Shown one piece after another: positions 1 to 64,000 of a DNA stretch of 64,000 nucleotides; positions within the stretch are counted from its first letter, which is position 1, and every line of letters starts with the position of its first letter. Location of the stretch: contig JAOBWM010000094.1 in assembly GCA_025463365.1 (NCBI GenBank), positions 1 to 64,000 of the forward strand, given 5' to 3'. The notes under the pieces are model-generated. The model was not told the DNA's origin. It saw only the letters and a program-made list of their open reading frames with translations, and made no database searches. Source of the stretch: Acidimicrobiales bacterium (GTDB lineage Bacteria; Actinomycetota; Acidimicrobiia; Acidimicrobiales; Iamiaceae). Made by a program: the position numbers and the translations under genes.

Positions 1-1
1 T

Positions 2-319
2 GACGCGTTCGTGGCGGCGGTGATCACCAAGGGTCGAGACGTGGTCAACGTCGCTCACCTCGGGCGCGGCCTGAACGTCCACCAGCGGACCGCGGTCGAG
101 GCGGTGGGCCTGCGCTGCTCCAACCGCGCGTGCAACCGCACGATCGCCCTGCAGATGGACCACCGCACGCCCTACGCCGACAACCCCGAGACGAAGCTCG
201 ACAACCAGGATCCGCTGTGCCCCGATTGCCACCGCCGCAAGACCCACCACGGCTGGGAGCTCGAACCAGGGACCGGACCGCGGCGGTTCCTGCCTCCGGC
301 ACGGGCACCGGTGCGCTGA
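2..319 (+). CDS. HNH endonuclease, C-terminal part (5' truncated by window edge)
   Basis: The frame is open from base 2, so the true start lies outside the window and only the last 105 codons are present. The visible part is a zinc-type HNH nuclease domain: a CxxxxC pair (visible residues 39 and 44), a QMDH motif (H54) and a CPDCH motif (C73, C76). This is the layout of the actinobacterial DUF222/13E12-type HNH proteins, often multicopy and linked to repeats or mobile DNA; that membership is inferred because the N-terminal domain is not visible. The stop TGA overlaps an ATG of the next frame. Confidence 0.8.
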   Translation, partial: DAFVAAVITKGRDVVNVAHLGRGLNVHQRTAVEAVGLRCSNRACNRTIALQMDHRTPYADNPETKLDNQDPLCPDCHRRKTHHGWELEPGTGPRRFLPPARAPVR

Positions 320-351
320 TGGCCGGCGTGGAGGTCACCTACGGTGTCCCG

Positions 352-891
352 ATGGCGCATGGCTCGGCGGTGGTCGGATCTCGGCGAGGGCTGGTAGCCG
401 CGTGTGCGGCCACCATCGTCGTCCTCGCGGCGGGGACTCGGCCCAGTGCCGCAGCCCCCGAGGCGCCCATCACGTTGACGAACCGGAACGGTGCGCTCGT
501 GGTGGCCGGGGCGCGCTGTGGCCCCAACGAACCCGGGATGGTGCCCGGACCGGTCCAGGTCGACGTGACCAGTTGGTTCGAGGGAAAGCACGAGCCATCG
601 GAACCGAAGGTCATCGGATCGGCGACGCTCACGCCGCAGGAAGATGGGACATGGGAGTACCCGGTTCAGCAGCCGCTCGGCGTCGTTCCCTCCTGGGCCA
701 CGACCGCCGTGGTGCGGGCCACGGCTTATTGCAACTGGGCCATCTCCACCGGCTACGACTACGAGCCCGTCGAACTCCGCCGCACCATCGGTCGGGCCGC
801 GTCGCCCACCACGACCACCGAGGTGACCTCAGCGACCGCGGCTGCGCCCGCGGCGACACCGCTGCCGGATACAGCGCACTTCACCGGTTAG
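352..891 (+). CDS. Secreted protein of unknown function, Thr/Pro-rich tail
   Basis: About 179 residues. The N-terminus reads as a Sec signal peptide: a basic stretch with SRRG, a hydrophobic core (LVAACAATIVVLAAG) and an AAA-type cleavage region around residues 35-40. The mature part has two cysteines far apart and ends in a T/A/P-rich tail (TTTTEVTSATAAAPAATP). An upstream ATG at 319 overlaps the previous stop and would add 11 residues. A GGAGGT at 330-335 lies somewhat far (16 nt) from 352, so the start is uncertain. No enzyme family recognised; extracytoplasmic location is the only functional inference. Confidence 0.6.
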   Translation: MAHGSAVVGSRRGLVAACAATIVVLAAGTRPSAAAPEAPITLTNRNGALVVAGARCGPNEPGMVPGPVQVDVTSWFEGKHEPSEPKVIGSATLTPQEDGTWEYPVQQPLGVVPSWATTAVVRATAYCNWAISTGYDYEPVELRRTIGRAASPTTTTEVTSATAAAPAATPLPDTAHFTG

Positions 892-991
892 CCCCACGAC
901 GGAGAGGTCGAGCATGCGGCGAAGCCCGTCGACCACGACCGCCTGGGGAACGACGGCCGGTTCGAGCCGAAGGTGGAACGCGTGACCGGCA

Positions 992-1049
992 GGCCGGCAC
1001 CAGTGCCGGGGCCGGGGCCGGCACCGACACCAGTGCCGGGGCGGGGCCG
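992..1049. terminator. GC hairpins between convergent genes
   Basis: The 173-bp gap between the secreted-protein gene and the leftward amidohydrolase has no gene. It holds CCGGCAC-CA-GTGCCGG (994-1009) and a repeat of ACCAGTGCCGGGGC at 999-1012 and 1029-1042, so two alternative hairpins can form. A bidirectional terminator role is inferred from position; there is no T-tract. Confidence 0.35.
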
Positions 1050-1064
1050 CTGGAATGCGTGCGG

Positions 1065-2264
1065 CTAGGGCTCGAAGTCGAGGCCGAGCATGTCGATGGC
1101 GTTGCCTCGGACGAGCTTGCGGATGACGTCCTCGGGGAGGTTGCCCATGAGCTTCTCGCCGACCTCGCGGCTCTTGGGCCACGTGCTGTCGGAGTGCGGG
1201 TAGTCGGTCTCGAAGCAGATGTTGTCGATGCCGCACTTCTCGATGTTCTCGAGGCCGTAGACGTCATCGAAGAAGCAGCCGTAGATCTGGCGGTAGTAGT
1301 AGGTGCTCGGCCGTTCGGTGACCACATCGGAGACGCCGCCCCAGCCGCGGTTCTCCTCCCAGACGTTGTCGGCTCGCTCCAGGATGTAGGGGATCCAGCC
1401 GATCTGGCCCTCGCTGTAGGCGAGCTTCAACTCGGGAAGACGAGCCAGCCAGCCCGAGAAGAGCCAGTCGGTCATTGAGCTCATGGCGTTGCCGAAGGTC
1501 AGCGTGGAGCCCACAGCGGCGGGGGCGTCGGCCGAGGTCGACGGCATCTTCGAGCTGGACCCGATGTGCATGTTGATCACGGTGCCGGTCTCCGAGCAGG
1601 CCCGGAAGAACGGTTCCCAGTAGTCGGTGTGGATGCTCGGGAGGCCGAGGTACGGCGGGATCTCGCTGAAGCACACGGCGCGGACGCCACGGTCGGCGTT
1701 TCGGTGGACCTCGGCGGCGGCCAGCTCGACGTCCCAGAGATGCGTGATGGTCAGCGGGATCAGGCGACCGCCGGAATCGCCGCACCACTCCTCCACCATC
1801 CAGTCGTTGTACGCCTTGACGCAGAGGTCGGCGAGGACCTTGTCCTTGGCCTCCATGAAGGTCTGGCCGCAGAACCGTGGGAACGACGGGAAGCACATCT
1901 GGGCCTCGGTCCAGTTGGCATCCATGTCCTCGAGCCGGGCCTTGGGATCCCAGCACCCGCGCCGCATCTCCTCGTAGGTGATGCCGGTGACCTTGACCTC
2001 ATCCCGGTCGAACCCGACAGCGGCCGACAGGCGCGTCTGGGGGACCTTCAAGTCCTCGTACAGCCACCAGTCGCAGAGCTGGCCGTCGTCGCTCGGCTCG
2101 TAGCTGAAGACGCCGCCCACGAACTTCATGTCGCCCCGCTCCTGGATGGTGCGGGGACCGACGTCGTGGTACTTCGCCGGCAGTCGGTCGAGCCACACCG
2201 TGGCGTGCTCGATCACGTGGTCGTCGACCGAGATGATCTTCGGGAAGGACTCATCCATGGACAT
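1065..2264 (-). CDS. Amidohydrolase-family metalloenzyme (copy A)
   Basis: 399 residues, TIM-barrel amidohydrolase of the ACMSD/amidohydrolase_2 type. The N-terminal metal motif is SVDDH (D14-H16), followed by an NMHIGSSS block near residue 235 and a FETDYPHSDSTWP block near 365, which hold the expected further metal and acid ligands. It is closely related along its whole length to the protein at 18061-19305, and both carry the identical palindrome about 20 bp upstream of the start. Family members hydrolyse or decarboxylate cyclic acids; the substrate here is unknown. A likely role is ring opening or decarboxylation in the catabolic cluster. ATG at 2264 chosen; ATG at 2258 is also possible. 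Confidence 0.85.
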   Translation of the reverse strand: MSMDESFPKIISVDDHVIEHATVWLDRLPAKYHDVGPRTIQERGDMKFVGGVFSYEPSDDGQLCDWWLYEDLKVPQTRLSAAVGFDRDEVKVTGITYEEMRRGCWDPKARLEDMDANWTEAQMCFPSFPRFCGQTFMEAKDKVLADLCVKAYNDWMVEEWCGDSGGRLIPLTITHLWDVELAAAEVHRNADRGVRAVCFSEIPPYLGLPSIHTDYWEPFFRACSETGTVINMHIGSSSKMPSTSADAPAAVGSTLTFGNAMSSMTDWLFSGWLARLPELKLAYSEGQIGWIPYILERADNVWEENRGWGGVSDVVTERPSTYYYRQIYGCFFDDVYGLENIEKCGIDNICFETDYPHSDSTWPKSREVGEKLMGNLPEDVIRKLVRGNAIDMLGLDFEP

Positions 2265-2283
2265 CGAGGCTACCTCGCTGGAT

Positions 2284-2298
2284 CTGACGGTCCGTCAG
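2284..2298. promoter_or_regulatory. TetR-type operator, CTGACGGTCCGTCAG
   Basis: Perfect 15-bp palindrome 20 bp upstream of amidohydrolase A. The identical 15-mer occurs upstream of amidohydrolase B (18026-18040). Related CTGAC-N5-GTCAG sites sit at 11617, 15495, 18003 and 23085, with a one-mismatch site at 12500 on the tetR start. Repression of this gene by the local TetR protein is inferred. Confidence 0.75.
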
Positions 2299-2333
2299 AA
2301 AGGTGACGTGGGACGTGGGACGTGGGAGGGCGA

Positions 2334-2540
2334 GCGACGGGGACGGGGACGGGGACGGGTGCGTGGCCTCACGCGCGACAGCGGGCGTGGGCGTGGCCTG
2401 ACGCGCCACCGTGGGCGTGGGCGTGGGCGTGGGCGTGGGCGTGGGCGTGGCGTGAAGTGCGACCGCGGGCGCCGATGCACCCTCGGCCGGCGACGCGGCC
2501 GCAGGTGACGAGGCGGCCGGTGACGAGGCGGCCGGCCGTG
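2334..2540. repeat. G-rich short tandem repeats
   Basis: In the 318-bp gap upstream of amidohydrolase A, GGGGAC units (about 2336-2358) lead into six exact GTGGGC hexamers (2411-2446), and further right GACGAGGCGGCCGGT is doubled (about 2507-2540). No gene is supported here; short frames through it are low-complexity artefacts. Such runs are slippage-prone and may form non-B DNA. Confidence 0.7.
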
Positions 2541-2582
2541 TCCCGGCGACCGCGGATCCCGGCCCGCAGCGGAGCATCGGTG

Positions 2583-3410
2583 TCACCACAGTTCGTCGGT
2601 GTAGGTGTCGGTGCCGGGGACGGTGGCGCGGAACGGTGCGACCAGGACGAGCTTGCCGAGCCCGGCCTCACCGAAGTCGGCGCCCAGCGAGGCGAAGCGG
2701 TCGCCCCACGTGGCGGGGAGGTCGTCGTCGACGAACCAGAGCTGGCAGAAGCGGTTCTCGGCCGAGTCGGCCCGGACCCCGGAGGCGGCGTCGGCCGGCA
2801 GCGGGATGGCGGTGAGCTCAGCGCCCACCGCGCCGAGTAGGGGCTGGGCCCGGAACCACGCGTCGACATCATCGAGGGAGGTTCCCGCCGACGGCTCGCC
2901 GATCACCACCACGACGTACGGCGAGCGGTGGTCGAGGGCCAACTCCACGGGCACGCCGTCGAGAGCCTCGAACTGCGTGCGGAACTTGTACATGAGCGTG
3001 TGGACATGGTCCCGCTCCGTGAACATGCGGTCATGCTCGTGAAGCCACTTGACCTGCTCGCTCCCCCACTGCATCCACTGGCCGAAGCCGCCGGCCAGCA
3101 CCCAGTAGATGGCGAGGTAGGAACCGGTCGTCGGGTCGGGGATCACCGGTGAGTCCGACGGGTAGCGCAGCGCCTTCAGGTCCTTGGTCGCAACGAACCT
3201 GGCACCGCTGATGTTCCAGGCACCGATCATGCAGCCGGCGTAGAAGTGGTCCCGCTCGTACCAGCGGTTGTACTCGACCTCGTGCCCCTTGTGGGGCTCG
3301 ACGATGGTCACCAACGCGCCGCCCAGCCGTACCGGCCGCTCGGTGGTCTTGCCGCTCCCCAGGTCCTGCACGGTGGTCCCCTGTGGCTGATCGTGGGTGG
3401 TCGAGTGCAC
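2583..3410 (-). CDS. Conserved protein with ferredoxin-like (dimeric alpha+beta barrel) folds
   Basis: 275 residues from a GTG start. The N-terminal half has the EVEYNRWYERDHF pattern seen in EthD/dimeric alpha-beta barrel proteins (a W-Y-x-x-D-H core). The C-terminal half looks like a second, divergent copy ending in a YTDELW tail. No catalytic role can be named; relatives are often small-molecule or quinone-handling accessory proteins in catabolic clusters. Upstream lies a KstR-like box, not the CTGAC palindrome found on the neighbouring units, so it may belong to another regulon. The start has no clear Shine-Dalgarno. Confidence 0.6.
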   Translation of the reverse strand: MHSTTHDQPQGTTVQDLGSGKTTERPVRLGGALVTIVEPHKGHEVEYNRWYERDHFYAGCMIGAWNISGARFVATKDLKALRYPSDSPVIPDPTTGSYLAIYWVLAGGFGQWMQWGSEQVKWLHEHDRMFTERDHVHTLMYKFRTQFEALDGVPVELALDHRSPYVVVVIGEPSAGTSLDDVDAWFRAQPLLGAVGAELTAIPLPADAASGVRADSAENRFCQLWFVDDDLPATWGDRFASLGADFGEAGLGKLVLVAPFRATVPGTDTYTDELW

Positions 3411-3430
3411 GCGAATCGTGTCCCAAAAAC

Positions 3431-3444
3431 GAGAACACGTTCTA
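3431..3444. promoter_or_regulatory. KstR-like operator (AGAAC-AC-GTTCT)
   Basis: GAGAACACGTTCTA, 20 bp upstream of the 2583-3410 gene, matches the published mycobacterial KstR half-site pattern TnnAACnnGTTnnA except for the first T. KstR is a TetR-family repressor of sterol catabolism. Binding by a KstR orthologue is inferred; no KstR gene is visible in the window. Confidence 0.5.
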
Positions 3445-3479
3445 GTTCCGAGTCTGCCACGAGATCATCCCCGTCGGGC

Positions 3480-4320
3480 AATCAGGGTGTGCACACCTGC
3501 GCGCCGCGCGCGTCGCGCGCGCCGCGGGCGCACACGCACACCCAACGGGATGAGGCGTGCGCGTTCCGCGTCCTGGGCGCGACGCGCACGCACGTGGGGC
3601 GTCCGCGTCCCACGCGTCGGACGCCTGTGACGCGTGGACGCGTGGGCGTCCGCGGCCCGCGCGTCGGACGCCCGTGACGCCCACACATCGGCGGGCCCGC
3701 AATCGAAGTCCCGCTCGATCCAGACGGGGTGTGTGCGCTCCCGCGCGTGGGCCGCGTTTTCACGCACACACGCACGGGGTGGGGCGGCCCGAGCGCGCAC
3801 GACGCGCCCTCACGCACACATGCACGGGTATGCGCGCCCCAGCGCGCAGGACGCGCCGTCACGCACACACGTGGAATCTGCGCGCCCCAGCGCGCAGGAC
3901 GCGCCCTCACGCACACACGCACGGGCTGTGCGCGGCCCAGCGCGCAGGACGCGCCCTCACGCACACGCGCATAGGTGTGCGCGCCCCGCCGCGCCCGACG
4001 CGCCGTCACGCACACACGCAGGGTGTGCGCGGCCCAGCGCGTACGTCGCGCCGTCACGTGCACGGGGTGTGCGCGCCCCAGCGCGCAGGACGCCGCCTTC
4101 ACGCACACACCTGTGAGCCGCAGCGCGTACGACGCGCACCTCACGCACACGCGCATCGGTGTGCGCCCCGCCGCGCCCGCCGCGCCGTCACGCACACACG
4201 CAGGGTGTGCGCGGCCCAGCGCGTACGTCGCGCCGTCACGTGCACGAGGTGTGCGCGGCCCAGCGCGTACGACGCGCCGTGGCGCACACACGTGGGGTGT
4301 GCGCGGTCCAGCAGTCCAGC
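3480..4320. repeat. Degenerate tandem-repeat array (about 12 units of ~48 bp) plus a 47-bp doublet
   Basis: This is the main content of the 958-bp gene-free stretch 3411-4368. From about 3727 to 4313 about twelve units of 42-51 bp follow one another. Each begins near TGTGCGCGCCCCAGCGCG, passes GACGCGCC and ends CACGCACACACGC. The end of one unit and the start of the next are complementary (CGCACAC...GTGTGCG), so every junction can form a hairpin. Left of this, a 47-bp period is seen twice (GGGCGTCCGCG at 3597 and 3644). Long frames run through both strands, but their periodic Arg/His/Ala/Thr translations follow from the repeat and are not credible proteins. Confidence 0.85.
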
Positions 4321-4368
4321 GGTCCGGCGATCCGGCGGTGCTGGGCGCGCTGCGGTCGGGTCGGGCGA

Positions 4369-5538
4369 TCAGCCGGCGACGGCGGCCTCGATGGCGGCGG
4401 CAGTGGCCAGCAATCGGGGCTCGTGGTGGTCGGGGGCCACGAGCTGGAGGCTGGCCGGGATCAGGCCACCGGACGGGACGGGCAGGGCGAGGGCAGGGTG
4501 GCCCGCAAGGCTGATGGCGGGCGCCGCCGGGTTGGGGGCGGCGGGTTGGCCACCGATCCGAGCCGGGAACTGGAGCATCGCCGGCAGCGCGAGGACGCCA
4601 ACCCGGCCCAGCACCTCGGCCAGCTCGGCCCGCCACGGCTCCCGGTGGGCCCGGGCATCGCCCAGCTCGCCTGGGCTCACGGCCTGGGCGAACGTGAACC
4701 GCTCGACCACCGCGGATCCGAGGCGGTGCTGGTGGTGGCGCCAGAGGTCGTCGTTCACCATGAGGGCTTCACCGAACAGCACGGTGATGGCGGCGTCGTG
4801 AGCGAACGCCCACCCGGGAAGCTCGACCTCCTCGACGAGGACGCCCGCGTCGACGAGCGCCGAGTCGATGGCGGCATCGATCGTCGGCTCGGTGCCGGGG
4901 AGACGGACCCGCCCGACGGTCACCGACGGCTCGGGCTCCGTGGCGGTGAGCCGGGGGTCGAGCAGGGTCGCGCCCACCGCCAGGTCGGCGACGGTGCGGG
5001 CCAGCACGCCGACGGTATCGAGCGTCGGTGCCAGGGGTCGGACGCCCACCACCGACACCATGCCCCACGTGGGCTTGAGGGCGGCGATGCCACAGCACGC
5101 GGCCGGCGTCCGCACCGAGCCGGTCGTGTCGGTCCCGATGCCGAGGTCGACCTGCCCGGTGGCCACCGCCACAGCGCAACCGCTCGACGATCCGCCTGGC
5201 ACCCGCCTCGGGTCGAGCGGGTTGGTCGGCGTGCCGTAGTGGGGGTTTACGCCCGACGCGCCGAAGCACAGCTCGTCGAGGTTCGCCTTGCCGACGATCC
5301 GGGCCCCGACGGTCCGGGCGCCATCGAGGCACACCGCATCGGCGGCAGCCGGCTCGGCCTGTTCAGCGACCACCGGGCTCCCCGCCGTCGTGATCACACC
5401 GGCCACGTCGATGCAGTCCTTGACGGCCAGTCGGATGCCGTCGGGCCTGGCGAGTGGATCGGTGTCGGGATCGAGCCGGGTGATCCAGGTTGCGTCGCCC
5501 AAGGGTGGGGCCCCGCCTGGGGGTGGGCTGGCGGTCAC
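4369..5538 (-). CDS. Amidase signature family protein
   Basis: 389 residues from a GTG that overlaps the upstream stop as GTGA. The amidase-signature catalytic residues are all visible: Lys40 in AVKDCID, the cis-Ser in GGSSSG (residues 115-120) and the nucleophile Ser141 in GTDTTGSVRTPA. The middle glycine pair is T-G instead of the commoner G-G. The protein is short for the family (usually 450-500), lacking part of the variable C-terminal region. The family hydrolyses amides with release of ammonia; substrate unknown. It is probably translationally coupled to the gene at 5535-6191. Confidence 0.85.
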   Translation of the reverse strand: MTASPPPGGAPPLGDATWITRLDPDTDPLARPDGIRLAVKDCIDVAGVITTAGSPVVAEQAEPAAADAVCLDGARTVGARIVGKANLDELCFGASGVNPHYGTPTNPLDPRRVPGGSSSGCAVAVATGQVDLGIGTDTTGSVRTPAACCGIAALKPTWGMVSVVGVRPLAPTLDTVGVLARTVADLAVGATLLDPRLTATEPEPSVTVGRVRLPGTEPTIDAAIDSALVDAGVLVEEVELPGWAFAHDAAITVLFGEALMVNDDLWRHHQHRLGSAVVERFTFAQAVSPGELGDARAHREPWRAELAEVLGRVGVLALPAMLQFPARIGGQPAAPNPAAPAISLAGHPALALPVPSGGLIPASLQLVAPDHHEPRLLATAAAIEAAVAG

Positions 5539-6191
5539 GTCGGCGGGCTGAGCTCGTACACGGCGACGAGCAGCCGGGTCGCGGCATCGAACAGGGGCGC
5601 GGCCAGGGCATCGGACCGGAGCACCTCGTCGGGGCCCTGGCCGAGATGCGGTCCGCTGGGGGTCAGCATGGTGAACCGGCTGTGGCCGACGGGGAGGTCG
5701 GGCAGCGTCGGCTCGGCCCACGGGCCGAGCTGACCGGCCACGGCCTGGGCCGCGTCGAGGAACCGGGCACCGAACTCGTGGATCTGCGGGGGGCCGTCCT
5801 CCACCACGACCACCGGGCCCGCGTGGTTGAGGTACCGGACGCCCCCGGCCCGGTAGGCGGCGAGCGCGTCGTGGCCGCCGTCGACCGCGACCTCCGCGAC
5901 CACGCCGAGGACTTGGTGGGCGATCGACTCATCGGGCTGTACGCCAACCTCGCGCAGGAAGTGCCAGGCCTGGAGGGTGTGGCGCGACTCCCACGCCCCG
6001 ACCGCCGACACTGATGCCCAGGACCGGATCGCCAGGTCCTGGTCGCCATCGAGCAGGTGCTGTCGGGCTTCGACGAACGCGGACCACGGCAGCTCGTCGG
6101 CGGCGGCCCCGGGCTCGGCCGCAGGGGGCCACGCGTCGAGCGGTCGGTCACCGAACAGGAGCGGGAGCAGGGACTCCGCCGCCGTCGTCAC
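5535..6191 (-). CDS. Conserved hypothetical protein coupled to the amidase
   Basis: About 218 residues if the GTG at 6191 is used; a GTG at 6200 would add three. The frame stays open further upstream, but that part is the 212-bp intergenic repeat and reads as Arg-rich nonsense. The protein has a hydrophobic start (SLLPLLFGDRPLD), helical W-rich segments and a C-terminal region with LPDLPVGHSRFTML. No family recognised. Its stop overlaps the amidase start, suggesting joint function, possibly as substrate-handling partner. Confidence 0.55.
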   Translation of the reverse strand: MTTAAESLLPLLFGDRPLDAWPPAAEPGAAADELPWSAFVEARQHLLDGDQDLAIRSWASVSAVGAWESRHTLQAWHFLREVGVQPDESIAHQVLGVVAEVAVDGGHDALAAYRAGGVRYLNHAGPVVVVEDGPPQIHEFGARFLDAAQAVAGQLGPWAEPTLPDLPVGHSRFTMLTPSGPHLGQGPDEVLRSDALAAPLFDAATRLLVAVYELSPPT

Positions 6192-6203
6192 GGCTACCAC
6201 CCC

Positions 6204-6625
6204 CGCCAGACCGTGGGATGCACCATCGACGCGCTCGCTGGACCGGTATCCCCGCGGCCCGAGGCCCGGCCGGCACACCAGACGACTCGGCCGGGCGCAG
6301 GACAACGACCGCGACACGGGCGGTGGCGCAGCACGACGGCGCCGATGGCCCGCCACGACCGACCGACCAGCTCGGGGGACAGCGAGGACCCAGCGGTCGA
6401 CGAGATCACCAGCCCCGCCAGACCGTCGAAAGCATCGCCAGCACGCTCGCCGGACCGGTGTCCCCACGGCCCGAGGCCCGGCCGGCACACCAGACGACTC
6501 GGCCGGGCGCAGGACAACGACCGCGGCACGGGCGGTCGCGCAGCACGACGGCGCCGATGGCGCGCCACGACCGACCGAGCAGCTCGGGGAACAGCGAGGA
6601 CCCAGCGGCGCGGGCTTGGCCGACC
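6204..6625. repeat. 212-bp tandem direct duplication
   Basis: The gene-free stretch 6192-6650 is filled by two head-to-tail copies starting at CGCCAGACCG (6204 and 6416). Long identical blocks include a stretch of more than 50 bp around CGGCACACCAGACGACTCGG. A fragment of a third copy (CGGCCAGACGGG) follows near 6660. Apparent coding frames differ in phase and are Arg-rich, so it is treated as non-coding. Confidence 0.8.
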
Positions 6626-6650
6626 CGCCGTGGCCCAGGGATCGACGAGG

Positions 6651-7439
6651 TCACCGGCCCGGCCAGACGGGCGGGCGCTTGGCGAGGAAGGCGCTGATGC
6701 CCTCGGCGGCGTCAGGGGTGGCGAGGTTGGTGGCCATGACGGCGGACGCGTAGGCGTACGCATCCACCAGCGGGAGGTCGCGCTGGCGCCAGAACGCTTC
6801 CTTGCCGATGGCCACGGTCAGCGGCGACTTCGAGGCGATGGTGGCGGCGAGCCGGTCGACCGTGGCGCGCAGGTCGTCATCGGGCACCACCCGGTTGACC
6901 AACCCGATCCGTGCGGCCTCGCCGGCGGACACGAGCTCGCCGGTGAGGAGCAGTTCCATGGCGTGCTTCGGAGCGACCGAGCGGGTGACGGCGACCATCG
7001 GCGTGGTGCAGAACAGGCCGATGTCGACGCCTGGTGTGGCGAACCGGGCCGACGCTCCCGCCACCGCGAGATCGCAGCTGGCCACCAGTTGGCAACCGGC
7101 AGCGGTGGCGACGCCGGCGACCTCGGCGATCACCGGCTGGCGCAACCGGGTGACCCGCACCATGAGATCGGAGCACTGGGCGAACAGCCGCTCCCGGAAC
7201 GACGGGTCAGGGTTGGCGTCGATCTCCCGCAGGTCGTGGCCCGCGCTGAAGGCCGGTCCATTGCCTGCGATCACGACAACGTGGACCGAGTGGTCGCGAT
7301 CGATGGCGGCGAGGTGACCGGCCAGGGCACCGAGCATCGCGGAGGACAGCGCGTTCCGGCTCCGTGGCCGGTCCAGCACGAGCCGGGCGACGTGGCCCTC
7401 GTCGGTCCGCAGCACCAGCGGCTGCTCGTCCTCGCTCAT
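6651..7439 (-). CDS. Enoyl-CoA hydratase/isomerase family protein (ECHDC3-like)
   Basis: 262 residues, ATG at 7439; the longer frame upstream is not supported. Crotonase-fold signatures: AGHDLREI (first oxyanion-hole segment, near residue 65) and GVATAAGCQLVASCDLA (second oxyanion-hole segment and core). The stretch GVDIGLFCTTPMVAVTR recalls ECHDC3-type proteins. The acidic residues of canonical hydratases are not obvious after the core, so hydration is not assured; isomerase or thioester hydrolysis is possible. Acts on acyl-CoA in the cytoplasm. The neighbouring VOC gene has the same orientation but is 134 bp away. Confidence 0.85.
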   Translation of the reverse strand: MSEDEQPLVLRTDEGHVARLVLDRPRSRNALSSAMLGALAGHLAAIDRDHSVHVVVIAGNGPAFSAGHDLREIDANPDPSFRERLFAQCSDLMVRVTRLRQPVIAEVAGVATAAGCQLVASCDLAVAGASARFATPGVDIGLFCTTPMVAVTRSVAPKHAMELLLTGELVSAGEAARIGLVNRVVPDDDLRATVDRLAATIASKSPLTVAIGKEAFWRQRDLPLVDAYAYASAVMATNLATPDAAEGISAFLAKRPPVWPGR

Positions 7440-7573
7440 CGATGCGAGGGTACCGGCGACGCCACCTCGGGGAAGGCCTTGCTCGACCTCGCCGAGCGGT
7501 GCGACCAGCCGCGAGGACCTGGTGAGCACCTGGTCGATCGAGCGGGCGGTACCTCGCTGGCTCGGCCCCGCGA

Positions 7574-7990
7574 TCAGGGCAGGTGGATCGTGCCGTCGTC
7601 GGCGATCGGCCAGCCGGGGTTGTGGGCGACCTCCCACGGATGGCCATCGGGATCGTGGAAGACGCCGGTGTAGCCACCCCATTCGGCCACCGCGCCGGAC
7701 CGGGCGATGGTGCCACCGGCGGCCTCGGCCTCGGCCAGCACGGCATCGACCTCGTCGGGCGAGCGCACGTTGTGGGCCAGGGTGATCCCGCCCCAGCCGC
7801 CGGCATCGACGACCTCGCTGTCGGCCGCGAGCAGCGCCCGGTCCCACAGGGCCAGGACCATGCCGCCCGCCTGGATGAAGACCACCTCGCCGTCGGGTGA
7901 CTCCCCCGACCACCCGAGCGCTTCGTAGAAGGCACGTGACCGGTCGAGGTCGGTGGTCCCCAGTGTGATCAACGAGATGCGTCGCTCCAT
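7574..7990 (-). CDS. VOC (glyoxalase/bleomycin-resistance fold) protein
   Basis: 138 residues. It opens with a beta-strand (ISLITLGTTDLDRSRAFYEALGW), the usual first VOC half, and ends with FHDPDGHPWEVAHNPGW, the usual second half with a metal-ligand Glu. A single pair of beta-alpha-beta modules implies a dimer. VOC enzymes include glyoxalases, dioxygenases and epimerases; the sequence does not decide which. It sits among acyl-CoA catabolism genes. Confidence 0.8.
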   Translation of the reverse strand: MERRISLITLGTTDLDRSRAFYEALGWSGESPDGEVVFIQAGGMVLALWDRALLAADSEVVDAGGWGGITLAHNVRSPDEVDAVLAEAEAAGGTIARSGAVAEWGGYTGVFHDPDGHPWEVAHNPGWPIADDGTIHLP

Positions 7991-8022
7991 GGGTGAGATC
8001 CTGCCCGTCCGGAGGGCCGAGG

Positions 8023-8499
8023 TCAGGTGGGGCCGGACCAGTGGTGGCTCAGGTCGCCCAGGAGGTCGATCGCGAAGTGGCGGCGCACGAAGTGCCAGCC
8101 CCCGTTCGGGCCCGCGCCGTCCGCGGCGCGGGCGAACCGGTCGACGTAGCGGCCGGCGATGATCGGCTGGAGCCCGAAGCCCTTGGCCGCCTGGTGGACG
8201 ACGTAGGAGGACCGGGCGGTGACCGTGCCATCGGCGGCCGGTTCGGCGAACACGGTGTCGGCCACGACGTGCTTGGTGCCCGGCGTGCCGTCCTCGTGGA
8301 TGCGGGTGCCCGAGGCGTAGAAGGCGGCGATGTCGGCGGCACCGGACACGAACGCCGGCGCGTCCTCTGGACCGGCGGCCAGTTCGCCCTGCGCGAACAG
8401 CTCCCCGACGCCGGCGAAGTCCCCGGCGTCGATCCGGGCGCAGTACTCGCCCAGCAGGTTGCGGATGTGGTCGGCGCCGGTGAGCACGAACGGTTCCAT
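8023..8499 (-). CDS. SnoaL-like / NTF2-fold protein
   Basis: 158 residues. The pattern LLGEYCARIDAGDFAGVGELFA near the start, with RYVDRFARA and WHFVRRHF later, is typical of the SnoaL_4 group (NTF2 cone fold). Members include ketosteroid isomerase-like enzymes and dehydratases, and others are non-catalytic. It is followed 13 bp downstream by an SDR in the same direction of transcription only if read through from the right; gene order is EthD, SDR, SnoaL. Role inferred as part of cyclic-ketone or sterol-like degradation. Confidence 0.75.
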   Translation of the reverse strand: MEPFVLTGADHIRNLLGEYCARIDAGDFAGVGELFAQGELAAGPEDAPAFVSGAADIAAFYASGTRIHEDGTPGTKHVVADTVFAEPAADGTVTARSSYVVHQAAKGFGLQPIIAGRYVDRFARAADGAGPNGGWHFVRRHFAIDLLGDLSHHWSGPT

Positions 8500-8512
8500 C
8501 GAGCCGTCTCCC

Positions 8513-9307
8513 TCAGCCGAGCCCGAAGCCCGACGCGGAGATCGCCCGCAGGAGCGAGTCGGACTGGAGGCTCGGCAGGACCGACCCTCCGTCGACCACG
8601 ATCGTCTGGCCGGTGACGTAGGACGCCGCGTCGCTCGCCAAGAAGGCGATCACCTCGGCCACCTCCTCGGACGTGCCGATCCGACCGGCCGGCGTGCCCG
8701 ACTCGGCGGCCGCCCTCCACTCGTCGTTGTCCACGATGATCTGGGTGAGCGGGCTCTGGATCATGCCGGGAGCAACCGCGTTGACCCGAACGGCGGGCGC
8801 CAGCTCGAGCGCGGCGTTGGCGGTGAGGGCGAGCACCCCGGCCTTGGCCGCCGAGTAGGGCCCCTCGCCGCGGGTCGGCCGGATGCCGGTGAGCGACGAG
8901 TTGTTGACGATCGACCCTCGGCCACCCTCCAACATGATCGGCGCCGCGGCGCGGATGCCGTGGAACGTGCCCGTGAGGTTGACGCCGATGAGCAGCGCCC
9001 ACTCCTTGTCGGTGTAGTCGAGCAGGGGCTTGGCAGTGCCGAGCCCGGCGTTGTTCACGAGATCGGTGAGACCGCCCATGGCTTCGGCCGCCTCCCGCAC
9101 CGCGGTGGTGACCGCCTCGGGGTCGCGCACGTCGACCACCGCGGCCCGGCCACCGACCGCCTCGGCCACCTCAGCGGCGGCGTCCGCGTTGCGGTCGAGC
9201 ACCGTGACCGCGGCGCCCTCGGCCGCGAAGAGCCGGCACACGGCCGCGCCGATCCCCGAACCGCCTCCGGTGACGATCGCCTGACGACCCTCGAAGCGGG
9301 CGCTCAC
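8513..9307 (-). CDS. Short-chain dehydrogenase/reductase
   Basis: 264 residues, GTG start overlapping the EthD stop (GTGA). Classical SDR motifs: TGGGSGIG (residues 13-20) for NAD(P) binding, NNAG near 87, Ser in NNSSLTG and YSAAK for catalysis, and TGQTIVVDGG near the C-terminus. The Asp at the end of the second strand (VTVLDRN) suggests NAD(H) preference. Substrate is probably a hydroxyacyl-CoA or alicyclic alcohol, by context. Confidence 0.9.
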   Translation of the reverse strand: MSARFEGRQAIVTGGGSGIGAAVCRLFAAEGAAVTVLDRNADAAAEVAEAVGGRAAVVDVRDPEAVTTAVREAAEAMGGLTDLVNNAGLGTAKPLLDYTDKEWALLIGVNLTGTFHGIRAAAPIMLEGGRGSIVNNSSLTGIRPTRGEGPYSAAKAGVLALTANAALELAPAVRVNAVAPGMIQSPLTQIIVDNDEWRAAAESGTPAGRIGTSEEVAEVIAFLASDAASYVTGQTIVVDGGSVLPSLQSDSLLRAISASGFGLG

Positions 9308-9681
9308 GATCCCGACCCCCCGGACGAAGCATCCGGCACCGCGCCGTCGCCGATCACGACCACCTCATCGTCGGTGAAGACGACCTTGATGCTCGACTGG
9401 TCGAGGAAGTTGGCCTCGTCGGCCCGCATCACCTCGCCGGGCTCGCCCGACAGCATCGCGAGGAAGTCGTCCCACGAGGCGAACTCCTGGACGGCCACGC
9501 CGTCCCAGCCCGACCGATCGTCGGCGCGGGCGGGGTGCTGCGAGTACGAGAGGGTCCGGTCGCCGAGTCCGGGCGTGTCACGGATCAACGGCCCGTGGGA
9601 GTGGTGCCAGTACTCGAGGAAGTCCTCGCGGCTCATGCCGTCCTTGCGCTTCACGAACGCGAACAACTTCATGCGGGGCAC
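9304..9681 (-). CDS. EthD-domain protein
   Basis: About 125 residues from GTG 9681, or 122 from ATG 9672 (MKLFAFVKRK). The motif DFLEYWHHSHGPL is the EthD signature. EthD proteins are dimeric alpha+beta barrels found in oxidative catabolic operons, with an accessory or reductive role. The C-terminus is coupled by a 4-nt overlap to the SDR gene, suggesting one transcript. Confidence 0.8.
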   Translation of the reverse strand: MPRMKLFAFVKRKDGMSREDFLEYWHHSHGPLIRDTPGLGDRTLSYSQHPARADDRSGWDGVAVQEFASWDDFLAMLSGEPGEVMRADEANFLDQSSIKVVFTDDEVVVIGDGAVPDASSGGSGS

Positions 9682-9697
9682 CGGTTCGTCGGGTGGG

Positions 9698-9733
9698 TCA
9701 TGGTCACGGTCACGATCATGGTCACGGTCACGG
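9698..9733. repeat. 18-bp direct repeat, two copies
   Basis: TCATGGTCACGGTCACGA (9698-9715) is followed by the same sequence with a final G (9716-9733). It lies in the short gap upstream of the EthD gene, where promoter or operator elements would be expected. Purpose unknown. Confidence 0.6.
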
Positions 9734-9789
9734 TCAGGCCTCCGAAACGATCGCCGGCTGCTCGGGGCTCGCTCATGGCTGGCACCGAC

Positions 9790-10572
9790 CTATCCGTTGA
9801 ACCAGTGGCCGGCGTTGACGCCGATCATCTGGCCGGTGACGGGCTTGGCGAGGGGCGAGGCGAAGAAGACGGCGGTGCCGGCGATCTCCTCGGAGTGCGG
9901 GAGGTACCCGAGGCACGTCTCCGACGCGACCTCGTCGTAGACCTCCTGGAACGTGATGCCGCGCTTCTCGGCCTGGTGGTTGAAGTACCACTCGACCGAG
10001 TCGCCGTAGATGTAGCCGGGGTGGATCGCGTTGACCCGGATGCCGCGCCCGCCGAGCTCCAGCGCCAGCGTCTTGGTGACCGAGGCGAGCGCGCCCTTCG
10101 ACGCGACGTAGGCGCCCCACTTGGGCTGGATCCGCTGCACCGACATCGAGTTGATCATGATCACCCGGCCATCACCGGTGGCCTCGAGGTGCGGCACGGC
10201 GGCGCGTGTCATGGCCAGCGAGCCGAACAGGTTCACCTCGATCGTCTGGCGCCACCGGTCGAAGTCGGCATCCATGAACTCCTTGGCGTCACCACCGTCG
10301 TAGGCGTTGTTCACGAGGATGTCGACCCGCCCGAGCTCGCCGGCGACGGCATCCGCGGCGGCGACGCACGCCGCTTCGTCGGCGATGTCGCACACGACCG
10401 GGAACGCTCGCACGCCGAGGGCCTCGACCTCTTCGGCGACCGCCTCCAACCGGGAGAGGGTCCGGCCCCCGAGGGCGACGTCGGCGCCTTCGCGGGCGAA
10501 CGCGAGCGAGATGTCGCGGCCCATGCCGGGGCCGATCCCTGAGACGATCGCAACCTTGCCTTCGAGCAGCAC
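9790..10572 (-). CDS. Short-chain dehydrogenase/reductase
   Basis: About 260 residues. SDR motifs: SGIGPGMG (glycine-rich loop, residues ~11-18), LVNNAY (the NNAG position with Y), INSMS and YVASK (catalytic Ser, Tyr, Lys). The C-terminus GQMIGVNAGHWFNG is typical of 3-oxoacyl or alicyclic-alcohol dehydrogenases. The GTG at 10572 is preferred over 10578 because GGAGGT then sits about 4 nt upstream; the GTG at 10578 would overlap that Shine-Dalgarno. The gap on its right (10573-10680) holds G-rich GGTGAGGGG repeats only. Confidence 0.85.
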   Translation of the reverse strand: MLLEGKVAIVSGIGPGMGRDISLAFAREGADVALGGRTLSRLEAVAEEVEALGVRAFPVVCDIADEAACVAAADAVAGELGRVDILVNNAYDGGDAKEFMDADFDRWRQTIEVNLFGSLAMTRAAVPHLEATGDGRVIMINSMSVQRIQPKWGAYVASKGALASVTKTLALELGGRGIRVNAIHPGYIYGDSVEWYFNHQAEKRGITFQEVYDEVASETCLGYLPHSEEIAGTAVFFASPLAKPVTGQMIGVNAGHWFNG

Positions 10573-10680
10573 GGACACCTCCGAGGGTGTGGTGAGGGGG
10601 TGGTGACGGAGTGGTGAGGGGTGAGGGGTGGTGGGGGTGGAAACGCGTGGTGGCTGGTGGTGACGCGGGCAGTGCGTGCG

Positions 10681-11613
10681 TCAGAGCTGCGGGAGGACCT
10701 CGGCGCCGAAGCGTTCGATCTGGTCGACGAGCTCGGCGACGGTGCGCGAGCGCAGCCGCACCTGGACCTGGCCGACGCCCAGCGCACCCAGCTTTCCGAG
10801 GACGTGAGCGAGCTTGTCGGGGCTGCCGGTGAGGGCCGGGCCGCCGAGGTCCCAGTCGGGATCGCCGACGTAGGTGGGTCCGATCAGGGCACCGAGGTCG
10901 AAGGGGTCGTGGCGCCCGGCGGCGTCGCGCAACTCGTGGATGCGGGCCACGATCTCGGGCGTCACGGGGCCCTGCGGCAACCACCCGTCACCGCGCTGGG
11001 CCGCTCGGCGGATCGCAGCCGGCGAGGAGCCGCCGACCCAGATCGGGGGCCCGTCCTCCTGGATCGGGCGCGGGTGCTGGCCCAGGTCGGCGGCCGGCCA
11101 GCGCGGGCCGGGCAGCGTCGGGTAGTCCTCTGCGAAGGCGGCGCGCAGCGCGTCGATCGATTCGTCGAGCAGGGCGCCGCGCTCGGCGAACGGGAGGCCG
11201 AGGAGCTCGAACTCGCCCTCGACGTGACCGGCCCCGACGCCCATGATCACCCGACCGTTCGAGACGTTGTCGATGGTGGCGAACGCCTTGGCCACCTGCA
11301 ACGGGTGCCGGTAGGCAGGGACGTAGACGTGGCTCAGCAGGTGCACGTCTTCGGTGATGCCGGCCAGCCAGCCGAGGGTGGCGACGGTGTCCCACCACTC
11401 GGTGCCCATCGCCGGGGCCTTGTCCGACGGGATGGCGATGTGGTCGCAGACGGCCACGTAGAAGAAGCCGGCTCGGTCGGCGGCTTGTGCGACGGCGGCG
11501 AGCTCGACCGCGCCGGCGTGGGCCTCCCACGGCTCGGCGTAGATCGTGGACTGCGACTGGATGGGGAGCTGCATCCCCACCACGAGGCGGTCCGAGGGGA
11601 GCACGGCGGTCAT
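10681..11613 (-). CDS. LLM-class flavin/F420-dependent oxidoreductase (copy A)
   Basis: 310 residues from the ATG at 11613. The frame extends to 11724, but the added 37 residues are Arg-rich and would be read across the palindromic operator, so the inner start is chosen. Bacterial luciferase-like TIM barrel with GVGAGHVEGEFELLG near residue 130 and WVGGSSPAAIRRAAQRGDGWLP near 210, the usual F420/FMN-binding and phosphate-binding blocks. F420-dependent enzymes of this type oxidise or reduce alcohols and enones. The operator at 11617-11631 begins 4 bp upstream of the start. Confidence 0.85.
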   Translation of the reverse strand: MTAVLPSDRLVVGMQLPIQSQSTIYAEPWEAHAGAVELAAVAQAADRAGFFYVAVCDHIAIPSDKAPAMGTEWWDTVATLGWLAGITEDVHLLSHVYVPAYRHPLQVAKAFATIDNVSNGRVIMGVGAGHVEGEFELLGLPFAERGALLDESIDALRAAFAEDYPTLPGPRWPAADLGQHPRPIQEDGPPIWVGGSSPAAIRRAAQRGDGWLPQGPVTPEIVARIHELRDAAGRHDPFDLGALIGPTYVGDPDWDLGGPALTGSPDKLAHVLGKLGALGVGQVQVRLRSRTVAELVDQIERFGAEVLPQL

Positions 11614-11616
11614 GAC

Positions 11617-11631
11617 CTGACACTGTGTCAG
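11617..11631. promoter_or_regulatory. TetR-type operator, CTGACACTGTGTCAG
   Basis: Perfect 15-bp palindrome immediately upstream of LLM oxidoreductase A. It keeps the CTGAC/GTCAG arms of the other sites, but its inner bases are AC-T-GT instead of GG-T-CC, defining which positions are conserved. Its closeness to the start codon suggests that binding blocks initiation of a nearly leaderless transcript. Confidence 0.65.
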
Positions 11632-11820
11632 ATTCCGGACCGGGGGGCGGGCGTCACCCCTGAGCATCAGCCGGAGGTGTCGCACTCCTCGGACTCGCCG
11701 GACTCGAACCGGGTACGGAACCACCGCTGGCGATCGGCCGAGCTGTCGTGGGTGAACGACGCCTCGTCGCGATCGCCGACATCGCGGCGATCCTGCGGGA
11801 GTGCGGCGGTCAGGTGGCGG

Positions 11821-12504
11821 TCAGGTGGCGGGCTTCTGGCCCGTGATCGACCAGGAGATGATGCGGGCCATGGCCGCTCGCAGATCGTCGCTGCGGACGC
11901 CCCAGAACTCGAAGCCGAGCCGGTGCGCCGACACGTGGGCCAGCATGGCCACGAGCACGCCGGCGATGGCGTTCGGGTCGACGTCGGTCATGCCGCGTCC
12001 CGACATCTGCTGGTCTCGGGCGGCAGCCGCCAGCGCGTTGTTGAGGTCGTTCAGCAGGCGCGTGCGCACGTTGGCGAAGCGGTGGTCCCCCTCGTCGGTG
12101 GCCAGGTCCACCACGCGCAGCACCGGCAGGTTCTCGGACCAGAACGTGAGCAGCGCATCGGCCAACGCCTCAGCGCCGGCGTACCCCGCCTTGCCCTTCC
12201 AGGAGTTGGCGTGGACGACGTCGGCGAAGCGCTCGACACCCGTGGCCACCATCTCGTCGGCCAGCACCAAGATGGCCGACTCGACGTCGGGGAAGTACTG
12301 GTAGAAGGTGGCCGGCGAGGTGCCCGCCTCCCGGGCGATGTCGACGACCTTGAGGTCGCGATAGGTGGTGGTCCGCAGCATCTCGGACGCGCAGGCGAGG
12401 AGCTTCTGGCGCGTGGCCAGGCCGCGGCGGCCGGGGACGCGTCCGTCTGCGGCGCGCGGCTCCACCTCGTCGGCAGGTTCGGTGGCCACGTCGTCGGATC
12501 TCAC
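11821..12504 (-). CDS. TetR/AcrR-family transcriptional regulator
   Basis: 227 residues from GTG 12504. The DNA-binding domain is near residues 28-80: TRQKLLACASEMLR as helix 1, VVDIAREAGTSPATFYQYF as the helix-turn-helix. The remaining 145 residues form the ligand-binding domain, as usual. A near-palindrome of the shared operator overlaps its own start codon, so autoregulation is likely. It is the only TetR gene in the cluster and the natural candidate for the CTGAC-N5-GTCAG regulon; the ligand is probably an acyl-CoA or pathway intermediate (inference). Confidence 0.9.
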   Translation of the reverse strand: MRSDDVATEPADEVEPRAADGRVPGRRGLATRQKLLACASEMLRTTTYRDLKVVDIAREAGTSPATFYQYFPDVESAILVLADEMVATGVERFADVVHANSWKGKAGYAGAEALADALLTFWSENLPVLRVVDLATDEGDHRFANVRTRLLNDLNNALAAAARDQQMSGRGMTDVDPNAIAGVLVAMLAHVSAHRLGFEFWGVRSDDLRAAMARIISWSITGQKPAT

Positions 12505-12514
12505 GACCCGTCAG
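12500..12514. promoter_or_regulatory. TetR autoregulatory operator (one mismatch)
   Basis: CTCACGACCCGTCAG overlaps the tetR GTG start. It has a perfect right arm CGTCAG and one mismatch in the left arm (CTCACG for CTGACG). The reduced symmetry fits a weaker autoregulatory site. Confidence 0.5.
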
Positions 12515-12584
12515 GTTAGGGGTCGCCCACGACCGGTCCCGGGATCGACCGGCGCGGCTGCGAGTGGGGCGACGTGCGTTCTGC

Positions 12585-13139
12585 TCAGGAGCCCGATTCG
12601 GCCGGCGGCCGGTAGCAGGCCACGAGCAGCCCGATCCCGCCGGCCAGGCCGAGGCCGACCGAGATGGCGAAGGCCGCGAACGGGTCGAAGGAGAGGTCGA
12701 GGCCGAGGGCCCAGTCGAGGCTGTGGCGGCCGGGGCTCACCGACGACACCAGCACCGCCGCCGCGGCCAGGACGAAGTTCAGCTCCCAGCCGCTCTTGGC
12801 ACTGAAGAAGCCGTTCTTGCGGTGGACCGTGTAGCCGGCCACCGTCATCAGGCCGACGTAGCCGGCGGCGGCGAACGGCGTCAGCAGGCCGAGCGCCAGC
12901 AAGATGCCCGAGCCCATCTCGGTGGTGGCCGCCATGATGGCGTGGACCTTCCCGTTGGGCTTCATCCCCATGGAATCGAACCAGCGGGCGGTGCCGGGGA
13001 TCTTCCCGCCGCCGAAGAACTTGTTGTAGCCGTGGGCGGCCAGCACCACGCCGAGGAGCACGCGGACCAGCAACAAGATGGCATCGAAGCGGTCCCCGTA
13101 GTCGGCCGCGTAGGTGGCATCGGCGAGCACGTGGTTCAT
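12585..13139 (-). CDS. DoxX-family membrane protein
   Basis: 184 residues with four hydrophobic segments: about 20-40 (AILLLVRVLLGVVLAAHG), 75-100, 105-120 and 140-175. LVRVLLGVVLAAHGYNKFFGG is the DoxX signature. DoxX proteins are small four-helix membrane proteins tied to quinone or redox handling; the exact role is unknown. The ATG overlaps the stop of the acyl-CoA synthetase gene (ATGA), so both are one operon with the isochorismatase-fold gene. Confidence 0.8.
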   Translation of the reverse strand: MNHVLADATYAADYGDRFDAILLLVRVLLGVVLAAHGYNKFFGGGKIPGTARWFDSMGMKPNGKVHAIMAATTEMGSGILLALGLLTPFAAAGYVGLMTVAGYTVHRKNGFFSAKSGWELNFVLAAAAVLVSSVSPGRHSLDWALGLDLSFDPFAAFAISVGLGLAGGIGLLVACYRPPAESGS

Positions 13140-14839
13140 CGGGGGGCCTCCTGGAGGCGCTGGCGGAGCTCGAACTTCATGACCTTGCCGCCGGCGTTGA
13201 ACGGCAGGGCGTCCACGACGTGGACCTGGCGGGGAACCTTGTAGTTCGCCATCGCCTGGCGCGCCCAGCTCACGATCTCGTCGGGGTCGGGCGTCGAGCC
13301 GGAGGTGGGCACCACGAAGGCTGCGCCCACCTCACCCATGCGCTCGTCGGGGATGCCGACGACGGCGACCTGGGCGAGGTCGGGGTGGCCGAGCAGGAGG
13401 TTCTCGATCTCGGCGGGGTAGGCGTTGAACCCTCCGACGATGAACAGGTCCTTCTTGCGGTCGGTGATCTTGAGGTACCCGCGATCGTCCATCACGCCGA
13501 CGTCGCCGGTGTGCAGCCAACCGTCGGGGTCGATCGCCTCGGCGGTCGCCCCGGGATCGCCGTCGTAGCCGACCATCACGTTGTAACCCCGGACCACGAC
13601 CTCACCCGGCTCCCCCGTCGCCATGGCGTGGCCGTCCTCGTCGACGACGAGCACCTCGATGCCCGGCATGGCGCGTCCCGAGGTGGTGGCGATGGTGACG
13701 GCGTCGTCGCTGCGGCGGCACATGGTGGCGAATCCGCAGCCCTCGGTCAGGCCGTAGGCCGTGATGACGGTGTCGAACCCGAGGTCGCTGTGCATCTGCT
13801 CGACGAGGCTCACGGGCACCGACGCGGCACCGGTCACGGCCAGTCGCAGGCTCGACGAATCGAGCGCGGCCCGATCGGGGTGGTTCAGGATCGTCTGGTA
13901 CAGCGTCGGTGGCCCGGGGATCATCGAGATCCGCTCGGCGGCGATGAGGCGCATCGCCTCGGGCACGTCGAACACGGGCAGCGGGACCAGCGTGCAACCG
14001 GTCACGAGCCAGGCGACGATGCCGGCCTTGTACCCGAACGAGTGGAAGAACGGGTTGATGGCGAGGTAGCGGTCGGAGGGTTCGAGCCCCACGACGTTGG
14101 CCCAGGTGCCGACGGTGCGCAGCGTCTGGCCGTGGTGGCAGACGACGCCCTTCGGCTTGCCGGTGGTGCCCGAGGTGAACAGGAGATCAGCGGTGCTGTC
14201 GGGCGAGACCTGGGCGCGGCGGGCCGCGGCCACCACGTCGGTGACCGCACCGGCCGCACCCGATGCGAGGAACGACTCCCACGTCTCGGCCGGCTCCGGC
14301 AGCTCGGCGCCCGGCTCGCTGCGCAGCACGATGATGCGCTCGAGGCCCGGAAGGTCGTGGCCGTCGAGCATCCCCACGTAGTGGTTGCCGAGGAAGCCGT
14401 CGACCGTCACCAGGATCCGGGCCCGGCTGCGGGACAGGATGTCGGCGGCCTCGGTGCCCTTGAACCGGGTGTTGAGCGGGACGAGCACGGCCCCCGCGGC
14501 ATGCAGCCCGAGGAGCGCGATGACCCACTCGGCGCAGTTCGGCGCCCAGATCGCGACCCGGTCGCCCAGCTCGATCCCGGCGGCGAGGTAGGCCTTGGCG
14601 GCCCGATCCACCTCGGCGCCGACCTCGTCCCAGGTCCACCGCCGGTCGCCGTCCACGATCGCCTCGCCGCGGCCACCGCGGGCAACGGCGGCACTGAGGG
14701 AGCCGGGGATCGTGCCGTACAGCAGGTCGGCGCGGGGGTCGTCGCCGTCAGGATCGTCGAACGCGGCGCCCGCCGGCGGAGCGGGGGGCCGAGCGGGGGT
14801 CGGAGCGGGCGTCGCCGAAACGCCGCTCGGGTCGGTCAC
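13136..14839 (-). CDS. Acyl-CoA synthetase, FadD3-like
   Basis: 567 residues from GTG 14839, which overlaps the upstream stop as GTGA. Adenylate-forming motifs: LLFTSGTTGKPKG (P-loop), AYGLTEG, TGDVGVMDDRGYLKITDRKKD, IVGGFNAYPAEIE and the C-terminal GKVMKFELR with the catalytic Lys. Blocks such as AINPFFHSFGYKAGIVAWL and MIPGPPTLYQTILNHPDR closely resemble FadD3 of mycobacteria, the HIP-CoA synthetase of sterol C/D-ring catabolism. Forms a CoA thioester from a carboxylic acid with ATP. The first 35 residues are an A/P-rich extension. Assignment to HIP is plausible but from memory of the family only. Confidence 0.85.
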   Translation of the reverse strand: MTDPSGVSATPAPTPARPPAPPAGAAFDDPDGDDPRADLLYGTIPGSLSAAVARGGRGEAIVDGDRRWTWDEVGAEVDRAAKAYLAAGIELGDRVAIWAPNCAEWVIALLGLHAAGAVLVPLNTRFKGTEAADILSRSRARILVTVDGFLGNHYVGMLDGHDLPGLERIIVLRSEPGAELPEPAETWESFLASGAAGAVTDVVAAARRAQVSPDSTADLLFTSGTTGKPKGVVCHHGQTLRTVGTWANVVGLEPSDRYLAINPFFHSFGYKAGIVAWLVTGCTLVPLPVFDVPEAMRLIAAERISMIPGPPTLYQTILNHPDRAALDSSSLRLAVTGAASVPVSLVEQMHSDLGFDTVITAYGLTEGCGFATMCRRSDDAVTIATTSGRAMPGIEVLVVDEDGHAMATGEPGEVVVRGYNVMVGYDGDPGATAEAIDPDGWLHTGDVGVMDDRGYLKITDRKKDLFIVGGFNAYPAEIENLLLGHPDLAQVAVVGIPDERMGEVGAAFVVPTSGSTPDPDEIVSWARQAMANYKVPRQVHVVDALPFNAGGKVMKFELRQRLQEAPR

Positions 14840-15477
14840 GACGGGGCCTCCTGCGAGGCGATTCGCCAGGCGACCGCGAGCTCCTCGACCGTGGCGACGG
14901 TGGCCAGCAGGGCCAGGGTGTTGTCGATCACGGCGTCGGCGTACTCCTGGGGGATGCCGACCACGGCGTCTCGTGCCAACACGACCTGGTAGCCGTGGTT
15001 GATCGCGTCCATCACCAGGTTCGTGATGGCGATGTTCACCGAGACGCCGGTGACCACGATGGTCGTGACGCCCAGGTTGCGCAGCACCGGGTCGAGGTCG
15101 GTGCCGGCCATCGGGTTCAGGCCGTGCAGACGGTTGAGGATCAGGTCGGCAGGATCTGGCCCGAGCTCCGGCACCACGTCGGTCTCGGCCGAGCCCGGCA
15201 GCAGCGACACCGGCGACTTCCGCAGAGCGAGGAACAGGCGGGCGTTGGTGTTGGAGCCCGCCCCGTCCGCCCGCCTCGACGCGGTGGCGTGGATCACCGG
15301 TACGCCGGCGGCGCGGGCGGCGGTGCACAGCACGGCCAGCCGCTCGATCATCGGTCGGGCGGCCGCGGCGAGCTCGGGCAACGCCGATCGCTCCCCCACG
15401 ACGCCGTTCTGCACCTCGGAGGTGACCACCGCGGTGTGCGCGGGATGTACGAGCTCGCTGAGCGTCGGTTTGGCCAT
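14836..15477 (-). CDS. Isochorismatase-fold protein with altered catalytic residues
   Basis: 213 residues. The Rossmann-like fold is clear (AVVTSEVQNGVVG, PVIHATAS, TTIVVTGVSVNIAITN, YADAVIDNTLALLA). In cysteine hydrolases of this family the triad is Asp-Lys-Cys. Here the first acid position reads Glu (SEVQN), the Lys region reads NRLHGLN and the Cys position reads Ser (TGVSVN). It may be a non-canonical hydrolase or a binding protein. It heads an operon with the FadD3-like synthetase and DoxX, controlled by the palindrome at 15495. Confidence 0.8.
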   Translation of the reverse strand: MAKPTLSELVHPAHTAVVTSEVQNGVVGERSALPELAAAARPMIERLAVLCTAARAAGVPVIHATASRRADGAGSNTNARLFLALRKSPVSLLPGSAETDVVPELGPDPADLILNRLHGLNPMAGTDLDPVLRNLGVTTIVVTGVSVNIAITNLVMDAINHGYQVVLARDAVVGIPQEYADAVIDNTLALLATVATVEELAVAWRIASQEAPS

Positions 15478-15494
15478 ACGGCCTTCGAGCGTAT

Positions 15495-15509
15495 CTGACG
15501 CCTCGTCAG
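15495..15509. promoter_or_regulatory. TetR-type operator, CTGACGCCTCGTCAG
   Basis: Six-base perfect arms CTGACG/CGTCAG, 18 bp upstream of the isochorismatase-fold gene that begins the three-gene operon. Same arms as the sites at 2284, 18003, 18026 and 23085. Confidence 0.65.
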
Positions 15510-15522
15510 GTCTGGGGAGGGA

Positions 15523-16380
15523 TCAGATCCGGCTGGCGTCGAGCGCCTGCCACAGCGCGGCGCGCACCACCCGGTTGTCGCGCAGGATCGCGAGGTGGAC
15601 CGGAACCTGGAGCGGGTCCGCCACGAAGAGATCCACCCGGGATTCGTGGATCGACAACAGGCGGGTCCGCTCCTCCTCGGTGAGGAGGTGCACCGGCAGC
15701 CGCACGGCCGCCTCGCCGGCGGTCTCGACGAACGCCACCAGCTCGACGAGCTCCGCCCGGGCCCGCACCCCGGCGTCGGAGTAGGGATCGGCGGCGAGGT
15801 GGGCCAACAGGTCGAGGGCCAGCACGAACTGCTCCCGGGACCAGTGGTGGTGGCCGAGCCGGGCCTCGGCGCCGGGCGCCGGTCGGGCCGCCGCCGCCAG
15901 CGCCTCGGGCAGCTCGAGTCGGTGGGCCAGGTGGAGCAGATCCTCGGCCGCTTCGGCCAGGCCCAGCAGGTGCCGATGGCTCCGCCGCCCTTCCCGGCAC
16001 AGCTCCACCAGCTCGTCGACCGAACCGGCGTCGCCCAGCCGGACCGCGACATCCAGCCGGTCGATCAGCATGCTGAAGTGCGCCCGGAGCTGCGGCTCGG
16101 CCCGGACGCCACCCACCACCTCGGCGGCGTAGTCCACGAGGACCGGGTCCTGGACCAGGGGATCGGCCGAGATCGAGGCCGCCGCCTCGAGCGCGTAGTC
16201 GAGGAGCAACTCGACCTCGACAGGCTCGGCCGGCACGCACCCCAGGTACTGGGCCACGATCCGGCCCACCGCGTCGACTCCCTCGACGCCGGTGCGGATC
16301 CCGTCGGCCACGTGCCCGACGACCGTGTCGATCTCCTCGGCCGCCTGCTCCAACATGTCCGGGCCGTCAGGGTGCTCCAC
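15523..16380 (-). CDS. Conserved hypothetical helical protein
   Basis: 285 residues from GTG 16380, supported by GGAGGAGG ending about 6 nt upstream. A much longer open frame to the right runs through two other genes and is ignored. Almost wholly alpha-helical in appearance, rich in Leu, Glu, Ala and Arg (VELLLDYALEAAAS, DELVELCREGRRSHRHLL), without signal peptide or membrane segment. No family recognised. Its stop lies 14 bp from the operator of the next operon, so it is a separate transcription unit. Confidence 0.6.
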   Translation of the reverse strand: MEHPDGPDMLEQAAEEIDTVVGHVADGIRTGVEGVDAVGRIVAQYLGCVPAEPVEVELLLDYALEAAASISADPLVQDPVLVDYAAEVVGGVRAEPQLRAHFSMLIDRLDVAVRLGDAGSVDELVELCREGRRSHRHLLGLAEAAEDLLHLAHRLELPEALAAAARPAPGAEARLGHHHWSREQFVLALDLLAHLAADPYSDAGVRARAELVELVAFVETAGEAAVRLPVHLLTEEERTRLLSIHESRVDLFVADPLQVPVHLAILRDNRVVRAALWQALDASRI

Positions 16381-16476
16381 TCGCGTCCTCCTCCGAGAGG
16401 GCACCAGTCCACCAGACCCCGGTCCCCGGGCGGCCATCGGATTGGGGGTCGACCCTGACGCGGGACCGGCCGCCCG

Positions 16477-16482
16477 TACGCT
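16477..16482 (+). promoter_or_regulatory. -10 element TACGCT of a probable leaderless promoter
   Basis: TACGCT ends 6 nt before the ATG at 16489, the spacing that places the transcription start on or next to the start codon. The same arrangement is seen at 19319 and 21560. There is no Shine-Dalgarno before the gene. Confidence 0.5.
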
Positions 16483-16488
16483 GCGACC

Positions 16489-17040
16489 ATGGCCAGGGGG
16501 GAACGTGCCGGGTGGGCCTCCGCCGGCTGCGGCGCGTTCTCGCTGCTCGGGCTGCTGATCGGTGTCGGGCTCACGGTGTGGCTCGGTTCGCGCGTCGTGG
16601 ATGAGGTCGGCGGGCCGGTCGGGCCAGCCGCCCACGGCGATGCGACGCCGACGTTGCTCGCGTCGCCGGCCACCGCGATCACCGACCGCCAGAGGATCAC
16701 CGTGGACGGCGCCCACTTCGACATCGGCTCGACGGTGACGATCGTCCAATGCGCCAGGGTCCGCACCGCCGATCGATGTGACCCGTCGACGAGGACCAAG
16801 GCGAAGGTCACCGTGCTCGGCGGCCTGCAGTCCTCGTTCGCGGTCCACCGCGCCCTCGTGCTCGATGCAATGCCGCTCGACTGCGCCGCGCCCGGTTCGC
16901 GCTGCTTCCTCCGGGCCTCGACCGATGCGCCTCGTGCCCGCTCGGCCGACGCCGCGTTGACCATCACCGCCGCCACGCCACCGCCACCGAGTCCGACGAC
17001 GACCATGACGACGGCGACGGCGACGGCTCCTGGCGGGTGA
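16489..17040 (+). CDS. Membrane-anchored protein with neocarzinostatin-like domain
   Basis: 183 residues. A single membrane helix at about residues 13-34 (GAFSLLGLLIGVGLTVWLG) is followed by an extracytoplasmic part. ITVDGAHFDIGSTVTIVQCA resembles the beta-sandwich repeat of neocarzinostatin-family and similar actinobacterial secreted proteins, with paired cysteines near 85, 95, 130 and 137. The C-terminal 25 residues are P/T-rich. A binding or structural role at the cell surface is inferred. It converges on the LLM gene at 17094. Confidence 0.6.
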   Translation: MARGERAGWASAGCGAFSLLGLLIGVGLTVWLGSRVVDEVGGPVGPAAHGDATPTLLASPATAITDRQRITVDGAHFDIGSTVTIVQCARVRTADRCDPSTRTKAKVTVLGGLQSSFAVHRALVLDAMPLDCAAPGSRCFLRASTDAPRARSADAALTITAATPPPPSPTTTMTTATATAPGG

Positions 17041-17093
17041 CCCTCGCCGCTCGCGGGCGGCGCGGCGCGGCACGCATGAGCTTTGCCAGGCGG

Positions 17094-17954
17094 TCAGTCT
17101 CCGGGCGGCGAGACCTCGAGGCCGAGCCGGTCGGCCAGGGCGCGGATGGCGTCGACCGCTTCCTTGCTGCGGCGCCACGGCGTGACGATCAGGCGGTCGA
17201 CGCCGGCTGCCTCCCAGCGTTCGAGGTCGGCGGGCTCGTCGACCGTGCCCATGACCGTCACCTCGATGGCCCCGGGATCTCGCCCGGCGCCCTCGGCCAG
17301 GCGATGGAGCTCGGCGACCCGCTCCGCCGCCGACTCGGGCGTGTGGGCCATCCCGAGCCAGCCGTCGCCGAGCTCGGCGGCGCGGCGCAGGGCCCGCTTC
17401 GATTCCCCGCCCACGAGGATCGGCGGGCCGCCGGGCCGGACCGGCTTGGGCTCGAAGGCCACCGGCTCGAAGGGGAAGAACTCGCCGTCGTGGCTGATCT
17501 CGGGCTCGGTCCAGAGCCGCCGCACGACCTCGATGGCTTCGTCGAGCCGCGCGCCGCGGGTCGCTGGGTCGAGTCCGGCGGCCCGCCATTCGGTGGTGAG
17601 CCAGCCCGCACCGACGCCGCAGAGGGCCCGGCCCTTCGACAGCACGTCGAGCGTGGCGAACCCTCGAGCCGAGATGAACGGATGACGGATGCCCAGGAGG
17701 TAGACGAACGTGCCGAGCTTGAGGTGCTCGGTCTTGGCCGCCAGGTACGAGAGGTAGCTGCACGCGTCGAAGACCGGGACGGTGGGCGGCACGGGCGGGT
17801 GTTCCTCGCCGGGGATCAGCTGGCCCGAGATCTCGAGCGGGAACACGAGGTGCTCGGGGAGCCACACCGACTCGTAGCCGAGCCCGTCGGCCTCGATCGC
17901 CACCCGTTCCCAGAAGGCCGGGTTGAGCTGACCGAACGTGATCCCGAGGTGCAT
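17094..17954 (-). CDS. LLM-class F420-dependent oxidoreductase (copy B)
   Basis: 286 residues, ATG at 17954 with AGGAG about 7 nt upstream. Luciferase-like TIM barrel: GVGAGWLTTEWRAAG (near 125) and ILVGGESKRALRRAAELGDGW (near 185) are the cofactor-binding blocks, and LGTFVYLLGIRHP is typical of TIGR03619-type F420 enzymes. It is transcribed divergently from amidohydrolase B, with two palindromic operators between them. This mirrors the family pairing found elsewhere in the window (amidohydrolase A, LLM A). Confidence 0.85.
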   Translation of the reverse strand: MHLGITFGQLNPAFWERVAIEADGLGYESVWLPEHLVFPLEISGQLIPGEEHPPVPPTVPVFDACSYLSYLAAKTEHLKLGTFVYLLGIRHPFISARGFATLDVLSKGRALCGVGAGWLTTEWRAAGLDPATRGARLDEAIEVVRRLWTEPEISHDGEFFPFEPVAFEPKPVRPGGPPILVGGESKRALRRAAELGDGWLGMAHTPESAAERVAELHRLAEGAGRDPGAIEVTVMGTVDEPADLERWEAAGVDRLIVTPWRRSKEAVDAIRALADRLGLEVSPPGD

Positions 17955-18000
17955 GCGGTGCTCCTGTGCTGGCAGGCCGATGGGTCGGAGCCTGTGTGGT

Positions 18001-18019
18001 CCCTGACGGAGCGTCAGGG
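18001..18019. promoter_or_regulatory. TetR-type operator, 19-bp palindrome
   Basis: CCCTGACG-GAG-CGTCAGGG has 8-bp perfect arms, the longest of the set. It lies 47 bp upstream of LLM oxidoreductase B and only 6 bp from the next operator, in a divergent promoter region. Confidence 0.75.
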
Positions 18020-18025
18020 TAGTAT

Positions 18026-18040
18026 CTGACGGTCCGTCAG
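18026..18040. promoter_or_regulatory. TetR-type operator, CTGACGGTCCGTCAG
   Basis: Identical in all 15 bases to the site upstream of amidohydrolase A, and at the same distance (20 bp) from the start codon of the paralogous amidohydrolase B. Confidence 0.75.
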
Positions 18041-18060
18041 AAACGTGGGAGGAACGGTCG

Positions 18061-19305
18061 ATGACCGAGCTGCCGAGGATCATCAGCGTCGACGACCACG
18101 TGGTCGAGCCCGCGCACGTGTGGCAGGAATGGCTGCCCCAACGGTTCAAGGCCGACGGACCGCGGATCGAGCGGCGGGGCATCGGCGCCATGAAGCACAT
18201 CGGTGGCGGCACCTACGAGCAGTCCTTCGACCCCGAGGGCCGCCCGGCTGACTGCTGGGTGTTCGGCGACCTCGTCTACATCCACAAGCGCCACGTCGCC
18301 GCCGTCGGGTACTCCCGCGACGAGATGACCATGACGCCCATGACCTACGACGAGATGCGTCCAGGTTGCTACGAGCCAAAGGCTCGCATCGCCGACCAGG
18401 AGATGAACCACGTCGAGGCGTCGCTCTGCTTCCCGAGCTTCCCCCGCTTCTGCGGGCAGACGTTCACCGAGCACCCCGACCGCGAGATGGGCCTGGCGTG
18501 CGTCGAGGCCTACAACGACTGGATGGTCGAGGAGTGGTGCGGCGACTCCGGCGGCGCCCTCATCCCGCTGATCATCGTGCCGCTGTGGGATGCCGAGTTG
18601 GCGGCCGCCGAGGTCCGCCGCAACGCCGAGCGCGGCGTGCACGCGGTGTGCTTCAGCGAGATCCCGCCCCACCTCGGCCTGCCGTCGATCCACTCGGGCC
18701 ACTGGGACCCGTTCATCGCGGCCTGCGAGGAGACCGACACCACGATCAACATGCACATCGGGTCGTCGTCTCGCATGCCGGCCACCTCTGGCGACGCGCC
18801 GGTGGCCGTGGCGGCGTCACTGTCGTTCAACAACTCGATGGCTTCGATGAGCGACTGGCTGTTCAGCGGGAAGCTCGTGCAGTTCCCCGACCTGAAGATC
18901 GCCTACAGCGAGGGCCAGATCGGCTGGATCCCCTACCTGCTCGAGCGGGTCGACGACGTCTGGCGCGAGCACCGGGCGTGGGGCGGGGTGAAGGACCTCA
19001 TCCCCGAGCCGCCGAGCACCTACTACTACCGCAACGTCTTCGGCTGCTTCTTCCGCGATCGCCACGGGCTCGTGAGCCTCGACGTGGTCGGCGAGGACAA
19101 CGTCACCTTCGAGACGGACTACCCGCACACCGACTCCACCTGGCCCGAGACCAAGCAGGTGGCCGAGAAGCTGGTGGAAGGCCTCACCGACGAGCAGATC
19201 TACAAGGCCATGCGCGGCAACGCCATCCGCATGCTCTCGCTGCCGCTCGACCAGGACCGCAAGACGGAGCCCGGCGCCCGGCGCGCTGCGGCCCTCGGCG
19301 CCTGA
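18061..19305 (+). CDS. Amidohydrolase-family metalloenzyme (copy B)
   Basis: 414 residues, ATG preceded by GGGAGGA about 6 nt upstream. SVDDHVVEP (residues 10-18), the NMHIGSSSRMPAT block and FETDYPHTDSTWP are the metal-site regions of the ACMSD-like amidohydrolases. It shares long identical blocks with copy A (for example CFPSFPRFCGQTF and AYSEGQIGWIPY). It has a 15-residue charged extension at the C-terminus that copy A lacks. Function is inferred as hydrolysis or decarboxylation in the same pathway. Followed 25 bp downstream by an enoyl-CoA hydratase gene that has its own promoter-like element. Confidence 0.85.
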   Translation: MTELPRIISVDDHVVEPAHVWQEWLPQRFKADGPRIERRGIGAMKHIGGGTYEQSFDPEGRPADCWVFGDLVYIHKRHVAAVGYSRDEMTMTPMTYDEMRPGCYEPKARIADQEMNHVEASLCFPSFPRFCGQTFTEHPDREMGLACVEAYNDWMVEEWCGDSGGALIPLIIVPLWDAELAAAEVRRNAERGVHAVCFSEIPPHLGLPSIHSGHWDPFIAACEETDTTINMHIGSSSRMPATSGDAPVAVAASLSFNNSMASMSDWLFSGKLVQFPDLKIAYSEGQIGWIPYLLERVDDVWREHRAWGGVKDLIPEPPSTYYYRNVFGCFFRDRHGLVSLDVVGEDNVTFETDYPHTDSTWPETKQVAEKLVEGLTDEQIYKAMRGNAIRMLSLPLDQDRKTEPGARRAAALGA

Positions 19306-19318
19306 CCCGCCGCTCCCC

Positions 19319-19324
19319 TACGTT
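19319..19324 (+). promoter_or_regulatory. -10 element TACGTT of a probable leaderless promoter
   Basis: TACGTT lies 6 nt before the ATG at 19331, in the 25-bp gap after amidohydrolase B. It would give a leaderless transcript of the hydratase in addition to read-through from the upstream gene. Confidence 0.45.
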
Positions 19325-19330
19325 CAGGCC

Positions 19331-20146
19331 ATGCCGACCGACCTGAGCTCGTTCGAGACCCTGCGCGCCGAGCAGCGCGGCGCCGTCGTGTGGATCTGGC
19401 TGGACCGGCCCGAGAAGTACCACGCGTTCGACAAGGTGATGTGCGACGAGCTGTCGGGCCTCTGGCGCTCCCTCCGCACCGACGGCTCGGTGCGCTCGGT
19501 CGTGCTGTCGGCCACGGGAGACAAGGCGTTCTGCACCGGCATCGACCGCGACTTCGTGCCGGCCGAAGGCGGCGCCACCTACGACTTCTCGCCGTTCACC
19601 TACGACGACCCGGGCCAGCTGCTCGGGCCCAAGGCGAACGACCTGTGGAAGCCAGTCGTGTGCGCGGTCAACGGGATGGCATGCGGCGGGGCGTTCTACC
19701 TGCTGGGCGAAGTCGACGTGCTCGTGGCCGCCGAGCACGCCACGTTCTTCGACCCCCACGTCACCTACGGCATGCCTGCCGTCTACGAGCCGCTGTTGAT
19801 GCTCCACCGGGGCATGCCCTTCGGCGAGATCTTGCGCATGACCCTGCTCGGCAACCACGAGCGCATGTCCGCGGCGCGGGCCCTGGAGATCGGCCTCGTG
19901 TCGGAGGTGTGCCCGTCGGCCGACCTCGAGGAGCGCGCCGGCTGGGTGGCCGACACGATCGCCTCGGCCCCCACGGGCCCGATGCAGGCGACCCTGCGCA
20001 CGCTGTGGGCCGGCCGCGAGCTCAGCCGACAGCAGGCCCTGTCGCTCGGCAACACCTTCCTCCAGCTCGGCATGTCCGAGGAGTCGCTGGCCGAAGGCCA
20101 AGCCACCTTCGCCGCCGGTTCGAGGGCCAAGCCCCGCATCCGCTGA
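19331..20146 (+). CDS. Enoyl-CoA hydratase/isomerase family protein
   Basis: 271 residues. Crotonase motifs: FCTGIDRDF (first oxyanion segment, near residue 64) and NGMACGGAFYLLGEVDVLVA (second, near 115). The region after the core (THVTYGMPAVYEPLLM-type sequence) diverges from canonical hydratases, so the reaction could be hydration, isomerisation or C-C bond hydrolysis of a CoA thioester. Same strand as amidohydrolase B. Confidence 0.85.
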   Translation: MPTDLSSFETLRAEQRGAVVWIWLDRPEKYHAFDKVMCDELSGLWRSLRTDGSVRSVVLSATGDKAFCTGIDRDFVPAEGGATYDFSPFTYDDPGQLLGPKANDLWKPVVCAVNGMACGGAFYLLGEVDVLVAAEHATFFDPHVTYGMPAVYEPLLMLHRGMPFGEILRMTLLGNHERMSAARALEIGLVSEVCPSADLEERAGWVADTIASAPTGPMQATLRTLWAGRELSRQQALSLGNTFLQLGMSEESLAEGQATFAAGSRAKPRIR

Positions 20147-20204
20147 CCCGCCGACCCGCCGACCCGCCGCGGCCCTCGGCCGACGCGCCCCCGCGGGCTA
20201 TTCC

Positions 20205-20239
20205 TGTCGATCGTCGACCTCCTGGGGCCACGATCGACA
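20205..20239. terminator. 10-bp hairpin between convergent genes
   Basis: TGTCGATCGT (20205-20214) pairs with ACGATCGACA (20230-20239) across a 15-nt loop; ACAC-AAATTC-GTGT follows at once. It sits between the ends of the hydratase and the YcaQ-type gene, so a bidirectional terminator is likely. The tandem GACCCGCC at 20145-20170 is the only other feature of this gap. Confidence 0.5.
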
Positions 20240-20289
20240 CAAATTCGTGTCCCCGGGGCGGATCGGTGGGCGGGGAGGCGACGCCGGGG

Positions 20290-21510
20290 TCAGAGGTGGG
20301 CGACGGCGCGGGCGAGGTCGGCGGCCAGGTCGCCCTTCGGCTTGACGACGACGCCGGCGTCGAGGCCGAGGAAGACGGCGAGCTCGGCCAGTTCGGCGGC
20401 CAGCTCGTCGGCCACGTGGTCGGTCTCGACGTGGGCCTCGGCGAACGCCGCCTGGACGAGCAGCACCCCGGCCTGGCGATCCGACTTGAGGTCGACGCGG
20501 GCCACCAGGTCGCCGTCGAGCAGGAACGGGAGCACGTAGTAGCCGTGGATCCGCTTCGGCTTCGGGACGTAGATCTCGATGCGGTAGCGGAAGCCCCACA
20601 GCCGCTCTGCCCGCGACCGCTCCCAGACGAGCGAGTCGAACGGTGACAGCAGCGCGCGCCCGCGGTGCCGGTTCGGACGACGAGCATCGGGGTCGAGGTA
20701 GGCGTGCTCCTTCCAGCCCTCGACGTGCGCCGGCACCAGCCGGCCCTCGGCCACCAGCTCGGCGAGCAGCGGGCGGGACTCGGGGATGTTCAGCCGGAAG
20801 TAGTCGGCCAGATCGCGAGCCGTGCCGATGCCGTGGGAACGGGCGCCGATCAGCAGCAGGTCCTTCTTGGCGTCATGGCGACTCGGGGTCGCGGCATCGA
20901 GCACGCCGGAAGGGAGCATGCGCTCGGGCAGGTCGTAGCGACGCTCGAAGTTGGGGCCGCGGCGGGCCGTGACCTGCCCGCTCCAGAACAGGTACTCCAT
21001 GGCGACCTTGCCGGGACTCCAGCCCCACATGCCGTCGTGGCGCTCGCCGGCACCTTCGATCTCGCCCATGGTCACCGGGCCCTTCAAGGCGACCTGGGTG
21101 AGCACGTTCGCCACGAGCTCGGGATGCTCGCGGTTGATGCGGCCCACGCGTCCCCACGTGCCCCGACCCTCGCGGGCGTCGTCCATGCGCCAGCGCAGCA
21201 ACGGGTGCAACCCGACCGGGACGTGCGACGCCTCGTGGGCCCAGTACTCGAAGATGTCGCCGGCCTTGGTCAGCAACGGGATCAGGTCGCGGCGGTGGTG
21301 CCCGAGCCGGGCGAAGAGCGGCAGCTCCTGGGAGCGGGCGAGCACGTTGACCGAGTCGATCTGGATGATGCCGACCCGGTCGAACACCTTGCGGCCGTGG
21401 CGACGGTCGACCGCACCGACCGGCCTGCGGTCGGCGAAGCCCTGGGCGCCGAGCGCGATCCGACGGGCCTGGTCGAGCGAGAGGGAAACGGGCGAGGGGG
21501 CTCCGGGCAC
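20290..21510 (-). CDS. YcaQ/AlkZ-like winged-helix DNA glycosylase
   Basis: About 406 residues from GTG 21510; GTG 21546 would add 12. The segment VGIIQIDSVNVLARSQELPL carries the Gln-x-Asp motif of YcaQ-type (AlkX-like) glycosylases, which excise alkylated or cross-linked bases. Further family blocks are YWAHEASHVP, GWSPGKVAMEYLFWSGQV, LSPFDSLVWERSRAERLWGF and YVPKPKRIHGYYVLPFL. It acts in DNA repair and is unrelated to the neighbouring catabolic genes. Transcribed away from the acyl-CoA synthetase at 21574. Confidence 0.85.
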   Translation of the reverse strand: MPGAPSPVSLSLDQARRIALGAQGFADRRPVGAVDRRHGRKVFDRVGIIQIDSVNVLARSQELPLFARLGHHRRDLIPLLTKAGDIFEYWAHEASHVPVGLHPLLRWRMDDAREGRGTWGRVGRINREHPELVANVLTQVALKGPVTMGEIEGAGERHDGMWGWSPGKVAMEYLFWSGQVTARRGPNFERRYDLPERMLPSGVLDAATPSRHDAKKDLLLIGARSHGIGTARDLADYFRLNIPESRPLLAELVAEGRLVPAHVEGWKEHAYLDPDARRPNRHRGRALLSPFDSLVWERSRAERLWGFRYRIEIYVPKPKRIHGYYVLPFLLDGDLVARVDLKSDRQAGVLLVQAAFAEAHVETDHVADELAAELAELAVFLGLDAGVVVKPKGDLAADLARAVAHL

Positions 21511-21559
21511 GGCCGACAGGATGCCAGAGCACCATGCCGCTCCCACCGGGTCCGTTGCC

Positions 21560-21565
21560 TAGCGT
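21560..21565 (+). promoter_or_regulatory. -10 element TAGCGT of a probable leaderless promoter
   Basis: TAGCGT ends 8 nt before GTG 21574. This spacing favours 21574 over the GTG at 21568 as start of the acyl-CoA synthetase. Confidence 0.4.
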
Positions 21566-21573
21566 CGGTGGCC

Positions 21574-23055
21574 GTGTCGGACAGCGAGGTCGATCCGCGA
21601 CAGAGGCCGTACCTTCCGGCGACGGTGGCCGAAGCGGCGCGCCGGTTCGGTGACCGGTCCGCGTTCGTCGACCCCGACGGCGCCGTGCTCACCTACGCCG
21701 AGCTCCACGATCGCAGCGACGAGGTTGCTGCAGGGATGGCCGTCGCCGGCGTACGCCCCGGCGCGATCGTGGGCCTGACGCTCCCGTCGACGTCGGCCTG
21801 GGTCGTCGCGTACGTGGCCGCCGCCAAGCTCGGCGCGGCGACGGCCGGCGTGAACCCGCGGCTGACCGATGCCGAGCGGACCGCCTGCCTCGACCGCGTG
21901 GACCCTGACCTGGTCGTGGCCGATGCCGACGCCGTGGCAACTCTGGCCCGCACCGGCTCCCGGCCCGACGCCATCGACCCGGACCCCGATCGCCCGGTCG
22001 CCATCGTCTTCACGTCCGGGACCACCGGGCTGCCGAAGGGCGCCTGGTTCACCGACCGGCAGCTGGCCGCCGTGACGCGCTACGACGTCGGCGACGCGTG
22101 GGGAGGCCCGAAACCGATCGCCCAGTACGGCGCCACCCAGTTCGCCCACATCGGGTTCACCACCAAGCTCGCCTGGTACCTGCGGCTCGGGACGACGACC
22201 CACCTGCTGGCTCGTTGGCGGGCCGCGGACGTGCTCGACCTCGTCGAGCGCGAGCGCATCGCAACCCTCGGCGGCGTCGCGCCTCAGATGGCCCTGATGC
22301 TGCGCGACCCGGACTTCGACGCTCGCGACCTTGACTGCGTGAAGCTCATCGTGATGGGCGGCTCGGCCTCGCCCCCGGCGTTGGTCGAGGAGGCGAGGCG
22401 CAGGTTCGACGCCGCCTATTCGATCCGATGGTCGCTGACCGAGTCGGGCGGGGTCGGTACCGGCACCGCGCCCGACGCACCCGATCACGAGGCGCTGCAC
22501 ACGGTCGGCCGGCCCCGGCCCGGCATCGACGTCGAGATCCGCGACACCGGCGATCGGCCGGTTTCCATCGGTGAGGTCGGGACGGTCTGGCTGCACTCCG
22601 AGGCCACGATGTCCGGCTACTGGAAGGACCCGGCGGCCACGGCTGACGCGCTCGTCGGGGGCTGGCTGCGCACCGGCGACCTCGGCCGGCTCGACGACAC
22701 CGGGTGCCTCACGCTCGCCGGCCGGTCCGGGGACCTGTTCATCCGCGGCGGCTACAACGTCCACCCCGCCGAGGTGGCCGGGGTGCTCGGCCAGCATCCG
22801 GCCGTGGCCGACGTGACGGTGGTCTCGCGCCCCCACGACGTGCTCGGGGAGATCGGCGTGGCCGTGGTCGTGCCCGTCGACCCGGCGGCGCCGCCGACGC
22901 TCGAGGACCTCCGTCGCCATGCCTCGGCCACGCTCTCCCACCACAAGCTGCCCGAGGCCCTGATCGTGGTCGACGACCTCCCCCTGACGGCGATGCAGAA
23001 GGTCGACCGCCGCGCCCTCGCCCGCCTCGTCGCCCAGGGGCCCGACCACCCCTGA
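21574..23055 (+). CDS. AMP-dependent acyl-CoA synthetase/ligase
   Basis: 493 residues. Adenylation motifs: VAIVFTSGTTGLPKGAW (P-loop), WSLTES, GWLRTGDLGRLDD, RGGYNVHPAEVAGVL and the C-terminal LTAMQKVDRRAL with the acyl-transfer Lys. It is shorter than FadD3-like proteins and belongs to a different subgroup. It activates a carboxylic acid to the CoA thioester; substrate unknown. It is followed by an operator and an enoyl-CoA hydratase gene on the same strand. Confidence 0.85.
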   Translation: MSDSEVDPRQRPYLPATVAEAARRFGDRSAFVDPDGAVLTYAELHDRSDEVAAGMAVAGVRPGAIVGLTLPSTSAWVVAYVAAAKLGAATAGVNPRLTDAERTACLDRVDPDLVVADADAVATLARTGSRPDAIDPDPDRPVAIVFTSGTTGLPKGAWFTDRQLAAVTRYDVGDAWGGPKPIAQYGATQFAHIGFTTKLAWYLRLGTTTHLLARWRAADVLDLVERERIATLGGVAPQMALMLRDPDFDARDLDCVKLIVMGGSASPPALVEEARRRFDAAYSIRWSLTESGGVGTGTAPDAPDHEALHTVGRPRPGIDVEIRDTGDRPVSIGEVGTVWLHSEATMSGYWKDPAATADALVGGWLRTGDLGRLDDTGCLTLAGRSGDLFIRGGYNVHPAEVAGVLGQHPAVADVTVVSRPHDVLGEIGVAVVVPVDPAAPPTLEDLRRHASATLSHHKLPEALIVVDDLPLTAMQKVDRRALARLVAQGPDHP

Positions 23056-23083
23056 CAGGCTCCGGCTCGGGCCCGGGCTCGGA

Positions 23084-23100
23084 CCTGACGGGGCGTCAGG
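23084..23100. promoter_or_regulatory. TetR-type operator, CCTGACG-GGG-CGTCAGG
   Basis: Perfect 7-bp arms, 45 bp upstream of the GTG at 23145. A TACGCT element (23109-23114) lies between operator and gene, so the operator covers the expected -35 region. Confidence 0.7.
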
Positions 23101-23144
23101 ACAACCCGTACGCTTCGCCCGACCGACCACGCAGGAGCCCCACC

Positions 23145-23984
23145 GTGCCCACCCCGTCGTCCGAACTCCCCCTCACCGAACAGGTCCTGCACCGAGTCGA
23201 CGAGCGCGGCGTGGCCTGGATCACGCTGAACCGGGGCGACGTCAAGAACGCCATCAGTCCCGACCAACGCGACCGGGTCATCGAGCTGTTGGGCGACGCC
23301 AGCGCGGACCTCGGCATCCGGGTCGTCGTGCTCGGTGCCACCGGTGACGCGTTCTGCACCGGAGCCGACCTGCGGGCCAGCCGCCCGCCGGCGCCGAGGC
23401 CCGACGACGCGCCGGCACGGGGTGTCGGCGAGGTCGCCAAGATGATCCGCGACGGTGCCCAGCGCCTGGTGGCCGCCGTCCTCGACTGCGAGAAGCCCGT
23501 GATCGCGGCGGTGGGCGGCACGGCTGCCGGGATCGGCGCCCACCTCGCCCTGGCCGCCGACCTCGTCGTGGCGGCCGAGGGCGTGCGCTTCATCGAGGTC
23601 TTCGTGCGCCGCGGCCTCGTGCCCGACGGCGGTGGGGCGTACCTGCTCCCCCGGATGGTCGGCGTGCAGAAGGCCAAGGAGCTCCTGTTCTTCGGCGACG
23701 ACCTCAGCGCAACCGACGCCGCCGCCCTCGGCCTGGTGAACCGGGTCGTGCCGGCCGACGAGCTCGACGCGGCCGTCGACGAGTGGGCCGCCCGCCTCGC
23801 CGTCGGCCCCACCCGCGCCCTCGCCCTCACCAAGTGGCTCGTCAACCGCTCGCTCGACACCGATCGGGCCACCGCCTTCCACGAGGAGGCCGTCGCCCAG
23901 GAGCTCAACATGGGCACCGTCGACGCCAACGAGGGCGTCGCCGCGTTCGTCGAGCGCCGCTCCCCGACCTATCGGGGCTGGTGA
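23145..23984 (+). CDS. Enoyl-CoA hydratase family protein
   Basis: 279 residues, GTG with AGGAG about 8 nt upstream. FCTGADLRAS near residue 67 and GGTAAGIGAHLALAADLVVA near 125 form the oxyanion hole. FIEVFVRRGLVPDGGGAYLLPR follows, which keeps a Glu and an Asp where catalytic acids of hydratases and isomerases sit. This is the most canonical of the three crotonase proteins here. Under control of the 23084 operator. Confidence 0.88.
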   Translation: MPTPSSELPLTEQVLHRVDERGVAWITLNRGDVKNAISPDQRDRVIELLGDASADLGIRVVVLGATGDAFCTGADLRASRPPAPRPDDAPARGVGEVAKMIRDGAQRLVAAVLDCEKPVIAAVGGTAAGIGAHLALAADLVVAAEGVRFIEVFVRRGLVPDGGGAYLLPRMVGVQKAKELLFFGDDLSATDAAALGLVNRVVPADELDAAVDEWAARLAVGPTRALALTKWLVNRSLDTDRATAFHEEAVAQELNMGTVDANEGVAAFVERRSPTYRGW

Positions 23985-24038
23985 CCAACCCGTTTTCCGT
24001 GCCCCGCGATGGTGTTCTAGTGTTATCGACCTGCCCAT

Positions 24039-24113
24039 TCGGGGGTGGTGTAATCGGTAACACAGCAGCTTCTGGTGCTGCCTTTGGGGGTTCGAGTCCT
24101 CCCCCCCGAGCCA
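24039..24113 (+). tRNA. tRNA-Gln (CTG)
   Basis: 75 nt. Acceptor TCGGGGG pairs with CCCCCGA; D-arm GTGTAATCGGTAACAC; anticodon arm GCAGC-TTCTGGT-GCTGC with anticodon CTG; T-arm GGGGG-TTCGAGT-CCTCC; discriminator G and encoded CCA. All arms are intact. Confidence 0.95.
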
Positions 24114-24146
24114 AGTTCGACGGGAAGCGCGACGGCCGGCCGGTGC

Positions 24147-26234
24147 TCAGGCCGGCGCCGCGGTCACCTCGACGGCCACGCCGGAGGCGTGGGGCATGCC
24201 GGTGATCGGGTCGACATCGACGGTGCGGCTCGTGAGCGCGGCGACGTTGCTCGCGCCACCCCGGCCGTGGTTGACCGACACCGTGCCCGCCGAGATGGCG
24301 TCGTCCACGCGGACGATGGCCTCCACCGCGCCGTGGGCGCTGGTGATCCGCACCTGCTGGCCGTCGACCACTGCACGCGCCCCGGCATCGGTCGGATGGA
24401 GGCGCGCCTGGGGTCCGTCGACCCGACCGGTCGGAGCCCCCGCGTAGTCGAGTGAGTTGAGGCGCCGGACGTCGCGGCGATTCGTGAGCAGCAGCTCGCC
24501 GGCTCCGGTTCCGGTGCCGTCGCCGTCGCCATCGCCGTCGCCATCGCCACCGCCACCGCCACCGCCACCGGTCGTCACGGAGTCGTGCGAACGCAGGCGG
24601 GCCACCAGCTCGGCCGGCGCCAGCCGCCACCTTCCGTCCGGGAGGAGCTCCTCGGCGACCCAGTCGTAGCGGTGGGCCACCTCGAGGCCGTGGGGTCCCT
24701 TCGCCGCCACCTCGGCCGGATCGAGTCCGGCGTGTCCCAGCACGCCCGAGAGGAACAGGTCGTCGGTGAGGACGTCGGGGTCGACCCCTGCGAGGAGGTC
24801 GGTGCCCATGCGCCGGCCGAGCTGGCTGAAGATCCACCACGCCGGGCGGCGCTCGGCGACGGGCGGGACCACGGCGGCCGTGTATTGGAGGGCCGACCTC
24901 ATGGCCACGGCCTCGGCCAGCGTGAGGTCAGCCCGCTCGAGCTGGCCGGTGGCCGGGAGCACGTGGGTTGCCAGGGCGGTGAGCTCGTTGTCGGCCACGT
25001 CGACGACGGCCAAGACGTCGAGTGAGGCCAGCGCCGCTCGGGTGCGGTCCGGATCGGGGAAGGCCGTGAGCGGGTTGCCGCCACCGACCACCAGGGCCCG
25101 CAGGTTGCCGGCCTCGATCTCGTCGACCATCGCCACGCACGGGTACTGCCCGATGACCGTGCGCAGGTCCGGTCGGCTGGACGGGCCCGGGAGCCGCTCC
25201 GGCTCGGTGGCCGGCGGCCGGGTCGGCCGCGAGACGGTGCCCCGGTTGAACCGCATCCCGCCCTCGTGGTCGAGCGACCCGGACAGGGCCAGGAGGACCC
25301 AGCGCAGCCACTCGGCGAGGATGCCGTCGCGGCTCATCGTGAGCCCCGTGCCGCACATCACCGCGAGCCGGCCGGGGTGAGCGCGCACGGCGGCGAACAG
25401 CTGGTCGAGCTCGTCGACGCCGATCCCCGAGGCCGCCGCGGCCCGCTCGATCGTGAACGGACCGAGGACATCGCCCAGCACGACGAGGTCGGCCGGGTCG
25501 CAGCGCTCGGCGACCTCGCTCGCGTCCGCCCCCTCGGCCAACAGTTCGCGGCAGAGCCACGCCAGCACCGACGTGTCCGAGCCGGGTCGAACCGCGAGGT
25601 GGCGGTCGGCGTGCGCCGCGGTCTCGCTGCGTCGAGGGTCGAGCACCCAGACGACGCCGCCGCGGGCCCGGTAGCGGCGGAGGTGGGTGATCGGGTCCGG
25701 CATCGAGGTGCCGTAACCGTGCGAGACCGCCGGGTTGGTGCCGAAGGCCAGGAGCAGGCCCGGCTGGTCCGGGTCCCACACCGGGTTGAGGAACGGCAGC
25801 CCGGTGACCAGTTCGGCGGCCGTGAGCACCGGCGAGTTGTCGACCGTCGCCGCCGTGTACAGCGACCGCGACCGTTGGGCGCCGAACCAGGTGATCGACG
25901 ACACCTGTGCTGCGCTGTCGAAGCCGAACCCGGTCGCCAGGTAGAAGCCAACCGCGTCCGGGCCGTGGGCGTGCCGAGCATCGACGAGGCCGGCCGCCAG
26001 GTCATCGAGCACGACGTCCCACGGCTGGTCGTCGCCGCGCAGGCGGGGGCGGTCCAGCCGGTTCGGCGCGTGGTGGAACAGGCCGAGGGCGCGGCCCTTC
26101 GGGCACGTGTACCCCGCCGAGCCCGGGTGGTCGGGATCGCCCCGGACGCCGACCACCTGCTCGCCGTCGACCGTGACCACGATCCCGCACGACGCCGCAC
26201 AGATCCGGCAGTAGCTGCGTCGTTCCTCGGTCAC
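24147..26234 (-). CDS. Molybdopterin (bis-MGD) oxidoreductase
   Basis: 695 residues from GTG 26234. The N-terminus has the [4Fe-4S] motif CRICAASC...YTCPKG (C-x2-C-x3-C and a distal C). Further blocks are YTAATVDNSPVL, FGTNPAVSH, MCGTGLTMSRDG and VVGGGNPLTAFPD, typical of bis-MGD binding. The C-terminal molydop-binding domain (NRRDVRRLNSL, VRITSAHGAVEAIV) is joined by a Gly8-(Asp-Gly)n linker encoded by short tandem repeats at 24515-24570. No signal peptide, so cytoplasmic. Substrate unknown; formate dehydrogenase-like or other two-electron oxidation. Confidence 0.88.
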   Translation of the reverse strand: MTEERRSYCRICAASCGIVVTVDGEQVVGVRGDPDHPGSAGYTCPKGRALGLFHHAPNRLDRPRLRGDDQPWDVVLDDLAAGLVDARHAHGPDAVGFYLATGFGFDSAAQVSSITWFGAQRSRSLYTAATVDNSPVLTAAELVTGLPFLNPVWDPDQPGLLLAFGTNPAVSHGYGTSMPDPITHLRRYRARGGVVWVLDPRRSETAAHADRHLAVRPGSDTSVLAWLCRELLAEGADASEVAERCDPADLVVLGDVLGPFTIERAAAASGIGVDELDQLFAAVRAHPGRLAVMCGTGLTMSRDGILAEWLRWVLLALSGSLDHEGGMRFNRGTVSRPTRPPATEPERLPGPSSRPDLRTVIGQYPCVAMVDEIEAGNLRALVVGGGNPLTAFPDPDRTRAALASLDVLAVVDVADNELTALATHVLPATGQLERADLTLAEAVAMRSALQYTAAVVPPVAERRPAWWIFSQLGRRMGTDLLAGVDPDVLTDDLFLSGVLGHAGLDPAEVAAKGPHGLEVAHRYDWVAEELLPDGRWRLAPAELVARLRSHDSVTTGGGGGGGGDGDGDGDGDGTGTGAGELLLTNRRDVRRLNSLDYAGAPTGRVDGPQARLHPTDAGARAVVDGQQVRITSAHGAVEAIVRVDDAISAGTVSVNHGRGGASNVAALTSRTVDVDPITGMPHASGVAVEVTAAPA

Positions 26235-26354
26235 CGCACCCCCTGGATCGTTCGCCGGGGCACCCAGCATGCACGAGGATCGGGCCGCGATGTCGCCGCT
26301 CGAACCGGCTTGGGACCATCCCGCACCCTGGTGCTAGACAGGACTGCTTCTCAG

Positions 26355-26430
26355 GCCCCCATCGTCTAGCGGCCTAGGACACCACCCTCTCAAGGTGGCG
26401 GCACGGGTTCGAATCCCGTTGGGGGTGCCA
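26355..26430 (+). tRNA. tRNA-Glu (CTC), provirus insertion target
   Basis: 76 nt. Acceptor GCCCCCA pairs with TGGGGGT; anticodon arm CCACC-CTCTCAA-GGTGG with anticodon CTC; T-arm with GGTTCGAATCC; encoded CCA. The integrase gene begins 25 bp after its 3' end, so the phage attachment site most likely lies in the 3' half of this gene. The gene itself remains complete. Confidence 0.95.
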
Positions 26431-26440
26431 GCATGCGAGG
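26405..26440. other. Probable attL (tRNA 3' end / phage junction)
   Basis: The position is inferred from a tyrosine integrase abutting the tRNA. Host genes lie to the left and phage genes to the right. The exact core cannot be defined because the matching attR repeat must be beyond base 64000. Confidence 0.55.
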
Positions 26441-26479
26441 CCCAGGTCAGGGGCGCTAGCCAGCGTCCTCCTGGGCCTC
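26437..26479. terminator. Hairpin downstream of tRNA-Glu and integrase
   Basis: GAGGCCCAGG (26437-26446) pairs perfectly with CCTGGGCCTC (26470-26479), enclosing the integrase stop codon. It lies between the rightward tRNA and the leftward integrase and could end both transcripts. Confidence 0.5.
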
Positions 26480-27619
26480 CGTCGTTTCCGTGTCCATCGC
26501 GCGCCCATCGCGCGGGCGGAGTTGGATCCGACGGGTGAACTCGCCGCGGGCGATGGCGTCCAGAGCGTCGGCCAGGTCCCGGTTCCGCTCCTTGGCGGCG
26601 TGCTGGTATCGGGCCGCGGCGGCACCCGAGGCCTGGCCGAGACGCGCCTGGATCTCCGCCTGCGTGGCTCCGGTCCACGCGGCCATTGTCCCGGCTGCGT
26701 GGCGCAGGTCGTGGAAGTGGTAGTGACCGAGCCCGGTGGCGACACGCGCATCGTTCCACCAGCGCCAGAGCGTTCTTGGCTGCACGGGACGCTTGCTGCG
26801 CCCAACGGCGAAGGGCGAGGTCGGTGGAGCGGTCACGTACTCGTGGAGGTGGACCGTGCATGCCTCGGCCACGAGCACGGGCATGTCAACGGCGCGCTGC
26901 CCGGCGTCGGACTTGGTCGGCAGGAGGGTCCTGCCCTGGCCCTTCAGCGACTGAACCGACTGGTCGACGTGTACGACGCGGTGGAGGAGATCGAAATGGC
27001 GACGCTCGAGGGCCAGCAGCTCACCGCTGCGGAGCCCGCACCATCCGGCAAGCAGCACGAGGGCGCGGAGCCGAGGGTCGGCGGCCTGCACCAGGGAGGC
27101 CAGCTCGTCGGGCGTGATCAGTGGCCGCTCTGGGCTCGACTCGCGACCCCCACCGTCGATTCGACACGGCTGTCGGCGCAGGATCCCATCATCGACGGCT
27201 GTCGCGCAGATCGACCGCAGCAGCCTGTACCCCTTCGCCGTGTACGGCCCGGGCGGCTGGTCGGCATACCACTTGCGCACCACCTCGGGCGTCAGGTGGC
27301 GGAGCTCCACCGCCCCGATCGACTCCATTCGCCGCTCGAGGAGGTCGATGTACACCTCCTTGGTGCGGGGCGCGAGAGGCTGTCCCTGCCGCACGCGGCG
27401 GGTGTCGATCCACGCCGCCCCGTAATCAGCCAGCGACTGCTTGGCCAACGACGGATCCGACCACTCGCCCGAGCGGGCGGCATCCTCCTGTTGGCGGGCC
27501 CACGTCTGAGCCAGTTCCCGGGTCCGGTGGGTCTTCGTGATGACCTTGGCGCCGATGCGCACCCGCGCGTCCCAGCGGGTCTGGCCGCCCGCCGTCATGC
27601 GCTTCTTTATCGACGCCAT
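26456..27619 (-). CDS. int: Tyrosine integrase (site-specific recombinase)
   Basis: 387 residues from ATG 27619; the longer frame to 27793 is not used. An N-terminal AP2-like/SAM-like arm-binding region (residues 1-165) leads to the catalytic domain: Arg197 in GWCGLRSGE, HxLR as H303-D-L-R306, and nucleophile Tyr338 in AARYQHA. The second conserved His (usually LGHS) is Gln329 (RLGQAS), a tolerated variation to be noted. Integrates and excises the provirus at tRNA-Glu. Confidence 0.93.
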   Translation of the reverse strand: MASIKKRMTAGGQTRWDARVRIGAKVITKTHRTRELAQTWARQQEDAARSGEWSDPSLAKQSLADYGAAWIDTRRVRQGQPLAPRTKEVYIDLLERRMESIGAVELRHLTPEVVRKWYADQPPGPYTAKGYRLLRSICATAVDDGILRRQPCRIDGGGRESSPERPLITPDELASLVQAADPRLRALVLLAGWCGLRSGELLALERRHFDLLHRVVHVDQSVQSLKGQGRTLLPTKSDAGQRAVDMPVLVAEACTVHLHEYVTAPPTSPFAVGRSKRPVQPRTLWRWWNDARVATGLGHYHFHDLRHAAGTMAAWTGATQAEIQARLGQASGAAAARYQHAAKERNRDLADALDAIARGEFTRRIQLRPRDGRAMDTETTEAQEDAG

Positions 27620-27736
27620 TGCGGCATCGTACGGACCGGGGGTGACGACGGGAAGGGCTAGCGAGCTCCAGCGACCACCCGTCCGGGGCTCTACCATCGG
27701 CCCCTGCGTCGCCGCGCGGGGCAGGAGGGGACGAGG

Positions 27737-28231
27737 ATGGTGACTCCACAACGGCCGACCCAACCGGGCTGGCATCCCTATGGCGTTGGTCACGAGCGAT
27801 ATTGGGACGGCACGACCTGGATCGGCTCGGTTCGACCCCTCACGCCGCCGAAGAAGGCCAGGGCCAGCCGACTCAGCCAGATCCGACCGATCGGCTGGTG
27901 CGGGATCCTGGCGGCGGCGTTCGTCATCTACGCCTGGGTCAACTACGCCTGGATCAACCCACCATCGAAGCTCGAGCGCGACGCCTCCGGTCGACGAGCG
28001 TGCACGACGTTTGTCCGCCTCACGGACGATGTCCAGGCGGGCATCGTTGCTGACGACGAGTTCCGAGATCGAGTGAGCGAGGTCTACGACGACGGCCAGT
28101 TCGCGGACTCGATCGAGGTTCGGCAGGCGTCAACGCGGCTGCTCGCCGAAGCCACCACCGGCACGGGCGACGATGCCGCTGGCACGATCGTCGCCATGAC
28201 GAACGCGTGCAGCGACCTGGCGGACGGCTGA
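27737..28231 (+). CDS. DUF2510-domain membrane protein
   Basis: 164 residues. The N-terminus QPGWHPYGVGHERYWDGTTW is the DUF2510 motif (W-P-x-G-x-x-x-R-Y-W-D-G-x-x-W). One membrane helix lies at about 52-70 (GWCGILAAAFVIYAWVNYAW), and the remaining ~90 residues contain two cysteines. Transcribed divergently from integrase and on the opposite strand to the phage late genes, as first gene of a three-gene rightward unit. A lysogenic function (membrane-level exclusion or host modification) is possible but unproven. Confidence 0.7.
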   Translation: MVTPQRPTQPGWHPYGVGHERYWDGTTWIGSVRPLTPPKKARASRLSQIRPIGWCGILAAAFVIYAWVNYAWINPPSKLERDASGRRACTTFVRLTDDVQAGIVADDEFRDRVSEVYDDGQFADSIEVRQASTRLLAEATTGTGDDAAGTIVAMTNACSDLADG

Positions 28232-28239
28232 CGCTCGCT

Positions 28240-28476
28240 ATGGAGCCGTTGGTGTGGGAGCCGGCCCCCGAGGGAAACGAGGGCACCTGGTGGGGGTACA
28301 CCTGCGAGCGGCACCTCGTGGGCCAGGTGGCGTTCTACGACCTCGTCGCCGGCGTTGGGCCCGGATGGGTTGGCTATCGACTCGGCGAGCGCGTCACGGG
28401 CCGATGCGAGTCGGCGGAGCTCGCGATGCGCCTGGTGGAACGACGTGCGTCATGGTCGGCTGCCTCGCGCTGTTGA
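28240..28476 (+). CDS. Small hypothetical protein
   Basis: 78 residues, ATG 9 bp after the DUF2510 gene. It contains several aromatic residues (WGYTCERHL, FYDLVAGVGPGWVGYRL) and one glycine-rich turn. No family recognised. The tight spacing suggests co-transcription with its neighbours. Confidence 0.5.
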   Translation: MEPLVWEPAPEGNEGTWWGYTCERHLVGQVAFYDLVAGVGPGWVGYRLGERVTGRCESAELAMRLVERRASWSAASRC

Positions 28477-28484
28477 CCCCTGGT

Positions 28485-28727
28485 GTGAACGGTCTCGCGG
28501 CAACGGTCGGACGGAACATGCGGCGCATGCGCCTCGAGGCGGGGATGTCGCAAGATCAGTGGGCGGCACACCTCGGCTATCACCGAACCTTCATCGGCTC
28601 GGTCGAGCGCGGACGTCGCAACCTGACACTGCGCAGCGTCGAGCAGCTCGCGGACCGGCTGGGCGTGCCTCCCGGCGACCTGATTGCCGACCCAGGACGC
28701 GAAGAGGCCCCGCCCACCCGAAGGTGA
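28485..28727 (+). CDS. XRE-family HTH regulator (candidate immunity repressor)
   Basis: 80 residues from GTG 28485; an in-frame ATG at 28452 would overlap the previous gene. A complete XRE helix-turn-helix covers most of the protein: VGRNMRRMRLEAGMSQDQWAAHLG, then FIGSVERGRRNLTL and VEQLADRLGVPPGDLI. Its place next to integrase fits a lysogeny regulator. The last codons lie inside the terminator hairpin. Confidence 0.8.
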   Translation: MNGLAATVGRNMRRMRLEAGMSQDQWAAHLGYHRTFIGSVERGRRNLTLRSVEQLADRLGVPPGDLIADPGREEAPPTRR

Positions 28728-28738
28728 GCGGGGCCTCT
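28703..28738. terminator. Strong bidirectional terminator
   Basis: AGAGGCCCCGC (28703-28713) pairs perfectly with GCGGGGCCTCT (28728-28738), continued inside by CACC/GGTG around a CGAA tetraloop. It separates the rightward lysogeny-side genes from the end of the leftward late operon. Confidence 0.8.
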
Positions 28739-28766
28739 CGGTGTTCGTGACGGCGAGAACGTGCGG

Positions 28767-29216
28767 TCAGCCGCCGTCCTGGCGGCGTTGCCGGTCGCAT
28801 TCGGCGGTGATGGCCCGGACGTCGCCGTCGGAGAGCACGCCCCGTTCGACGAGCACGTCGATGATGCGTTGGTTGTTCGCCTGCTGTCGGCAGTCGACGA
28901 CGGCGATGATCGCGTTCACGGTGCGCTGCTGGCGGGCCTGGGCTTCTGGGGAGGTCTGCGCTTTGATCCGGCGCTGCACGTCCTCGATGCCCGACACGGC
29001 ACGGTCGAGTCGCACCAGGGTCGTGCGGTTCTGGCGGCCACGGTCGGCGGACTGGCGGACGAGCCCGATGATCGACACGACGCCGGCCACTACGGCGACG
29101 GCCAGGAAGATGAGGGCGACGTCGCGGACCTTGCGCACGGCCTCGGGTGTGGCCCTGCGCCAGCACCAGCGGGCGGCGCGGCCGACGGCTCGGAACGGTC
29201 GGGTGATGGCGATCAT
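28767..29216 (-). CDS. Phage membrane protein at the end of the lysis module
   Basis: 149 residues from ATG 29216, overlapping the upstream stop as ATGA. A basic N-terminus (RAARWCWRRATPEAVRKV) precedes one membrane helix at about 32-54 (VALIFLAVAVVAGVVSIIGLV) and a polar, partly coiled tail with two cysteines. Last gene of the late operon. The topology suits a spanin-like or regulatory lysis protein; no sequence family recognised. Confidence 0.65.
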   Translation of the reverse strand: MIAITRPFRAVGRAARWCWRRATPEAVRKVRDVALIFLAVAVVAGVVSIIGLVRQSADRGRQNRTTLVRLDRAVSGIEDVQRRIKAQTSPEAQARQQRTVNAIIAVVDCRQQANNQRIIDVLVERGVLSDGDVRAITAECDRQRRQDGG

Positions 29217-29596
29217 GTGGCGTCTCCGTGCTTGGCGATCAGGTTGTTCATGTCGCGGGTGACCCGGTCGAGGGCCTGGCGGAGCTGCTTCACCTCGGAG
29301 CGCAGCTCGGTGTTCTCGGCACCGAGCTGGTCGCAGCGGCCTTCGCAGTCCCGCCACGCCTCGGTGGCTGTGGCCACCTGGGCCTGCATGCCGTTGAACG
29401 CGGTCTCGACCATCGCTGCCGACGCGGTGGCGGTCGCAGCCGCCTCGGTCGCCTTGGCCGCCGACTTGGCGGCGCGCTCGGTCGCGCTCGCGTCACGACG
29501 CCCCTTGGTGACGAGGCCGACCTGGGCGATGACGACGGTGATGGCGGCGACCAGGATCGACCCCGAGACAGGATCGACACCGCCGAGGACGAGCAC
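29213..29596 (-). CDS. Phage membrane/coiled-coil protein (lysis module)
   Basis: 127 residues from GTG 29596. One membrane helix at about 9-30 (DPVSGSILVAAITVVIAQVGL) is followed by an Ala-rich helix and a clear coiled coil (ENTELRSEVKQLRQALDRVTRDMNNLI). Follows the endolysin directly. Candidate second holin or spanin-type component. Confidence 0.65.
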   Translation of the reverse strand: MLVLGGVDPVSGSILVAAITVVIAQVGLVTKGRRDASATERAAKSAAKATEAAATATASAAMVETAFNGMQAQVATATEAWRDCEGRCDQLGAENTELRSEVKQLRQALDRVTRDMNNLIAKHGDAT

Positions 29597-29599
29597 CGG

Positions 29600-30517
29600 T
29601 CAGCCGGCCGACGGCGGGGCCTGGAGGACCGGGACCTTGTCGAGGGTGGCCGGGTCGGCCAGCGGGATCTTGTCGACGGCCGCCACCTGACCGATCCAGA
29701 TCAGCAGGTTCAGGGTGGCGCGGTCGGGGACGTGCCAGCGGCCCTCGTCGGTGATGATCCAGGCCTTGTGGTCGCGGGGGTCGCGCAGTACGACGGCGCG
29801 GCCGGCCTTGCCGAGCCCGGCCTTGACGTCCTCGAGCTGGCGGCTGATCTTGGCCAGGCCGTCGGTGATGGTCTTGATGTCGCTCATGGAGAGCTCCTCG
29901 GTGGTGGAGGGGGTGGGGTGGGGGTGGCTGGCGGGCCAGTGGATGAGCGGGCAGTCGTCGTCGATGTCGTTGGGGTCGATGTTCCCGAGGTGCAGCAGGG
30001 TCACCGGGAGCAGCTGGTGCATCGACGCGTGGGGCGAGGTGCGGCGCGGGCTGTCCCACCCGTGCGCGTTGGTCTGCCAGCCGTAGCGGGCTCCGATGAG
30101 CCCATCGGCGTGCCAGGCGTCGATGACTCCGGCCGAGCCGTAGATGCCGATGACCCCAGCGGCGGCGCGGAACCCGCGGCCGTAGGCGATCGTGCGGGAT
30201 CCGGCGACTCCGCTGTCGCACGTGGCGATCGCCGGCACCGAGGCGGGGACGCCAAGGGCGCGCATGACGGTCCGGGCCCGTTGACCGTCTCGGACGCCGG
30301 CGTCGTACCCGTCGAGGGCCCGGGTGGCGGTGGTCTCCCAGATGTACCAGCGACCGAACCCGGCGGTGCCGTAGCCGTCGTCCTCGGCCTTGCCGGTGGC
30401 CTTCCAGTCGTCGGCGTGGCCAGCCGGGTTGTCGAGGTACCGGCCGACAGCGACGGCGTGCACGGTGCGGAGGGCATCGTGGTCGAGCGGGTGCGTCGAG
30501 TCGTAGCCGAGCGCCAT
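29600..30517 (-). CDS. Endolysin with DUF1906 glycoside-hydrolase-like domain
   Basis: 305 residues. Residues 1-200 are a DUF1906 (Rv2525c-like) TIM-barrel domain: GYDSTHPLDHDALRTV, VGRYL, FGRWYIWETT, GVIGIYGSAGVIDAW and DDDCPLIHWP. Residues 211-305 form a separate module: an amphipathic helix (KTITDGLAKISRQLEDVKAGL), then a small domain with HKAWIITDEGRWHV. At residue 211 an in-frame ATG (29887) is preceded by AGGAG at 6-nt spacing, so the C-terminal module may also be made alone. Cell-wall lysis is inferred from fold and from the adjacent holin gene. Confidence 0.8.
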   Translation of the reverse strand: MALGYDSTHPLDHDALRTVHAVAVGRYLDNPAGHADDWKATGKAEDDGYGTAGFGRWYIWETTATRALDGYDAGVRDGQRARTVMRALGVPASVPAIATCDSGVAGSRTIAYGRGFRAAAGVIGIYGSAGVIDAWHADGLIGARYGWQTNAHGWDSPRRTSPHASMHQLLPVTLLHLGNIDPNDIDDDCPLIHWPASHPHPTPSTTEELSMSDIKTITDGLAKISRQLEDVKAGLGKAGRAVVLRDPRDHKAWIITDEGRWHVPDRATLNLLIWIGQVAAVDKIPLADPATLDKVPVLQAPPSAG

Positions 30518-30520
30518 CGG

Positions 30521-30715
30521 TCAGGCCTTCGTGGCTTCGGGCGGCGGGAACGCCACCGACGTCAACAGCGACACCGCGGCGGCACCAGCGGACAGGCCCG
30601 CGACGGCCTGCCAGTCGGCGTCGATGATGTTGAAGGCCCCGGTGCCGAGCGCGGCGAGCGCAGCTTGGGCGGCGGTGCGGCCGGCGCGGGTGAGGGCAGC
30701 CTTGACCAGTGTCAC
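30521..30715 (-). CDS. Holin (r1t-like)
   Basis: 64 residues from GTG 30715. RAGRTAAQAALAALGTGAFN-type sequence, followed by DADWQAVAGLSAGAAAVSLLTSVAFPP, is the pattern of small two-helix actinophage holins. It directly precedes the endolysin in the operon (3 bp). It would form lesions in the membrane to release or activate the lysin. Confidence 0.8.
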   Translation of the reverse strand: MTLVKAALTRAGRTAAQAALAALGTGAFNIIDADWQAVAGLSAGAAAVSLLTSVAFPPPEATKA

Positions 30716-30719
30716 GGGG

Positions 30720-30995
30720 TCAGGCGCCGATCGGGTCGTAGTCGTCGCCGGTGCGCGCCGGTGAGACGGCGACGTCGTTGCGCAGGGCGACGAGGTGGAA
30801 GTCGGCGCGGCTGATGCCCTCGTCGGCGAACGCCTGGGCGATCTTCTGGCCGATCCGGCCGGCGATCTCGGGGTCGGCGAGCGTGGGGTCGACGAGGTGG
30901 CCGTGGACGCCGAACGCGTAGGTGTCGGCGTCGGCGGGGACCGTGGCGTCGATGGCGTCGAAGCCCGCGGCGATCGCGTTGGTGGGGAACTGCAT
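30720..30995 (-). CDS. Hypothetical phage protein
   Basis: 91 residues from ATG 30995, with GGAG about 8 nt upstream; the frame extends further but without a supported start. Acidic protein with FGVHGHLVDPTLADPEIAGRI and a helix IGQKIAQAFADEGI. No family recognised. Lies between tail-tip genes and holin. Confidence 0.6.
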   Translation of the reverse strand: MQFPTNAIAAGFDAIDATVPADADTYAFGVHGHLVDPTLADPEIAGRIGQKIAQAFADEGISRADFHLVALRNDVAVSPARTGDDYDPIGA

Positions 30996-31020
30996 GGTGA
31001 TCTTCTCCTGGGTTGGGGAT

Positions 31021-32340
31021 TCAGTCGCCGGTGCGGCGAAGGACGATGGCCTGCACGTACATCCGGTAGCCGGTGGACACGGCGTTCTTCGTGGGGTTGG
31101 CCAGCACGACATTCGCCCAGACGTCACGGGGCAGATCGAACGTGCGGGTCGTCAACACGTTGGGCATCGCAGGGTCTGAGTAGCCGTCGACCTGCCCGAC
31201 CGGCTCACCGTTGACGGTGATGTCGATGATCCCGGCATCGACATCGGACAACGTCATCAGGTCGATGGCCCACAAACCGCGTGCGAACGGCAACTGCGAC
31301 CACGTCCAGATCGTCGTGTTGTCGTCGGGGTCGGCAGTCGACGACAACAACGTCCCCGATGCCCCGTCGTGCACACCCAGCGTCCACGACCCGACGGAGA
31401 TGTCTGGCTGCTGGAATGCGAGGATCAAGTGATGGGTCGGCCACGGCACCGGCGGCAGATTCTCGGGCATCGGGACACCAGGGCTGAGCAGGAACGTCCC
31501 ACCCACGCTGGGGTTCGCGCCACCATCGACGTACGCCTCCACGGCCACCCAGTTGCCTGCGCTGGGCCCGGGCGTAAAGGTGAGCGTTGTCAACGCCCCG
31601 CCGACCGTGTAGATCCCGGAGGGCGTCGAACTGGACCAGGCGATCACCTTGTCGCCATCGACGACCGCCGCGAGCCCAGCATCGGTAAGGAGCCCGTTCA
31701 GCGCGTCGATCACCCCGGCCGTGTCGACCTGGCCGAGCGACGCCGGATCGGTCAGGTCGAACGCAGCCGCCCACAGGACGGCGGCCGCCGTGAACGTGCC
31801 ACCGCCTGCGCCTGGCGCATCGCCGGGTCGAAGTACGAGGACGTCGGGATCGTCGTCGCTCTCGGTCCACACCGGGACCTGGCCGGCGACAGGGGCGTGG
31901 TCGCCGGTGGCTTCGACGTCGTCGGCCTCGTCGAAGCGGCTGATGCCGGGGGTGAACGGCTCAAACGGTAGGAGGATCAGGCCTGAGTCCCAGGTGGGTT
32001 CGTAGGGATCGGCAGCTGGTCCAGGGTCGATGGCGAACACGACGAGCAGACGGTCGGCGTCGGTCGCGCCGTCCTTTGCCCACCAGACGCCCTGGCGAGC
32101 GACGGTCGTCGAGGTCGTGGTCGGATCGTCGAGGAACAGTCGCTGGCCCAGGTCCTGTCGAACAGACCTGGCGGTGGCCGAGAGTCGCTCCGCCCCGATC
32201 TCGGTGCCGATGAGGTCCTCGACGGTCTCGACGGTGTCGGCGAACGGGACGTCGACGACGATGCCGACGAGGACCTGCCCGTCGAGTACTTGGATGCCTT
32301 TGGGAAGCCAGCTGGGCGCGAAGTAGGCGTCGTCGGTCAT
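31021..32340 (-). CDS. Phage tail tip/fibre-type structural protein
   Basis: 439 residues from ATG 32340, overlapping the upstream stop (ATGA). Acidic, beta-rich sequence with few lysines. The second half (NWVAVEAYVDGGANPSVGG, HHLILAFQQPDISVGSWTLG, VTTRTFDLPRDVW-like) looks like a jelly-roll, lectin-type module. Last of the tail genes before lysis, where receptor-binding proteins are normally encoded. Role inferred from position and composition. Confidence 0.6.
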   Translation of the reverse strand: MTDDAYFAPSWLPKGIQVLDGQVLVGIVVDVPFADTVETVEDLIGTEIGAERLSATARSVRQDLGQRLFLDDPTTTSTTVARQGVWWAKDGATDADRLLVVFAIDPGPAADPYEPTWDSGLILLPFEPFTPGISRFDEADDVEATGDHAPVAGQVPVWTESDDDPDVLVLRPGDAPGAGGGTFTAAAVLWAAAFDLTDPASLGQVDTAGVIDALNGLLTDAGLAAVVDGDKVIAWSSSTPSGIYTVGGALTTLTFTPGPSAGNWVAVEAYVDGGANPSVGGTFLLSPGVPMPENLPPVPWPTHHLILAFQQPDISVGSWTLGVHDGASGTLLSSTADPDDNTTIWTWSQLPFARGLWAIDLMTLSDVDAGIIDITVNGEPVGQVDGYSDPAMPNVLTTRTFDLPRDVWANVVLANPTKNAVSTGYRMYVQAIVLRRTGD

Positions 32341-33152
32341 GTGAAGGTGTCCCACTTTCGGAGCGTGCAGGCCGCTGAGGCCTTGATGTTGTTGACGCCC
32401 GGGCGCAGCACTGGCCACAGCGGGAACGGGTTGTTGCCTGGTCCGTGGGCGATGTTGTACGTGCCGAGGGCGACGATCTCGAGGGTGCGCGAGACGGTGA
32501 GGTCGGCCCAGCTCGGGAACGTGATGTCCTCGCGGGGGTGGTCGAGGTGCTGCAGGCGGACGGTGGTGTCGCCGGTGAGCTCCCAGGCGGTGGGCAGCAC
32601 CGCCGTCAACGTCCCAGCGTTGGTGATGGGGATCGTCTCGCCTGCTGCGAACTCGAAGTCCTCGTACTCGTCGGAGACGATGATCGGATCGGCGCACTCG
32701 AGGCGGACCACGATGTCGGCGTCGTGGTACTGGAGCCGGCGCTGGGTGCCGGCGATGGCGAGGGCCTGGCCGTTCGCGGGCCGGTAGTAGAGGCGCTTGG
32801 CCGGCTCGCCGGCGCGCGTCCAGCGCAGCATCCGCCGCGCGTTGATCCGGTCCTCGAGTGGATTGATCACAAGGGCGAGGTCGTGCATGGCCACGCTCAT
32901 CGCGGCCTTTCGCACGGCGTCGGACGCGGCGGGCGGCACGACGTTGAGGGTCAGCGTCACGGCGCGTGGGGCGAGGCGCTGGTAGCCGGGTTCGGCCCCG
33001 TCGCCGGCGGTGTCGCCATCCTCGGTCTCGATCTCGAACCCCTCGAGGCCTTCGTCGGTGACGACCCGGTAGGCGCCTTCGCCAAGCCGTAGGCCGCCGA
33101 GGCTCCAGTTGAGGTCGCCGGTGAGCGGGTCGAGCTCGTCCTCGAGCGTCAT
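32337..33152 (-). CDS. Distal tail (Dit)-like minor tail protein
   Basis: 271 residues from ATG 33152 (ATGA overlap with the upstream gene). It ends in LWPVLRPGVNNIKASAACTL, a pattern seen at the C-terminus of siphovirus Dit/minor tail proteins (P-x-L-x-P-G-x-N). The central part MLRWTRAGEPAKRLYYRPANGQ also recalls this group. Forms part of the baseplate hub; family call is by resemblance. Confidence 0.65.
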   Translation of the reverse strand: MTLEDELDPLTGDLNWSLGGLRLGEGAYRVVTDEGLEGFEIETEDGDTAGDGAEPGYQRLAPRAVTLTLNVVPPAASDAVRKAAMSVAMHDLALVINPLEDRINARRMLRWTRAGEPAKRLYYRPANGQALAIAGTQRRLQYHDADIVVRLECADPIIVSDEYEDFEFAAGETIPITNAGTLTAVLPTAWELTGDTTVRLQHLDHPREDITFPSWADLTVSRTLEIVALGTYNIAHGPGNNPFPLWPVLRPGVNNIKASAACTLRKWDTFT

Positions 33153-33709
33153 CGCGTGGCCACCAGGAAGCCGCCGACAGCGATCGTGGCCGCCATGCCG
33201 GTGATGGCGTTCGTGGAACCGGCGCCTGCGAGGAGTCCGGCGCCTGGCCCCAGGGATCCCCACCATGGGACGACGTCGATCCCGTAGCCGGTGCTATCGA
33301 GGTGCAGGCTGCGCACCCCTCCGCCCGGTTGGTTGAGGTCGTAGCCCGGGCCGAGACCTGAGATCACGATCGACTCGCTTGGCGGACCGCCGGTGATCTC
33401 GATCGACGCCGTGGTGGTGTAGATGCCAAGCACCCGCGGGTCGAGGATCGCGCCAGAAAGGACGTTCGGTGTCGCCCCCTTGACGCTGGACCAGGCACCG
33501 ATCGTCCAGCCGGCCGATCCGTCACCCGGAGCGCCGGTGTAGGTGTCGAAGCGGTACCCGACGAACTGCCTGAGCGCGGGCGGCGACGGGGCCTTCGATG
33601 GCGTCTTGGCTGCGCGTTGGCGGTCGAGGTCGTTGAGGATCCCGGTGGTGGCAGGTCCGGACGCGCGGCCCCGGACGCTCTCCATGCCACGAGGAAGTAG
33701 GTAGCCCAT
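33149..33709 (-). CDS. Hypothetical minor tail protein
   Basis: 186 residues, ATG overlapping the upstream stop (TGATG). The C-terminal third is glycine-rich and hydrophobic (WGSLGPGAGLLAGAGSTN, ATIAVGGFLVATR). No family recognised. Coupled between two tail-tip genes. Confidence 0.5.
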   Translation of the reverse strand: MGYLLPRGMESVRGRASGPATTGILNDLDRQRAAKTPSKAPSPPALRQFVGYRFDTYTGAPGDGSAGWTIGAWSSVKGATPNVLSGAILDPRVLGIYTTTASIEITGGPPSESIVISGLGPGYDLNQPGGGVRSLHLDSTGYGIDVVPWWGSLGPGAGLLAGAGSTNAITGMAATIAVGGFLVATR

Positions 33710-35454
33710 CAGTGACCTCCGAGGTCGGGGTCGGTGCCCACGTCCAGTGCGATGAACCGGCCGTCAGGGCCAGGGGTGATCCCGTAGACCCGGAGCCAGT
33801 CGATGTGGCCGGCGGATCCGGCTCGCAGGGCAACGCGGATCGAGTCCCCGACCGCGATGCGTTCGCCGAGGCGGGGTCGGACGATGAGCGTGGTCGTCAT
33901 CTGGATGAGGCGCAGCGTGGCGAGCTGTGCTTCGACCCATGTCTGGAGCTGTGACGGGGTCATGCCGACGGGCCCGGAGATCACGACGTCGATCACCTGG
34001 CCGTCGGCCTGGCGCGTGTCGATCGCACCGGCATCGGCACCGCCCCAGAGGGCGCCGGCCGAGGATGTCGCGCGTGCCGTGGTCCGCTGGGCGCCCGGGT
34101 CAATCTGCCAGCGGACCTTGCCGAGGATGTCCCATTGCTGCACGACGAGGTCGTTGCGTCGTGCGCCCCGCCGCTTAGTCGAACGGACCTCGCGCCGACC
34201 CGACGGGAAGTCGTAGATCTCGACGCCCTCGGCGCAGACGCCCTCGAGTGCGTCATTCAGCGACTGGCCGTCAGCGTGGAACCAGGTGCCGACCTTCTCG
34301 GTGCCGTTGGGCGTGCCGTAGGAGACGCGAACTGGGCCCCACGCGCTCTTCTGTCGTCCCTCCTGCGAGTGGTGGAACAGCTCGCCGACGTGGCGAGTCA
34401 CGTCGATGGCGTGGACCGTCGACGAGCTCTCGGGCCGGATGATCCCGGAGTTGTCGTAGTAGGTCCACTCGTCCTCGTCGGTCGGCCGGAGCCGGATGAA
34501 CAAGTCGAGCGTGTACGGCGGAGGCGGCAGATAGCCGATGCCTTCCACCGGGTCGAGGGTGAAGGCCCCGCGGCGCATGTCACCGGTGACCCGGCCGGCG
34601 CCGAGGTCGGCGTTGCCGCCGGGCCAGTACTCGAGGCCGGTGAGGACGTTGTAGACGGCGAGGCTGACCAGCCCGTAGTCCTCGATGTCGATGCCAAAGT
34701 CGGGGAGCTGCACGTTGGCCTGCGCGGCGAAGGCCTGCCGGCCCCAGGGATGGGGCCCGCCGACATAGCGGGCCCGGGCCTGGATGTAGTTCTCGCCACC
34801 GACCGGGTCGCCGCGGAGCCGGACCTTGTAGCCGCCGTCGAGGCCACCGGGAACGACCTCGGCGTCGATGTCGCCGATCTCCTGCCAGCCGGTGAGGTCT
34901 CCCGATTCGAACGAACCGATCCGGTCGCCGATCAGGTTGAGGCGAGTCGGCGCACCGATGACGCGGTCAGCGGTGATTCCGCCGACGAACCCGACACCCT
35001 TGATGGTGATGGGGTCGGCGCTCAGGTCGACGGGGTCTCGAACGACGAACCGCTGACGGGCCTTCCCAGTGACCGTCGAGCCGACGATGAGCTCCCGCGA
35101 TACCGCCTTCTTGAGGTGGTACAGCGGCTTGCCCGACCGGTCCACCGCCCCGGGGATCCGGTCACCGATGATGCGAAGGTTCTGGGGGGTGTTCGGGACG
35201 ATCACGGTGACGGCGTTGCCACCCGCCTCACGCGCTCGGACGTTCGGGCCTTCGATCCGTGCGTTCCACAGCACACCCCGATCGCGGTAGCCCGGGAACT
35301 CGCCCATCCGCACCATGACCCGGCCGCCCTGTTCGTTGGGCTGGTCGTCGAGGGTGGCCGGGACGGTGCCCGGTCCGGGGTCGGGATCGGTGGGCGTCGG
35401 CAGCGTGACGGGCCCGCCGACGTAGGTGTAGACGGCGCACGGCAGGTAAGCCAT
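33709..35454 (-). CDS. Tail tip / minor tail protein
   Basis: 581 residues. Follows the tape measure gene with a 1-nt overlap. It has a P/D/T-rich start (TPTDPDPGPGTVP), then alternating beta segments, and a late part (VQQWDILGKVRWQIDPGAQRT, VEAQLATLRLIQMTTTLIV) resembling tail-associated Gp37-like or siphovirus hub proteins. Probably part of the tail tip complex. Confidence 0.6.
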   Translation of the reverse strand: MAYLPCAVYTYVGGPVTLPTPTDPDPGPGTVPATLDDQPNEQGGRVMVRMGEFPGYRDRGVLWNARIEGPNVRAREAGGNAVTVIVPNTPQNLRIIGDRIPGAVDRSGKPLYHLKKAVSRELIVGSTVTGKARQRFVVRDPVDLSADPITIKGVGFVGGITADRVIGAPTRLNLIGDRIGSFESGDLTGWQEIGDIDAEVVPGGLDGGYKVRLRGDPVGGENYIQARARYVGGPHPWGRQAFAAQANVQLPDFGIDIEDYGLVSLAVYNVLTGLEYWPGGNADLGAGRVTGDMRRGAFTLDPVEGIGYLPPPPYTLDLFIRLRPTDEDEWTYYDNSGIIRPESSSTVHAIDVTRHVGELFHHSQEGRQKSAWGPVRVSYGTPNGTEKVGTWFHADGQSLNDALEGVCAEGVEIYDFPSGRREVRSTKRRGARRNDLVVQQWDILGKVRWQIDPGAQRTTARATSSAGALWGGADAGAIDTRQADGQVIDVVISGPVGMTPSQLQTWVEAQLATLRLIQMTTTLIVRPRLGERIAVGDSIRVALRAGSAGHIDWLRVYGITPGPDGRFIALDVGTDPDLGGH

Positions 35455-38159
35455 CAGCCTCGCCCCGCTCGGAAGAACTCGTTCATCGTCGACCTGGTGG
35501 CCGCGGTCTGCGCGTGCCGCACCTGCCGGGATGTCCCCTGGCTGATGTGAGTGATCGCGATGTTCGTGGTGTTGTGGACGATGTTCCCTTCGCTGCCAGT
35601 GGTCGAGCCGAGGCTCGTTCCGCTGCTCGAGCTCTTCACCTGGCGAGGACGGGGTCCGCCGATCGGCTGGCCGTCGGGAAGGCGCGGCACGCCGGGTGCG
35701 GCCGCGTTGTCCTCGAACGCCACGGCGACGTTGACGGCATGCAGCAGGGCGGCGATGCGTGCCGCCAACGGCGAGTTGGGGTCGAGCTGGTCGTAGAGCG
35801 CCTTGAGCCGCTCGCTGTACTCCTGGAGGCCAGCGACGGGGCCGTGCTGCGCCGTCTCGACGTCGCGGAACGCCTGGGCCTGTGCCAGCACGGCCAGGTT
35901 GAGCTTGTCCTGGGCGACGCGCTGGTCGGCGGCCGCCTGCTGGAGGATCTTCGACTTGGCCACGCCGTCGGCGGCGACCTGGGCCTGCTTCTCGCGGACC
36001 TTCTGCTCGGCGTCCACGATGGCCGCGTTGGCCTCGGAGATCTTCTCCTTCGCAGCTACGACCTGCTTGTCGCCCTCGATGCCGGCCTTCTGGGCGGCTG
36101 CGTTGTCGAGGATCGCCTGGGTGTGATCCTGAGCGGCCGCCTGCGCGGCGTGCTCGGCGGCGGTGGCCTGGTGCTGGGCTTCGGCCTTGTCGAGGGCCGT
36201 GGCATGGGGATCGGATCCCTTCCGGCGGGCCTCCTCGGCGGCACGGGCGGCGGCATCGGCCTTGGCGATCTCGTCGTCGCCAGTCTCGATGACCGCCCGG
36301 TGAAGGTCGAAGAGCCGACGCACGGCTTCGGCGCGAGCATCGTTGAGATCCTGCTGGGCCTTGAGCGCGTCATGCTTCCGGTCGGTGACGTCACCCTCGG
36401 CCGAGCTCAGATCCTTGAGGTCGTCGGCCTCGGCCTTCACCGCCGAGCGGTACTCGTCGCTGTTCCCGGCCGCGGCCTCGGTGGCGGCGGCGACGTCTCG
36501 CATGTCGGCCGCGACGGTGGCGCTGGCGTCGGCGAGGTTGGTCTGGGCGTCGAACACCTTCTCGGCTTCGGCGACGCGATGGTTGGCGATCTCGACCGCG
36601 CCGGCCGCGTCGAGCAGCGCCTGCGCGTACTTCGTCACCTTGGGCGCGCCGTCATCGGCGGCGGTACCGCTCGCCTTCAAGGTGGTTAGGAACGGGCCGA
36701 ACTGGGCGTTGATGTCCTTCGTCGAAACGCCTGCCTTGTGGAGCGCATCCGACAGGGTGTCGTAGGCGTTCCCCGCGACCTTCGGACCATCCGACTGCAG
36801 AACGGCTGTGAGGCTGGCGTTCAGGGCCTTGAAGTTGGCATGCGCGTGATCGAGGTTGAAGAGCTCGTATGGGTCCTTCCCCGCACCCAGCTGATCCAAC
36901 GCGTCGGAGACGCCGCCCGTGCCCTTGCCGATCCTGCTGAGGGCGGCGGTGAGGGCCGGTTCGGAGCCGATGATCTTGTCGGACTGCTTGAGGACGTCGC
37001 CGTAGCCGAGGGCCACCAGCGGCGCCATCTGAGCGACCCCGAGTAGGCCCGTGGCGAACAGGCCGGTCGACGCTGCCCCGGCCTTCGAGGCGACAGCGAC
37101 CTCCGTTGTGGCAAGGGCGTCAGCCTCCATTGCGGCGGCGTGGGCGGCCGCAGCGGCCGTCGAGGCCTCCTCGACGCCGATGCCAGTCGCCCACGCCCGA
37201 GTCAGGTTCTCCTGGGCCAGGGCGTCGGCAGCGGCCGCCTCAGCGGCCAGGACCTCGGCCGCCGCGGCCCCCTCGGTGGCGATGGCCGACTCGACGGCGG
37301 CCGCCGACTTGAGGTGCAAGGCGGTGGCGCCGCGGGCGATGACCGGGCCCAGTGCGCCGACGCCGAGCACGAGGGCGCCGACACCGGCGCCGAGCACCGC
37401 CAGGGTGCCGACGGTCTCGCGTACGGGGCCTGGCAGCTTCGTGAATGCCTGCTCGGTGGAGGTGACGAGCGGGATGAGCTTCGACCCGAGCGACACCTGG
37501 AGCCCGGTGATGACGGCCTGCAGATCCCGCTGGGTCTTGATGAAGTCCTGGTACTTCTTGAGCCCGGCATCGTTGAACTCGAGGCCGAGATCCTGCATCT
37601 TCTGGCGCAGGTCCTCGATGCCGGCTGAGCCGTTCTGGAGGATCTTGACGAGGTCGGCCCCGCCGCGCCCGAAGACCTTTCGGGCCAGGTCGGTGCGCTG
37701 GAAGCCGGCCGGGAGCGACTGGACCTTGTCGGCGATGTTGCCGAGGATCTGCTCGAAGTCGAGCAGGTTGCCGTTGCCATCGCGGGTAGCGATTCCGTTC
37801 GCCGCGACCTTGCCGTTCTGGATGTTCGTGGCGAGGATGCCCGCCGCGGTCGCGACCTTCTCGATGGGCACGCCGGCCTGTTGGGCCGCGAAGGCAAACA
37901 GCGACGCGTTCTCAGCCGACTCCCCCGTGAGCCGCTTGATCTGAGCGACCCCGGCGGCCTGCTTGGCGTAGGTGTCGACGGTCTTCTTGGCGAACGCACC
38001 GACCGCGCCGACTGAGAAGGCGCCAGCGAGGCCACCGGCCATGCCGCCCAAGCTGCCGGTGAGACCTCCGACGGCCTTGGTCGTTCCATCCACGGCCTTC
38101 ACGGCGCCGCGGTTGTCGCCGGCGATGACGAGCTGGAGCTTTGCGGTCTTGTTCGCCAT
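35454..38159 (-). CDS. Tape measure protein
   Basis: 901 residues from ATG 38159 (GTG 38162 is possible). Largest tail gene, rich in Ala, Asp and Lys, with long predicted coiled coils (about 60-240 and 480-780) and a hydrophobic stretch around 250-280 (ETVGTLAVLGAGVGALVLGVGAL). The start KLQLVIAGDNRGAVKAVDG is typical of tape measure proteins. It sets tail length; the ~900 residues imply a tail of order 130-140 nm if about 0.15 nm per residue applies. Confidence 0.9.
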   Translation of the reverse strand: MANKTAKLQLVIAGDNRGAVKAVDGTTKAVGGLTGSLGGMAGGLAGAFSVGAVGAFAKKTVDTYAKQAAGVAQIKRLTGESAENASLFAFAAQQAGVPIEKVATAAGILATNIQNGKVAANGIATRDGNGNLLDFEQILGNIADKVQSLPAGFQRTDLARKVFGRGGADLVKILQNGSAGIEDLRQKMQDLGLEFNDAGLKKYQDFIKTQRDLQAVITGLQVSLGSKLIPLVTSTEQAFTKLPGPVRETVGTLAVLGAGVGALVLGVGALGPVIARGATALHLKSAAAVESAIATEGAAAAEVLAAEAAAADALAQENLTRAWATGIGVEEASTAAAAAHAAAMEADALATTEVAVASKAGAASTGLFATGLLGVAQMAPLVALGYGDVLKQSDKIIGSEPALTAALSRIGKGTGGVSDALDQLGAGKDPYELFNLDHAHANFKALNASLTAVLQSDGPKVAGNAYDTLSDALHKAGVSTKDINAQFGPFLTTLKASGTAADDGAPKVTKYAQALLDAAGAVEIANHRVAEAEKVFDAQTNLADASATVAADMRDVAAATEAAAGNSDEYRSAVKAEADDLKDLSSAEGDVTDRKHDALKAQQDLNDARAEAVRRLFDLHRAVIETGDDEIAKADAAARAAEEARRKGSDPHATALDKAEAQHQATAAEHAAQAAAQDHTQAILDNAAAQKAGIEGDKQVVAAKEKISEANAAIVDAEQKVREKQAQVAADGVAKSKILQQAAADQRVAQDKLNLAVLAQAQAFRDVETAQHGPVAGLQEYSERLKALYDQLDPNSPLAARIAALLHAVNVAVAFEDNAAAPGVPRLPDGQPIGGPRPRQVKSSSSGTSLGSTTGSEGNIVHNTTNIAITHISQGTSRQVRHAQTAATRSTMNEFFRAGRG

Positions 38160-38162
38160 CAC

Positions 38163-38323
38163 ACCTCCACCAGCTCTGGTCGCATGTGGCCGTCGCGACG
38201 GCGAAGCGGGCGGATCAGGTGCCGAAGATCGACGCCGGCGATGACCTCGGAAGGACGCTCACGGCTGAGCCCCAAGCGAGCTCGCGCCCCGCCGACCGCC
38301 CGGCCCGCTTCTCGGCTCGGGCG
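38163..38323 (-). other. Candidate frameshift/readthrough extension of the tail assembly chaperone
   Basis: The 161 bp between chaperone stop (38324) and tape measure start have no separate gene with a normal start. In the chaperone's own frame, after its TGA, 54 sense codons run without a stop to a TGA overlapping the tape measure start (ending RRDGHMRPELVEV). The other frames give shorter extensions. In many siphoviruses this place encodes the C-terminal part of a frameshifted chaperone. A slippery site is not obvious. Confidence 0.35.
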
Positions 38324-38629
38324 TCAGGACGTCGGTTCGTCGGGCGCGTACCGCTCGAAGGCGATCTCGCTGCCGAGGGTGACGTGGCGGGCCAGCCACA
38401 GGGGGTCGGCGGGGAGGTCCTGCTGCTCGAGGGCCAGCATCATCACCGCGACGAGCTCGGGAAGTCCGATGTTCTCGCCGTCGGCGAGCTCGGCGAGCGT
38501 CGCGGGCGTCACGCCCAACTGGGTGTGCAGTCGGATGACCTGCTCGCCGGTGACGTCGTCGAAGTCCACGCGGTAGTTCGTGCCGTCGACGGTGGCGATG
38601 ATGCCGTTGGTGGGGTGGTTCGTGGTCAC
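38324..38629 (-). CDS. Tail assembly chaperone (gpG-like)
   Basis: 101 residues from GTG 38629. Small acidic protein with IRLHTQLGVTPATLAEL and a helical segment (LPELVAVMMLALEQQDLP). Its size, acidity and location between major tail and tape measure genes identify it as tail assembly chaperone. It probably chaperones the tape measure protein. Confidence 0.65.
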   Translation of the reverse strand: MTTNHPTNGIIATVDGTNYRVDFDDVTGEQVIRLHTQLGVTPATLAELADGENIGLPELVAVMMLALEQQDLPADPLWLARHVTLGSEIAFERYAPDEPTS

Positions 38630-38643
38630 GGGTTGTGCTCCGA

Positions 38644-39096
38644 TCAGAGACGCGGGAACGGGCGTGCGGCCGCCTCGAGTTGGCCCTGCAGGAACAGGGT
38701 CTGGATGTCGGCCTCGTGCCGGTGCAGCGTCGGGTTGACGATGTAAGGGCCGGCGTTGGCGTCGCCTGGGGCCCAGCCGGTTCCGACCCATTCGGGGAAC
38801 TGGTGCCAACGGCGCGAGCCGACGAAGGCACCGAGGGCGCCGGGGGACGAGGCGCCGTTGGCGATGGCGATGATCGAGGAGTTGGCGGTCGCCGTGGCCC
38901 GGATGCCCTTGGCCATGTGGCGTTGCTGCGGGGTGCCGCCCGTGGTGGCCGAGCGGATCCACCCGGCGGTCAGCTTCGCGGTCTGGCGGTTCCAGGTGCG
39001 TTGCTGCTGCGCCATGGCGCGAGGGCAGGCCCGCTGGGCCGCGGTGATCTTGGCGGCGTCCTTGAGCTCGAGATGCACGAGCCCGGGTTCGGCCAT
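38644..39096 (-). CDS. Head-tail/tail completion-type protein
   Basis: 150 residues. Basic N-terminal helix region with Gln/Arg (RAMAQQQRTWNRQTAKLT) and a central ALGAFVGSRRWHQFPEWVG. No definite family. The position just downstream of the major tail gene suggests a tail component. Confidence 0.5.
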   Translation of the reverse strand: MAEPGLVHLELKDAAKITAAQRACPRAMAQQQRTWNRQTAKLTAGWIRSATTGGTPQQRHMAKGIRATATANSSIIAIANGASSPGALGAFVGSRRWHQFPEWVGTGWAPGDANAGPYIVNPTLHRHEADIQTLFLQGQLEAAARPFPRL

Positions 39097-39100
39097 GGGG

Positions 39101-40126
39101 TCAGACCGGCGGGGCGTCCGAGGTGACGACGGTGCAGCGGATCATCGGGTTGGTCCGGTTCCAGAGGATGTCGGTGGGGAGGTCCTGCTTGGTCTTGGCG
39201 GACTCCGACATCTGCGGGGTCTTGCCGGTGAACCCGAAGGCGGCGATGTCCCAGGTGACCGACGGCTTGATCCCGGCCGAGATCTCGATCGCGCCGGCGG
39301 GCTCGTAGAGCGCCTGGAAGGCCAGCACCTCGCCGGCGAGCCATGCCTCGTAGTAGTCCCGGTGCTTGTAGGTCCACCCGAGGTCCATGGTGGGCTTGGG
39401 GACGCCGGCCCGGGTGGGCTTGTCCTTGAGGAGCGACGACGCGCACGTGTCGTCGGTCTCGATCTCGGTCGGGTACTTCAGCGCCCACGAGTCGATGCAC
39501 TCGGCGACGAGGTCCTCGGGGGCGAGCGACGTGCCGATCGAGAAGGTGAGCCCGCCGACGGAGTGGTAGAGCTCGGGCGTCGGGTACGTGGGGAGGTGGA
39601 CGGCGAAGCCCGGCACGCGCCGCTGGTAGTCCATGTCGAACTCGGTCTTGGCCAGGCCCTCGTCGGAGGTGCCGCCGCCGGCGGGCGCCTTGGCCTGGGC
39701 CAGGCGGAACTCCTTGACCATGCCGCCGGCGTAGGTGTCGCGATCAGCGCCCCCGGCCTTGAAGGTGCGACCGATCTGGGTGGTGATCGACGAAAGGGAC
39801 GCGATGTCGCTCGTCTCGAACACGTACTGGTAGGCCTCGTCCTCGACGAGCTCGGTCGTGACGGGCGCGCCGAACGTGCACTGGAGCATCTTGAGGATCC
39901 CCGCCGACGGCAGGTACGTCTTGAGCGCGCCGGTGGCGTCGCGTTCGACCGCGCGGCGGCCGTCGGTCTCGGGGCCCTGGGCGCCGTAGACGATGCCGCC
40001 GGGCTGCAGCACGAGGACGTTCGACTCGTGGCCGTCGTCGGCGACCCGGATGCCTTGGTAGCCGGTCGTGGCCGGCGTGCCGTAGGTCGTCTCGAGGGCG
40101 ATGTTGGCGTAGTTCTTTCCCGGCAT
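39101..40126 (-). CDS. Major tail (tube) protein
   Basis: 341 residues. NYANIALETTYGTPATTGYQGI at the start and GGLTFSIGTSLAPEDLV, DLGWTYKHRDYYEAWLAGE are typical of siphovirus tail tube proteins. Position between head-tail connectors and chaperone supports this. It polymerises into the tail tube around the tape measure. Confidence 0.8.
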   Translation of the reverse strand: MPGKNYANIALETTYGTPATTGYQGIRVADDGHESNVLVLQPGGIVYGAQGPETDGRRAVERDATGALKTYLPSAGILKMLQCTFGAPVTTELVEDEAYQYVFETSDIASLSSITTQIGRTFKAGGADRDTYAGGMVKEFRLAQAKAPAGGGTSDEGLAKTEFDMDYQRRVPGFAVHLPTYPTPELYHSVGGLTFSIGTSLAPEDLVAECIDSWALKYPTEIETDDTCASSLLKDKPTRAGVPKPTMDLGWTYKHRDYYEAWLAGEVLAFQALYEPAGAIEISAGIKPSVTWDIAAFGFTGKTPQMSESAKTKQDLPTDILWNRTNPMIRCTVVTSDAPPV

Positions 40127-40129
40127 GGG

Positions 40130-40519
40130 TCAGCTCCCCTGGGTGGCGGCCGAGTCGGCCTCGTTGGTGGTCTCGTCGTTGGCGGCGACGAGGGCCTCGA
40201 GCGCCGTGGTGACGCCCTTGCGGTCGGCGCCGGCGCGCTCGGCCTCGAGGAGCTCGCCGGCACGGTCGGTGTTGTCGTCGAGGGCCTTGAGGACCTGGGC
40301 GACGGTGCCGGCGAGGAGCTCGTCCGCGGGGACCTGCGGCTTGGGCCGCAGCTCGAGCCACGCCTCGGGGTCGAGGTGGGTGATCTCCTCGACGGTGAAG
40401 CCGTAGCGCTTGCCCCGCTCGACGGCGACGGTGCGGCCGGGGACGTTCACCTGGGCCCTGCGGAACGAGCCGGCGTAGGTGAGGAGGGTGACCTCCGGGG
40501 AGGTCTCGGTGTCGGTCAT
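40130..40519 (-). CDS. Small phage structural/hypothetical protein
   Basis: 129 residues from ATG 40519. The N-terminal half has YAGSFRRAQVNVPGRTVAVERGKRYGFTVEE-type strands and the second half is a helical, Glu/Ala-rich tail. No family recognised. The 3-bp gap to the tail tube gene shows co-expression. Confidence 0.5.
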   Translation of the reverse strand: MTDTETSPEVTLLTYAGSFRRAQVNVPGRTVAVERGKRYGFTVEEITHLDPEAWLELRPKPQVPADELLAGTVAQVLKALDDNTDRAGELLEAERAGADRKGVTTALEALVAANDETTNEADSAATQGS

Positions 40520-41028
40520 GAGGGGTTCCTCTCGATGTCGGCAAAGCAGGGGATCTCGAAGTTCATCCAGCCGGTCGGGACGAGCTCGCTGGCGGGGTTG
40601 TTCGGGTTCGAGGGCAGCCAGTCGAAGAACGGGCCACCGGCGGGGGCGATCGCCCGAAGGTCTCGGGGGCCGCCGGGCATGCTCAGATCCGGGAGGCGGG
40701 CGAGGAGGTCGGCGACGTCGTTGAACGCCGCCTCGCACAGCGCCTTGGCTTCCTGGGCCTCGACCACGTCGGTGGTGGCCACCCCACAGCTGATCGACCA
40801 GGCGTCGATGGAGGGGTCGGCACCGGGCTGGATGCCGTCGCTGTCGAGCTCGCTGGCGTCGGCGTAGCCGACCACGAGCAGCCGACGGTGCGACGGCGCA
40901 CCGCGGTAGGGCGGGGTAACGAGCCACTCGACGTCGGCGGTGGGCTGGCGGGAGTACCCCTCGAGCGCGGCGACCAGCTCGATGATCCGGTTCTCCGTGG
41001 CGGTGCGGATGGTGCGCGGGGACGTCAT
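40516..41028 (-). CDS. Tail terminator-like protein
   Basis: 170 residues from ATG 41028, which overlaps the upstream stop by one base. The pattern RRLLVVGYADASELDSDGIQPGAD plus SCGVATTDVVEAQEAKALCEAAFNDVA resembles tail terminator/minor tail proteins at this position in actinophages. Assignment rests mainly on gene order. Confidence 0.5.
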   Translation of the reverse strand: MTSPRTIRTATENRIIELVAALEGYSRQPTADVEWLVTPPYRGAPSHRRLLVVGYADASELDSDGIQPGADPSIDAWSISCGVATTDVVEAQEAKALCEAAFNDVADLLARLPDLSMPGGPRDLRAIAPAGGPFFDWLPSNPNNPASELVPTGWMNFEIPCFADIERNPS

Positions 41029-41948
41029 CAGACCCGAGGCCCGTGGAACAGCGACGGCGTCCGGGGGTCGAACTCGATGCTGGCGTGGGCCGGGCCGGGG
41101 CCGGCCTCGGCGCTCACCGGCCGCATGCTGTAGCGGGCGTAGACGGCGTCGACATCGGGGACCCCGGTGCGGTACTTCGAGGCCCGGTCGAGCTTGTAGG
41201 CGGCGCCGTTCTGCCCGTCGAGCTGAAGGGCGCGCAGGGGGATGTTCGAGTCGGGGCGCAGTAGGAGGGTGCGCAGCCGGGCGCACATCGCATCGCGCAG
41301 GTCAGGAGGGGGGCCTAGGCGGCCGGCCTCCCACACGACCTCGATGTTGCGGCGGCCGGCGGGCCAGCGCGCCTCGCGCCACAGCGTGCCGTCGGGGTAG
41401 AGCTCGGCGCCCGTGGTGAGGTCGTCGCCGGTGGCGGTGGCCACCGACACGAGCCGACTGCAGGCGTTGTCGTCGACGTCGAGGAGATCGGTGCCGGACC
41501 CGTCGAGGGTGGCCACCCGCAGGCGCGGGGTGAAGGCGACGTCGCAGATCCATTCGGCCTCGGCCTCGACCACGAGCCGGTGGGTGATGATCGTCGCCGA
41601 CGACTTGCCGGCCAGCAGCGGGTCGCCGCCGCGGGCCTGGGCGACGGTGAAGAGGTGCCCGCCGGCCACCTCGGCGGTCGTGGTGCGGGCCGAGTCGTCG
41701 TCGGTGTCGGTCCAGGTGCAGGTCCACCGGGCGAGCTCGGCGGTGAGCGACGCCGCGACGGCGACGCTCCACGTGCCGTCGGTCTCGGTGGCGTCACTGT
41801 CGATGACGGTGGCGCCGGTGTGGTCGACCACCTCGAGGTGGACCGGGCCGGTGAGGACGACGGGCTCGCCCTCCTGGTCGACCGGTACGAGGTCGAGGGT
41901 GCCGGCGAAGCCGCGCACCAGGCGCTGGTCGATCGGGGTGGGCTCCAC
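41028..41948 (-). CDS. Head-tail connector-type protein
   Basis: 306 residues from GTG 41948, with GGAGGT about 5 nt upstream. The N-terminal ~95 residues look like an immunoglobulin-like or beta-sandwich module (VHLEVVDHTGATVIDSDATE). The rest (GPPPDLRDAMCARLRTLLLR, with late YKLDRASKYRTG) resembles adaptor proteins. First gene after the hairpin that follows the capsid polyprotein. Confidence 0.55.
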   Translation of the reverse strand: MEPTPIDQRLVRGFAGTLDLVPVDQEGEPVVLTGPVHLEVVDHTGATVIDSDATETDGTWSVAVAASLTAELARWTCTWTDTDDDSARTTTAEVAGGHLFTVAQARGGDPLLAGKSSATIITHRLVVEAEAEWICDVAFTPRLRVATLDGSGTDLLDVDDNACSRLVSVATATGDDLTTGAELYPDGTLWREARWPAGRRNIEVVWEAGRLGPPPDLRDAMCARLRTLLLRPDSNIPLRALQLDGQNGAAYKLDRASKYRTGVPDVDAVYARYSMRPVSAEAGPGPAHASIEFDPRTPSLFHGPRV

Positions 41949-41979
41949 TGATCACCTCCGATCGGGGGACGCGCGAGCG

Positions 41980-42019
41980 GTCGAGCTCACCCCGGGGTGC
42001 AGTCCGGGGTGAGCTCGAC
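41980..42019. terminator. 16-bp perfect hairpin after the capsid gene
   Basis: GTCGAGCTCACCCCGG (41980-41995) pairs perfectly with CCGGGGTGAGCTCGAC (42004-42019), loop 8 nt. It lies 13 bp after the capsid polyprotein stop and 31 bp before the next gene start. There is no T-tract on the transcribed strand, so it could be an intrinsic terminator with leak-through, or an mRNA processing/stability element that raises capsid expression relative to downstream genes. Confidence 0.8.
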
Positions 42020-42032
42020 GTCAGGGGTGGGC

Positions 42033-44963
42033 TCAGGCGTTGGTGGCCCGCTGGAACCCGCGGTACTCCGCCACCGCGCCGGCGTAGATGTGGCGGATCT
42101 TGTAGGTGATCTTGTCGTTGGTGAACACGGCCCCGGTCTTGGGGTCGTCCTGGACGAAGAGCTCCGGATCCTGCTTGCCGTTGAAGAACCCGAGCTCGAT
42201 CGTCTCGATCGAGTTCGGGTCCGCGGTGACGAACCAGTCGTTGGCGTCGGTCCAGTGCGGCACCACCCGGGGCAGCATCCCCTGGTTGAAGTTGGGGATG
42301 GTGGCGTTGCTGTCGGCGGTCACCGCGACCGCGGACGTGCACAGCTCCCACGCGGTGCGCTCGAGGTCCGCCGGCACCCACAGGTACTTCGGGGTGACGC
42401 CGAGCACGTCGGCGGCCACGCCGTAGGCGGCCTGCTTGACCATCTTGGTGCGGACGGCCGCGAGGTTGTCGCGGTCGAGCAGGGCCGTCGCCGTGGTGTT
42501 GGCGTGCGATGCGTGGAACAACGCCACCGCGTCGTAGATCGTGGGGTTCGACGCCATGAGGGTGTCGATCACGAACCGGTACAGCGTGAGCGCGGCGGCG
42601 CGGGCCAGCGCCTTGGGGATGCGGCGGATGGCCCCCATGTCGTCGTTGGCGATGGCCTCGATCGTGAGGTCCTCCGTGCCGCCCTTCTTGGCCAGCGCGT
42701 AGGTCGCCTCCTCGTCGGGGGGCGAGGTGAGGGCCGTGTAGGGGTCGCCCTCGGCGACCGTCGGCAGCGCGCCGTAGCCGCCCATCCGCACGACGTGGTT
42801 CGTGCGGAAGTCCATGCGGGGCACGATCGTCGAGACGAGGTCGCGCCAGGCCTGGAAGTCGTTGCCGGTGTACTCCTTGACCAGGCTCCGGTGGAGAGCG
42901 TCGCCGAAGATCTGCCCCCAGGTGCCGGTGTTGATCGACTCCGTCTGGCGCTTCCCCTCGATCCGGGCGCCCATAGCGCTCTCGCGCAGGATCTCGAAGG
43001 CCAGCTCGGGGCTGAGGGCGTCCATCGTGGCGAGGCCGGCGATGTCGGCGTAGGCCAGCTTGATCGACGGGTAGCCCTCGCTGTAGTTGCCCTCGAGGGT
43101 GCGGTCCAGGCGCTCGACCTTCTTGTCGATCGCCTCCTTGGTGACCTGGATGTGGGGCACGCCCGGCCGCATGCCGGCCGCCTCGAAGCGCTCCCCCACC
43201 CGCTTGGTGGTCTCGATGACCCGGGTGAGGTCGGCCTCGGTGAAGCGGTCGCCGAGCTCGGCGGTGATGGACTCGGTGAGCCCCTCACCGATCCCGGAGT
43301 CGGCGACAGCCGAACGGATGAGCATGCGACCCGACGGCGCCGCCGGGTCGTAGGTGGCGACCGACTCGGACGTCGTGGTGGTGGCCCCGCCAGGGGCGGG
43401 CGTGGAGGTGGAGGTGGCCGCCGCGGTGGCATCCCCGAGGAGCGACTGGAAGGCCGCCTTGTCCTCGTCGGACGCACCCGCAAGCAGCTCGGCCAGGGTG
43501 GTCATGTTGATCTCCTCGGGGAGTTCGGTGTCGCAGATACCGCCTGCAACGGTGCGGGTGACGCGTCCCCCAGCGGAGGGGTCGGCGACGACATCGACGG
43601 AGAACACCATCCGGATGGCGGTGGACTCCTTGATCTTGCGGCCGCCCTCGACCGACTCCTTGGTGGAGTGGGCGATGTCGTGGGACAGTCCAACGAGCGG
43701 CTGGAGGCCGGCGGCCTCGGCCTCGAGCGAGGCGTCGAACGCCTCGGCGGTGTGGACGGCCGACGGCAGCAGATGGAGATCCGCCTCGAGGCCGGTGGCC
43801 GTGGCCTCGACGTTGCGGTACCCGCCGACGAGGCCGGAGATCGTCGAGGAGGCGAGCTCGGCGGTGGTGCGGTGCCGGTCGAAGGCCTTGGCGCCCTCGT
43901 AGAGCGGGGCGGCCGCCGCGACGACGGCCTCGGTGTAGCGGACGCCGTTCTTCGAGACGCCGTACTCGAGGATCTGGACCCGGAACACCCGGCCGCCGGT
44001 CTCGTCGACGCCCTTGGCCTCGAGCACCCGGCCGACCACGTACTGGTGGGCCTCGGTCGCGGCGGTGGTGCGAGCCACCGCGGTGGTCGCTGGCGCCGGG
44101 GTGGGGGCCGCCACGGTGGAGGAGGTCTTGACCACGGGCTCGAAGGTCCGGTGCTCCTCGACCTCGATGGGCGCGTCGGTGAAGGTGATGGTGCCGTCGT
44201 CTGCCATCGAGTAGCCGACCTTGAAGTAGCCCATCTGCGAGTCGCCCTCGACGGTGTAGATCACCTCGGTCTCGGTGAAGTCGCGGGGGTACACCCACCG
44301 CGTGGTCGAGTTGCCGAACTGCTCGCGCAACGCCTTCTCGAGGAGCTCTCGAACGTCGCCGTAGGTGCGGTCGCCGGGGAACGCCTCGCTGGCGCGACCG
44401 GCGGCCATCTCGAACTGGAGAATCTTCTTCTTGGTCACGGGGTCTCCTCCGAAGGGGAACGTGGTGCGGTCGCCGGCCCAGGCCAGGGTGAGCTCGTCGA
44501 ACGAGAGCTCGACGGGGGTGGGGTCGATCGTCGGGCTGTCGTCGCCGGCGGGCACGTAGGCGACGGTGATGTGCGGGGTGAAGCCGTGTGAGTTGTCGAC
44601 GGCGACGCCGATGGCCTCCAGGCCGTCGACGATGCGGCGGCGGAGCTCGTCGAGGCCGACGACGTCGGGCACGAGCCAGACAGCGTCGAGGCCGTCCTTG
44701 TGGCTGCCGGTGAAGCGGCCGGATCCGCCGGTGGTGCCGGTGAGGGGCGGGGTGTCGGCGGCGACGGCCTTCGCTACGGCGGCCACCTGCTCGGCGGTGA
44801 TGTCGAGCTGGGCGGTGTCGGGGCCAAGGAAGGCGAGGGCGACGTGGAGGTCGGCGGCGGGTTCGCCGTCGGGGATGGCGATGGCGGCCGAGGGAGCGGC
44901 TCCCACGAACAGGGCGAGCATGGCCCCGTCGTGGGTTGCCGCCTCCCTCGACCGATCGCGCAT
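42033..44963 (-). CDS. Capsid polyprotein: 2H phosphoesterase + maturation protease + scaffold/major capsid
   Basis: 976 codons without interruption. Residues 1-175: 2H phosphoesterase-like domain (H40-V-A42 in DLHVALAFLG; H131-I-T133 in PHITVAYV). Residues 176-290: a KKKILQFEMAAG module of unknown fold. Residues ~305-480: capsid-maturation protease-like (GVRYTEAV, DRHRTT, GLSHDIAHS). Residues 487-976: a short scaffold-like helix and P/T-rich linker, then an HK97-type major capsid protein (FRTNHVVRMGGYGALPTV, KYLWVPADLERTAW, RHIYAGAVAEYRGF). Internal in-frame starts with strong Shine-Dalgarno sites occur at GTG 44438 (GGAGGAG) and ATG 43505 (GAGGAG), exactly at module borders. Separate products and the fusion may both be made. 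Confidence 0.85.
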   Translation of the reverse strand: MRDRSREAATHDGAMLALFVGAAPSAAIAIPDGEPAADLHVALAFLGPDTAQLDITAEQVAAVAKAVAADTPPLTGTTGGSGRFTGSHKDGLDAVWLVPDVVGLDELRRRIVDGLEAIGVAVDNSHGFTPHITVAYVPAGDDSPTIDPTPVELSFDELTLAWAGDRTTFPFGGDPVTKKKILQFEMAAGRASEAFPGDRTYGDVRELLEKALREQFGNSTTRWVYPRDFTETEVIYTVEGDSQMGYFKVGYSMADDGTITFTDAPIEVEEHRTFEPVVKTSSTVAAPTPAPATTAVARTTAATEAHQYVVGRVLEAKGVDETGGRVFRVQILEYGVSKNGVRYTEAVVAAAAPLYEGAKAFDRHRTTAELASSTISGLVGGYRNVEATATGLEADLHLLPSAVHTAEAFDASLEAEAAGLQPLVGLSHDIAHSTKESVEGGRKIKESTAIRMVFSVDVVADPSAGGRVTRTVAGGICDTELPEEINMTTLAELLAGASDEDKAAFQSLLGDATAAATSTSTPAPGGATTTTSESVATYDPAAPSGRMLIRSAVADSGIGEGLTESITAELGDRFTEADLTRVIETTKRVGERFEAAGMRPGVPHIQVTKEAIDKKVERLDRTLEGNYSEGYPSIKLAYADIAGLATMDALSPELAFEILRESAMGARIEGKRQTESINTGTWGQIFGDALHRSLVKEYTGNDFQAWRDLVSTIVPRMDFRTNHVVRMGGYGALPTVAEGDPYTALTSPPDEEATYALAKKGGTEDLTIEAIANDDMGAIRRIPKALARAAALTLYRFVIDTLMASNPTIYDAVALFHASHANTTATALLDRDNLAAVRTKMVKQAAYGVAADVLGVTPKYLWVPADLERTAWELCTSAVAVTADSNATIPNFNQGMLPRVVPHWTDANDWFVTADPNSIETIELGFFNGKQDPELFVQDDPKTGAVFTNDKITYKIRHIYAGAVAEYRGFQRATNA

Positions 44964-45703
44964 CAGACGGCCGGGTCGGCCGGGTCGGCGGGGGTGTCGC
45001 TGGCGGGGGTGGCGGCGACCTGCTCGAGGTGCTCGACGAGCGGAGCGCGGGGCTTGTCGGCGGCGCGCTCCGCGGCGAGGGCGGCCTTGGCCCGGCCACG
45101 GTCGTCGCCGACCCAGGCGAGGACCTGGCGGGGCGTACCGGCGGGAACCTCGGCGATCACAGCGGTGCCGACGGGGCCGTCACCGGCGATGGGCTCGACG
45201 GCCTGGGGTGCACCGGCGGGCCCGCCGGCGGCCGGGTCGTGGAACCCGGGGTCGAGGTCGTCGGTGTTGACGCTCGGGTCGGGCCGGGTGTCGGCCTCGC
45301 CAGCGGCCACCTTGTCGGGGTGGGCGGCGGTGGCGGCCGAGGGCCCGGCGGCCGGGTCGTCGCCGTTGGCGGGGATGATGCGGCCGTCGGCGTCGGGCTC
45401 GCCGACCGCGCCGGACGCAGGTGGCGGGTTCTTGGGGGCGGCCTGGCGGGAGCGGCGTCGCTTGGGCGGCTCGGCTCCTTCAGGCGGCGCGGCGTACACC
45501 GGGAACAGCCCGGAGTACTTCTCGGTGGGTGCCTCGAGGAACATGAGGCCGTGCTTGCCCTCGGCATCGGGATGGGCCTCGTCGACGTCGATCATCTTCA
45601 CGCCGTCGCGGGTGACGATCACGTCGCCGGCCGGGCTGTCGAGGACGTCGGCGACCTCGTCGGGCTTCATGCCGAGCAGCTCGGCGGCTTCGGTGCGGTT
45701 CAT
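44963..45703 (-). CDS. Head-associated hypothetical protein
   Basis: 246 residues from ATG 45703, with AAAGGA upstream; ATG 45727 is also in frame. N-terminal RTEAAELLGMKPDEVADVL is helix-turn-helix-like and precedes a strand-rich part (GDVIVTRDGVKMIDVDE). A long Pro/Ala/Gly/Asp-rich disordered linker follows. The C-terminal VLAWVGDDRGRAKAALAAE is a small conserved phage motif. Stop overlaps the polyprotein start by one base. Confidence 0.55.
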   Translation of the reverse strand: MNRTEAAELLGMKPDEVADVLDSPAGDVIVTRDGVKMIDVDEAHPDAEGKHGLMFLEAPTEKYSGLFPVYAAPPEGAEPPKRRRSRQAAPKNPPPASGAVGEPDADGRIIPANGDDPAAGPSAATAAHPDKVAAGEADTRPDPSVNTDDLDPGFHDPAAGGPAGAPQAVEPIAGDGPVGTAVIAEVPAGTPRQVLAWVGDDRGRAKAALAAERAADKPRAPLVEHLEQVAATPASDTPADPADPAV

Positions 45704-45723
45704 GTTGGGGTCCTTTCGGAGGT

Positions 45724-47118
45724 TCATGGGGTGGGGGGCTGGTTGCGGGCGACCTCGCCGGCGACGTCGTCGACGCGCGAGCCGTCCGCCTGGTCGAGTT
45801 GCGGCTCGTAGGGGATGCCGGCGTAGTCCTCCCACGCCTTCTTGGAGGCGACGCGGGCTGCCTCGGGGGTCATGAGGTTGGCGGCGACTAGGCCGGTGAG
45901 GCCCTGGGCGAGGTTGGCCAGGACCTCGGCGGTGACCTGGGCGTCGGCGGCAGCGATCTCGGGACCCGTAATGGACACCGTCTCGGCCGGGTCGAGCTTC
46001 TCTTGGGAGCCGGGCACGTCAACGAGCTCGGGGAGAGTGCGTGCCTCTACTGCCTTGTCGACGACGAAGCGGAGCAGCTCCTGCTGGTAGGCCAGCCACA
46101 CGTTCTGCACGCCGCCGACGCGTCGGCGGACGGGCTCGGCCATGGTGAGGGAGGTGGCGCGGTTGGCGTCCTCGGCGTCGGCCAGCCAGGTCTTGGCCAG
46201 GCCGGCGCCGCCGGCGATGTTGGTGAGGATCGTCTTGCCGGTGTTGGTGTCCTCGAACGACCCGACGTCGGCGGTCTTGGTCGCCCACGTGACGGAGTTG
46301 TTGTGGACCTCGACGCTCCCAGACTTGGGGGCGTGGCGGCCGCCTCGGGCGGCCACGAAGGCGTCGACGGCGGTCTGGTCGCCGTCGACGGTGACGTCGA
46401 ACACGAGGTGCCGGGCGAGGGCGGTGCGGTCGATGAGGTTCCAGATCACTTGGTCGTACGCGTCGAGCCAGTCGAGGATCGGCGCGAGGAACGGGTAGCC
46501 ACGGGTGTCGGTGAGCAGCGCCTGCCATGACGCCCAGAACTCGATGTCGCCGGTGCGACGGCCGGTCATGTCGTCGACGTCGATGATGGCCAGGCCCTCG
46601 GCGTTGTCGGCGCCGGCGAGGTGGATCCGGTCGAGCCACAGTGGATTCCCGCCGACCAGGCTCACCCCCGCGATGCGCTCGGGGGCGATGATCGACAAGC
46701 GGACCCGGCCCGACATCGGCCCGACCATCGGCTCGAGGACCGTCTCGCCCATGAGCATGTGATCACGCAGCCAGATGTCACCGCCGACGTCCCGGTTGCG
46801 TCGATCGGTCCGGAACTTGTCGACGACGGCGTGGACATCGGGGACGGTGCACTGCACGGTCAGGCCGGAGTCGCCGACGCAGAACGAGGTGTAGGTGTCG
46901 ATGATCGCCTTGACCATCGGGTTGGCGCGGTAGCCGGCGACCGAGAACGTCCGGGCCCGCTCGAGGGTCCAGTCGGGGACGGCGCGAGGCCCTGCACCGA
47001 TGGCGCCTCGGAAGCCCTTGGTGTCGTCGGCGAGATCGCCCCACTGCCCGGCACCGGTCGCCGCCACCTGGGTGGCGCTCGCCTCGGTTGCTCGGACGGG
47101 GAAGAGGAAGTTCCTCAT
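45724..47118 (-). CDS. Portal protein
   Basis: 464 residues. Portal-type sequence: YRANPMVKAIIDTYTSFCVG, IWLRDHMLMGETVLEPM, FWASWQALLTDTRGYPFLAP and a long C-terminal helical part (VQNVWLAYQQELLRFVVDKA). Encoded between large terminase and capsid genes, as expected. Forms the dodecameric DNA gate at one capsid vertex. The ATG overlaps the small membrane protein's region by 4 nt. Confidence 0.85.
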   Translation of the reverse strand: MRNFLFPVRATEASATQVAATGAGQWGDLADDTKGFRGAIGAGPRAVPDWTLERARTFSVAGYRANPMVKAIIDTYTSFCVGDSGLTVQCTVPDVHAVVDKFRTDRRNRDVGGDIWLRDHMLMGETVLEPMVGPMSGRVRLSIIAPERIAGVSLVGGNPLWLDRIHLAGADNAEGLAIIDVDDMTGRRTGDIEFWASWQALLTDTRGYPFLAPILDWLDAYDQVIWNLIDRTALARHLVFDVTVDGDQTAVDAFVAARGGRHAPKSGSVEVHNNSVTWATKTADVGSFEDTNTGKTILTNIAGGAGLAKTWLADAEDANRATSLTMAEPVRRRVGGVQNVWLAYQQELLRFVVDKAVEARTLPELVDVPGSQEKLDPAETVSITGPEIAAADAQVTAEVLANLAQGLTGLVAANLMTPEAARVASKKAWEDYAGIPYEPQLDQADGSRVDDVAGEVARNQPPTP

Positions 47119-47315
47119 GGGCCCGCCTCAGGGGCCGGCGGCTTGGCGGGGACGGGCTGGGTGTGCAGGACCCAGGCCACCCACACGAGGGTCAGGCCGA
47201 ACAGGAGCAGCGCGACGAGGATCCCGACGGTGGCGCCAAGTGCCTCGGCGAAGAGGCCAGCGACGGCGCCGATGAGGAGGAGGACGCCGAGGGCGCCGAG
47301 GATCTGCTCGGTCAC
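47115..47315 (-). CDS. Small two-helix membrane protein
   Basis: 66 residues from GTG 47315. Two hydrophobic segments (ILGALGVLLLIGAVAGLFAEA and VGILVALLLFGLTLVWVAWVL), then a P/A-rich tail. Placed between terminase and portal with 4-nt overlaps on both sides. Membrane protein of unknown role. Confidence 0.65.
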   Translation of the reverse strand: MTEQILGALGVLLLIGAVAGLFAEALGATVGILVALLLFGLTLVWVAWVLHTQPVPAKPPAPEAGP

Positions 47316-49243
47316 AGGTTCAACCTCTCGGTCGGTCGGAACGGGTCGTTGCCGTCTTCGTCGACGTCAGCGGCCGCCGTGGCCGGCGCGGGCGGGGAGA
47401 CGTTCGAGTACTCGAACTCGACCTTGAGGGCCGTGGCCAGCGCCGCCATGCCGTCGACTCGAGCTGCTGCCTTGGTCCGGTCGCTCGGCTTCACGAGCAT
47501 GATGCGCTCGGCATCGTCGCGACGAACCTCTGCGGACTCCGCGCAGTAGCGGGCGACCGGATGATTGCCATGGCCGAGCAAGATGGGCTCGCCCTTGGCG
47601 ATGGCGTCGCGGTCGTGCTTCACCATCCGGTAGATCTCGGTGAGCGCCTCGGACAGTCCGTAGCCCTGGCGAACGTTCTTGATGTCGAGCCCGATGCGCT
47701 GGGCGTACTGGGCGGTCGCGGTCGCCTGGTACGGGTCGTAGCCGAGACCGAGGATCCGGAACTTGCGAGCGTCGGCGGCGATCTGGGGGTGGATGGCGAG
47801 ACCGGTGCCGGACCAGCCGAGCCCCTCGGGGTCGCCCTCATAGTCGATCCAGTCGCCCTCGGTGGCGACCAGGTGCCCGCCGGCAACCCAGCGGGTGGCG
47901 GCGTTCCCGGTGTGGCGGTCGAGGATCCGCAGCTGCTTCTCGGGGGTCCAGAACCGCCACAGCACCGCTGGCGGCAGGTCGCCCTCGGCCGGGAACCGCA
48001 GGACCCATGCCGCCAGGTCGGTGGTGGATGCCAAGTCGAGGCCGCCGAAGCAGCTGCGACCGTAGAGGTCCTTCTCGGCGAAAGTGGGCCCGGCGCTGGC
48101 GGCCCAGATCCCGGCCGCCATCCAGCGGGTGACCGGCGAGCGCCGCACGTTGAGCTGCAGCTGCTTGAAGGCCTCGAGCTTGACCGGATCGTCGACGGCC
48201 TCGGCGGCGAGCTTGCGCATGGCGTTCAGCGACTTGAACTGGCCGAGCGCCGGGTTGGCCAGATGCCAGATCGCCTCGTCGAAGGGGTCGGCGTCGGCGA
48301 GCTCCTTGGGAGTCTTGCGGACCCAGGCGAAGATGTGCGGCGCCCGGCTCGGGTCCTCGCTGATGCGCTCGGCCTCGTCGATCAGCTGGGCGCCGAAGGA
48401 CTCGGGGATGTTGGTCTCGGTGGTGATGGCGAGGAAGAGCGCCTGAACGCGAGTGCCGTCCGCGGTTCGCAGGGCGTTCCACAGGTCGCCGTTGGGCTGG
48501 GAGAGGACCTCGTCGAGCACGAAGCCGTGCGGGTTGTGGCCGAGCTCGGCGAGCGCGTCCGCCGGGATCACCTCGTAGAACGATGCCGACTTCGCGTCGT
48601 AGAGGCGACGGGCCGCCTTGTTCTCCTCGAGGCGCTTCGACAGGAGCGGCGAGAGCTCCACCATCCGCTTGGTCGGTTGGTAGACCTTCCCGGCCTGGCG
48701 GGTGTTCTTGGCGGCGCCGTAGACCTCGGCCGATTCCTCCTGGTCGCCGACGAGCAGGAACAGCACGATGGCGGCGGCCAACGCGCTCTTCCCGTTCTTG
48801 CGGGCCATGACGATGTAGGCGACCCGGTACCGCCGGACGTAACGGCCCCACTCGTGCGACCACTCGACCTCCCCGAAGAGGGGCCGGGCGATCTCCATCT
48901 CCTGCCAGTCGACGAGATCGAAGCGCCGGCGGGCGAACGGGCCCGCCGTGTGTCGCAGGATCTCCGAGCAGAAGTTGACGAAGCGATCGGCGCGCGGCTC
49001 GCAGTAGTGGGTGCCGCGCTTGCGACACCGCTTCCCGTCGAGCTCGTAGCCGCACACCGGGCCGGTGCGATGCTCGGGCCCCCGGGGCCGCCAACGGCGG
49101 GCCGGGTTGCACACCGCCGCCCTCGTGGTGCCCCGACGCCGGGGTGGCTTCTTGCCGGTGGCCTTCCTGCCCGCCGGCTTGGTCTTGGTAGTGGCGCTAC
49201 GAGAGGAGGCGCTCGGGGTCCTTGCCGTCACCGGTGCCTCCAC
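47312..49243 (-). CDS. terL: Terminase large subunit
   Basis: 643 residues from GTG 49243 (GTG 49231 possible); the start overlaps the small terminase gene by 47 nt. ATPase domain: Walker A-like MARKNGKSALAA and Walker B GFVLDEVL. Nuclease domain: FGGLDLASTTDLAAW, ILGLGYDPYQ and RVDGMAALATAL hold the metal-binding acids. An unusual N-terminal extension of ~55 basic, Thr/Arg/Lys-rich residues is followed by a Cys-rich segment (CGYELDGKRCRKRGTHYC) that may bind zinc. Packages DNA with ATP and cuts concatemers. Confidence 0.92.
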   Translation of the reverse strand: MEAPVTARTPSASSRSATTKTKPAGRKATGKKPPRRRGTTRAAVCNPARRWRPRGPEHRTGPVCGYELDGKRCRKRGTHYCEPRADRFVNFCSEILRHTAGPFARRRFDLVDWQEMEIARPLFGEVEWSHEWGRYVRRYRVAYIVMARKNGKSALAAAIVLFLLVGDQEESAEVYGAAKNTRQAGKVYQPTKRMVELSPLLSKRLEENKAARRLYDAKSASFYEVIPADALAELGHNPHGFVLDEVLSQPNGDLWNALRTADGTRVQALFLAITTETNIPESFGAQLIDEAERISEDPSRAPHIFAWVRKTPKELADADPFDEAIWHLANPALGQFKSLNAMRKLAAEAVDDPVKLEAFKQLQLNVRRSPVTRWMAAGIWAASAGPTFAEKDLYGRSCFGGLDLASTTDLAAWVLRFPAEGDLPPAVLWRFWTPEKQLRILDRHTGNAATRWVAGGHLVATEGDWIDYEGDPEGLGWSGTGLAIHPQIAADARKFRILGLGYDPYQATATAQYAQRIGLDIKNVRQGYGLSEALTEIYRMVKHDRDAIAKGEPILLGHGNHPVARYCAESAEVRRDDAERIMLVKPSDRTKAAARVDGMAALATALKVEFEYSNVSPPAPATAAADVDEDGNDPFRPTERLNL

Positions 49244-49691
49244 GGTCGATCGCCAGCGACGCCCGCTCGGCGGGCGTGAGCCCGAACCGGGCGCCGCGCT
49301 TGCCGGTGATCTCCAGCGCCCGTGCCTTCACGTACTGCCAGTCGTTCGGCACGTATCGGAACCCGGTCTCGACGCCGTTGCGGTCGAACACCTTGCGCTC
49401 GACGATGTAGCCCTCGTCCTCGAGGTGCTCGGTCGCCTCGATCACCGTGGCAACCGCGTCGCACCACTCGGCGAACGCCTGGACGTCCCACGCCGTCAGC
49501 ACGCCCTTGGCCTCGAGGTCCGGGGCCAGCCGGTGCCACTCGGCCAGCGCTCGCGTGCTCAGCCACTCCGGAGGCTGGACGTCATCGACGGCCGGGATCG
49601 GCTCGTCGGTGTTGATGCGGTCCTTGCGATCGCCGGCGATCAGAGCGAGGTTCGTCGGCTTGTTGGGTCGACCCAGGCCGGCCTTGCCCAT
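49197..49691 (-). CDS. terS: Terminase small subunit (P27 family)
   Basis: 164 residues, ATG 49691. The start GRPNKPTNLALIAGDRKDRIN and WLSTRALAEWHRLAPDLEAKGVL are the hallmarks of the P27/Terminase_4 family. The C-terminus RFGLTPAERASLAI is also conserved in these proteins. Recognises the packaging site. Confidence 0.88.
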   Translation of the reverse strand: MGKAGLGRPNKPTNLALIAGDRKDRINTDEPIPAVDDVQPPEWLSTRALAEWHRLAPDLEAKGVLTAWDVQAFAEWCDAVATVIEATEHLEDEGYIVERKVFDRNGVETGFRYVPNDWQYVKARALEITGKRGARFGLTPAERASLAIDRGGTGDGKDPERLLS

Positions 49692-49838
49692 GGCACTCCT
49701 CCGCTCGTGATCAGACTCGATCGAACGTCAGGCCCGACCTGACAGCGCGAACCGCCTTGGGTACGCGAGGCCGGAACTTTCGTCAGCGAGAGACTCCGCC
49801 GACAGGGAGCCCAGCACGGTTCGATCCCCCATGGACTT
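49692..49838. other. Gene-free 147 bp between HNH nuclease and TerS (candidate packaging site)
   Basis: No frame is supported here. In HK97-like phages a cos site often lies next to the HNH-terminase border; the sequence alone does not show the cut site. A TGATCAGA and an ACGTCAGGCCCGACCTGACA imperfect palindrome (about 49728-49744) are the only visible symmetry. Confidence 0.3.
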
Positions 49839-50135
49839 TCACCCTCTGCGCCGCTGGGGCGGCGCCAGCGGGTGATGCCCGCTGTTGCAGCGCCGGCACT
49901 GAGGCACGAGTGGCTGCGAGCGCCACTCGGCCTCGCTCTTGCACTCGGACCGCAGGTGCAGGTGCCCGCCCTGGAGCGGGTTGGCGTCGGTGCCGGCGTC
50001 AGCGTGCGGACACTCGGGCCAGGTGTGGCAGTAAGGCTCGGCAGCGACCACCGCCTTCGCCTCCTGTTGGTGCCGTCGGCCGTAGCCCTGAGCCGAACGG
50101 CTCGTGCCACGACGACGTCGAGGTCGAGTCGGCAA
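49839..50135 (-). CDS. HNH endonuclease (terminase-associated)
   Basis: 98 residues from TTG 50135, with GGAGG 9 nt upstream. Zinc-binding HNH: YCHTWPEC, QGGHLHLRSEC and PLVPQCRRCNSGH, with the G-G-H and C-x-x-C-N core. Located directly upstream of small terminase, the standard position of HNH proteins needed with terminase for packaging of cos phages. The basic N-terminus (RPRRRRGTSRS) would bind DNA. Confidence 0.8.
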   Translation of the reverse strand: MPTRPRRRRGTSRSAQGYGRRHQQEAKAVVAAEPYCHTWPECPHADAGTDANPLQGGHLHLRSECKSEAEWRSQPLVPQCRRCNSGHHPLAPPQRRRG

Positions 50136-50255
50136 GCGCTTCGACCTCCTCGATCGTGCGCCGGCGCCAGTCCCCCCGGGCTAGCGCCAAACGCGACGAG
50201 GGCCCAACCGGTCGAAACCAGCTGAGCCCATCGAAAGGAAACGGTAACCAACGCG

Positions 50256-50279
50256 GTGACCACCGTGGTGGATGGTCAC
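50256..50279. promoter_or_regulatory. Inverted repeat upstream of the HNH-terminase genes
   Basis: GTGACCA (50256-50262) and TGGTCAC (50273-50279) flank a spacer, with ACCAC-C-GTGGT nested inside (50259-50269). It lies in the 171-bp gap between the 50307 gene and the HNH gene, where the late promoter would be. Operator or packaging element; role unproven. Confidence 0.4.
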
Positions 50280-50306
50280 GAGCGGCGGTGGGGCGGCACC
50301 GCTCGA

Positions 50307-50642
50307 TCACGTGCGTTCCCGGCCGCAGTCCGGGGTGAGCGGCAGGACGGCCTCACACGCCCGGCCATCGAGGCGGCCGGCCACCTTGAAGGCCCACATG
50401 TACGACCGCAGATCCTGCTCGGGCGAGAAGCAGGCGCAGCACACGGGGTCGCCGTCCAGCTTCGTGGCCGCGAGCTCACGAGCGCGCCACACGACCTCGA
50501 CCGGAATGTTGTGCTCGGCACCGATGAACACCGCGCCCGTGTAGGTCACCGACGAGTGGGAGTCGATCGGCAAGACCCCAGCCGGGTCGTAGCCGGCCTC
50601 GGCCACCGCCATCGCCACCAGCGCCTGCTGCGGAGAGGTCAT
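50307..50642 (-). CDS. Hypothetical phage protein
   Basis: 111 residues from ATG 50642 (ATGA overlap). A short helical start (SPQQALVAMAVAEAGYDP), a central strand-rich part (SSVTYTGAVFIGAEHNIPVEVV) and CCACFSPEQDLRSYMWAFK. No family recognised. Confidence 0.55.
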   Translation of the reverse strand: MTSPQQALVAMAVAEAGYDPAGVLPIDSHSSVTYTGAVFIGAEHNIPVEVVWRARELAATKLDGDPVCCACFSPEQDLRSYMWAFKVAGRLDGRACEAVLPLTPDCGRERT

Positions 50643-50938
50643 CGGCCGTGCACGCCGCGCTCGTCGTGCGTCGCGGACTGGCCACGGCGTACGAGTGCGG
50701 GGAGTCCGGGCAGCGGTGACGGGCAGGCGTCGATGCTCCAGTTGCGGCCGGCGAGGGCGACCCACATGGCGAGGAGTTCGGCAGGGGTCCTCTCGTCCTC
50801 GGCGTCGGGGCCCATCATCGAGCCTTGCTCATGAGATGCCAGCGGTCCCGGCCGCAGTCCGGGGTTGGCGGCGCGCCCCACGACCTCGTCCTCGGCGTCG
50901 GAGGGCGGCGGGATGAGGTCTTCGCCGGGGCCCGTCAT
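50639..50938 (-). CDS. Hypothetical phage protein with duplicated start region
   Basis: 99 residues from ATG 50938 (ATGA overlap). An inner Met (MMGPDAEDERTPAELLAMW) repeats the sequence at the annotated start (MTGPGED). DNA around 50805-50845 is a degenerate copy of 50922-50962, so the N-terminal 40 residues may stem from a duplication. Function unknown. Confidence 0.5.
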   Translation of the reverse strand: MTGPGEDLIPPPSDAEDEVVGRAANPGLRPGPLASHEQGSMMGPDAEDERTPAELLAMWVALAGRNWSIDACPSPLPGLPALVRRGQSATHDERGVHGR

Positions 50939-51120
50939 CGCGCCTTGCTCGTGAGGTGCCAGCCCTTGCAGCGCGGGCACTCGTAGGCCCGAGCCGGCCT
51001 CACCATCCGGTTGCTCGACTCGGTGCGGCGCAGTGCGCGAGTGGCGGCCTCGTGGTCCCGGAACCGGGTCTTGCCCGACGGGCAGCGCTTGGTGTGGCTC
51101 TTGGCCACCGTCCGTCTCAC
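50935..51120 (-). CDS. Small zinc-ribbon-like protein
   Basis: 61 residues from GTG 51120 (GTGA overlap). The pattern KRCPSGKTRFRDHEAATRAL then YECPRCKGWHLTS is common among small actinobacterial and phage proteins. Three cysteines and two histidines suggest one metal site. Function unknown. Confidence 0.65.
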   Translation of the reverse strand: MRRTVAKSHTKRCPSGKTRFRDHEAATRALRRTESSNRMVRPARAYECPRCKGWHLTSKAR

Positions 51121-52208
51121 CGACCCTTCTTCTTGCTCTTCTTCTTTGACTTGGTGTCGGCGGCCTTCAACTCGGCCACACGCTCGAGCTCCTGGCGGGC
51201 CCGGGCCATGTGGGTCTCGTTGATCGGTTGCGAACGGTGACGCATCTGCACCATCCACGTCGGCGGGTCCATGTTCAGGCCGAGGGCGGCCCGCCGGCGC
51301 CCGCACCAGATGCAGAGGCCCGGGTAGTACGGGCGGCCGTTGCCGTTGTCTCGGCGAGTGATCAGCTCCAGGCGCTGGTTGTCCTTGTAGCAGCACCGGC
51401 AGTAGAGCTCGCCGGGCCCGGGGTCGATGTCGACGGGCTCGACCTGCGTCGTCGGGTACCGCACGGCGATATCGAGGGCCTGGTTGCCCGCCCGCACCAC
51501 GAGCTCGAGGAGGCGGGTGAGGTCCTTGTGGTCCTGCGCCGCTCGGTCGCGTACGACGCCAGCGTTGCCCGTCGGGTCGCTCGGACCCCCGGTGATCTCG
51601 CCGTCGCACACCTCGCCAGCCTCGTCGCATCGGTCGATCGTCTGCTCGTGGATCCAGCACCACGGCCACTCCCGCCCGTCGTGGGTGGTCCGGGCGGCCT
51701 GGGGCTGCCCAGCCATGGCATCGCGCATCATCCGGACCTTGGGCCCGAACTGGAGCTGCAGCCGGTCGAGCTCCTCGAGGACCTCGCCGAGGCGGGTGCG
51801 GAGTGCCTGGTCGGTGGCTGGCAGCACATGGCGGGAATCGACGGGCGTCCAGCGAGGACCAGGCGCCACCGGGCCCGACGGGCGGGCCGGCTCAGGGTTG
51901 ACCTTGGCCGAGGGCTGGACGAAGTAGCCGAGCGCCGCCACCCGCGCCGGTCGACGAGCATCCTCGAGCTCGCGGACCCGCTGCACCTTCGCCCGCCGGA
52001 ACGAGTTCATCGAGTCGAAGCACCAGCCCTCGGGATCATCCCGACCGTCCTGCACGTAGAGCTCGTCGTCCTCGATGGTGAGGGCCAAGCCGAGGGGGTG
52101 AAGCAGGCGGCGGTTGACCTCGAGCAGGTAGCCCTCGTTCGACAGCTCGTTGAGCGACAGCCTGGTGGGCTGGCTTGGATCGACATCGGGGGTTGGCGTG
52201 TTCGCCAT
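51117..52208 (-). CDS. Hypothetical phage protein with Cys clusters
   Basis: 363 residues from ATG 52208. The N-terminal part (GYLLEVNRRLLHPLGLALTI, VQDGRDDPEGWCFD) resembles a small widespread phage domain (DUF7415-like). The middle contains WPWCWIHEQTIDRCDEAGEVC and the later YCRCCYKDNQRLELI...LCIWCGRR forms a treble-clef-like zinc site. The C-terminus is a Lys run (KSKKKSKKKGR). Likely nucleic-acid binding. Confidence 0.55.
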   Translation of the reverse strand: MANTPTPDVDPSQPTRLSLNELSNEGYLLEVNRRLLHPLGLALTIEDDELYVQDGRDDPEGWCFDSMNSFRRAKVQRVRELEDARRPARVAALGYFVQPSAKVNPEPARPSGPVAPGPRWTPVDSRHVLPATDQALRTRLGEVLEELDRLQLQFGPKVRMMRDAMAGQPQAARTTHDGREWPWCWIHEQTIDRCDEAGEVCDGEITGGPSDPTGNAGVVRDRAAQDHKDLTRLLELVVRAGNQALDIAVRYPTTQVEPVDIDPGPGELYCRCCYKDNQRLELITRRDNGNGRPYYPGLCIWCGRRRAALGLNMDPPTWMVQMRHRSQPINETHMARARQELERVAELKAADTKSKKKSKKKGR

Positions 52209-53317
52209 CACGGTCCTTCGAGGTTGGGGGGAGGTGATCCGGCCTTGTGCTGGGTTGGGTGAGCAACGTTCGGTTCGGTGGTGGACGAGGGCGAGACCGC
52301 CGGCGCCCTGCCGGCGCCCTGGCCGACCGGGCCCAGCCCGACCACGCCCGACCCGGCCCGGACCAGCCCGGCCAGACCCGGCCCGGCCGGCCCCGATCCG
52401 ACCGAGGCCCGACCGAGGCCCGACCGAGGCCCGTCCATGCCCGGCCCGTCTCGCGCATCACGCGAGGCTGGGCCTTGGAGGGGACCATGATCCGACGTCG
52501 GCGCGTCCTCGGCCCGGCCTTGGTTTTCCAAGGCCGCGGCCTCGGTCCGGCTTCGGTTTTCATGCACTTTCAGACCAGTGTCGGAGGGTGCCGGGCCCGG
52601 ATCGTTGGCGTCGATCGCCACGTACCCGTCGGGGTACGGCTCGGGAGGCCTGCCGTCGACCGGGGGCGCCAGGAGCGGCATGTTGGCCTCGGCCGGGGTG
52701 CGGTCGCGCTTGCGCCCGTTACACCGACCACAAGCGGTCGCGAGGTTCCAGTCGGCGTTCGGGCCCATCGGGTCGACGTGGTCCGGCACGCGCCTCGAGT
52801 TCGACTTCGTGTCGCCGCGCACGTGGGTGGTGCGCACCGCGCAGTATCGGCAGTACTCGCGATCGCGGGTGACGAACACGGCCATCTTGAGCGTCGGCAT
52901 GTCCTTGAGCTGCCGGGCGCGCTGCTCCTTGAACTTCTTGACGTCGTCGTCCTCGGCGATGCGGGACTTGTTGCAGTCGGTCCAGTCGTGGAACAGGTAC
53001 CAACCCCTCAGAAGCACCTCGACGCCGATCGACTTCTCGAGGTACTCCTGGCAGCGTTCACATCTCGCGATCGTCTCGTGGTCGTGCCACGTGCCCTCGC
53101 GGACGTTGGCCTCGACGGCCTTCCTGGCCTTCGCGGTCGTGCGGTTGTAGGCGAGGAAGTTGTAGAGCTCAAGGTCGGCCGGCGAGACCAGTCCGCCAGT
53201 CCCGGACTTGGAACAGCCGACCCCGGCCTTCTGCCACAACAGGTCCGCCTCCGCGCAGCCGAGTGCCCGGATCTTCGGGTGATCGTTGCAGCCGTCATCG
53301 CGGCGGTTCCAGCTCAT
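52208..53317 (-). CDS. Replication-type protein with HNH domain
   Basis: 369 residues. Residues 1-130 follow the layout of actinophage replication initiator-like proteins (HPKIRALGCAEADLLWQKAG, GWYLFHDWTDCNKSR). Residues ~155-205 are an HNH domain (CRYCAVRTTHVRG, RVPDHVDPMGPNADWNL, CGRCNGRK). The last ~110 residues are G/P/R-rich low complexity, encoded by 11-bp repeats at 52320-52432. The position in the early/middle region supports a role in DNA replication; the HNH could nick DNA. Confidence 0.65.
   Translation of the reverse strand: MSWNRRDDGCNDHPKIRALGCAEADLLWQKAGVGCSKSGTGGLVSPADLELYNFLAYNRTTAKARKAVEANVREGTWHDHETIARCERCQEYLEKSIGVEVLLRGWYLFHDWTDCNKSRIAEDDDVKKFKEQRARQLKDMPTLKMAVFVTRDREYCRYCAVRTTHVRGDTKSNSRRVPDHVDPMGPNADWNLATACGRCNGRKRDRTPAEANMPLLAPPVDGRPPEPYPDGYVAIDANDPGPAPSDTGLKVHENRSRTEAAALENQGRAEDAPTSDHGPLQGPASRDARDGPGMDGPRSGLGRASVGSGPAGPGLAGLVRAGSGVVGLGPVGQGAGRAPAVSPSSTTEPNVAHPTQHKAGSPPPNLEGP
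52320..52432. repeat. 11-bp iteron-like repeats inside the replication-type gene
   Basis: Three exact copies of GACCGAGGCCC (52400-52410, 52411-52421, 52422-52432) are preceded by about 80 bp of imperfect copies. The period is 11, not a multiple of 3, so selection on the protein alone is an unlikely cause. Confidence 0.7.
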
Positions 53318-53595
53318 CAGCGATCCCCCTCCAGGGCACGCGTGGCGGCCGCACGGGCGTCGATGCCGTCGAACTCGTGTCGATGGAGGTCACCGCGCCG
53401 CCAGCTCCACACGAAGCCAGCGGCGAGCCAGGCCGGGAAGGCCAGCACCGCTGCAGCGCGGACGAGGAGCGACACTCCCCCTTCGGCCACCACGATGACC
53501 ACCACCACGGCGGTGGCCACCTTGGCGATGGTCCGAGCACACCCGCCGGGGCGCAGCCCGAGCGAGTCGTCGTTGAGGAACGGGTCGTAGGTCAT
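53317..53595 (-). CDS. Small membrane protein
   Basis: 92 residues from ATG 53595. Two hydrophobic segments (TIAKVATAVVVVIVVAEGGV and AAAVLAFPAWLAAGFVW), then a charged tail. Overlaps both neighbours by 1-4 nt. Function unknown. Confidence 0.6.
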   Translation of the reverse strand: MTYDPFLNDDSLGLRPGGCARTIAKVATAVVVVIVVAEGGVSLLVRAAAVLAFPAWLAAGFVWSWRRGDLHRHEFDGIDARAAATRALEGDR

Positions 53596-53936
53596 CGAGT
53601 TTCCCCCTGCGATGAGCGAAGAGCACGGCGGCCCTCGAGTCGGTGGTGCAGACGCAGAGCGCGTCGACCGTGGTCGGTGGGCCAGGCCATGTCGGCGTTG
53701 ACCGTGATCATCTGCTTGCCGGCCAGCGCGGCTGCGGTCACCGTGGCGATGGCTGCGTCGCCAACCGGTGTCTTGACCACGTAGGTCGGGCTCGACCCGT
53801 CGGCGCGCCGCACCACGAGGGCCAGGCCGCGCCACTGGACGTCGGACACCTTGAGCCCGTCGGATGCCCTGGGTGTAACTACGGGGGTGTCATTCGCCGC
53901 GGGCGAAGGGGGTGGCGGGGTCTGATCCTGGGCCAT
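53592..53936 (-). CDS. Hypothetical phage protein
   Basis: 114 residues. Pro-rich start (QTPPPPSPAANDTP), central beta segment (WRGLALVVRRADGSSPTYVVK) and an Arg/His-rich C-terminus. No family recognised. It is divergent from the rightward gene at 54045. Confidence 0.5.
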   Translation of the reverse strand: MAQDQTPPPPSPAANDTPVVTPRASDGLKVSDVQWRGLALVVRRADGSSPTYVVKTPVGDAAIATVTAAALAGKQMITVNADMAWPTDHGRRALRLHHRLEGRRALRSSQGETR

Positions 53937-54029
53937 CGCCGGTCAGCTCCGCGCCGTGGTGGTGATTGCGGCTGCGCCGGGGCCGTCGTCTTGGCCGCAC
54001 ACGGATCGGCAGGACAGCCCGCGTCCGCC

Positions 54030-54035
54030 TACGCT
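54030..54035 (+). promoter_or_regulatory. -10 element TACGCT for the rightward membrane gene
   Basis: TACGCT lies 9 nt before ATG 54045, like the leaderless-type promoters on the host side. It would allow transcription against the direction of the surrounding phage operon. Confidence 0.4.
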
Positions 54036-54044
54036 CCCGGCTTC

Positions 54045-54443
54045 ATGATCGAGGGGGACGCAGCGCGGCGCCGCGAAGTGCGCCAGTTTGTGGCTGCCAT
54101 GGCGGCCGCCGGCGTCGCCTTCACTGCTGCAGCCACGCAGGGCACCCGCGAGTGGGTGGTGATCGCCACGGCCTTCGTCGGCGGTGGCCTTGGCACGATC
54201 GCGTGGCTGGCGTGGCTGCTGAACTCCGCCAAGGTGGCCGACGCTCCGGATGGCGTCGGCCACCTCGAGGGCGACGGCGAGGTGCGTGAAAGCCCCCATC
54301 CGCGCCCGAGCTTGCTTGCCCGGCTCGACCGGGTCGGGCGCGAGTACGAGCACGGAATGGACGTGCTCGGCAAGGTCTTGGTCCCTACCGCAGCCATCGT
54401 TGCCGCGGCGCTGGTCAGTCTCGTCGCCGTCCTGGTCCGCTAA
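54045..54443 (+). CDS. Three-helix membrane protein, candidate moron
   Basis: 132 residues. Three hydrophobic helices: about 13-32 (RQFVAAMAAAGVAFTAAAT), 37-60 (WVVIATAFVGGGLGTIAWLAW) and 111-130 (LVPTAAIVAAALVSLVAVL), with a polar loop rich in His, Asp and Glu between the last two. It is the only rightward gene in 35 kb of leftward phage genes, with its own promoter-like element and a strong hairpin behind it. This is the layout of a lysogeny-expressed moron, e.g. superinfection exclusion. No family recognised. Confidence 0.65.
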   Translation: MIEGDAARRREVRQFVAAMAAAGVAFTAAATQGTREWVVIATAFVGGGLGTIAWLAWLLNSAKVADAPDGVGHLEGDGEVRESPHPRPSLLARLDRVGREYEHGMDVLGKVLVPTAAIVAAALVSLVAVLVR

Positions 54444-54453
54444 CGCCGGGCGC

Positions 54454-54494
54454 GCCATGGCCACCGTCGGCGTGGCGCCGGCGGTGGCCATGGC
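54454..54494. terminator. Bidirectional terminator hairpin
   Basis: GCCATGGCCACCG (54454-54466) pairs perfectly with CGGTGGCCATGGC (54482-54494). A T-G wobble and four more pairs extend the stem to ~18 bp around GTGGC. It separates the rightward membrane gene from the leftward gene ending at 54534. Confidence 0.75.
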
Positions 54495-54533
54495 CCGGAG
54501 GATCCGGTCGAGCACGGGAGGGCGACGCACCTG

Positions 54534-54878
54534 TCAGTCGTCGTCCCGGTTGAGGGTGACGAGGTAGCCCTTGGCGTAGGGCACGACGGTGTTGCCCAGC
54601 TCGCGCAGCGGCGAGGCGAGGGCGTACATGGTCGCCTTCGAGACCGTCTCGAGGTGGACGAACTTGATGCTTGACTCCTTGCCCTGGAGCTCGGCGGGCT
54701 GCTGGCGGTTCTCCTTCGACGCGAAGAACACCGCCTGCAGGCGCGAGTTGGTCCTCGCCACCCGGAGGTGCTCGGTCACGACGCCGAGCGCGCCGGACTG
54801 AGTCGAGGTGGTGAGCGGCAGGCCGAGCTCAGTCAGCACGGAGAGCTGCATTTCGTCGAGGGGGGGGGTGCGGGGCAT
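54534..54878 (-). CDS. Hypothetical phage early protein
   Basis: 114 residues from ATG 54878. Sequence LPLTTSTQSGALGVVTEHLRVARTNSRLQAVFFASK then TMYALASPLRELGNTV suggests a mixed alpha/beta protein. No family recognised. Starts 35 bp after the ParB-like gene. Confidence 0.55.
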   Translation of the reverse strand: MPRTPPLDEMQLSVLTELGLPLTTSTQSGALGVVTEHLRVARTNSRLQAVFFASKENRQQPAELQGKESSIKFVHLETVSKATMYALASPLRELGNTVVPYAKGYLVTLNRDDD

Positions 54879-54913
54879 GTGGGGTCCGTTCTCCTGTTGG
54901 GGGTTGGTGGTGG

Positions 54914-56611
54914 TCAGGCGTCGGCGTCGGCGTCGCCGGCGGGCTCGGCCTTGGCGCGCTCGGCGAGTACGGCCGCCACCGCGGCGCCGGCGTCGGTGAG
55001 GATGGCCACGCCGTCGGTCTCGACGATGAAGCCACGAGCGTCGAGGTCGTCGGCGACGTGGTCGTCGAGTTCGCTGGAGGCCTTCGTGAAGTCGCGGCCG
55101 AGGTGGTGCCAGAGGGCCAGCAGGGCCGCTGTGTCGGTGTCGAGCTCCATGGCGTCGACGTCGGGGACCTTCGCCCGCTCGGCCTCGGCGTCGGCCAGCT
55201 CGAGGGTCTCGAGGTCCCACGGGGTTGGCTCGTAGCCCGAGGCGATCAGGTGGCGGATGTAGGTGACGTAGGTGCGGCTGCCCGCCCTCGCGTGCGACAT
55301 CTCCTCGCCTTCGAGGAGCATGCTGGCGAGGATCCAGCGGTCCCAGCCAGCGGAACGGCCAGCGCGCTCGAGGCCGTGGAAGAAGTCCCAGGCGTCTTCG
55401 TAGTCGTCGAGGTCAGCGGGCCGGACGCCGGGCAGGTCCGGAAGCATGCGCACCACGTCGGTGATGTTCCCGTTGTTGTCGATCAGCTCGAACAGGATCC
55501 AGGCGGTGAAGTCGTCGAGGGGCAGGGTCTCGGTCTCGGCGACGAGCACCAGGCAGAACAGGGTCCGGGCCTGCTTGGCGGCAGCGGCCGCCTCGCGACG
55601 GGCGATCGCCTCGGGATCCTCCTCTGCGACCCGCGTCGCACCGGGCAGGGGCGGGAGCTTGTCGGCGGGGATCTGGACGTCGGACCTGTTCGCCTCCGGG
55701 CCGCGGTCGCTGTGGCGGAGCGGGTCGACGCACACGGTCGTCCGCTCGACCTTGTAGATCGGGCCGGGCTGACCCGGCGTCAGCTCGAGGTAGACGGCGT
55801 GGCACGGCTCAGCCTGGTGACGGCGGGCCCCACCCTCGACGAAGCCGAGCACGGTAACGGGCGCGGGACGGCTCAGGGTGTTGAGCGCGGAGGGCTTGTA
55901 CCAGTGGCCGCCGTAGCCGTCGGCGACGTACCGGGCCGTGCCGGCCTTGGAGAGCTTCGCCACCGCGTCGGCCATCGCCGCCTTCTGGTCGCGCTCCTTC
56001 ACGTGCGTGGCGAGATCGCTGGCGGGGTGCGCGACCTTGCCCATGCCGAGCCGGTGGGCGATGTGGGACATCGCCTCGTCATCGTCGGCGTAGGGCACCA
56101 GATCGGCGGCGTCGTTGAGGGTGAGGTTGCCCTGGGTGATGTGGTGGAGCAGCCGGTCGTCGAGCTGCAGCAGCGCCAGGCGCGCCTTGACGGTGGCCTG
56201 GGCCTTGCCGACCTTCTTGGCCAGCTGGGCAACGGTGGTGCCGAGCTCGACGAGGCGGGCGTAGCCCCGCGCCTCCTCGATGGGCGTGATCGACTGGCGG
56301 TGCAGGTTCTCGATGAGCATCGCCTCGAGCACGTCGGCGAGCTCCATGTCGCGCAGGACGCACGGAACCTTGGCCAACTTCGCCCTCCCGGCGGCGGTCC
56401 AGCGCCGCTCGCCGGCCACCAGGAGGTGGATGCCGTCCTCGTCCGGAGGGAGCACCAGGCAAGGCTCGAGGATGCCCTTCGACTTGATCGAGGCGGTGAG
56501 CTCGGACAGGTCGCCCAGGTCCTTGCGGATGTTGTCGGGGTGCGGGGCGACGAGGTCGTAGTCGAGCTCCACGAGCTCGAGGACGGGGGCCTTGGCGGTC
56601 TTGGTGGTCAT
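54914..56611 (-). CDS. ParB/RepB/Spo0J-domain protein
   Basis: 565 residues from ATG 56611. Residues 12-105 form a ParB N-terminal domain (VAPHPDNIRKDLGDLSELTASI, LLVAGERRWTAAG with the GERR box). HTH-like KorB/Spo0J central region follows (LENLHRQ-type IENLHRQSITPIEEARGYARL, LAKKVGKAQATVKARLALL). The ~300-residue C-terminal part has no known domain and ends in a D/A tail. May act in partitioning, as CTP-dependent clamp or as a host-gene regulator; an episomal state is not implied because integrase is present. Confidence 0.85.
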   Translation of the reverse strand: MTTKTAKAPVLELVELDYDLVAPHPDNIRKDLGDLSELTASIKSKGILEPCLVLPPDEDGIHLLVAGERRWTAAGRAKLAKVPCVLRDMELADVLEAMLIENLHRQSITPIEEARGYARLVELGTTVAQLAKKVGKAQATVKARLALLQLDDRLLHHITQGNLTLNDAADLVPYADDDEAMSHIAHRLGMGKVAHPASDLATHVKERDQKAAMADAVAKLSKAGTARYVADGYGGHWYKPSALNTLSRPAPVTVLGFVEGGARRHQAEPCHAVYLELTPGQPGPIYKVERTTVCVDPLRHSDRGPEANRSDVQIPADKLPPLPGATRVAEEDPEAIARREAAAAAKQARTLFCLVLVAETETLPLDDFTAWILFELIDNNGNITDVVRMLPDLPGVRPADLDDYEDAWDFFHGLERAGRSAGWDRWILASMLLEGEEMSHARAGSRTYVTYIRHLIASGYEPTPWDLETLELADAEAERAKVPDVDAMELDTDTAALLALWHHLGRDFTKASSELDDHVADDLDARGFIVETDGVAILTDAGAAVAAVLAERAKAEPAGDADADA

Positions 56612-56976
56612 GAGGGGGAGGTCCTTCGGTTGGTGATGGCCCGGGCGGCCGCGGTGGCCCACCCGGTCTGGGGGGTGACGACGCCGGCGGCGTCGACGTG
56701 GCAGTACGAGCGGTCGGCGGCGACCAGCCACGCGCCGCCGTAGGTCTCGGCCGCTGCCGCGGCGCGGAGGGCGGCGATCGACAGGTCCCGGATTGCTTCG
56801 CTCGAGCGCACGAGGCCGAGGCCGAGCTCGTCGAGGGCAGCGGCATCGAGGTCGATGGCCAGCACGCGGTACGAGGTGGCCCGGGGGCCAGGCGACGGCG
56901 GGAGAAGGGTCTGCTGCCCTGGAGGTTGGACCCGGTCCGCGTACGGGAGCGGGGACGTCCGCTCACCCCAGCCCAT
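56608..56976 (-). CDS. Hypothetical phage early protein
   Basis: 122 residues, ATG overlapping the upstream stop by one base. Mostly Ala-rich helices around YRVLAIDLDAAALDELGLG and SYCHVDAAGVVTPQTGWA. Unknown function; coupled to the ParB-like gene. Confidence 0.5.
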   Translation of the reverse strand: MGWGERTSPLPYADRVQPPGQQTLLPPSPGPRATSYRVLAIDLDAAALDELGLGLVRSSEAIRDLSIAALRAAAAAETYGGAWLVAADRSYCHVDAAGVVTPQTGWATAAARAITNRRTSPS

Positions 56977-57392
56977 CAGCGGGCCTGGCCCGGGAGCGGC
57001 CGCGGCGCGCGCGCTGCCGCCAGGACGAGCAGGAAGTCGATCGCCGGGCGGAGGTCGGAGCGGTCAGCCCCCTGGACGGCCAGCAACGCGCCATCGGCAT
57101 CGCCGTTGCCCTTTGCGGCCAGCACGGCCGCACCGAGGTGCATCCCGGACGAGGCGGCCGTGGACAGCCGGGCTACGAACGGGTGCGCACAGTCCGGGTG
57201 GCCGCAATTCGGCATGCTCGCCACGATCAACCCAGCGAGCGAGTACATCGCCTCGAAGCTCGGACCGCGCCGGCGGCCGATGTTGCGGCGGATCGCGTCG
57301 CAGGTAGCGGTGTCGCCGAGGCGGTAGGCGGCGACGCAGAGAGCGACGAGGTCGGCGCGCTCCTCGGTCGACCGCCGAGCCCAGCGCTTCAC
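56976..57392 (-). CDS. Hypothetical phage early protein
   Basis: 138 residues from GTG 57392. A basic helical start (KRWARRSTEERADLVALCV) and a CGHPDCAHPF segment, a possible metal knuckle. No family recognised. Confidence 0.5.
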   Translation of the reverse strand: MKRWARRSTEERADLVALCVAAYRLGDTATCDAIRRNIGRRRGPSFEAMYSLAGLIVASMPNCGHPDCAHPFVARLSTAASSGMHLGAAVLAAKGNGDADGALLAVQGADRSDLRPAIDFLLVLAAARAPRPLPGQAR

Positions 57393-57760
57393 GCCTCACC
57401 ACCGTCGAGGTAGCGCCACTCGATGCGGGTGACCGGCGTCGCTGGCGTGCACCCCTTGTGGGTCGAGCAGAAGAACTCCACGAACTCGGGCACGGTCATG
57501 TCCGGGAAGCCCTCGCGAGCGACCTCCAGGGGCGTGATCGCCATCAGCGGCTCGCGCCTGATCGCCATCACCTCGACGTCGACGATCCGCACGAGGGGCT
57601 CGCCCTGGCGGCGCCCCATCACCTTGCGGCACAACGTGAGGCGGTCGCCCTCGCGGAGCAGGCGCCGGCCGGCCTTGTTCTTCCACCAGCCGACGCGGCG
57701 GGTGACGGTCTTGGTGCGGGCGCGGACGGCGTCCTCTGTGAGCGAGACAGACATGAGCAT
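57389..57760 (-). CDS. ASCH-like domain protein
   Basis: 123 residues from ATG 57760. The early motif KTVTRRVGWW, then LREGDRLTLCRKVMGR and RIVDVEVMAIRREPL, resembles the ASCH (PUA-like, RNA-binding) beta-barrel. The C-terminus has FVEFFCSTHKGC. Phage ASCH proteins may act in RNA metabolism; moderate confidence. Confidence 0.55.
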   Translation of the reverse strand: MLMSVSLTEDAVRARTKTVTRRVGWWKNKAGRRLLREGDRLTLCRKVMGRRQGEPLVRIVDVEVMAIRREPLMAITPLEVAREGFPDMTVPEFVEFFCSTHKGCTPATPVTRIEWRYLDGGEA

Positions 57761-58476
57761 CAGGCGCTCCCCTCCTCGGCCGCGGCGAGGGCATCCCAGG
57801 CGAACACCGCCCATGGGGCAGTCGGTCCGTCGGCGGCAGGGCACCACCAGCCGACGTCCTCACACCCGCAGCGGTAGCCACTCGGCCCGGGTGCGGCCAC
57901 GTGTTCGGCGACGAGCGTGACGAGACCGGCGATCGCCAGCTCGTCGAGCGCCGTGTTCGTCGCCGTGAAGCCGATGTGGGCTGCAGCCGCTCGGGCGTGG
58001 GCCCGTGTCGGTGGGCCGTCGCCACCGATCGGGACGAAGAGATCCCCGTCGCAGCTCTCGACGACGCTGGCGTCATCGAAGGCTGGAGGGTCGTAGGACG
58101 TGCCCCACGAGGTGCGCATGGTCTTGGTCTCGCCGGCGTGGCGGGCATCGTCGGTCCACCCGCTACACACGTCGCACATGCGGCTCGCGAGTTTGCGGGG
58201 GTTGCCGTCCTTCGCTACGAAGTCGTGCGGGCGACCCATCGCGTCGAGGCGGCGCAGCTCCTGCGCTCGGCTGTTGAGGAGGCATCGGGCGCACATCAGG
58301 TCCAGGCCGGCCAGCAAGGGCTTCTCGCACCGGCAGGAGTCACCGGAGGACGAGGCCCGGAGCGCGATCCGGATGAGCGCAGCGAAGCCGTCGGACTTGA
58401 CAGCGGCGTCGCCTGACCACGCGAGGTCCAGCGCGGCTACCAGATCGGGGTGCGTGCCAGGTCGATGTTCGGCCAT
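57760..58476 (-). CDS. Cys-rich hypothetical protein
   Basis: 238 residues from ATG 58476. Three cysteine clusters: SCRCEKPLLAGLDLMCARC, SRMCDVCSGW and GYRCGCEDVGWWC, which suggest two or three zinc sites. The middle is acidic. No family recognised. Confidence 0.55.
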   Translation of the reverse strand: MAEHRPGTHPDLVAALDLAWSGDAAVKSDGFAALIRIALRASSSGDSCRCEKPLLAGLDLMCARCLLNSRAQELRRLDAMGRPHDFVAKDGNPRKLASRMCDVCSGWTDDARHAGETKTMRTSWGTSYDPPAFDDASVVESCDGDLFVPIGGDGPPTRAHARAAAAHIGFTATNTALDELAIAGLVTLVAEHVAAPGPSGYRCGCEDVGWWCPAADGPTAPWAVFAWDALAAAEEGSA

Positions 58477-58622
58477 CACGCCACCTCCGCCCGGTGGTCG
58501 CCATACGCGTCCGAGGCATCATCGGCGGCGATGAACGGGCCGGCGGCCCACAACCCACAACCGCATGACGCCCAGATCCAACCGTCGGCGTCTACCTCGG
58601 TCTGGAACTCGTGGTCGTCCAT
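58476..58622 (-). CDS. Very small hypothetical protein
   Basis: 48 residues from ATG 58622; both ends overlap neighbours by one base (TGATG), which supports the gene. Contains WIWASCGCGLWAAGPF. Function unknown. Confidence 0.5.
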   Translation of the reverse strand: MDDHEFQTEVDADGWIWASCGCGLWAAGPFIAADDASDAYGDHRAEVA

Positions 58623-59179
58623 CACGCCACCTCGCCCTTGCCGTCGAGGCCGGGCAGGCGGCGCACGCCCTTGGCGATCTCGACGAAGCGGCGGACGTCG
58701 GACTTCCACGGGCCGTAGCGGGCGAGGATCTCGTCGAACTCCTCGATGTCGTGCGGCCGCATGTAGGGCCGACCGTCCTCGTCGACCTGGCAGTGGTGGA
58801 GCTCGTGGTCGACCAGCGCGACGCGCTGCTCGTCGGACAGGCCCCAACGGCCTTCGTCCTCGACGTCGATGCCCCAGGTGTCGAGGGCGATCTCGATCAC
58901 GAAGAACGGTGGCGGCTCGACCGGCTTCGAGGACTCGGCCGTGGACGAGAGGATCTCGCCGGTCTCCCCCACCACCTCGATCGAGTTCGATCGGGCGAGG
59001 AAGGCGGTGCGGCCCTTGATGATCCGGGCGGTGCCAAGCACGTCCTTCCCGTTCTTCGACGTGGCCTTGTCGCGGAACAGGTACTCGATGCGCCAGCCGA
59101 TCAGGTGGCGGTGGTGGTCCTCGATCAGCGGCTCGGCGATCGACTCGACCTCGTGGGCCTGGCGGAACTTGGTGGCCAT
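58622..59179 (-). CDS. Putative phage metallopeptidase
   Basis: 185 residues. ALVDHELHHC has the HExxH zinc-peptidase motif, with QVDEDGRPYMRPHDIEEF after it, the pattern of the small phage metallopeptidase family (PF18894-type). The N-terminal part (HHRHLIGWRIEYLFRDK) fits the same family. Biological substrate unknown. Confidence 0.75.
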   Translation of the reverse strand: MATKFRQAHEVESIAEPLIEDHHRHLIGWRIEYLFRDKATSKNGKDVLGTARIIKGRTAFLARSNSIEVVGETGEILSSTAESSKPVEPPPFFVIEIALDTWGIDVEDEGRWGLSDEQRVALVDHELHHCQVDEDGRPYMRPHDIEEFDEILARYGPWKSDVRRFVEIAKGVRRLPGLDGKGEVA

Positions 59180-59838
59180 CAGTCGTCGCCCCCTGCCTGG
59201 GTGGCGGTGGCGTGGTCGTCATGGGCGCGTCCGCACCTGGTGCACGAGTGGTGGTAGCCGCCGTAGGAGCCGGTCTCGACGGTGAACGCGTCTCCTCGCG
59301 CCCGGACGAGCCGGGTCGACATCACGACGAAGAACTCCTCGGGGTAGCCGTCGATCACCGCACGGGCTTCGTCCTCGGTCTGGAGGCCGCCACCGCCGAA
59401 GTAGGCGTGTTCGCCGCCGGGGACCGTGAGCTTGATCCGCACCCACTCGCGGGTCGGCACGGTGGTGCCGGTCCACTCGGGGCAGGGAGTGGCGAGCCCG
59501 CCGAGCTCGACGTCGACGCCGGCGGTGTCGAGAACCTTGCCGAGCGTCGAGCGATGGAGGGACATCGCTGTCTCGTAGAGCGCCATGAGGGTGGCGGGAA
59601 CGTCGGCCTCGACCCAGTGCGGATCGTCGGTGTAGTCCCCCGGTTCGCACCGCTCCGGCCACCCCTGCTCGGAGTCGGTGTCGATCGCCACGGCGATGTG
59701 GGTCGTCGTGTCGTCGCCATCCTCGACGCCGGCGAGGAGACGGAGGGCGACCTCGGCCGCCATCTGGCGGCCCGTCGCCCGCGCCTCGGCGATGATCTCC
59801 TCGTCGCTGCTCGTGGCAGTGGGGCTCGTGGCGGTCAT
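59179..59838 (-). CDS. Hypothetical phage early protein
   Basis: 219 residues. Acidic N-terminal half, a centre with TREWVRIKLTVPGGEHAYFGGGG and a C-terminal HHSCTRCGRAHDDH zinc-knuckle-like tail. No family recognised. Confidence 0.5.
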   Translation of the reverse strand: MTATSPTATSSDEEIIAEARATGRQMAAEVALRLLAGVEDGDDTTTHIAVAIDTDSEQGWPERCEPGDYTDDPHWVEADVPATLMALYETAMSLHRSTLGKVLDTAGVDVELGGLATPCPEWTGTTVPTREWVRIKLTVPGGEHAYFGGGGLQTEDEARAVIDGYPEEFFVVMSTRLVRARGDAFTVETGSYGGYHHSCTRCGRAHDDHATATQAGGDD

Positions 59839-60452
59839 CGGACAGCTGCCGCGAGTTCAGCCAGGTAGCGCATCTGGGGCTCGTCGAGCGTGCGCCCGCG
59901 ACCGACGTGTCCGCCTTCTCCGACCGCCTCGGGATCGTCCACGATGTAGAACTGCCAGTGGTCGCAGTCCTCCGCTGGGCGCCCGTCCTCGGTGCGCTCA
60001 TCGCAGTGGCACATGGTGCCGACGACGAGGCCGCGCAAGCTGTCCCGCACCTCCCTGTCGACGGTGGGCAACGCGTCGATGGCCGCGATGCGTTCGTCAT
60101 AGATGCGCCCCGGGTCCAGCCCTTCGGCCTCGCAGAACGCCCACAGCGATTCTCCAGTGAGGTCGCCGGCCTCGGCCGTGATCCAGAGGCGGGCGGCGAT
60201 CTCGTCCGCCTTCACCGCGTCGATGTCGTGCAGCGTCGAGAGGGTCAGGTACAGGTCGTGCAGATGCAACGTTTCGAGGATCAGCGCGTAGTGGGCGTTG
60301 GTCCCACGGCCCACGAAGCGCCAAGAACCTGACGACACCAACTGGCCGCGGGCGGCGGCATAGCGCATCAGCTCCTTTGCGGTCGGAGGTTCGGTCGGCC
60401 ACGGAGCAGCCTGTTCCACGTAGCCCTGTTCAGATTCGGGTTCGTCGCTCAT
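59835..60452 (-). CDS. Hypothetical phage early protein
   Basis: 205 residues from ATG 60452; the frame continues upstream through two other genes. Helical N-terminal half (AKELMRYAAARGQLV, LTLSTLHDIDAVKADEI) and a C-terminal acid-rich part with MCHCDERTEDGRPAEDCDHW. No family recognised. Confidence 0.5.
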   Translation of the reverse strand: MSDEPESEQGYVEQAAPWPTEPPTAKELMRYAAARGQLVSSGSWRFVGRGTNAHYALILETLHLHDLYLTLSTLHDIDAVKADEIAARLWITAEAGDLTGESLWAFCEAEGLDPGRIYDERIAAIDALPTVDREVRDSLRGLVVGTMCHCDERTEDGRPAEDCDHWQFYIVDDPEAVGEGGHVGRGRTLDEPQMRYLAELAAAVR

Positions 60453-60631
60453 TGCTTGTCGGTCCTCTCGGGAGTCAACTTCCGGCCGGGGGCATGGGGT
60501 CGGCCAGCGTGGTGGTCCGCGATCAGCGCCTTGTACGCACCTGTGGCCGACTGCTCGGTCAGATCCGCCGGGTAGACCCGTGCTGTTCGCCGCGGACCAG
60601 GTACACCGTCGCTGTGGTCGTCCGAGGCCAT
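60449..60631 (-). CDS. Small hypothetical protein
   Basis: 60 residues, overlapping both neighbours by 1-4 nt. Basic, without hydrophobic segments (GPRRTARVYPADLTEQSATG). Unknown function. Confidence 0.45.
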   Translation of the reverse strand: MASDDHSDGVPGPRRTARVYPADLTEQSATGAYKALIADHHAGRPHAPGRKLTPERTDKQ

Positions 60632-60927
60632 CAGGCGACCCGTCCCTTCTTGATGTGCGAGGCAGCGCGCGCGACGGCGGCCGCCACGGTCGGCGACGCC
60701 GACACGTTGTGGGTGTGGAGCAGGAAGTCCCGCGTGGCGTGGAGGCGGTACTTGTGCTCGGCGTTGTGGATCGACGCGAGGTCGGCCAGCGAGATCCCGT
60801 CGAGGACCTCGGATGGAATCCCGTGCAGGGCGACCAGGTGGCCCGCCATGTCGTCGAGGCTCGGGATCGGCACGGCACCCGGGGTTGGTGCCGGCGGTGC
60901 GGGGGCGGCGTTGCGGGCCCGGCTCAC
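60631..60927 (-). CDS. Hypothetical phage early protein
   Basis: 98 residues from GTG 60927. Pro/Ala-rich start, then LDDMAGHLVALHGIPSEVL and HNAEHKYRLHATRDFLLH. Unknown function. Start overlaps the upstream stop (GTGA). Confidence 0.5.
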   Translation of the reverse strand: MSRARNAAPAPPAPTPGAVPIPSLDDMAGHLVALHGIPSEVLDGISLADLASIHNAEHKYRLHATRDFLLHTHNVSASPTVAAAVARAASHIKKGRVA

Positions 60928-61223
60928 GACCGTGCCTCGAACACGTGGCCGATGACGGCGGGCAGCCCGGGCTCGGGCTTCACGAACGAACCGACGTAGG
61001 TCAGCCCGCTCGCCTGCAGGCCGGGCACCGCCTGGCCCGTCATGAGCACACAGAGCCGGCGGCCGGAGACCGGGCCGTCGGGGTCGACGAGGGCCCACAC
61101 GCACGGCACGCCCAGACCGTCGAGGCCGGCGGTGAGGAGCTCGGCGCGCTCGGGCATGTCGACGACCTGTAGGCCGGTGGCATCCGCCGGCGGGCGGAGC
61201 TCGAACTTCCACACGGCCCTCAT
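60924..61223 (-). CDS. DUF7352-like small protein
   Basis: 99 residues from ATG 61223. VWKFELRPPADATGLQVVDMP at the start and GLTYVGSFVKPEPGLPAVIGHVFE at the end match a small phage/actinobacterial family with a compact beta fold. Function unknown. Confidence 0.55.
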   Translation of the reverse strand: MRAVWKFELRPPADATGLQVVDMPERAELLTAGLDGLGVPCVWALVDPDGPVSGRRLCVLMTGQAVPGLQASGLTYVGSFVKPEPGLPAVIGHVFEARS

Positions 61224-61624
61224 CGCGGCGGCGCCTCGGTGAGCATGGCCAGCATGAGCCCGCCGAGGGTGGGGCTGCCGGTGAGGTCCTGGAGGGTGAC
61301 GACCTGGTCGAGGTCGCGCTCGGCCCGCCGGCGGAGCTCGGCCAGCGCCTTGGGAACCGACCAGCCGCACTCGACGACGTAGGCGATCCACTGGTGGCGC
61401 TCCCACCCGGCCGCCACCTCCGGCGTGGGCGAGCCCGCAGGCCCCGGCGGCGGCCCCTCGTCGGGCCGCTGGATCGAGGCGGTGGCCTCGCGGCCGGCGC
61501 GCTCGAGGAGTCCACCGGCGCTCGCACGAAGGCCCGCCGCCTGGGCGTCGAGCTTGTCCGCCAAGGCCTGCAGCTGGGCGGCGAGCTGCTCGGCCTCGTC
61601 CGGGTCGATCGACGGGGCGGTCAC
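61220..61624 (-). CDS. Hypothetical coiled-coil protein
   Basis: 134 residues from GTG 61624. N-terminal coiled coil (EAEQLAAQLQALADKLDAQ), G/P-rich linker and C-terminal helical domain (HQWIAYVVECGWSVPKAL, DLTGSPTLGGLMLAML). No family recognised. Confidence 0.5.
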   Translation of the reverse strand: MTAPSIDPDEAEQLAAQLQALADKLDAQAAGLRASAGGLLERAGREATASIQRPDEGPPPGPAGSPTPEVAAGWERHQWIAYVVECGWSVPKALAELRRRAERDLDQVVTLQDLTGSPTLGGLMLAMLTEAPPR

Positions 61625-62037
61625 GACTTGCCTCCCCACTTCTCCTGGGCCGACTGCTTCGTGATCCCGAGGGCCTGGCCGATGCGGGACCACGAGTACT
61701 CGGAGCGAAGGCCGCGAACCGCCGTGGTGATCGACTCATCGAGGACCTGGCGTAGGGCGACGAGCTCGGCCAGCTCCTCGATGTCGGCGATCGCCACGCG
61801 CTCCCCCGCCCGGCGGATGAACCGGGTCACCGGGCCGCGGAGGAAGTCGATCGTGTCGTTCGGGCGGGGTGTCCGACGGGCCTTCTGCGTCTCGCGCAGG
61901 CGGGCGTTCTGACGCTCGAGGGTGGCGATCCGCCGCTTGGCGGCGCGGAGCTCGTCGGCCTTGCTCAACGGCTTCACCAGCGTCAGGTGGGGCCTGACGG
62001 TCGAGGGCTGTTCGGCGGCCACTGCGGCGGCGTTCAC
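61621..62037 (-). CDS. Coiled-coil protein with C-terminal HTH
   Basis: 138 residues from GTG 62037. A basic coiled coil at about 28-55 (ELRAAKRRIATLERQNARLR) and a C-terminal helix-turn-helix (SWSRIGQALGITKQSAQEKW) of the type found in sigma-like or IS-related regulators. A DNA-binding early regulator is likely. Confidence 0.6.
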   Translation of the reverse strand: MNAAAVAAEQPSTVRPHLTLVKPLSKADELRAAKRRIATLERQNARLRETQKARRTPRPNDTIDFLRGPVTRFIRRAGERVAIADIEELAELVALRQVLDESITTAVRGLRSEYSWSRIGQALGITKQSAQEKWGGKS

Positions 62038-62435
62038 GCGACCGCGCCCGGGTCGGTGCCATCGACCGCGCTGAGCCGTGCGATCCTCCACGCTTCGTTG
62101 AGCACCGGCGCCATGTCGGCGCTCATCCGGTCGGTCAGCCTCCGGATCGCGTTCTCGGCGATGCCGTCGCCGGCGAAGGCAACGATGGCCTCCACCTGCA
62201 CTCGCACGGCCGCCTCCAGGAGGAGCCCGGCCTTGCTGGCCTTGTACTCGAGTCCGGGGCCGTCGACGATGCGGCGGGCCTGGTCGACGACGTCGACGAT
62301 CGGGGCGAGGATCGCCCGCTCGGTCGGGAACTCCTCGGGGTGCAGCGCGTTGAGGAAGCCGAGGAGGTACTCGTGAGCGCCCGCGAGCGGCTGCTCGACG
62401 GGCACGGTGCCCGGGAGGGCGGTGACGACGTCCAT
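62034..62435 (-). CDS. Hypothetical phage early protein
   Basis: 133 residues. Helical protein with AHEYLLGFLNALHPEEFPTERAIL-like opening and RLTDRMSADMAPVLNEAW. No family recognised. Confidence 0.5.
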   Translation of the reverse strand: MDVVTALPGTVPVEQPLAGAHEYLLGFLNALHPEEFPTERAILAPIVDVVDQARRIVDGPGLEYKASKAGLLLEAAVRVQVEAIVAFAGDGIAENAIRRLTDRMSADMAPVLNEAWRIARLSAVDGTDPGAVA

Positions 62436-62438
62436 CGG

Positions 62439-62924
62439 TCAGCCCACCGCCGTGAGGGGGCTCACCGCGGGGAGCGGGCCGTACTCGGACAAGACGCCCT
62501 CGAGGAGGTCGACGGCACTGCGGGTGGCGCGCCGGGTGGCGCGGACATCGCCCTTGGAGATCTCGTCGAGCTCGCGCACCTCCCCCATCACCGGCACGCC
62601 GAGGTGCTCGAGCGCATCCTCGACGAGGATCTCGCGTGCCCGCAGCAGACGCTCGTCGGGGCCCGGGTCCGGGTCGGAGTCGGGGGCGGCGGCGAGCAGC
62701 GCGTTCCGGGCCCGGTCGAGGAACTGGAGCAGCTCGCCGGCGGAGTCGGCAGCGAGCACGAACTGCGGGTCGAAGTGGTCACCGACGTGGATCTGGGCGC
62801 CACCAACGGAGTGGTTGGTGTACGCCACCGGATGGGCCGTGGGCGCCACCAGCAACGTGAGGCCGTGCAGCCGAACCGGCGGAGCCGGCGTGTTGGGGAT
62901 GGTCTCGATCGAGGGGTCTGGCAT
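62439..62924 (-). CDS. Hypothetical phage early protein
   Basis: 161 residues from ATG 62924, about 10 nt after AGGAG. N-terminal strand-rich part (VRLHGLTLLVAPTAHPVAYT, GGAQIHVGDHFDPQFVL) and a helical rest. First gene after a 300-bp gap; probably the head of an early operon. Confidence 0.55.
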   Translation of the reverse strand: MPDPSIETIPNTPAPPVRLHGLTLLVAPTAHPVAYTNHSVGGAQIHVGDHFDPQFVLAADSAGELLQFLDRARNALLAAAPDSDPDPGPDERLLRAREILVEDALEHLGVPVMGEVRELDEISKGDVRATRRATRSAVDLLEGVLSEYGPLPAVSPLTAVG

Positions 62925-62950
62925 CGGTATCGTTGTCTCCTGTTGTTGGT

Positions 62951-62985
62951 GGCCCGCTCCGGGTGTCGAAAGCAAGGAGCGGGCC
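62951..62985. terminator. 10-bp perfect hairpin in the 5' region of the early operon
   Basis: GGCCCGCTCC (62951-62960) pairs with GGAGCGGGCC (62976-62985), loop 15 nt, 26 bp upstream of the ATG at 62924. The rest of the gap 62925-63223 holds no supported gene. The hairpin could end the upstream transcript or act as attenuator. Confidence 0.55.
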
Positions 62986-63223
62986 GCTGGCGTTTTCGGG
63001 GGTGGGTGGTGGCTGGGCAGCGCCCGGCTACGGGCGAGGTGGAAGCGACGATCTCTCGTCGCCCCGGCGCTACCGGGGTCATCACCTGCGGAGGGCCCAG
63101 CCACCCCGGGAGCGCCTCATCCGGCATCGACACGGGGTGCTCGAGGGAGGGGGATCGAGCGGGGGGACCCGTGGAGCGGATGAGACGCTCCCGGCACGTC
63201 CGGGCGGACGTGCACGAGAAGGG

Positions 63224-63484
63224 CTAGGGAGGCTTCCCCTCGCCCCGGCGCTCGGCCAGCTCGCGGAAGGCCACCTCGGCGCGGGCGATGGCTTCGAGGG
63301 CGGGCCGGGCGTCCGCCGCGATCGTGATCTCGACGGTCCTGGTGGTCCGCGGGGCGGTCGGTGCCGGGCTCCGGTGCTCGCTCAGCCAGTCGCCGACGTC
63401 GACCACCACGACAGCCAAGATCATCAACACCGTCACGGTGCCGGCGAGGACCTCAACCAAGGCGGTGAACTCCTGCCAAGTCAC
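63224..63484 (-). CDS. Small single-helix membrane protein
   Basis: 86 residues from GTG 63484 (GTGA overlap). Membrane helix at about 10-30 (LVEVLAGTVTVLMILAVVVVDV), then a soluble tail (RTVEITIAADARPALEAIARAE). Unknown function. Confidence 0.55.
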   Translation of the reverse strand: MTWQEFTALVEVLAGTVTVLMILAVVVVDVGDWLSEHRSPAPTAPRTTRTVEITIAADARPALEAIARAEVAFRELAERRGEGKPP

Positions 63485-63789
63485 GACGCACACACCTCGC
63501 CGAGCATCAAGCGGTCGAGCTCGGCGCGATGGATGACCACCCGACCACCGAGATGACCGGCCTTGATGGCACCGGACTCGACCAGCCGCCGTACCGTCGC
63601 CTCGCCCATCCCGAGGTAGCCGGCAGCCTCCTTCGGGGAGAAGCCCGCCCGCTCGACCTCCGGCCGGGCGCCAAGGCGCTCGGCGACCCGGTCGGCGGCG
63701 CGGTCGGCCACCAGGGTGGCGAAGGCATCGACCACGTCGAGGAGCGCGGGCGTCGGGAACTGGCGGCGCCAGGCGTCCGGGGCGCTCAC
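63481..63789 (-). CDS. Excisionase-like HTH protein
   Basis: 102 residues from GTG 63789. The C-terminal half is a winged HTH_17/MerR-like domain (GFSPKEAAGYLGMGEATVRRLVESG, HLGGRVVIHRAELDRL). Such proteins serve as excisionases or small regulators; adjacency to another HTH gene fits an immunity/early-control region. Confidence 0.75.
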   Translation of the reverse strand: MSAPDAWRRQFPTPALLDVVDAFATLVADRAADRVAERLGARPEVERAGFSPKEAAGYLGMGEATVRRLVESGAIKAGHLGGRVVIHRAELDRLMLGEVCAS

Positions 63790-64000
63790 GATGCCTCCGC
63801 GAGCTGAGCCCGGCCCGGGTCGTGGGCGGCGACATCCATGATCCCGATCGGCCACTCGAAGAGGTCGGAGGGCTCACAACCGAGGCCGTAGGCCAGGTCG
63901 ATCAGAAGGCCGATCGTCAGGCCCCGGTACTCACCGTGCTCGATGCGGGAGATAGTCCCCTGCTCCTTCCCGGCGCGCGCCCCAAGCTGGGTCTGCGTCA
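63786..64000 (-). CDS. XRE-family regulator, 5' part outside the window
   Basis: Partial: 70 codons up to the TGA at 63786-63788, start beyond 64000. Opens inside a helix-turn-helix (TQTQLGARAGKEQGTISRIE), followed by HGEYRGLTIGLLIDLAYGLG and CEPSDLFEWPIG, the full C-terminal part of an XRE domain. Overlaps the excisionase-like gene by 4 nt (GTGA). Candidate repressor or Cro. Confidence 0.75.
   Translation of the reverse strand, partial: TQTQLGARAGKEQGTISRIEHGEYRGLTIGLLIDLAYGLGCEPSDLFEWPIGIMDVAAHDPGRAQLAEAS

Follow-up and report, generated by a model that had tools for sequence, protein, structure and literature searches.

The window, the whole 64,000-nucleotide stretch of DNA analysed here, belongs to a bacterial contig and by its gene content contains a prophage, to the left of which lie metabolic genes of the host. 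We found genes for an integrase (26456-27793), an endolysin (29600-30517), a portal (45724-47118) and a terminase (47312-49243), a ParB-like gene upstream of the packaging genes (54914-56731), and tail genes, among them an ORF that is tape-measure-like by size and position (35454-38162). The reverse strand at 42033-44963 encodes a single uninterrupted frame of 976 codons with an ATG start and zero internal stops. The predicted 104-kDa protein of 976 aa combines a 2H domain, a further module, a protease, a scaffold-like region and a major capsid protein in this order. Its start codon, ATG 44963, lacks a Shine-Dalgarno (SD) sequence and is overlapped by the stop codon of the upstream ORF (TGATG, 44961-44965, reverse strand), which makes translation by coupling to the preceding ORF probable.

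All domains of the protein are encoded on the reverse strand. The 2H phosphoesterase domain (residues 36-162; 44478-44858) matched Pfam PF13563 with an E value of 6e-12. It is followed by a module without assigned function (residues ~197-290; 44094-44375), which corresponds to the N-terminal part of phrog_29592 and is common to many relatives, and by a head maturation protease (residues ~311-460; 43584-44033) assigned to phrog_15531. A helical region (residues 487-663; 42975-43505) was designated scaffold-like (delta-like) from its AlphaFold helices and its position, its function being presumed, and a major capsid protein of the HK97 fold (residues 674-972; 42048-42944; PF25209, E 7e-43) completes the frame. 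An AlphaFold model built with 44 sequences agreed with the Pfam and PHROGs domains except for the 2H part, which was of low confidence and was excluded from use. The protease was modelled with a pLDDT of mostly ~90; residues 464-487 formed a disordered linker, and the scaffold-like helices extended from residue 487 onward. In fold searches the capsid part resembled HK97-type capsids in the PDB and the protease retrieved prohead and capsid maturation proteases, while a PDB sequence search with the fused-capsid family gave marginal Mu gpT-like matches and nothing else. Protease residues H364, S427 and D457 were conserved across the 44 sequences, D429 is a further conserved residue, and by its motif we infer an S78/HK97-like protease with predicted catalysis. 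One family, phrog_29592 (893 aa, annotation "unknown function"), spans residues 197-973 (E 5e-201) and is, on the strength of this match, the same protease-to-capsid fusion; the match omits the 2H domain.

Scanning the whole frame for ATG, GTG or TTG codons in frame with an SD match of at least 5 nt, we found exactly two sites. GTG 44438 (residue 176; 44436-44438, reverse strand) is preceded by the SD-like motif GGAGGAG (44444-44450) at a distance of 5 nt (spacer ACCCC) and is a candidate start for a product of 86 kDa that lacks the 2H domain. The conserved ATG 43505 (residue 487; 43503-43505, reverse strand) is preceded by GAGGAG (43512-43517) at a distance of 6 nt (spacer ATCAAC) and would start a scaffold-capsid protein of 490 aa and 53 kDa. 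Both sites lie at domain borders, residue 176 between the 2H domain and the next domain, and residue 487 at the end of the disordered linker and the beginning of the scaffold-like helices. The preliminary description of this locus as a single 976-codon frame with strong SD starts at these two codons was right in every detail, and its placement of the starts at module borders was borne out by the domain matches and by the linker and helix limits in the AlphaFold model.

We collected 97 usable related loci from viral contigs, phage records and genomes, with ~32-51% identity in the best segment. Protease to capsid formed one open frame in 97/97 of them, as judged on the portion seen, three loci ending at contig ends. 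Therefore a sequencing error masking stops between the modules, which the preliminary description had named as what might undo its reading, was ruled out. For the border between protease and scaffold-like region we used a representative set of 72 relatives (<90% identical, median pairwise identity 56%), and counted SD matches of at least 5 nt with an in-frame start within 5-60 codons past the protease motif DxxxxPxAGG. Such a site was present in 68/72 representatives, and the remaining four showed a start with a 4-nt or near SD match. In the alignment, nearly all relatives had ATG or GTG at the position of ATG 43505, with an AGGAG-type SD upstream. The rest of these frames contained 0.86 such sites per 575 codons, corresponding to 0.084 expected per frame in the border stretch. 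Synonymous codon shuffles that preserve the protein gave a mean of 34.9 and a maximum of 43 against the 68 observed, and the other two reading frames of the same border stretches gave 11 and 0. Limiting the set to representatives <60% identical left 25/27 with SD and start, and the border site was less RNA-structured than its surroundings in 67/72; the relatives share ancestry, so that all these conservation counts are non-independent. One locus (L017) was not alignable at the ATG 43505 column.

A codon test was based on a start residue that was picked by amino acids alone with the codons unseen. The codons at this residue were 16 ATG, 46 GTG and 1 GTC. Valine was thus encoded by GTG in 46/47 cases, compared with 39% of valines overall and 25% of those in D-V-[TPA] contexts elsewhere (p ~5e-18 if independent). 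The latter value rules out codon-context bias behind the GTG codons, and an SD arising as a by-product of conserved residues was ruled out by the synonymous shuffles together with the valine codons. We regard these patterns as signs of DNA-level selection for initiation at the border, the linker around it being difficult to align in other respects, and ATG 43505 is very probably a genuine start. A same-frame internal start codon with SD is thus conserved at this position, as in nested genes of the lambda C/Nu3 type.

Border starts were also found outside this family. The preliminary description had proposed to look for the same fusion in other phages, and among fused capsid genes from several unrelated-looking groups, 14 annotated tripartite genes and six further actinophage genes, a border ATG and SD was present in 20/20. 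In the 14 tripartite genes an SD of at least 4 nt preceded the border ATG in 14/14 cases versus 30/265 other internal ATGs (Fisher p ~8e-13, uncorrected for relatedness and for a partly informed choice of site). The SD had partly guided the choice of the border ATG; members of the ClpP-type group share one aligned methionine, which made the choice unambiguous there. This group comprises Gifsy-2, Fels-1, mEp043, JBD68, LESphi2, PSTCR8lys, yong2, Chris1 and Pmp14, and the other, prohead-protease-like tripartite type comprises RcKemmy, S1, LPPA33, MinM1 and Pd_22F, the split resting on a family match for Gifsy-2 and on alignment for the other phages. The six actinophage fusions, 6/6 with border ATG and SD, are those of RRH1, BurtonThePup, Toulouse, Count, Camille and Circum. 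Because sequence-unrelated fused genes share the border start, these comparisons suggest that fusion might be tolerated only where the capsid part retains its own start. An inner-start capsid protein from ATG 43505 in the manner of lambda C/Nu3, as first proposed from the window, is strongly supported at the sequence level by the conservation of start and SD, by the divergent relatives and by the unrelated-looking fusions.

GTG 44438 is somewhat more likely than not to be used as a start as well. At 92% of frame positions RNA structure was stronger than at this codon, but similar sites occurred at about one per ~670 codons elsewhere in the frames of relatives, and this one, taken alone, may be due to chance. 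No relative was alignable at GTG 44438, because the N-terminal modules differ among relatives, and a search of viral contigs for close relatives of residues 1-300, the N-terminal third, found none. Four relatives (L038, L059, L063, L091) carry an AGGAGG-type SD with an in-frame ATG ~13-15 codons before the protease core, possibly a second nested start like GTG 44438. The 2H-bearing relatives L008, L054 and L073 have a GTG with a 4-nt SD just before the protease. Of the two His-x-Thr/Ser motifs of 2H phosphoesterases, the window protein has the second as H-I-T and, in place of the first, H-V-A and not H-V-T (HVT or HLT in relatives), yet it passed the Pfam 2H profile; the domain may be divergent or weakened. 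Judged by predicted domains, the N-terminal slot is interchangeable among relatives. A peptidoglycan-binding domain (PG_binding_1) occurs in frame with protease and capsid in L051, L056 and L061, and other N-terminal modules are DUF6582 (L011), and a zinc-ribbon-like CxxC module (L003, L006, L024), while L053 gave a weak TUDOR-like match. A frame of >1150 aa in another genome within the order (L021:1-3450, reverse strand) pairs a 2H domain with a weak match to intein splicing.

Effantin et al. are said to have described, in 2010 (Virology 402:355), a tripartite capsid gene in Salmonella phage Gifsy-2. As in Gifsy-2, protease, scaffold-like region (a presumed role for residues 487-663) and HK97-fold capsid of the window protein lie in one frame, and codon 221 of the Gifsy-2 gene, which marks the corresponding protease-scaffold border, is an in-frame ATG preceded by an SD. 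Unlike the window protein, Gifsy-2 has neither a 2H domain nor the extra module, and similarity between the two is confined to the capsid part. The Gifsy-2 protease matches ClpP, whereas that of the window matches prohead and head maturation families, so that by these family matches the architecture is shared and the protease lineage is different. In lambda, an in-frame internal start in the protease-scaffold gene C/Nu3 yields the scaffold alone. There the capsid protein E has a gene of its own, whereas the window frame has the capsid within the nested product.

The protease-scaffold-capsid fusion itself is not new. It is known from MD8-like phages (PMC8508860) and from the RcC phages of Rhodobacter, and capsid-protease fusions of small actinophages from several clusters have been described, as fusions only (PMC7302621, PMC5513430). 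BurtonThePup 5, Toulouse 6, Count 19, Camille 14, Circum 12 and RRH1 Orf7 are single-frame fusions like that of the window; none of these six was among the matches listed when the window protein served as tblastn query. Head proteins that carry 2H domains have precedents as well. Such domains have been found on MuF and portal proteins, the named partners among polyvalent proteins, and counteraction of nucleotide signalling was proposed (PMC5512222). Gordonia phage Lilbeanie gp16 carries a 2H domain on a capsid protease, as here; its major head protein is encoded separately. Within the open literature, which was the scope of our search, we found no description of a conserved internal start in fused capsid genes.

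The single frame, the order of its domains and the conservation of the inner start were directly established. We have high confidence that they represent a nested gene set, in which the inner start supplies the bulk of scaffold-capsid protein and the upstream starts a minority of fusions. We infer the product ratio, co-assembly, cleavage and the use of GTG 44438 as follows. Most product would arise from ATG 43505, giving the 490-aa, 53-kDa scaffold-capsid protein, which can be compared with HK97 gp5. A smaller share of ribosomes would start upstream, at GTG 44438 (86 kDa) or, via coupling, at ATG 44963 (104 kDa), and add to the N terminus of this capsid protein the protease, alone or together with the 2H domain. 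These long forms would co-assemble via their capsid part, which would ensure that a limited number of proteases is built into each procapsid; the 2H domain may be carried in with them. The protease would then cleave both the long forms and the scaffold region, after which the shell would mature.

Alternatively, only the full-length polyprotein might be made and all capsid subunits be released by proteolysis, with the SD and start as a relic of separate genes joined by stop loss. The universal fusion in the family (97/97 loci) and a protease able in principle to separate the parts agree with this, and the Gifsy-2 and MD8 authors give one gene for all three functions. A relic would however decay, yet start and SD are kept at the median identity of 56%, with GTG at 46/47 border valines. 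Furthermore, an all-long assembly would be hard to fit: 415 full-length chains would take up ~63-109% of the interior and the inner product 17-29%, in a volume estimate that assumes T=7 and an inner radius of 200-240 angstrom from general knowledge. We therefore consider a polyprotein alone improbable. We give even less credence to the conserved E-[ES]-x-[MV] being a protease cleavage site under protein-level selection. Within the linker between protease and scaffold, this motif is indeed conserved at the residue level, but the near-exclusive GTG at valine indicates selection on codons, synonymous shuffles destroy the pattern, and methionine and valine, which interchange here, are the residues of ATG and GTG; a cleavage site and an internal start could also occur together at residue 487. 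SD-like motifs inside genes have been linked to pausing, but a translational pause for protease folding before capsid synthesis would not require a start codon at a set distance, and with start, frame and spacing all conserved we attach next to no weight to a pause site that is not a start.

Because the border start recurs in at least 68/72 relatives and in 20/20 other fused-gene phages, the nested-gene reading suggests that capsid "fusions" might be nested genes, with many shell proteins and few protease-tagged ones. A shell requires hundreds of subunits, and there is neither room nor need for hundreds of proteases. The conserved inner start would resolve this stoichiometry puzzle of fused protease-capsid genes, and is open to testing in isolated phages by altering single codons. 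Many records probably mis-annotate the major capsid protein as a protease or fusion of 500-980 aa, which affects proteomics, capsid-size prediction and taxonomy. A broader scenario, which we offer as speculation and think rather unlikely to hold in full, is that fused capsid genes of tailed phages in general are nested sets fixing the protease dose through internal initiation, and that, in the family of the window protein, the slot before the protease docks interchangeable domains (2H, peptidoglycan-binding, zinc ribbon, DUF6582). Tethered to few capsid subunits, such domains would enter the head and might be delivered along with the DNA, the 2H domain countering nucleotide-based host defence.

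Searches of 99 near genomes and of 396 from the phylum gave, outside the window, just one 2H match and one unfused capsid match. In one genome from this phylum (L109, G365), a capsid homologue lies in a frame of only ~343 aa and is apparently unfused, and this relative might be useful for dating the fusion.
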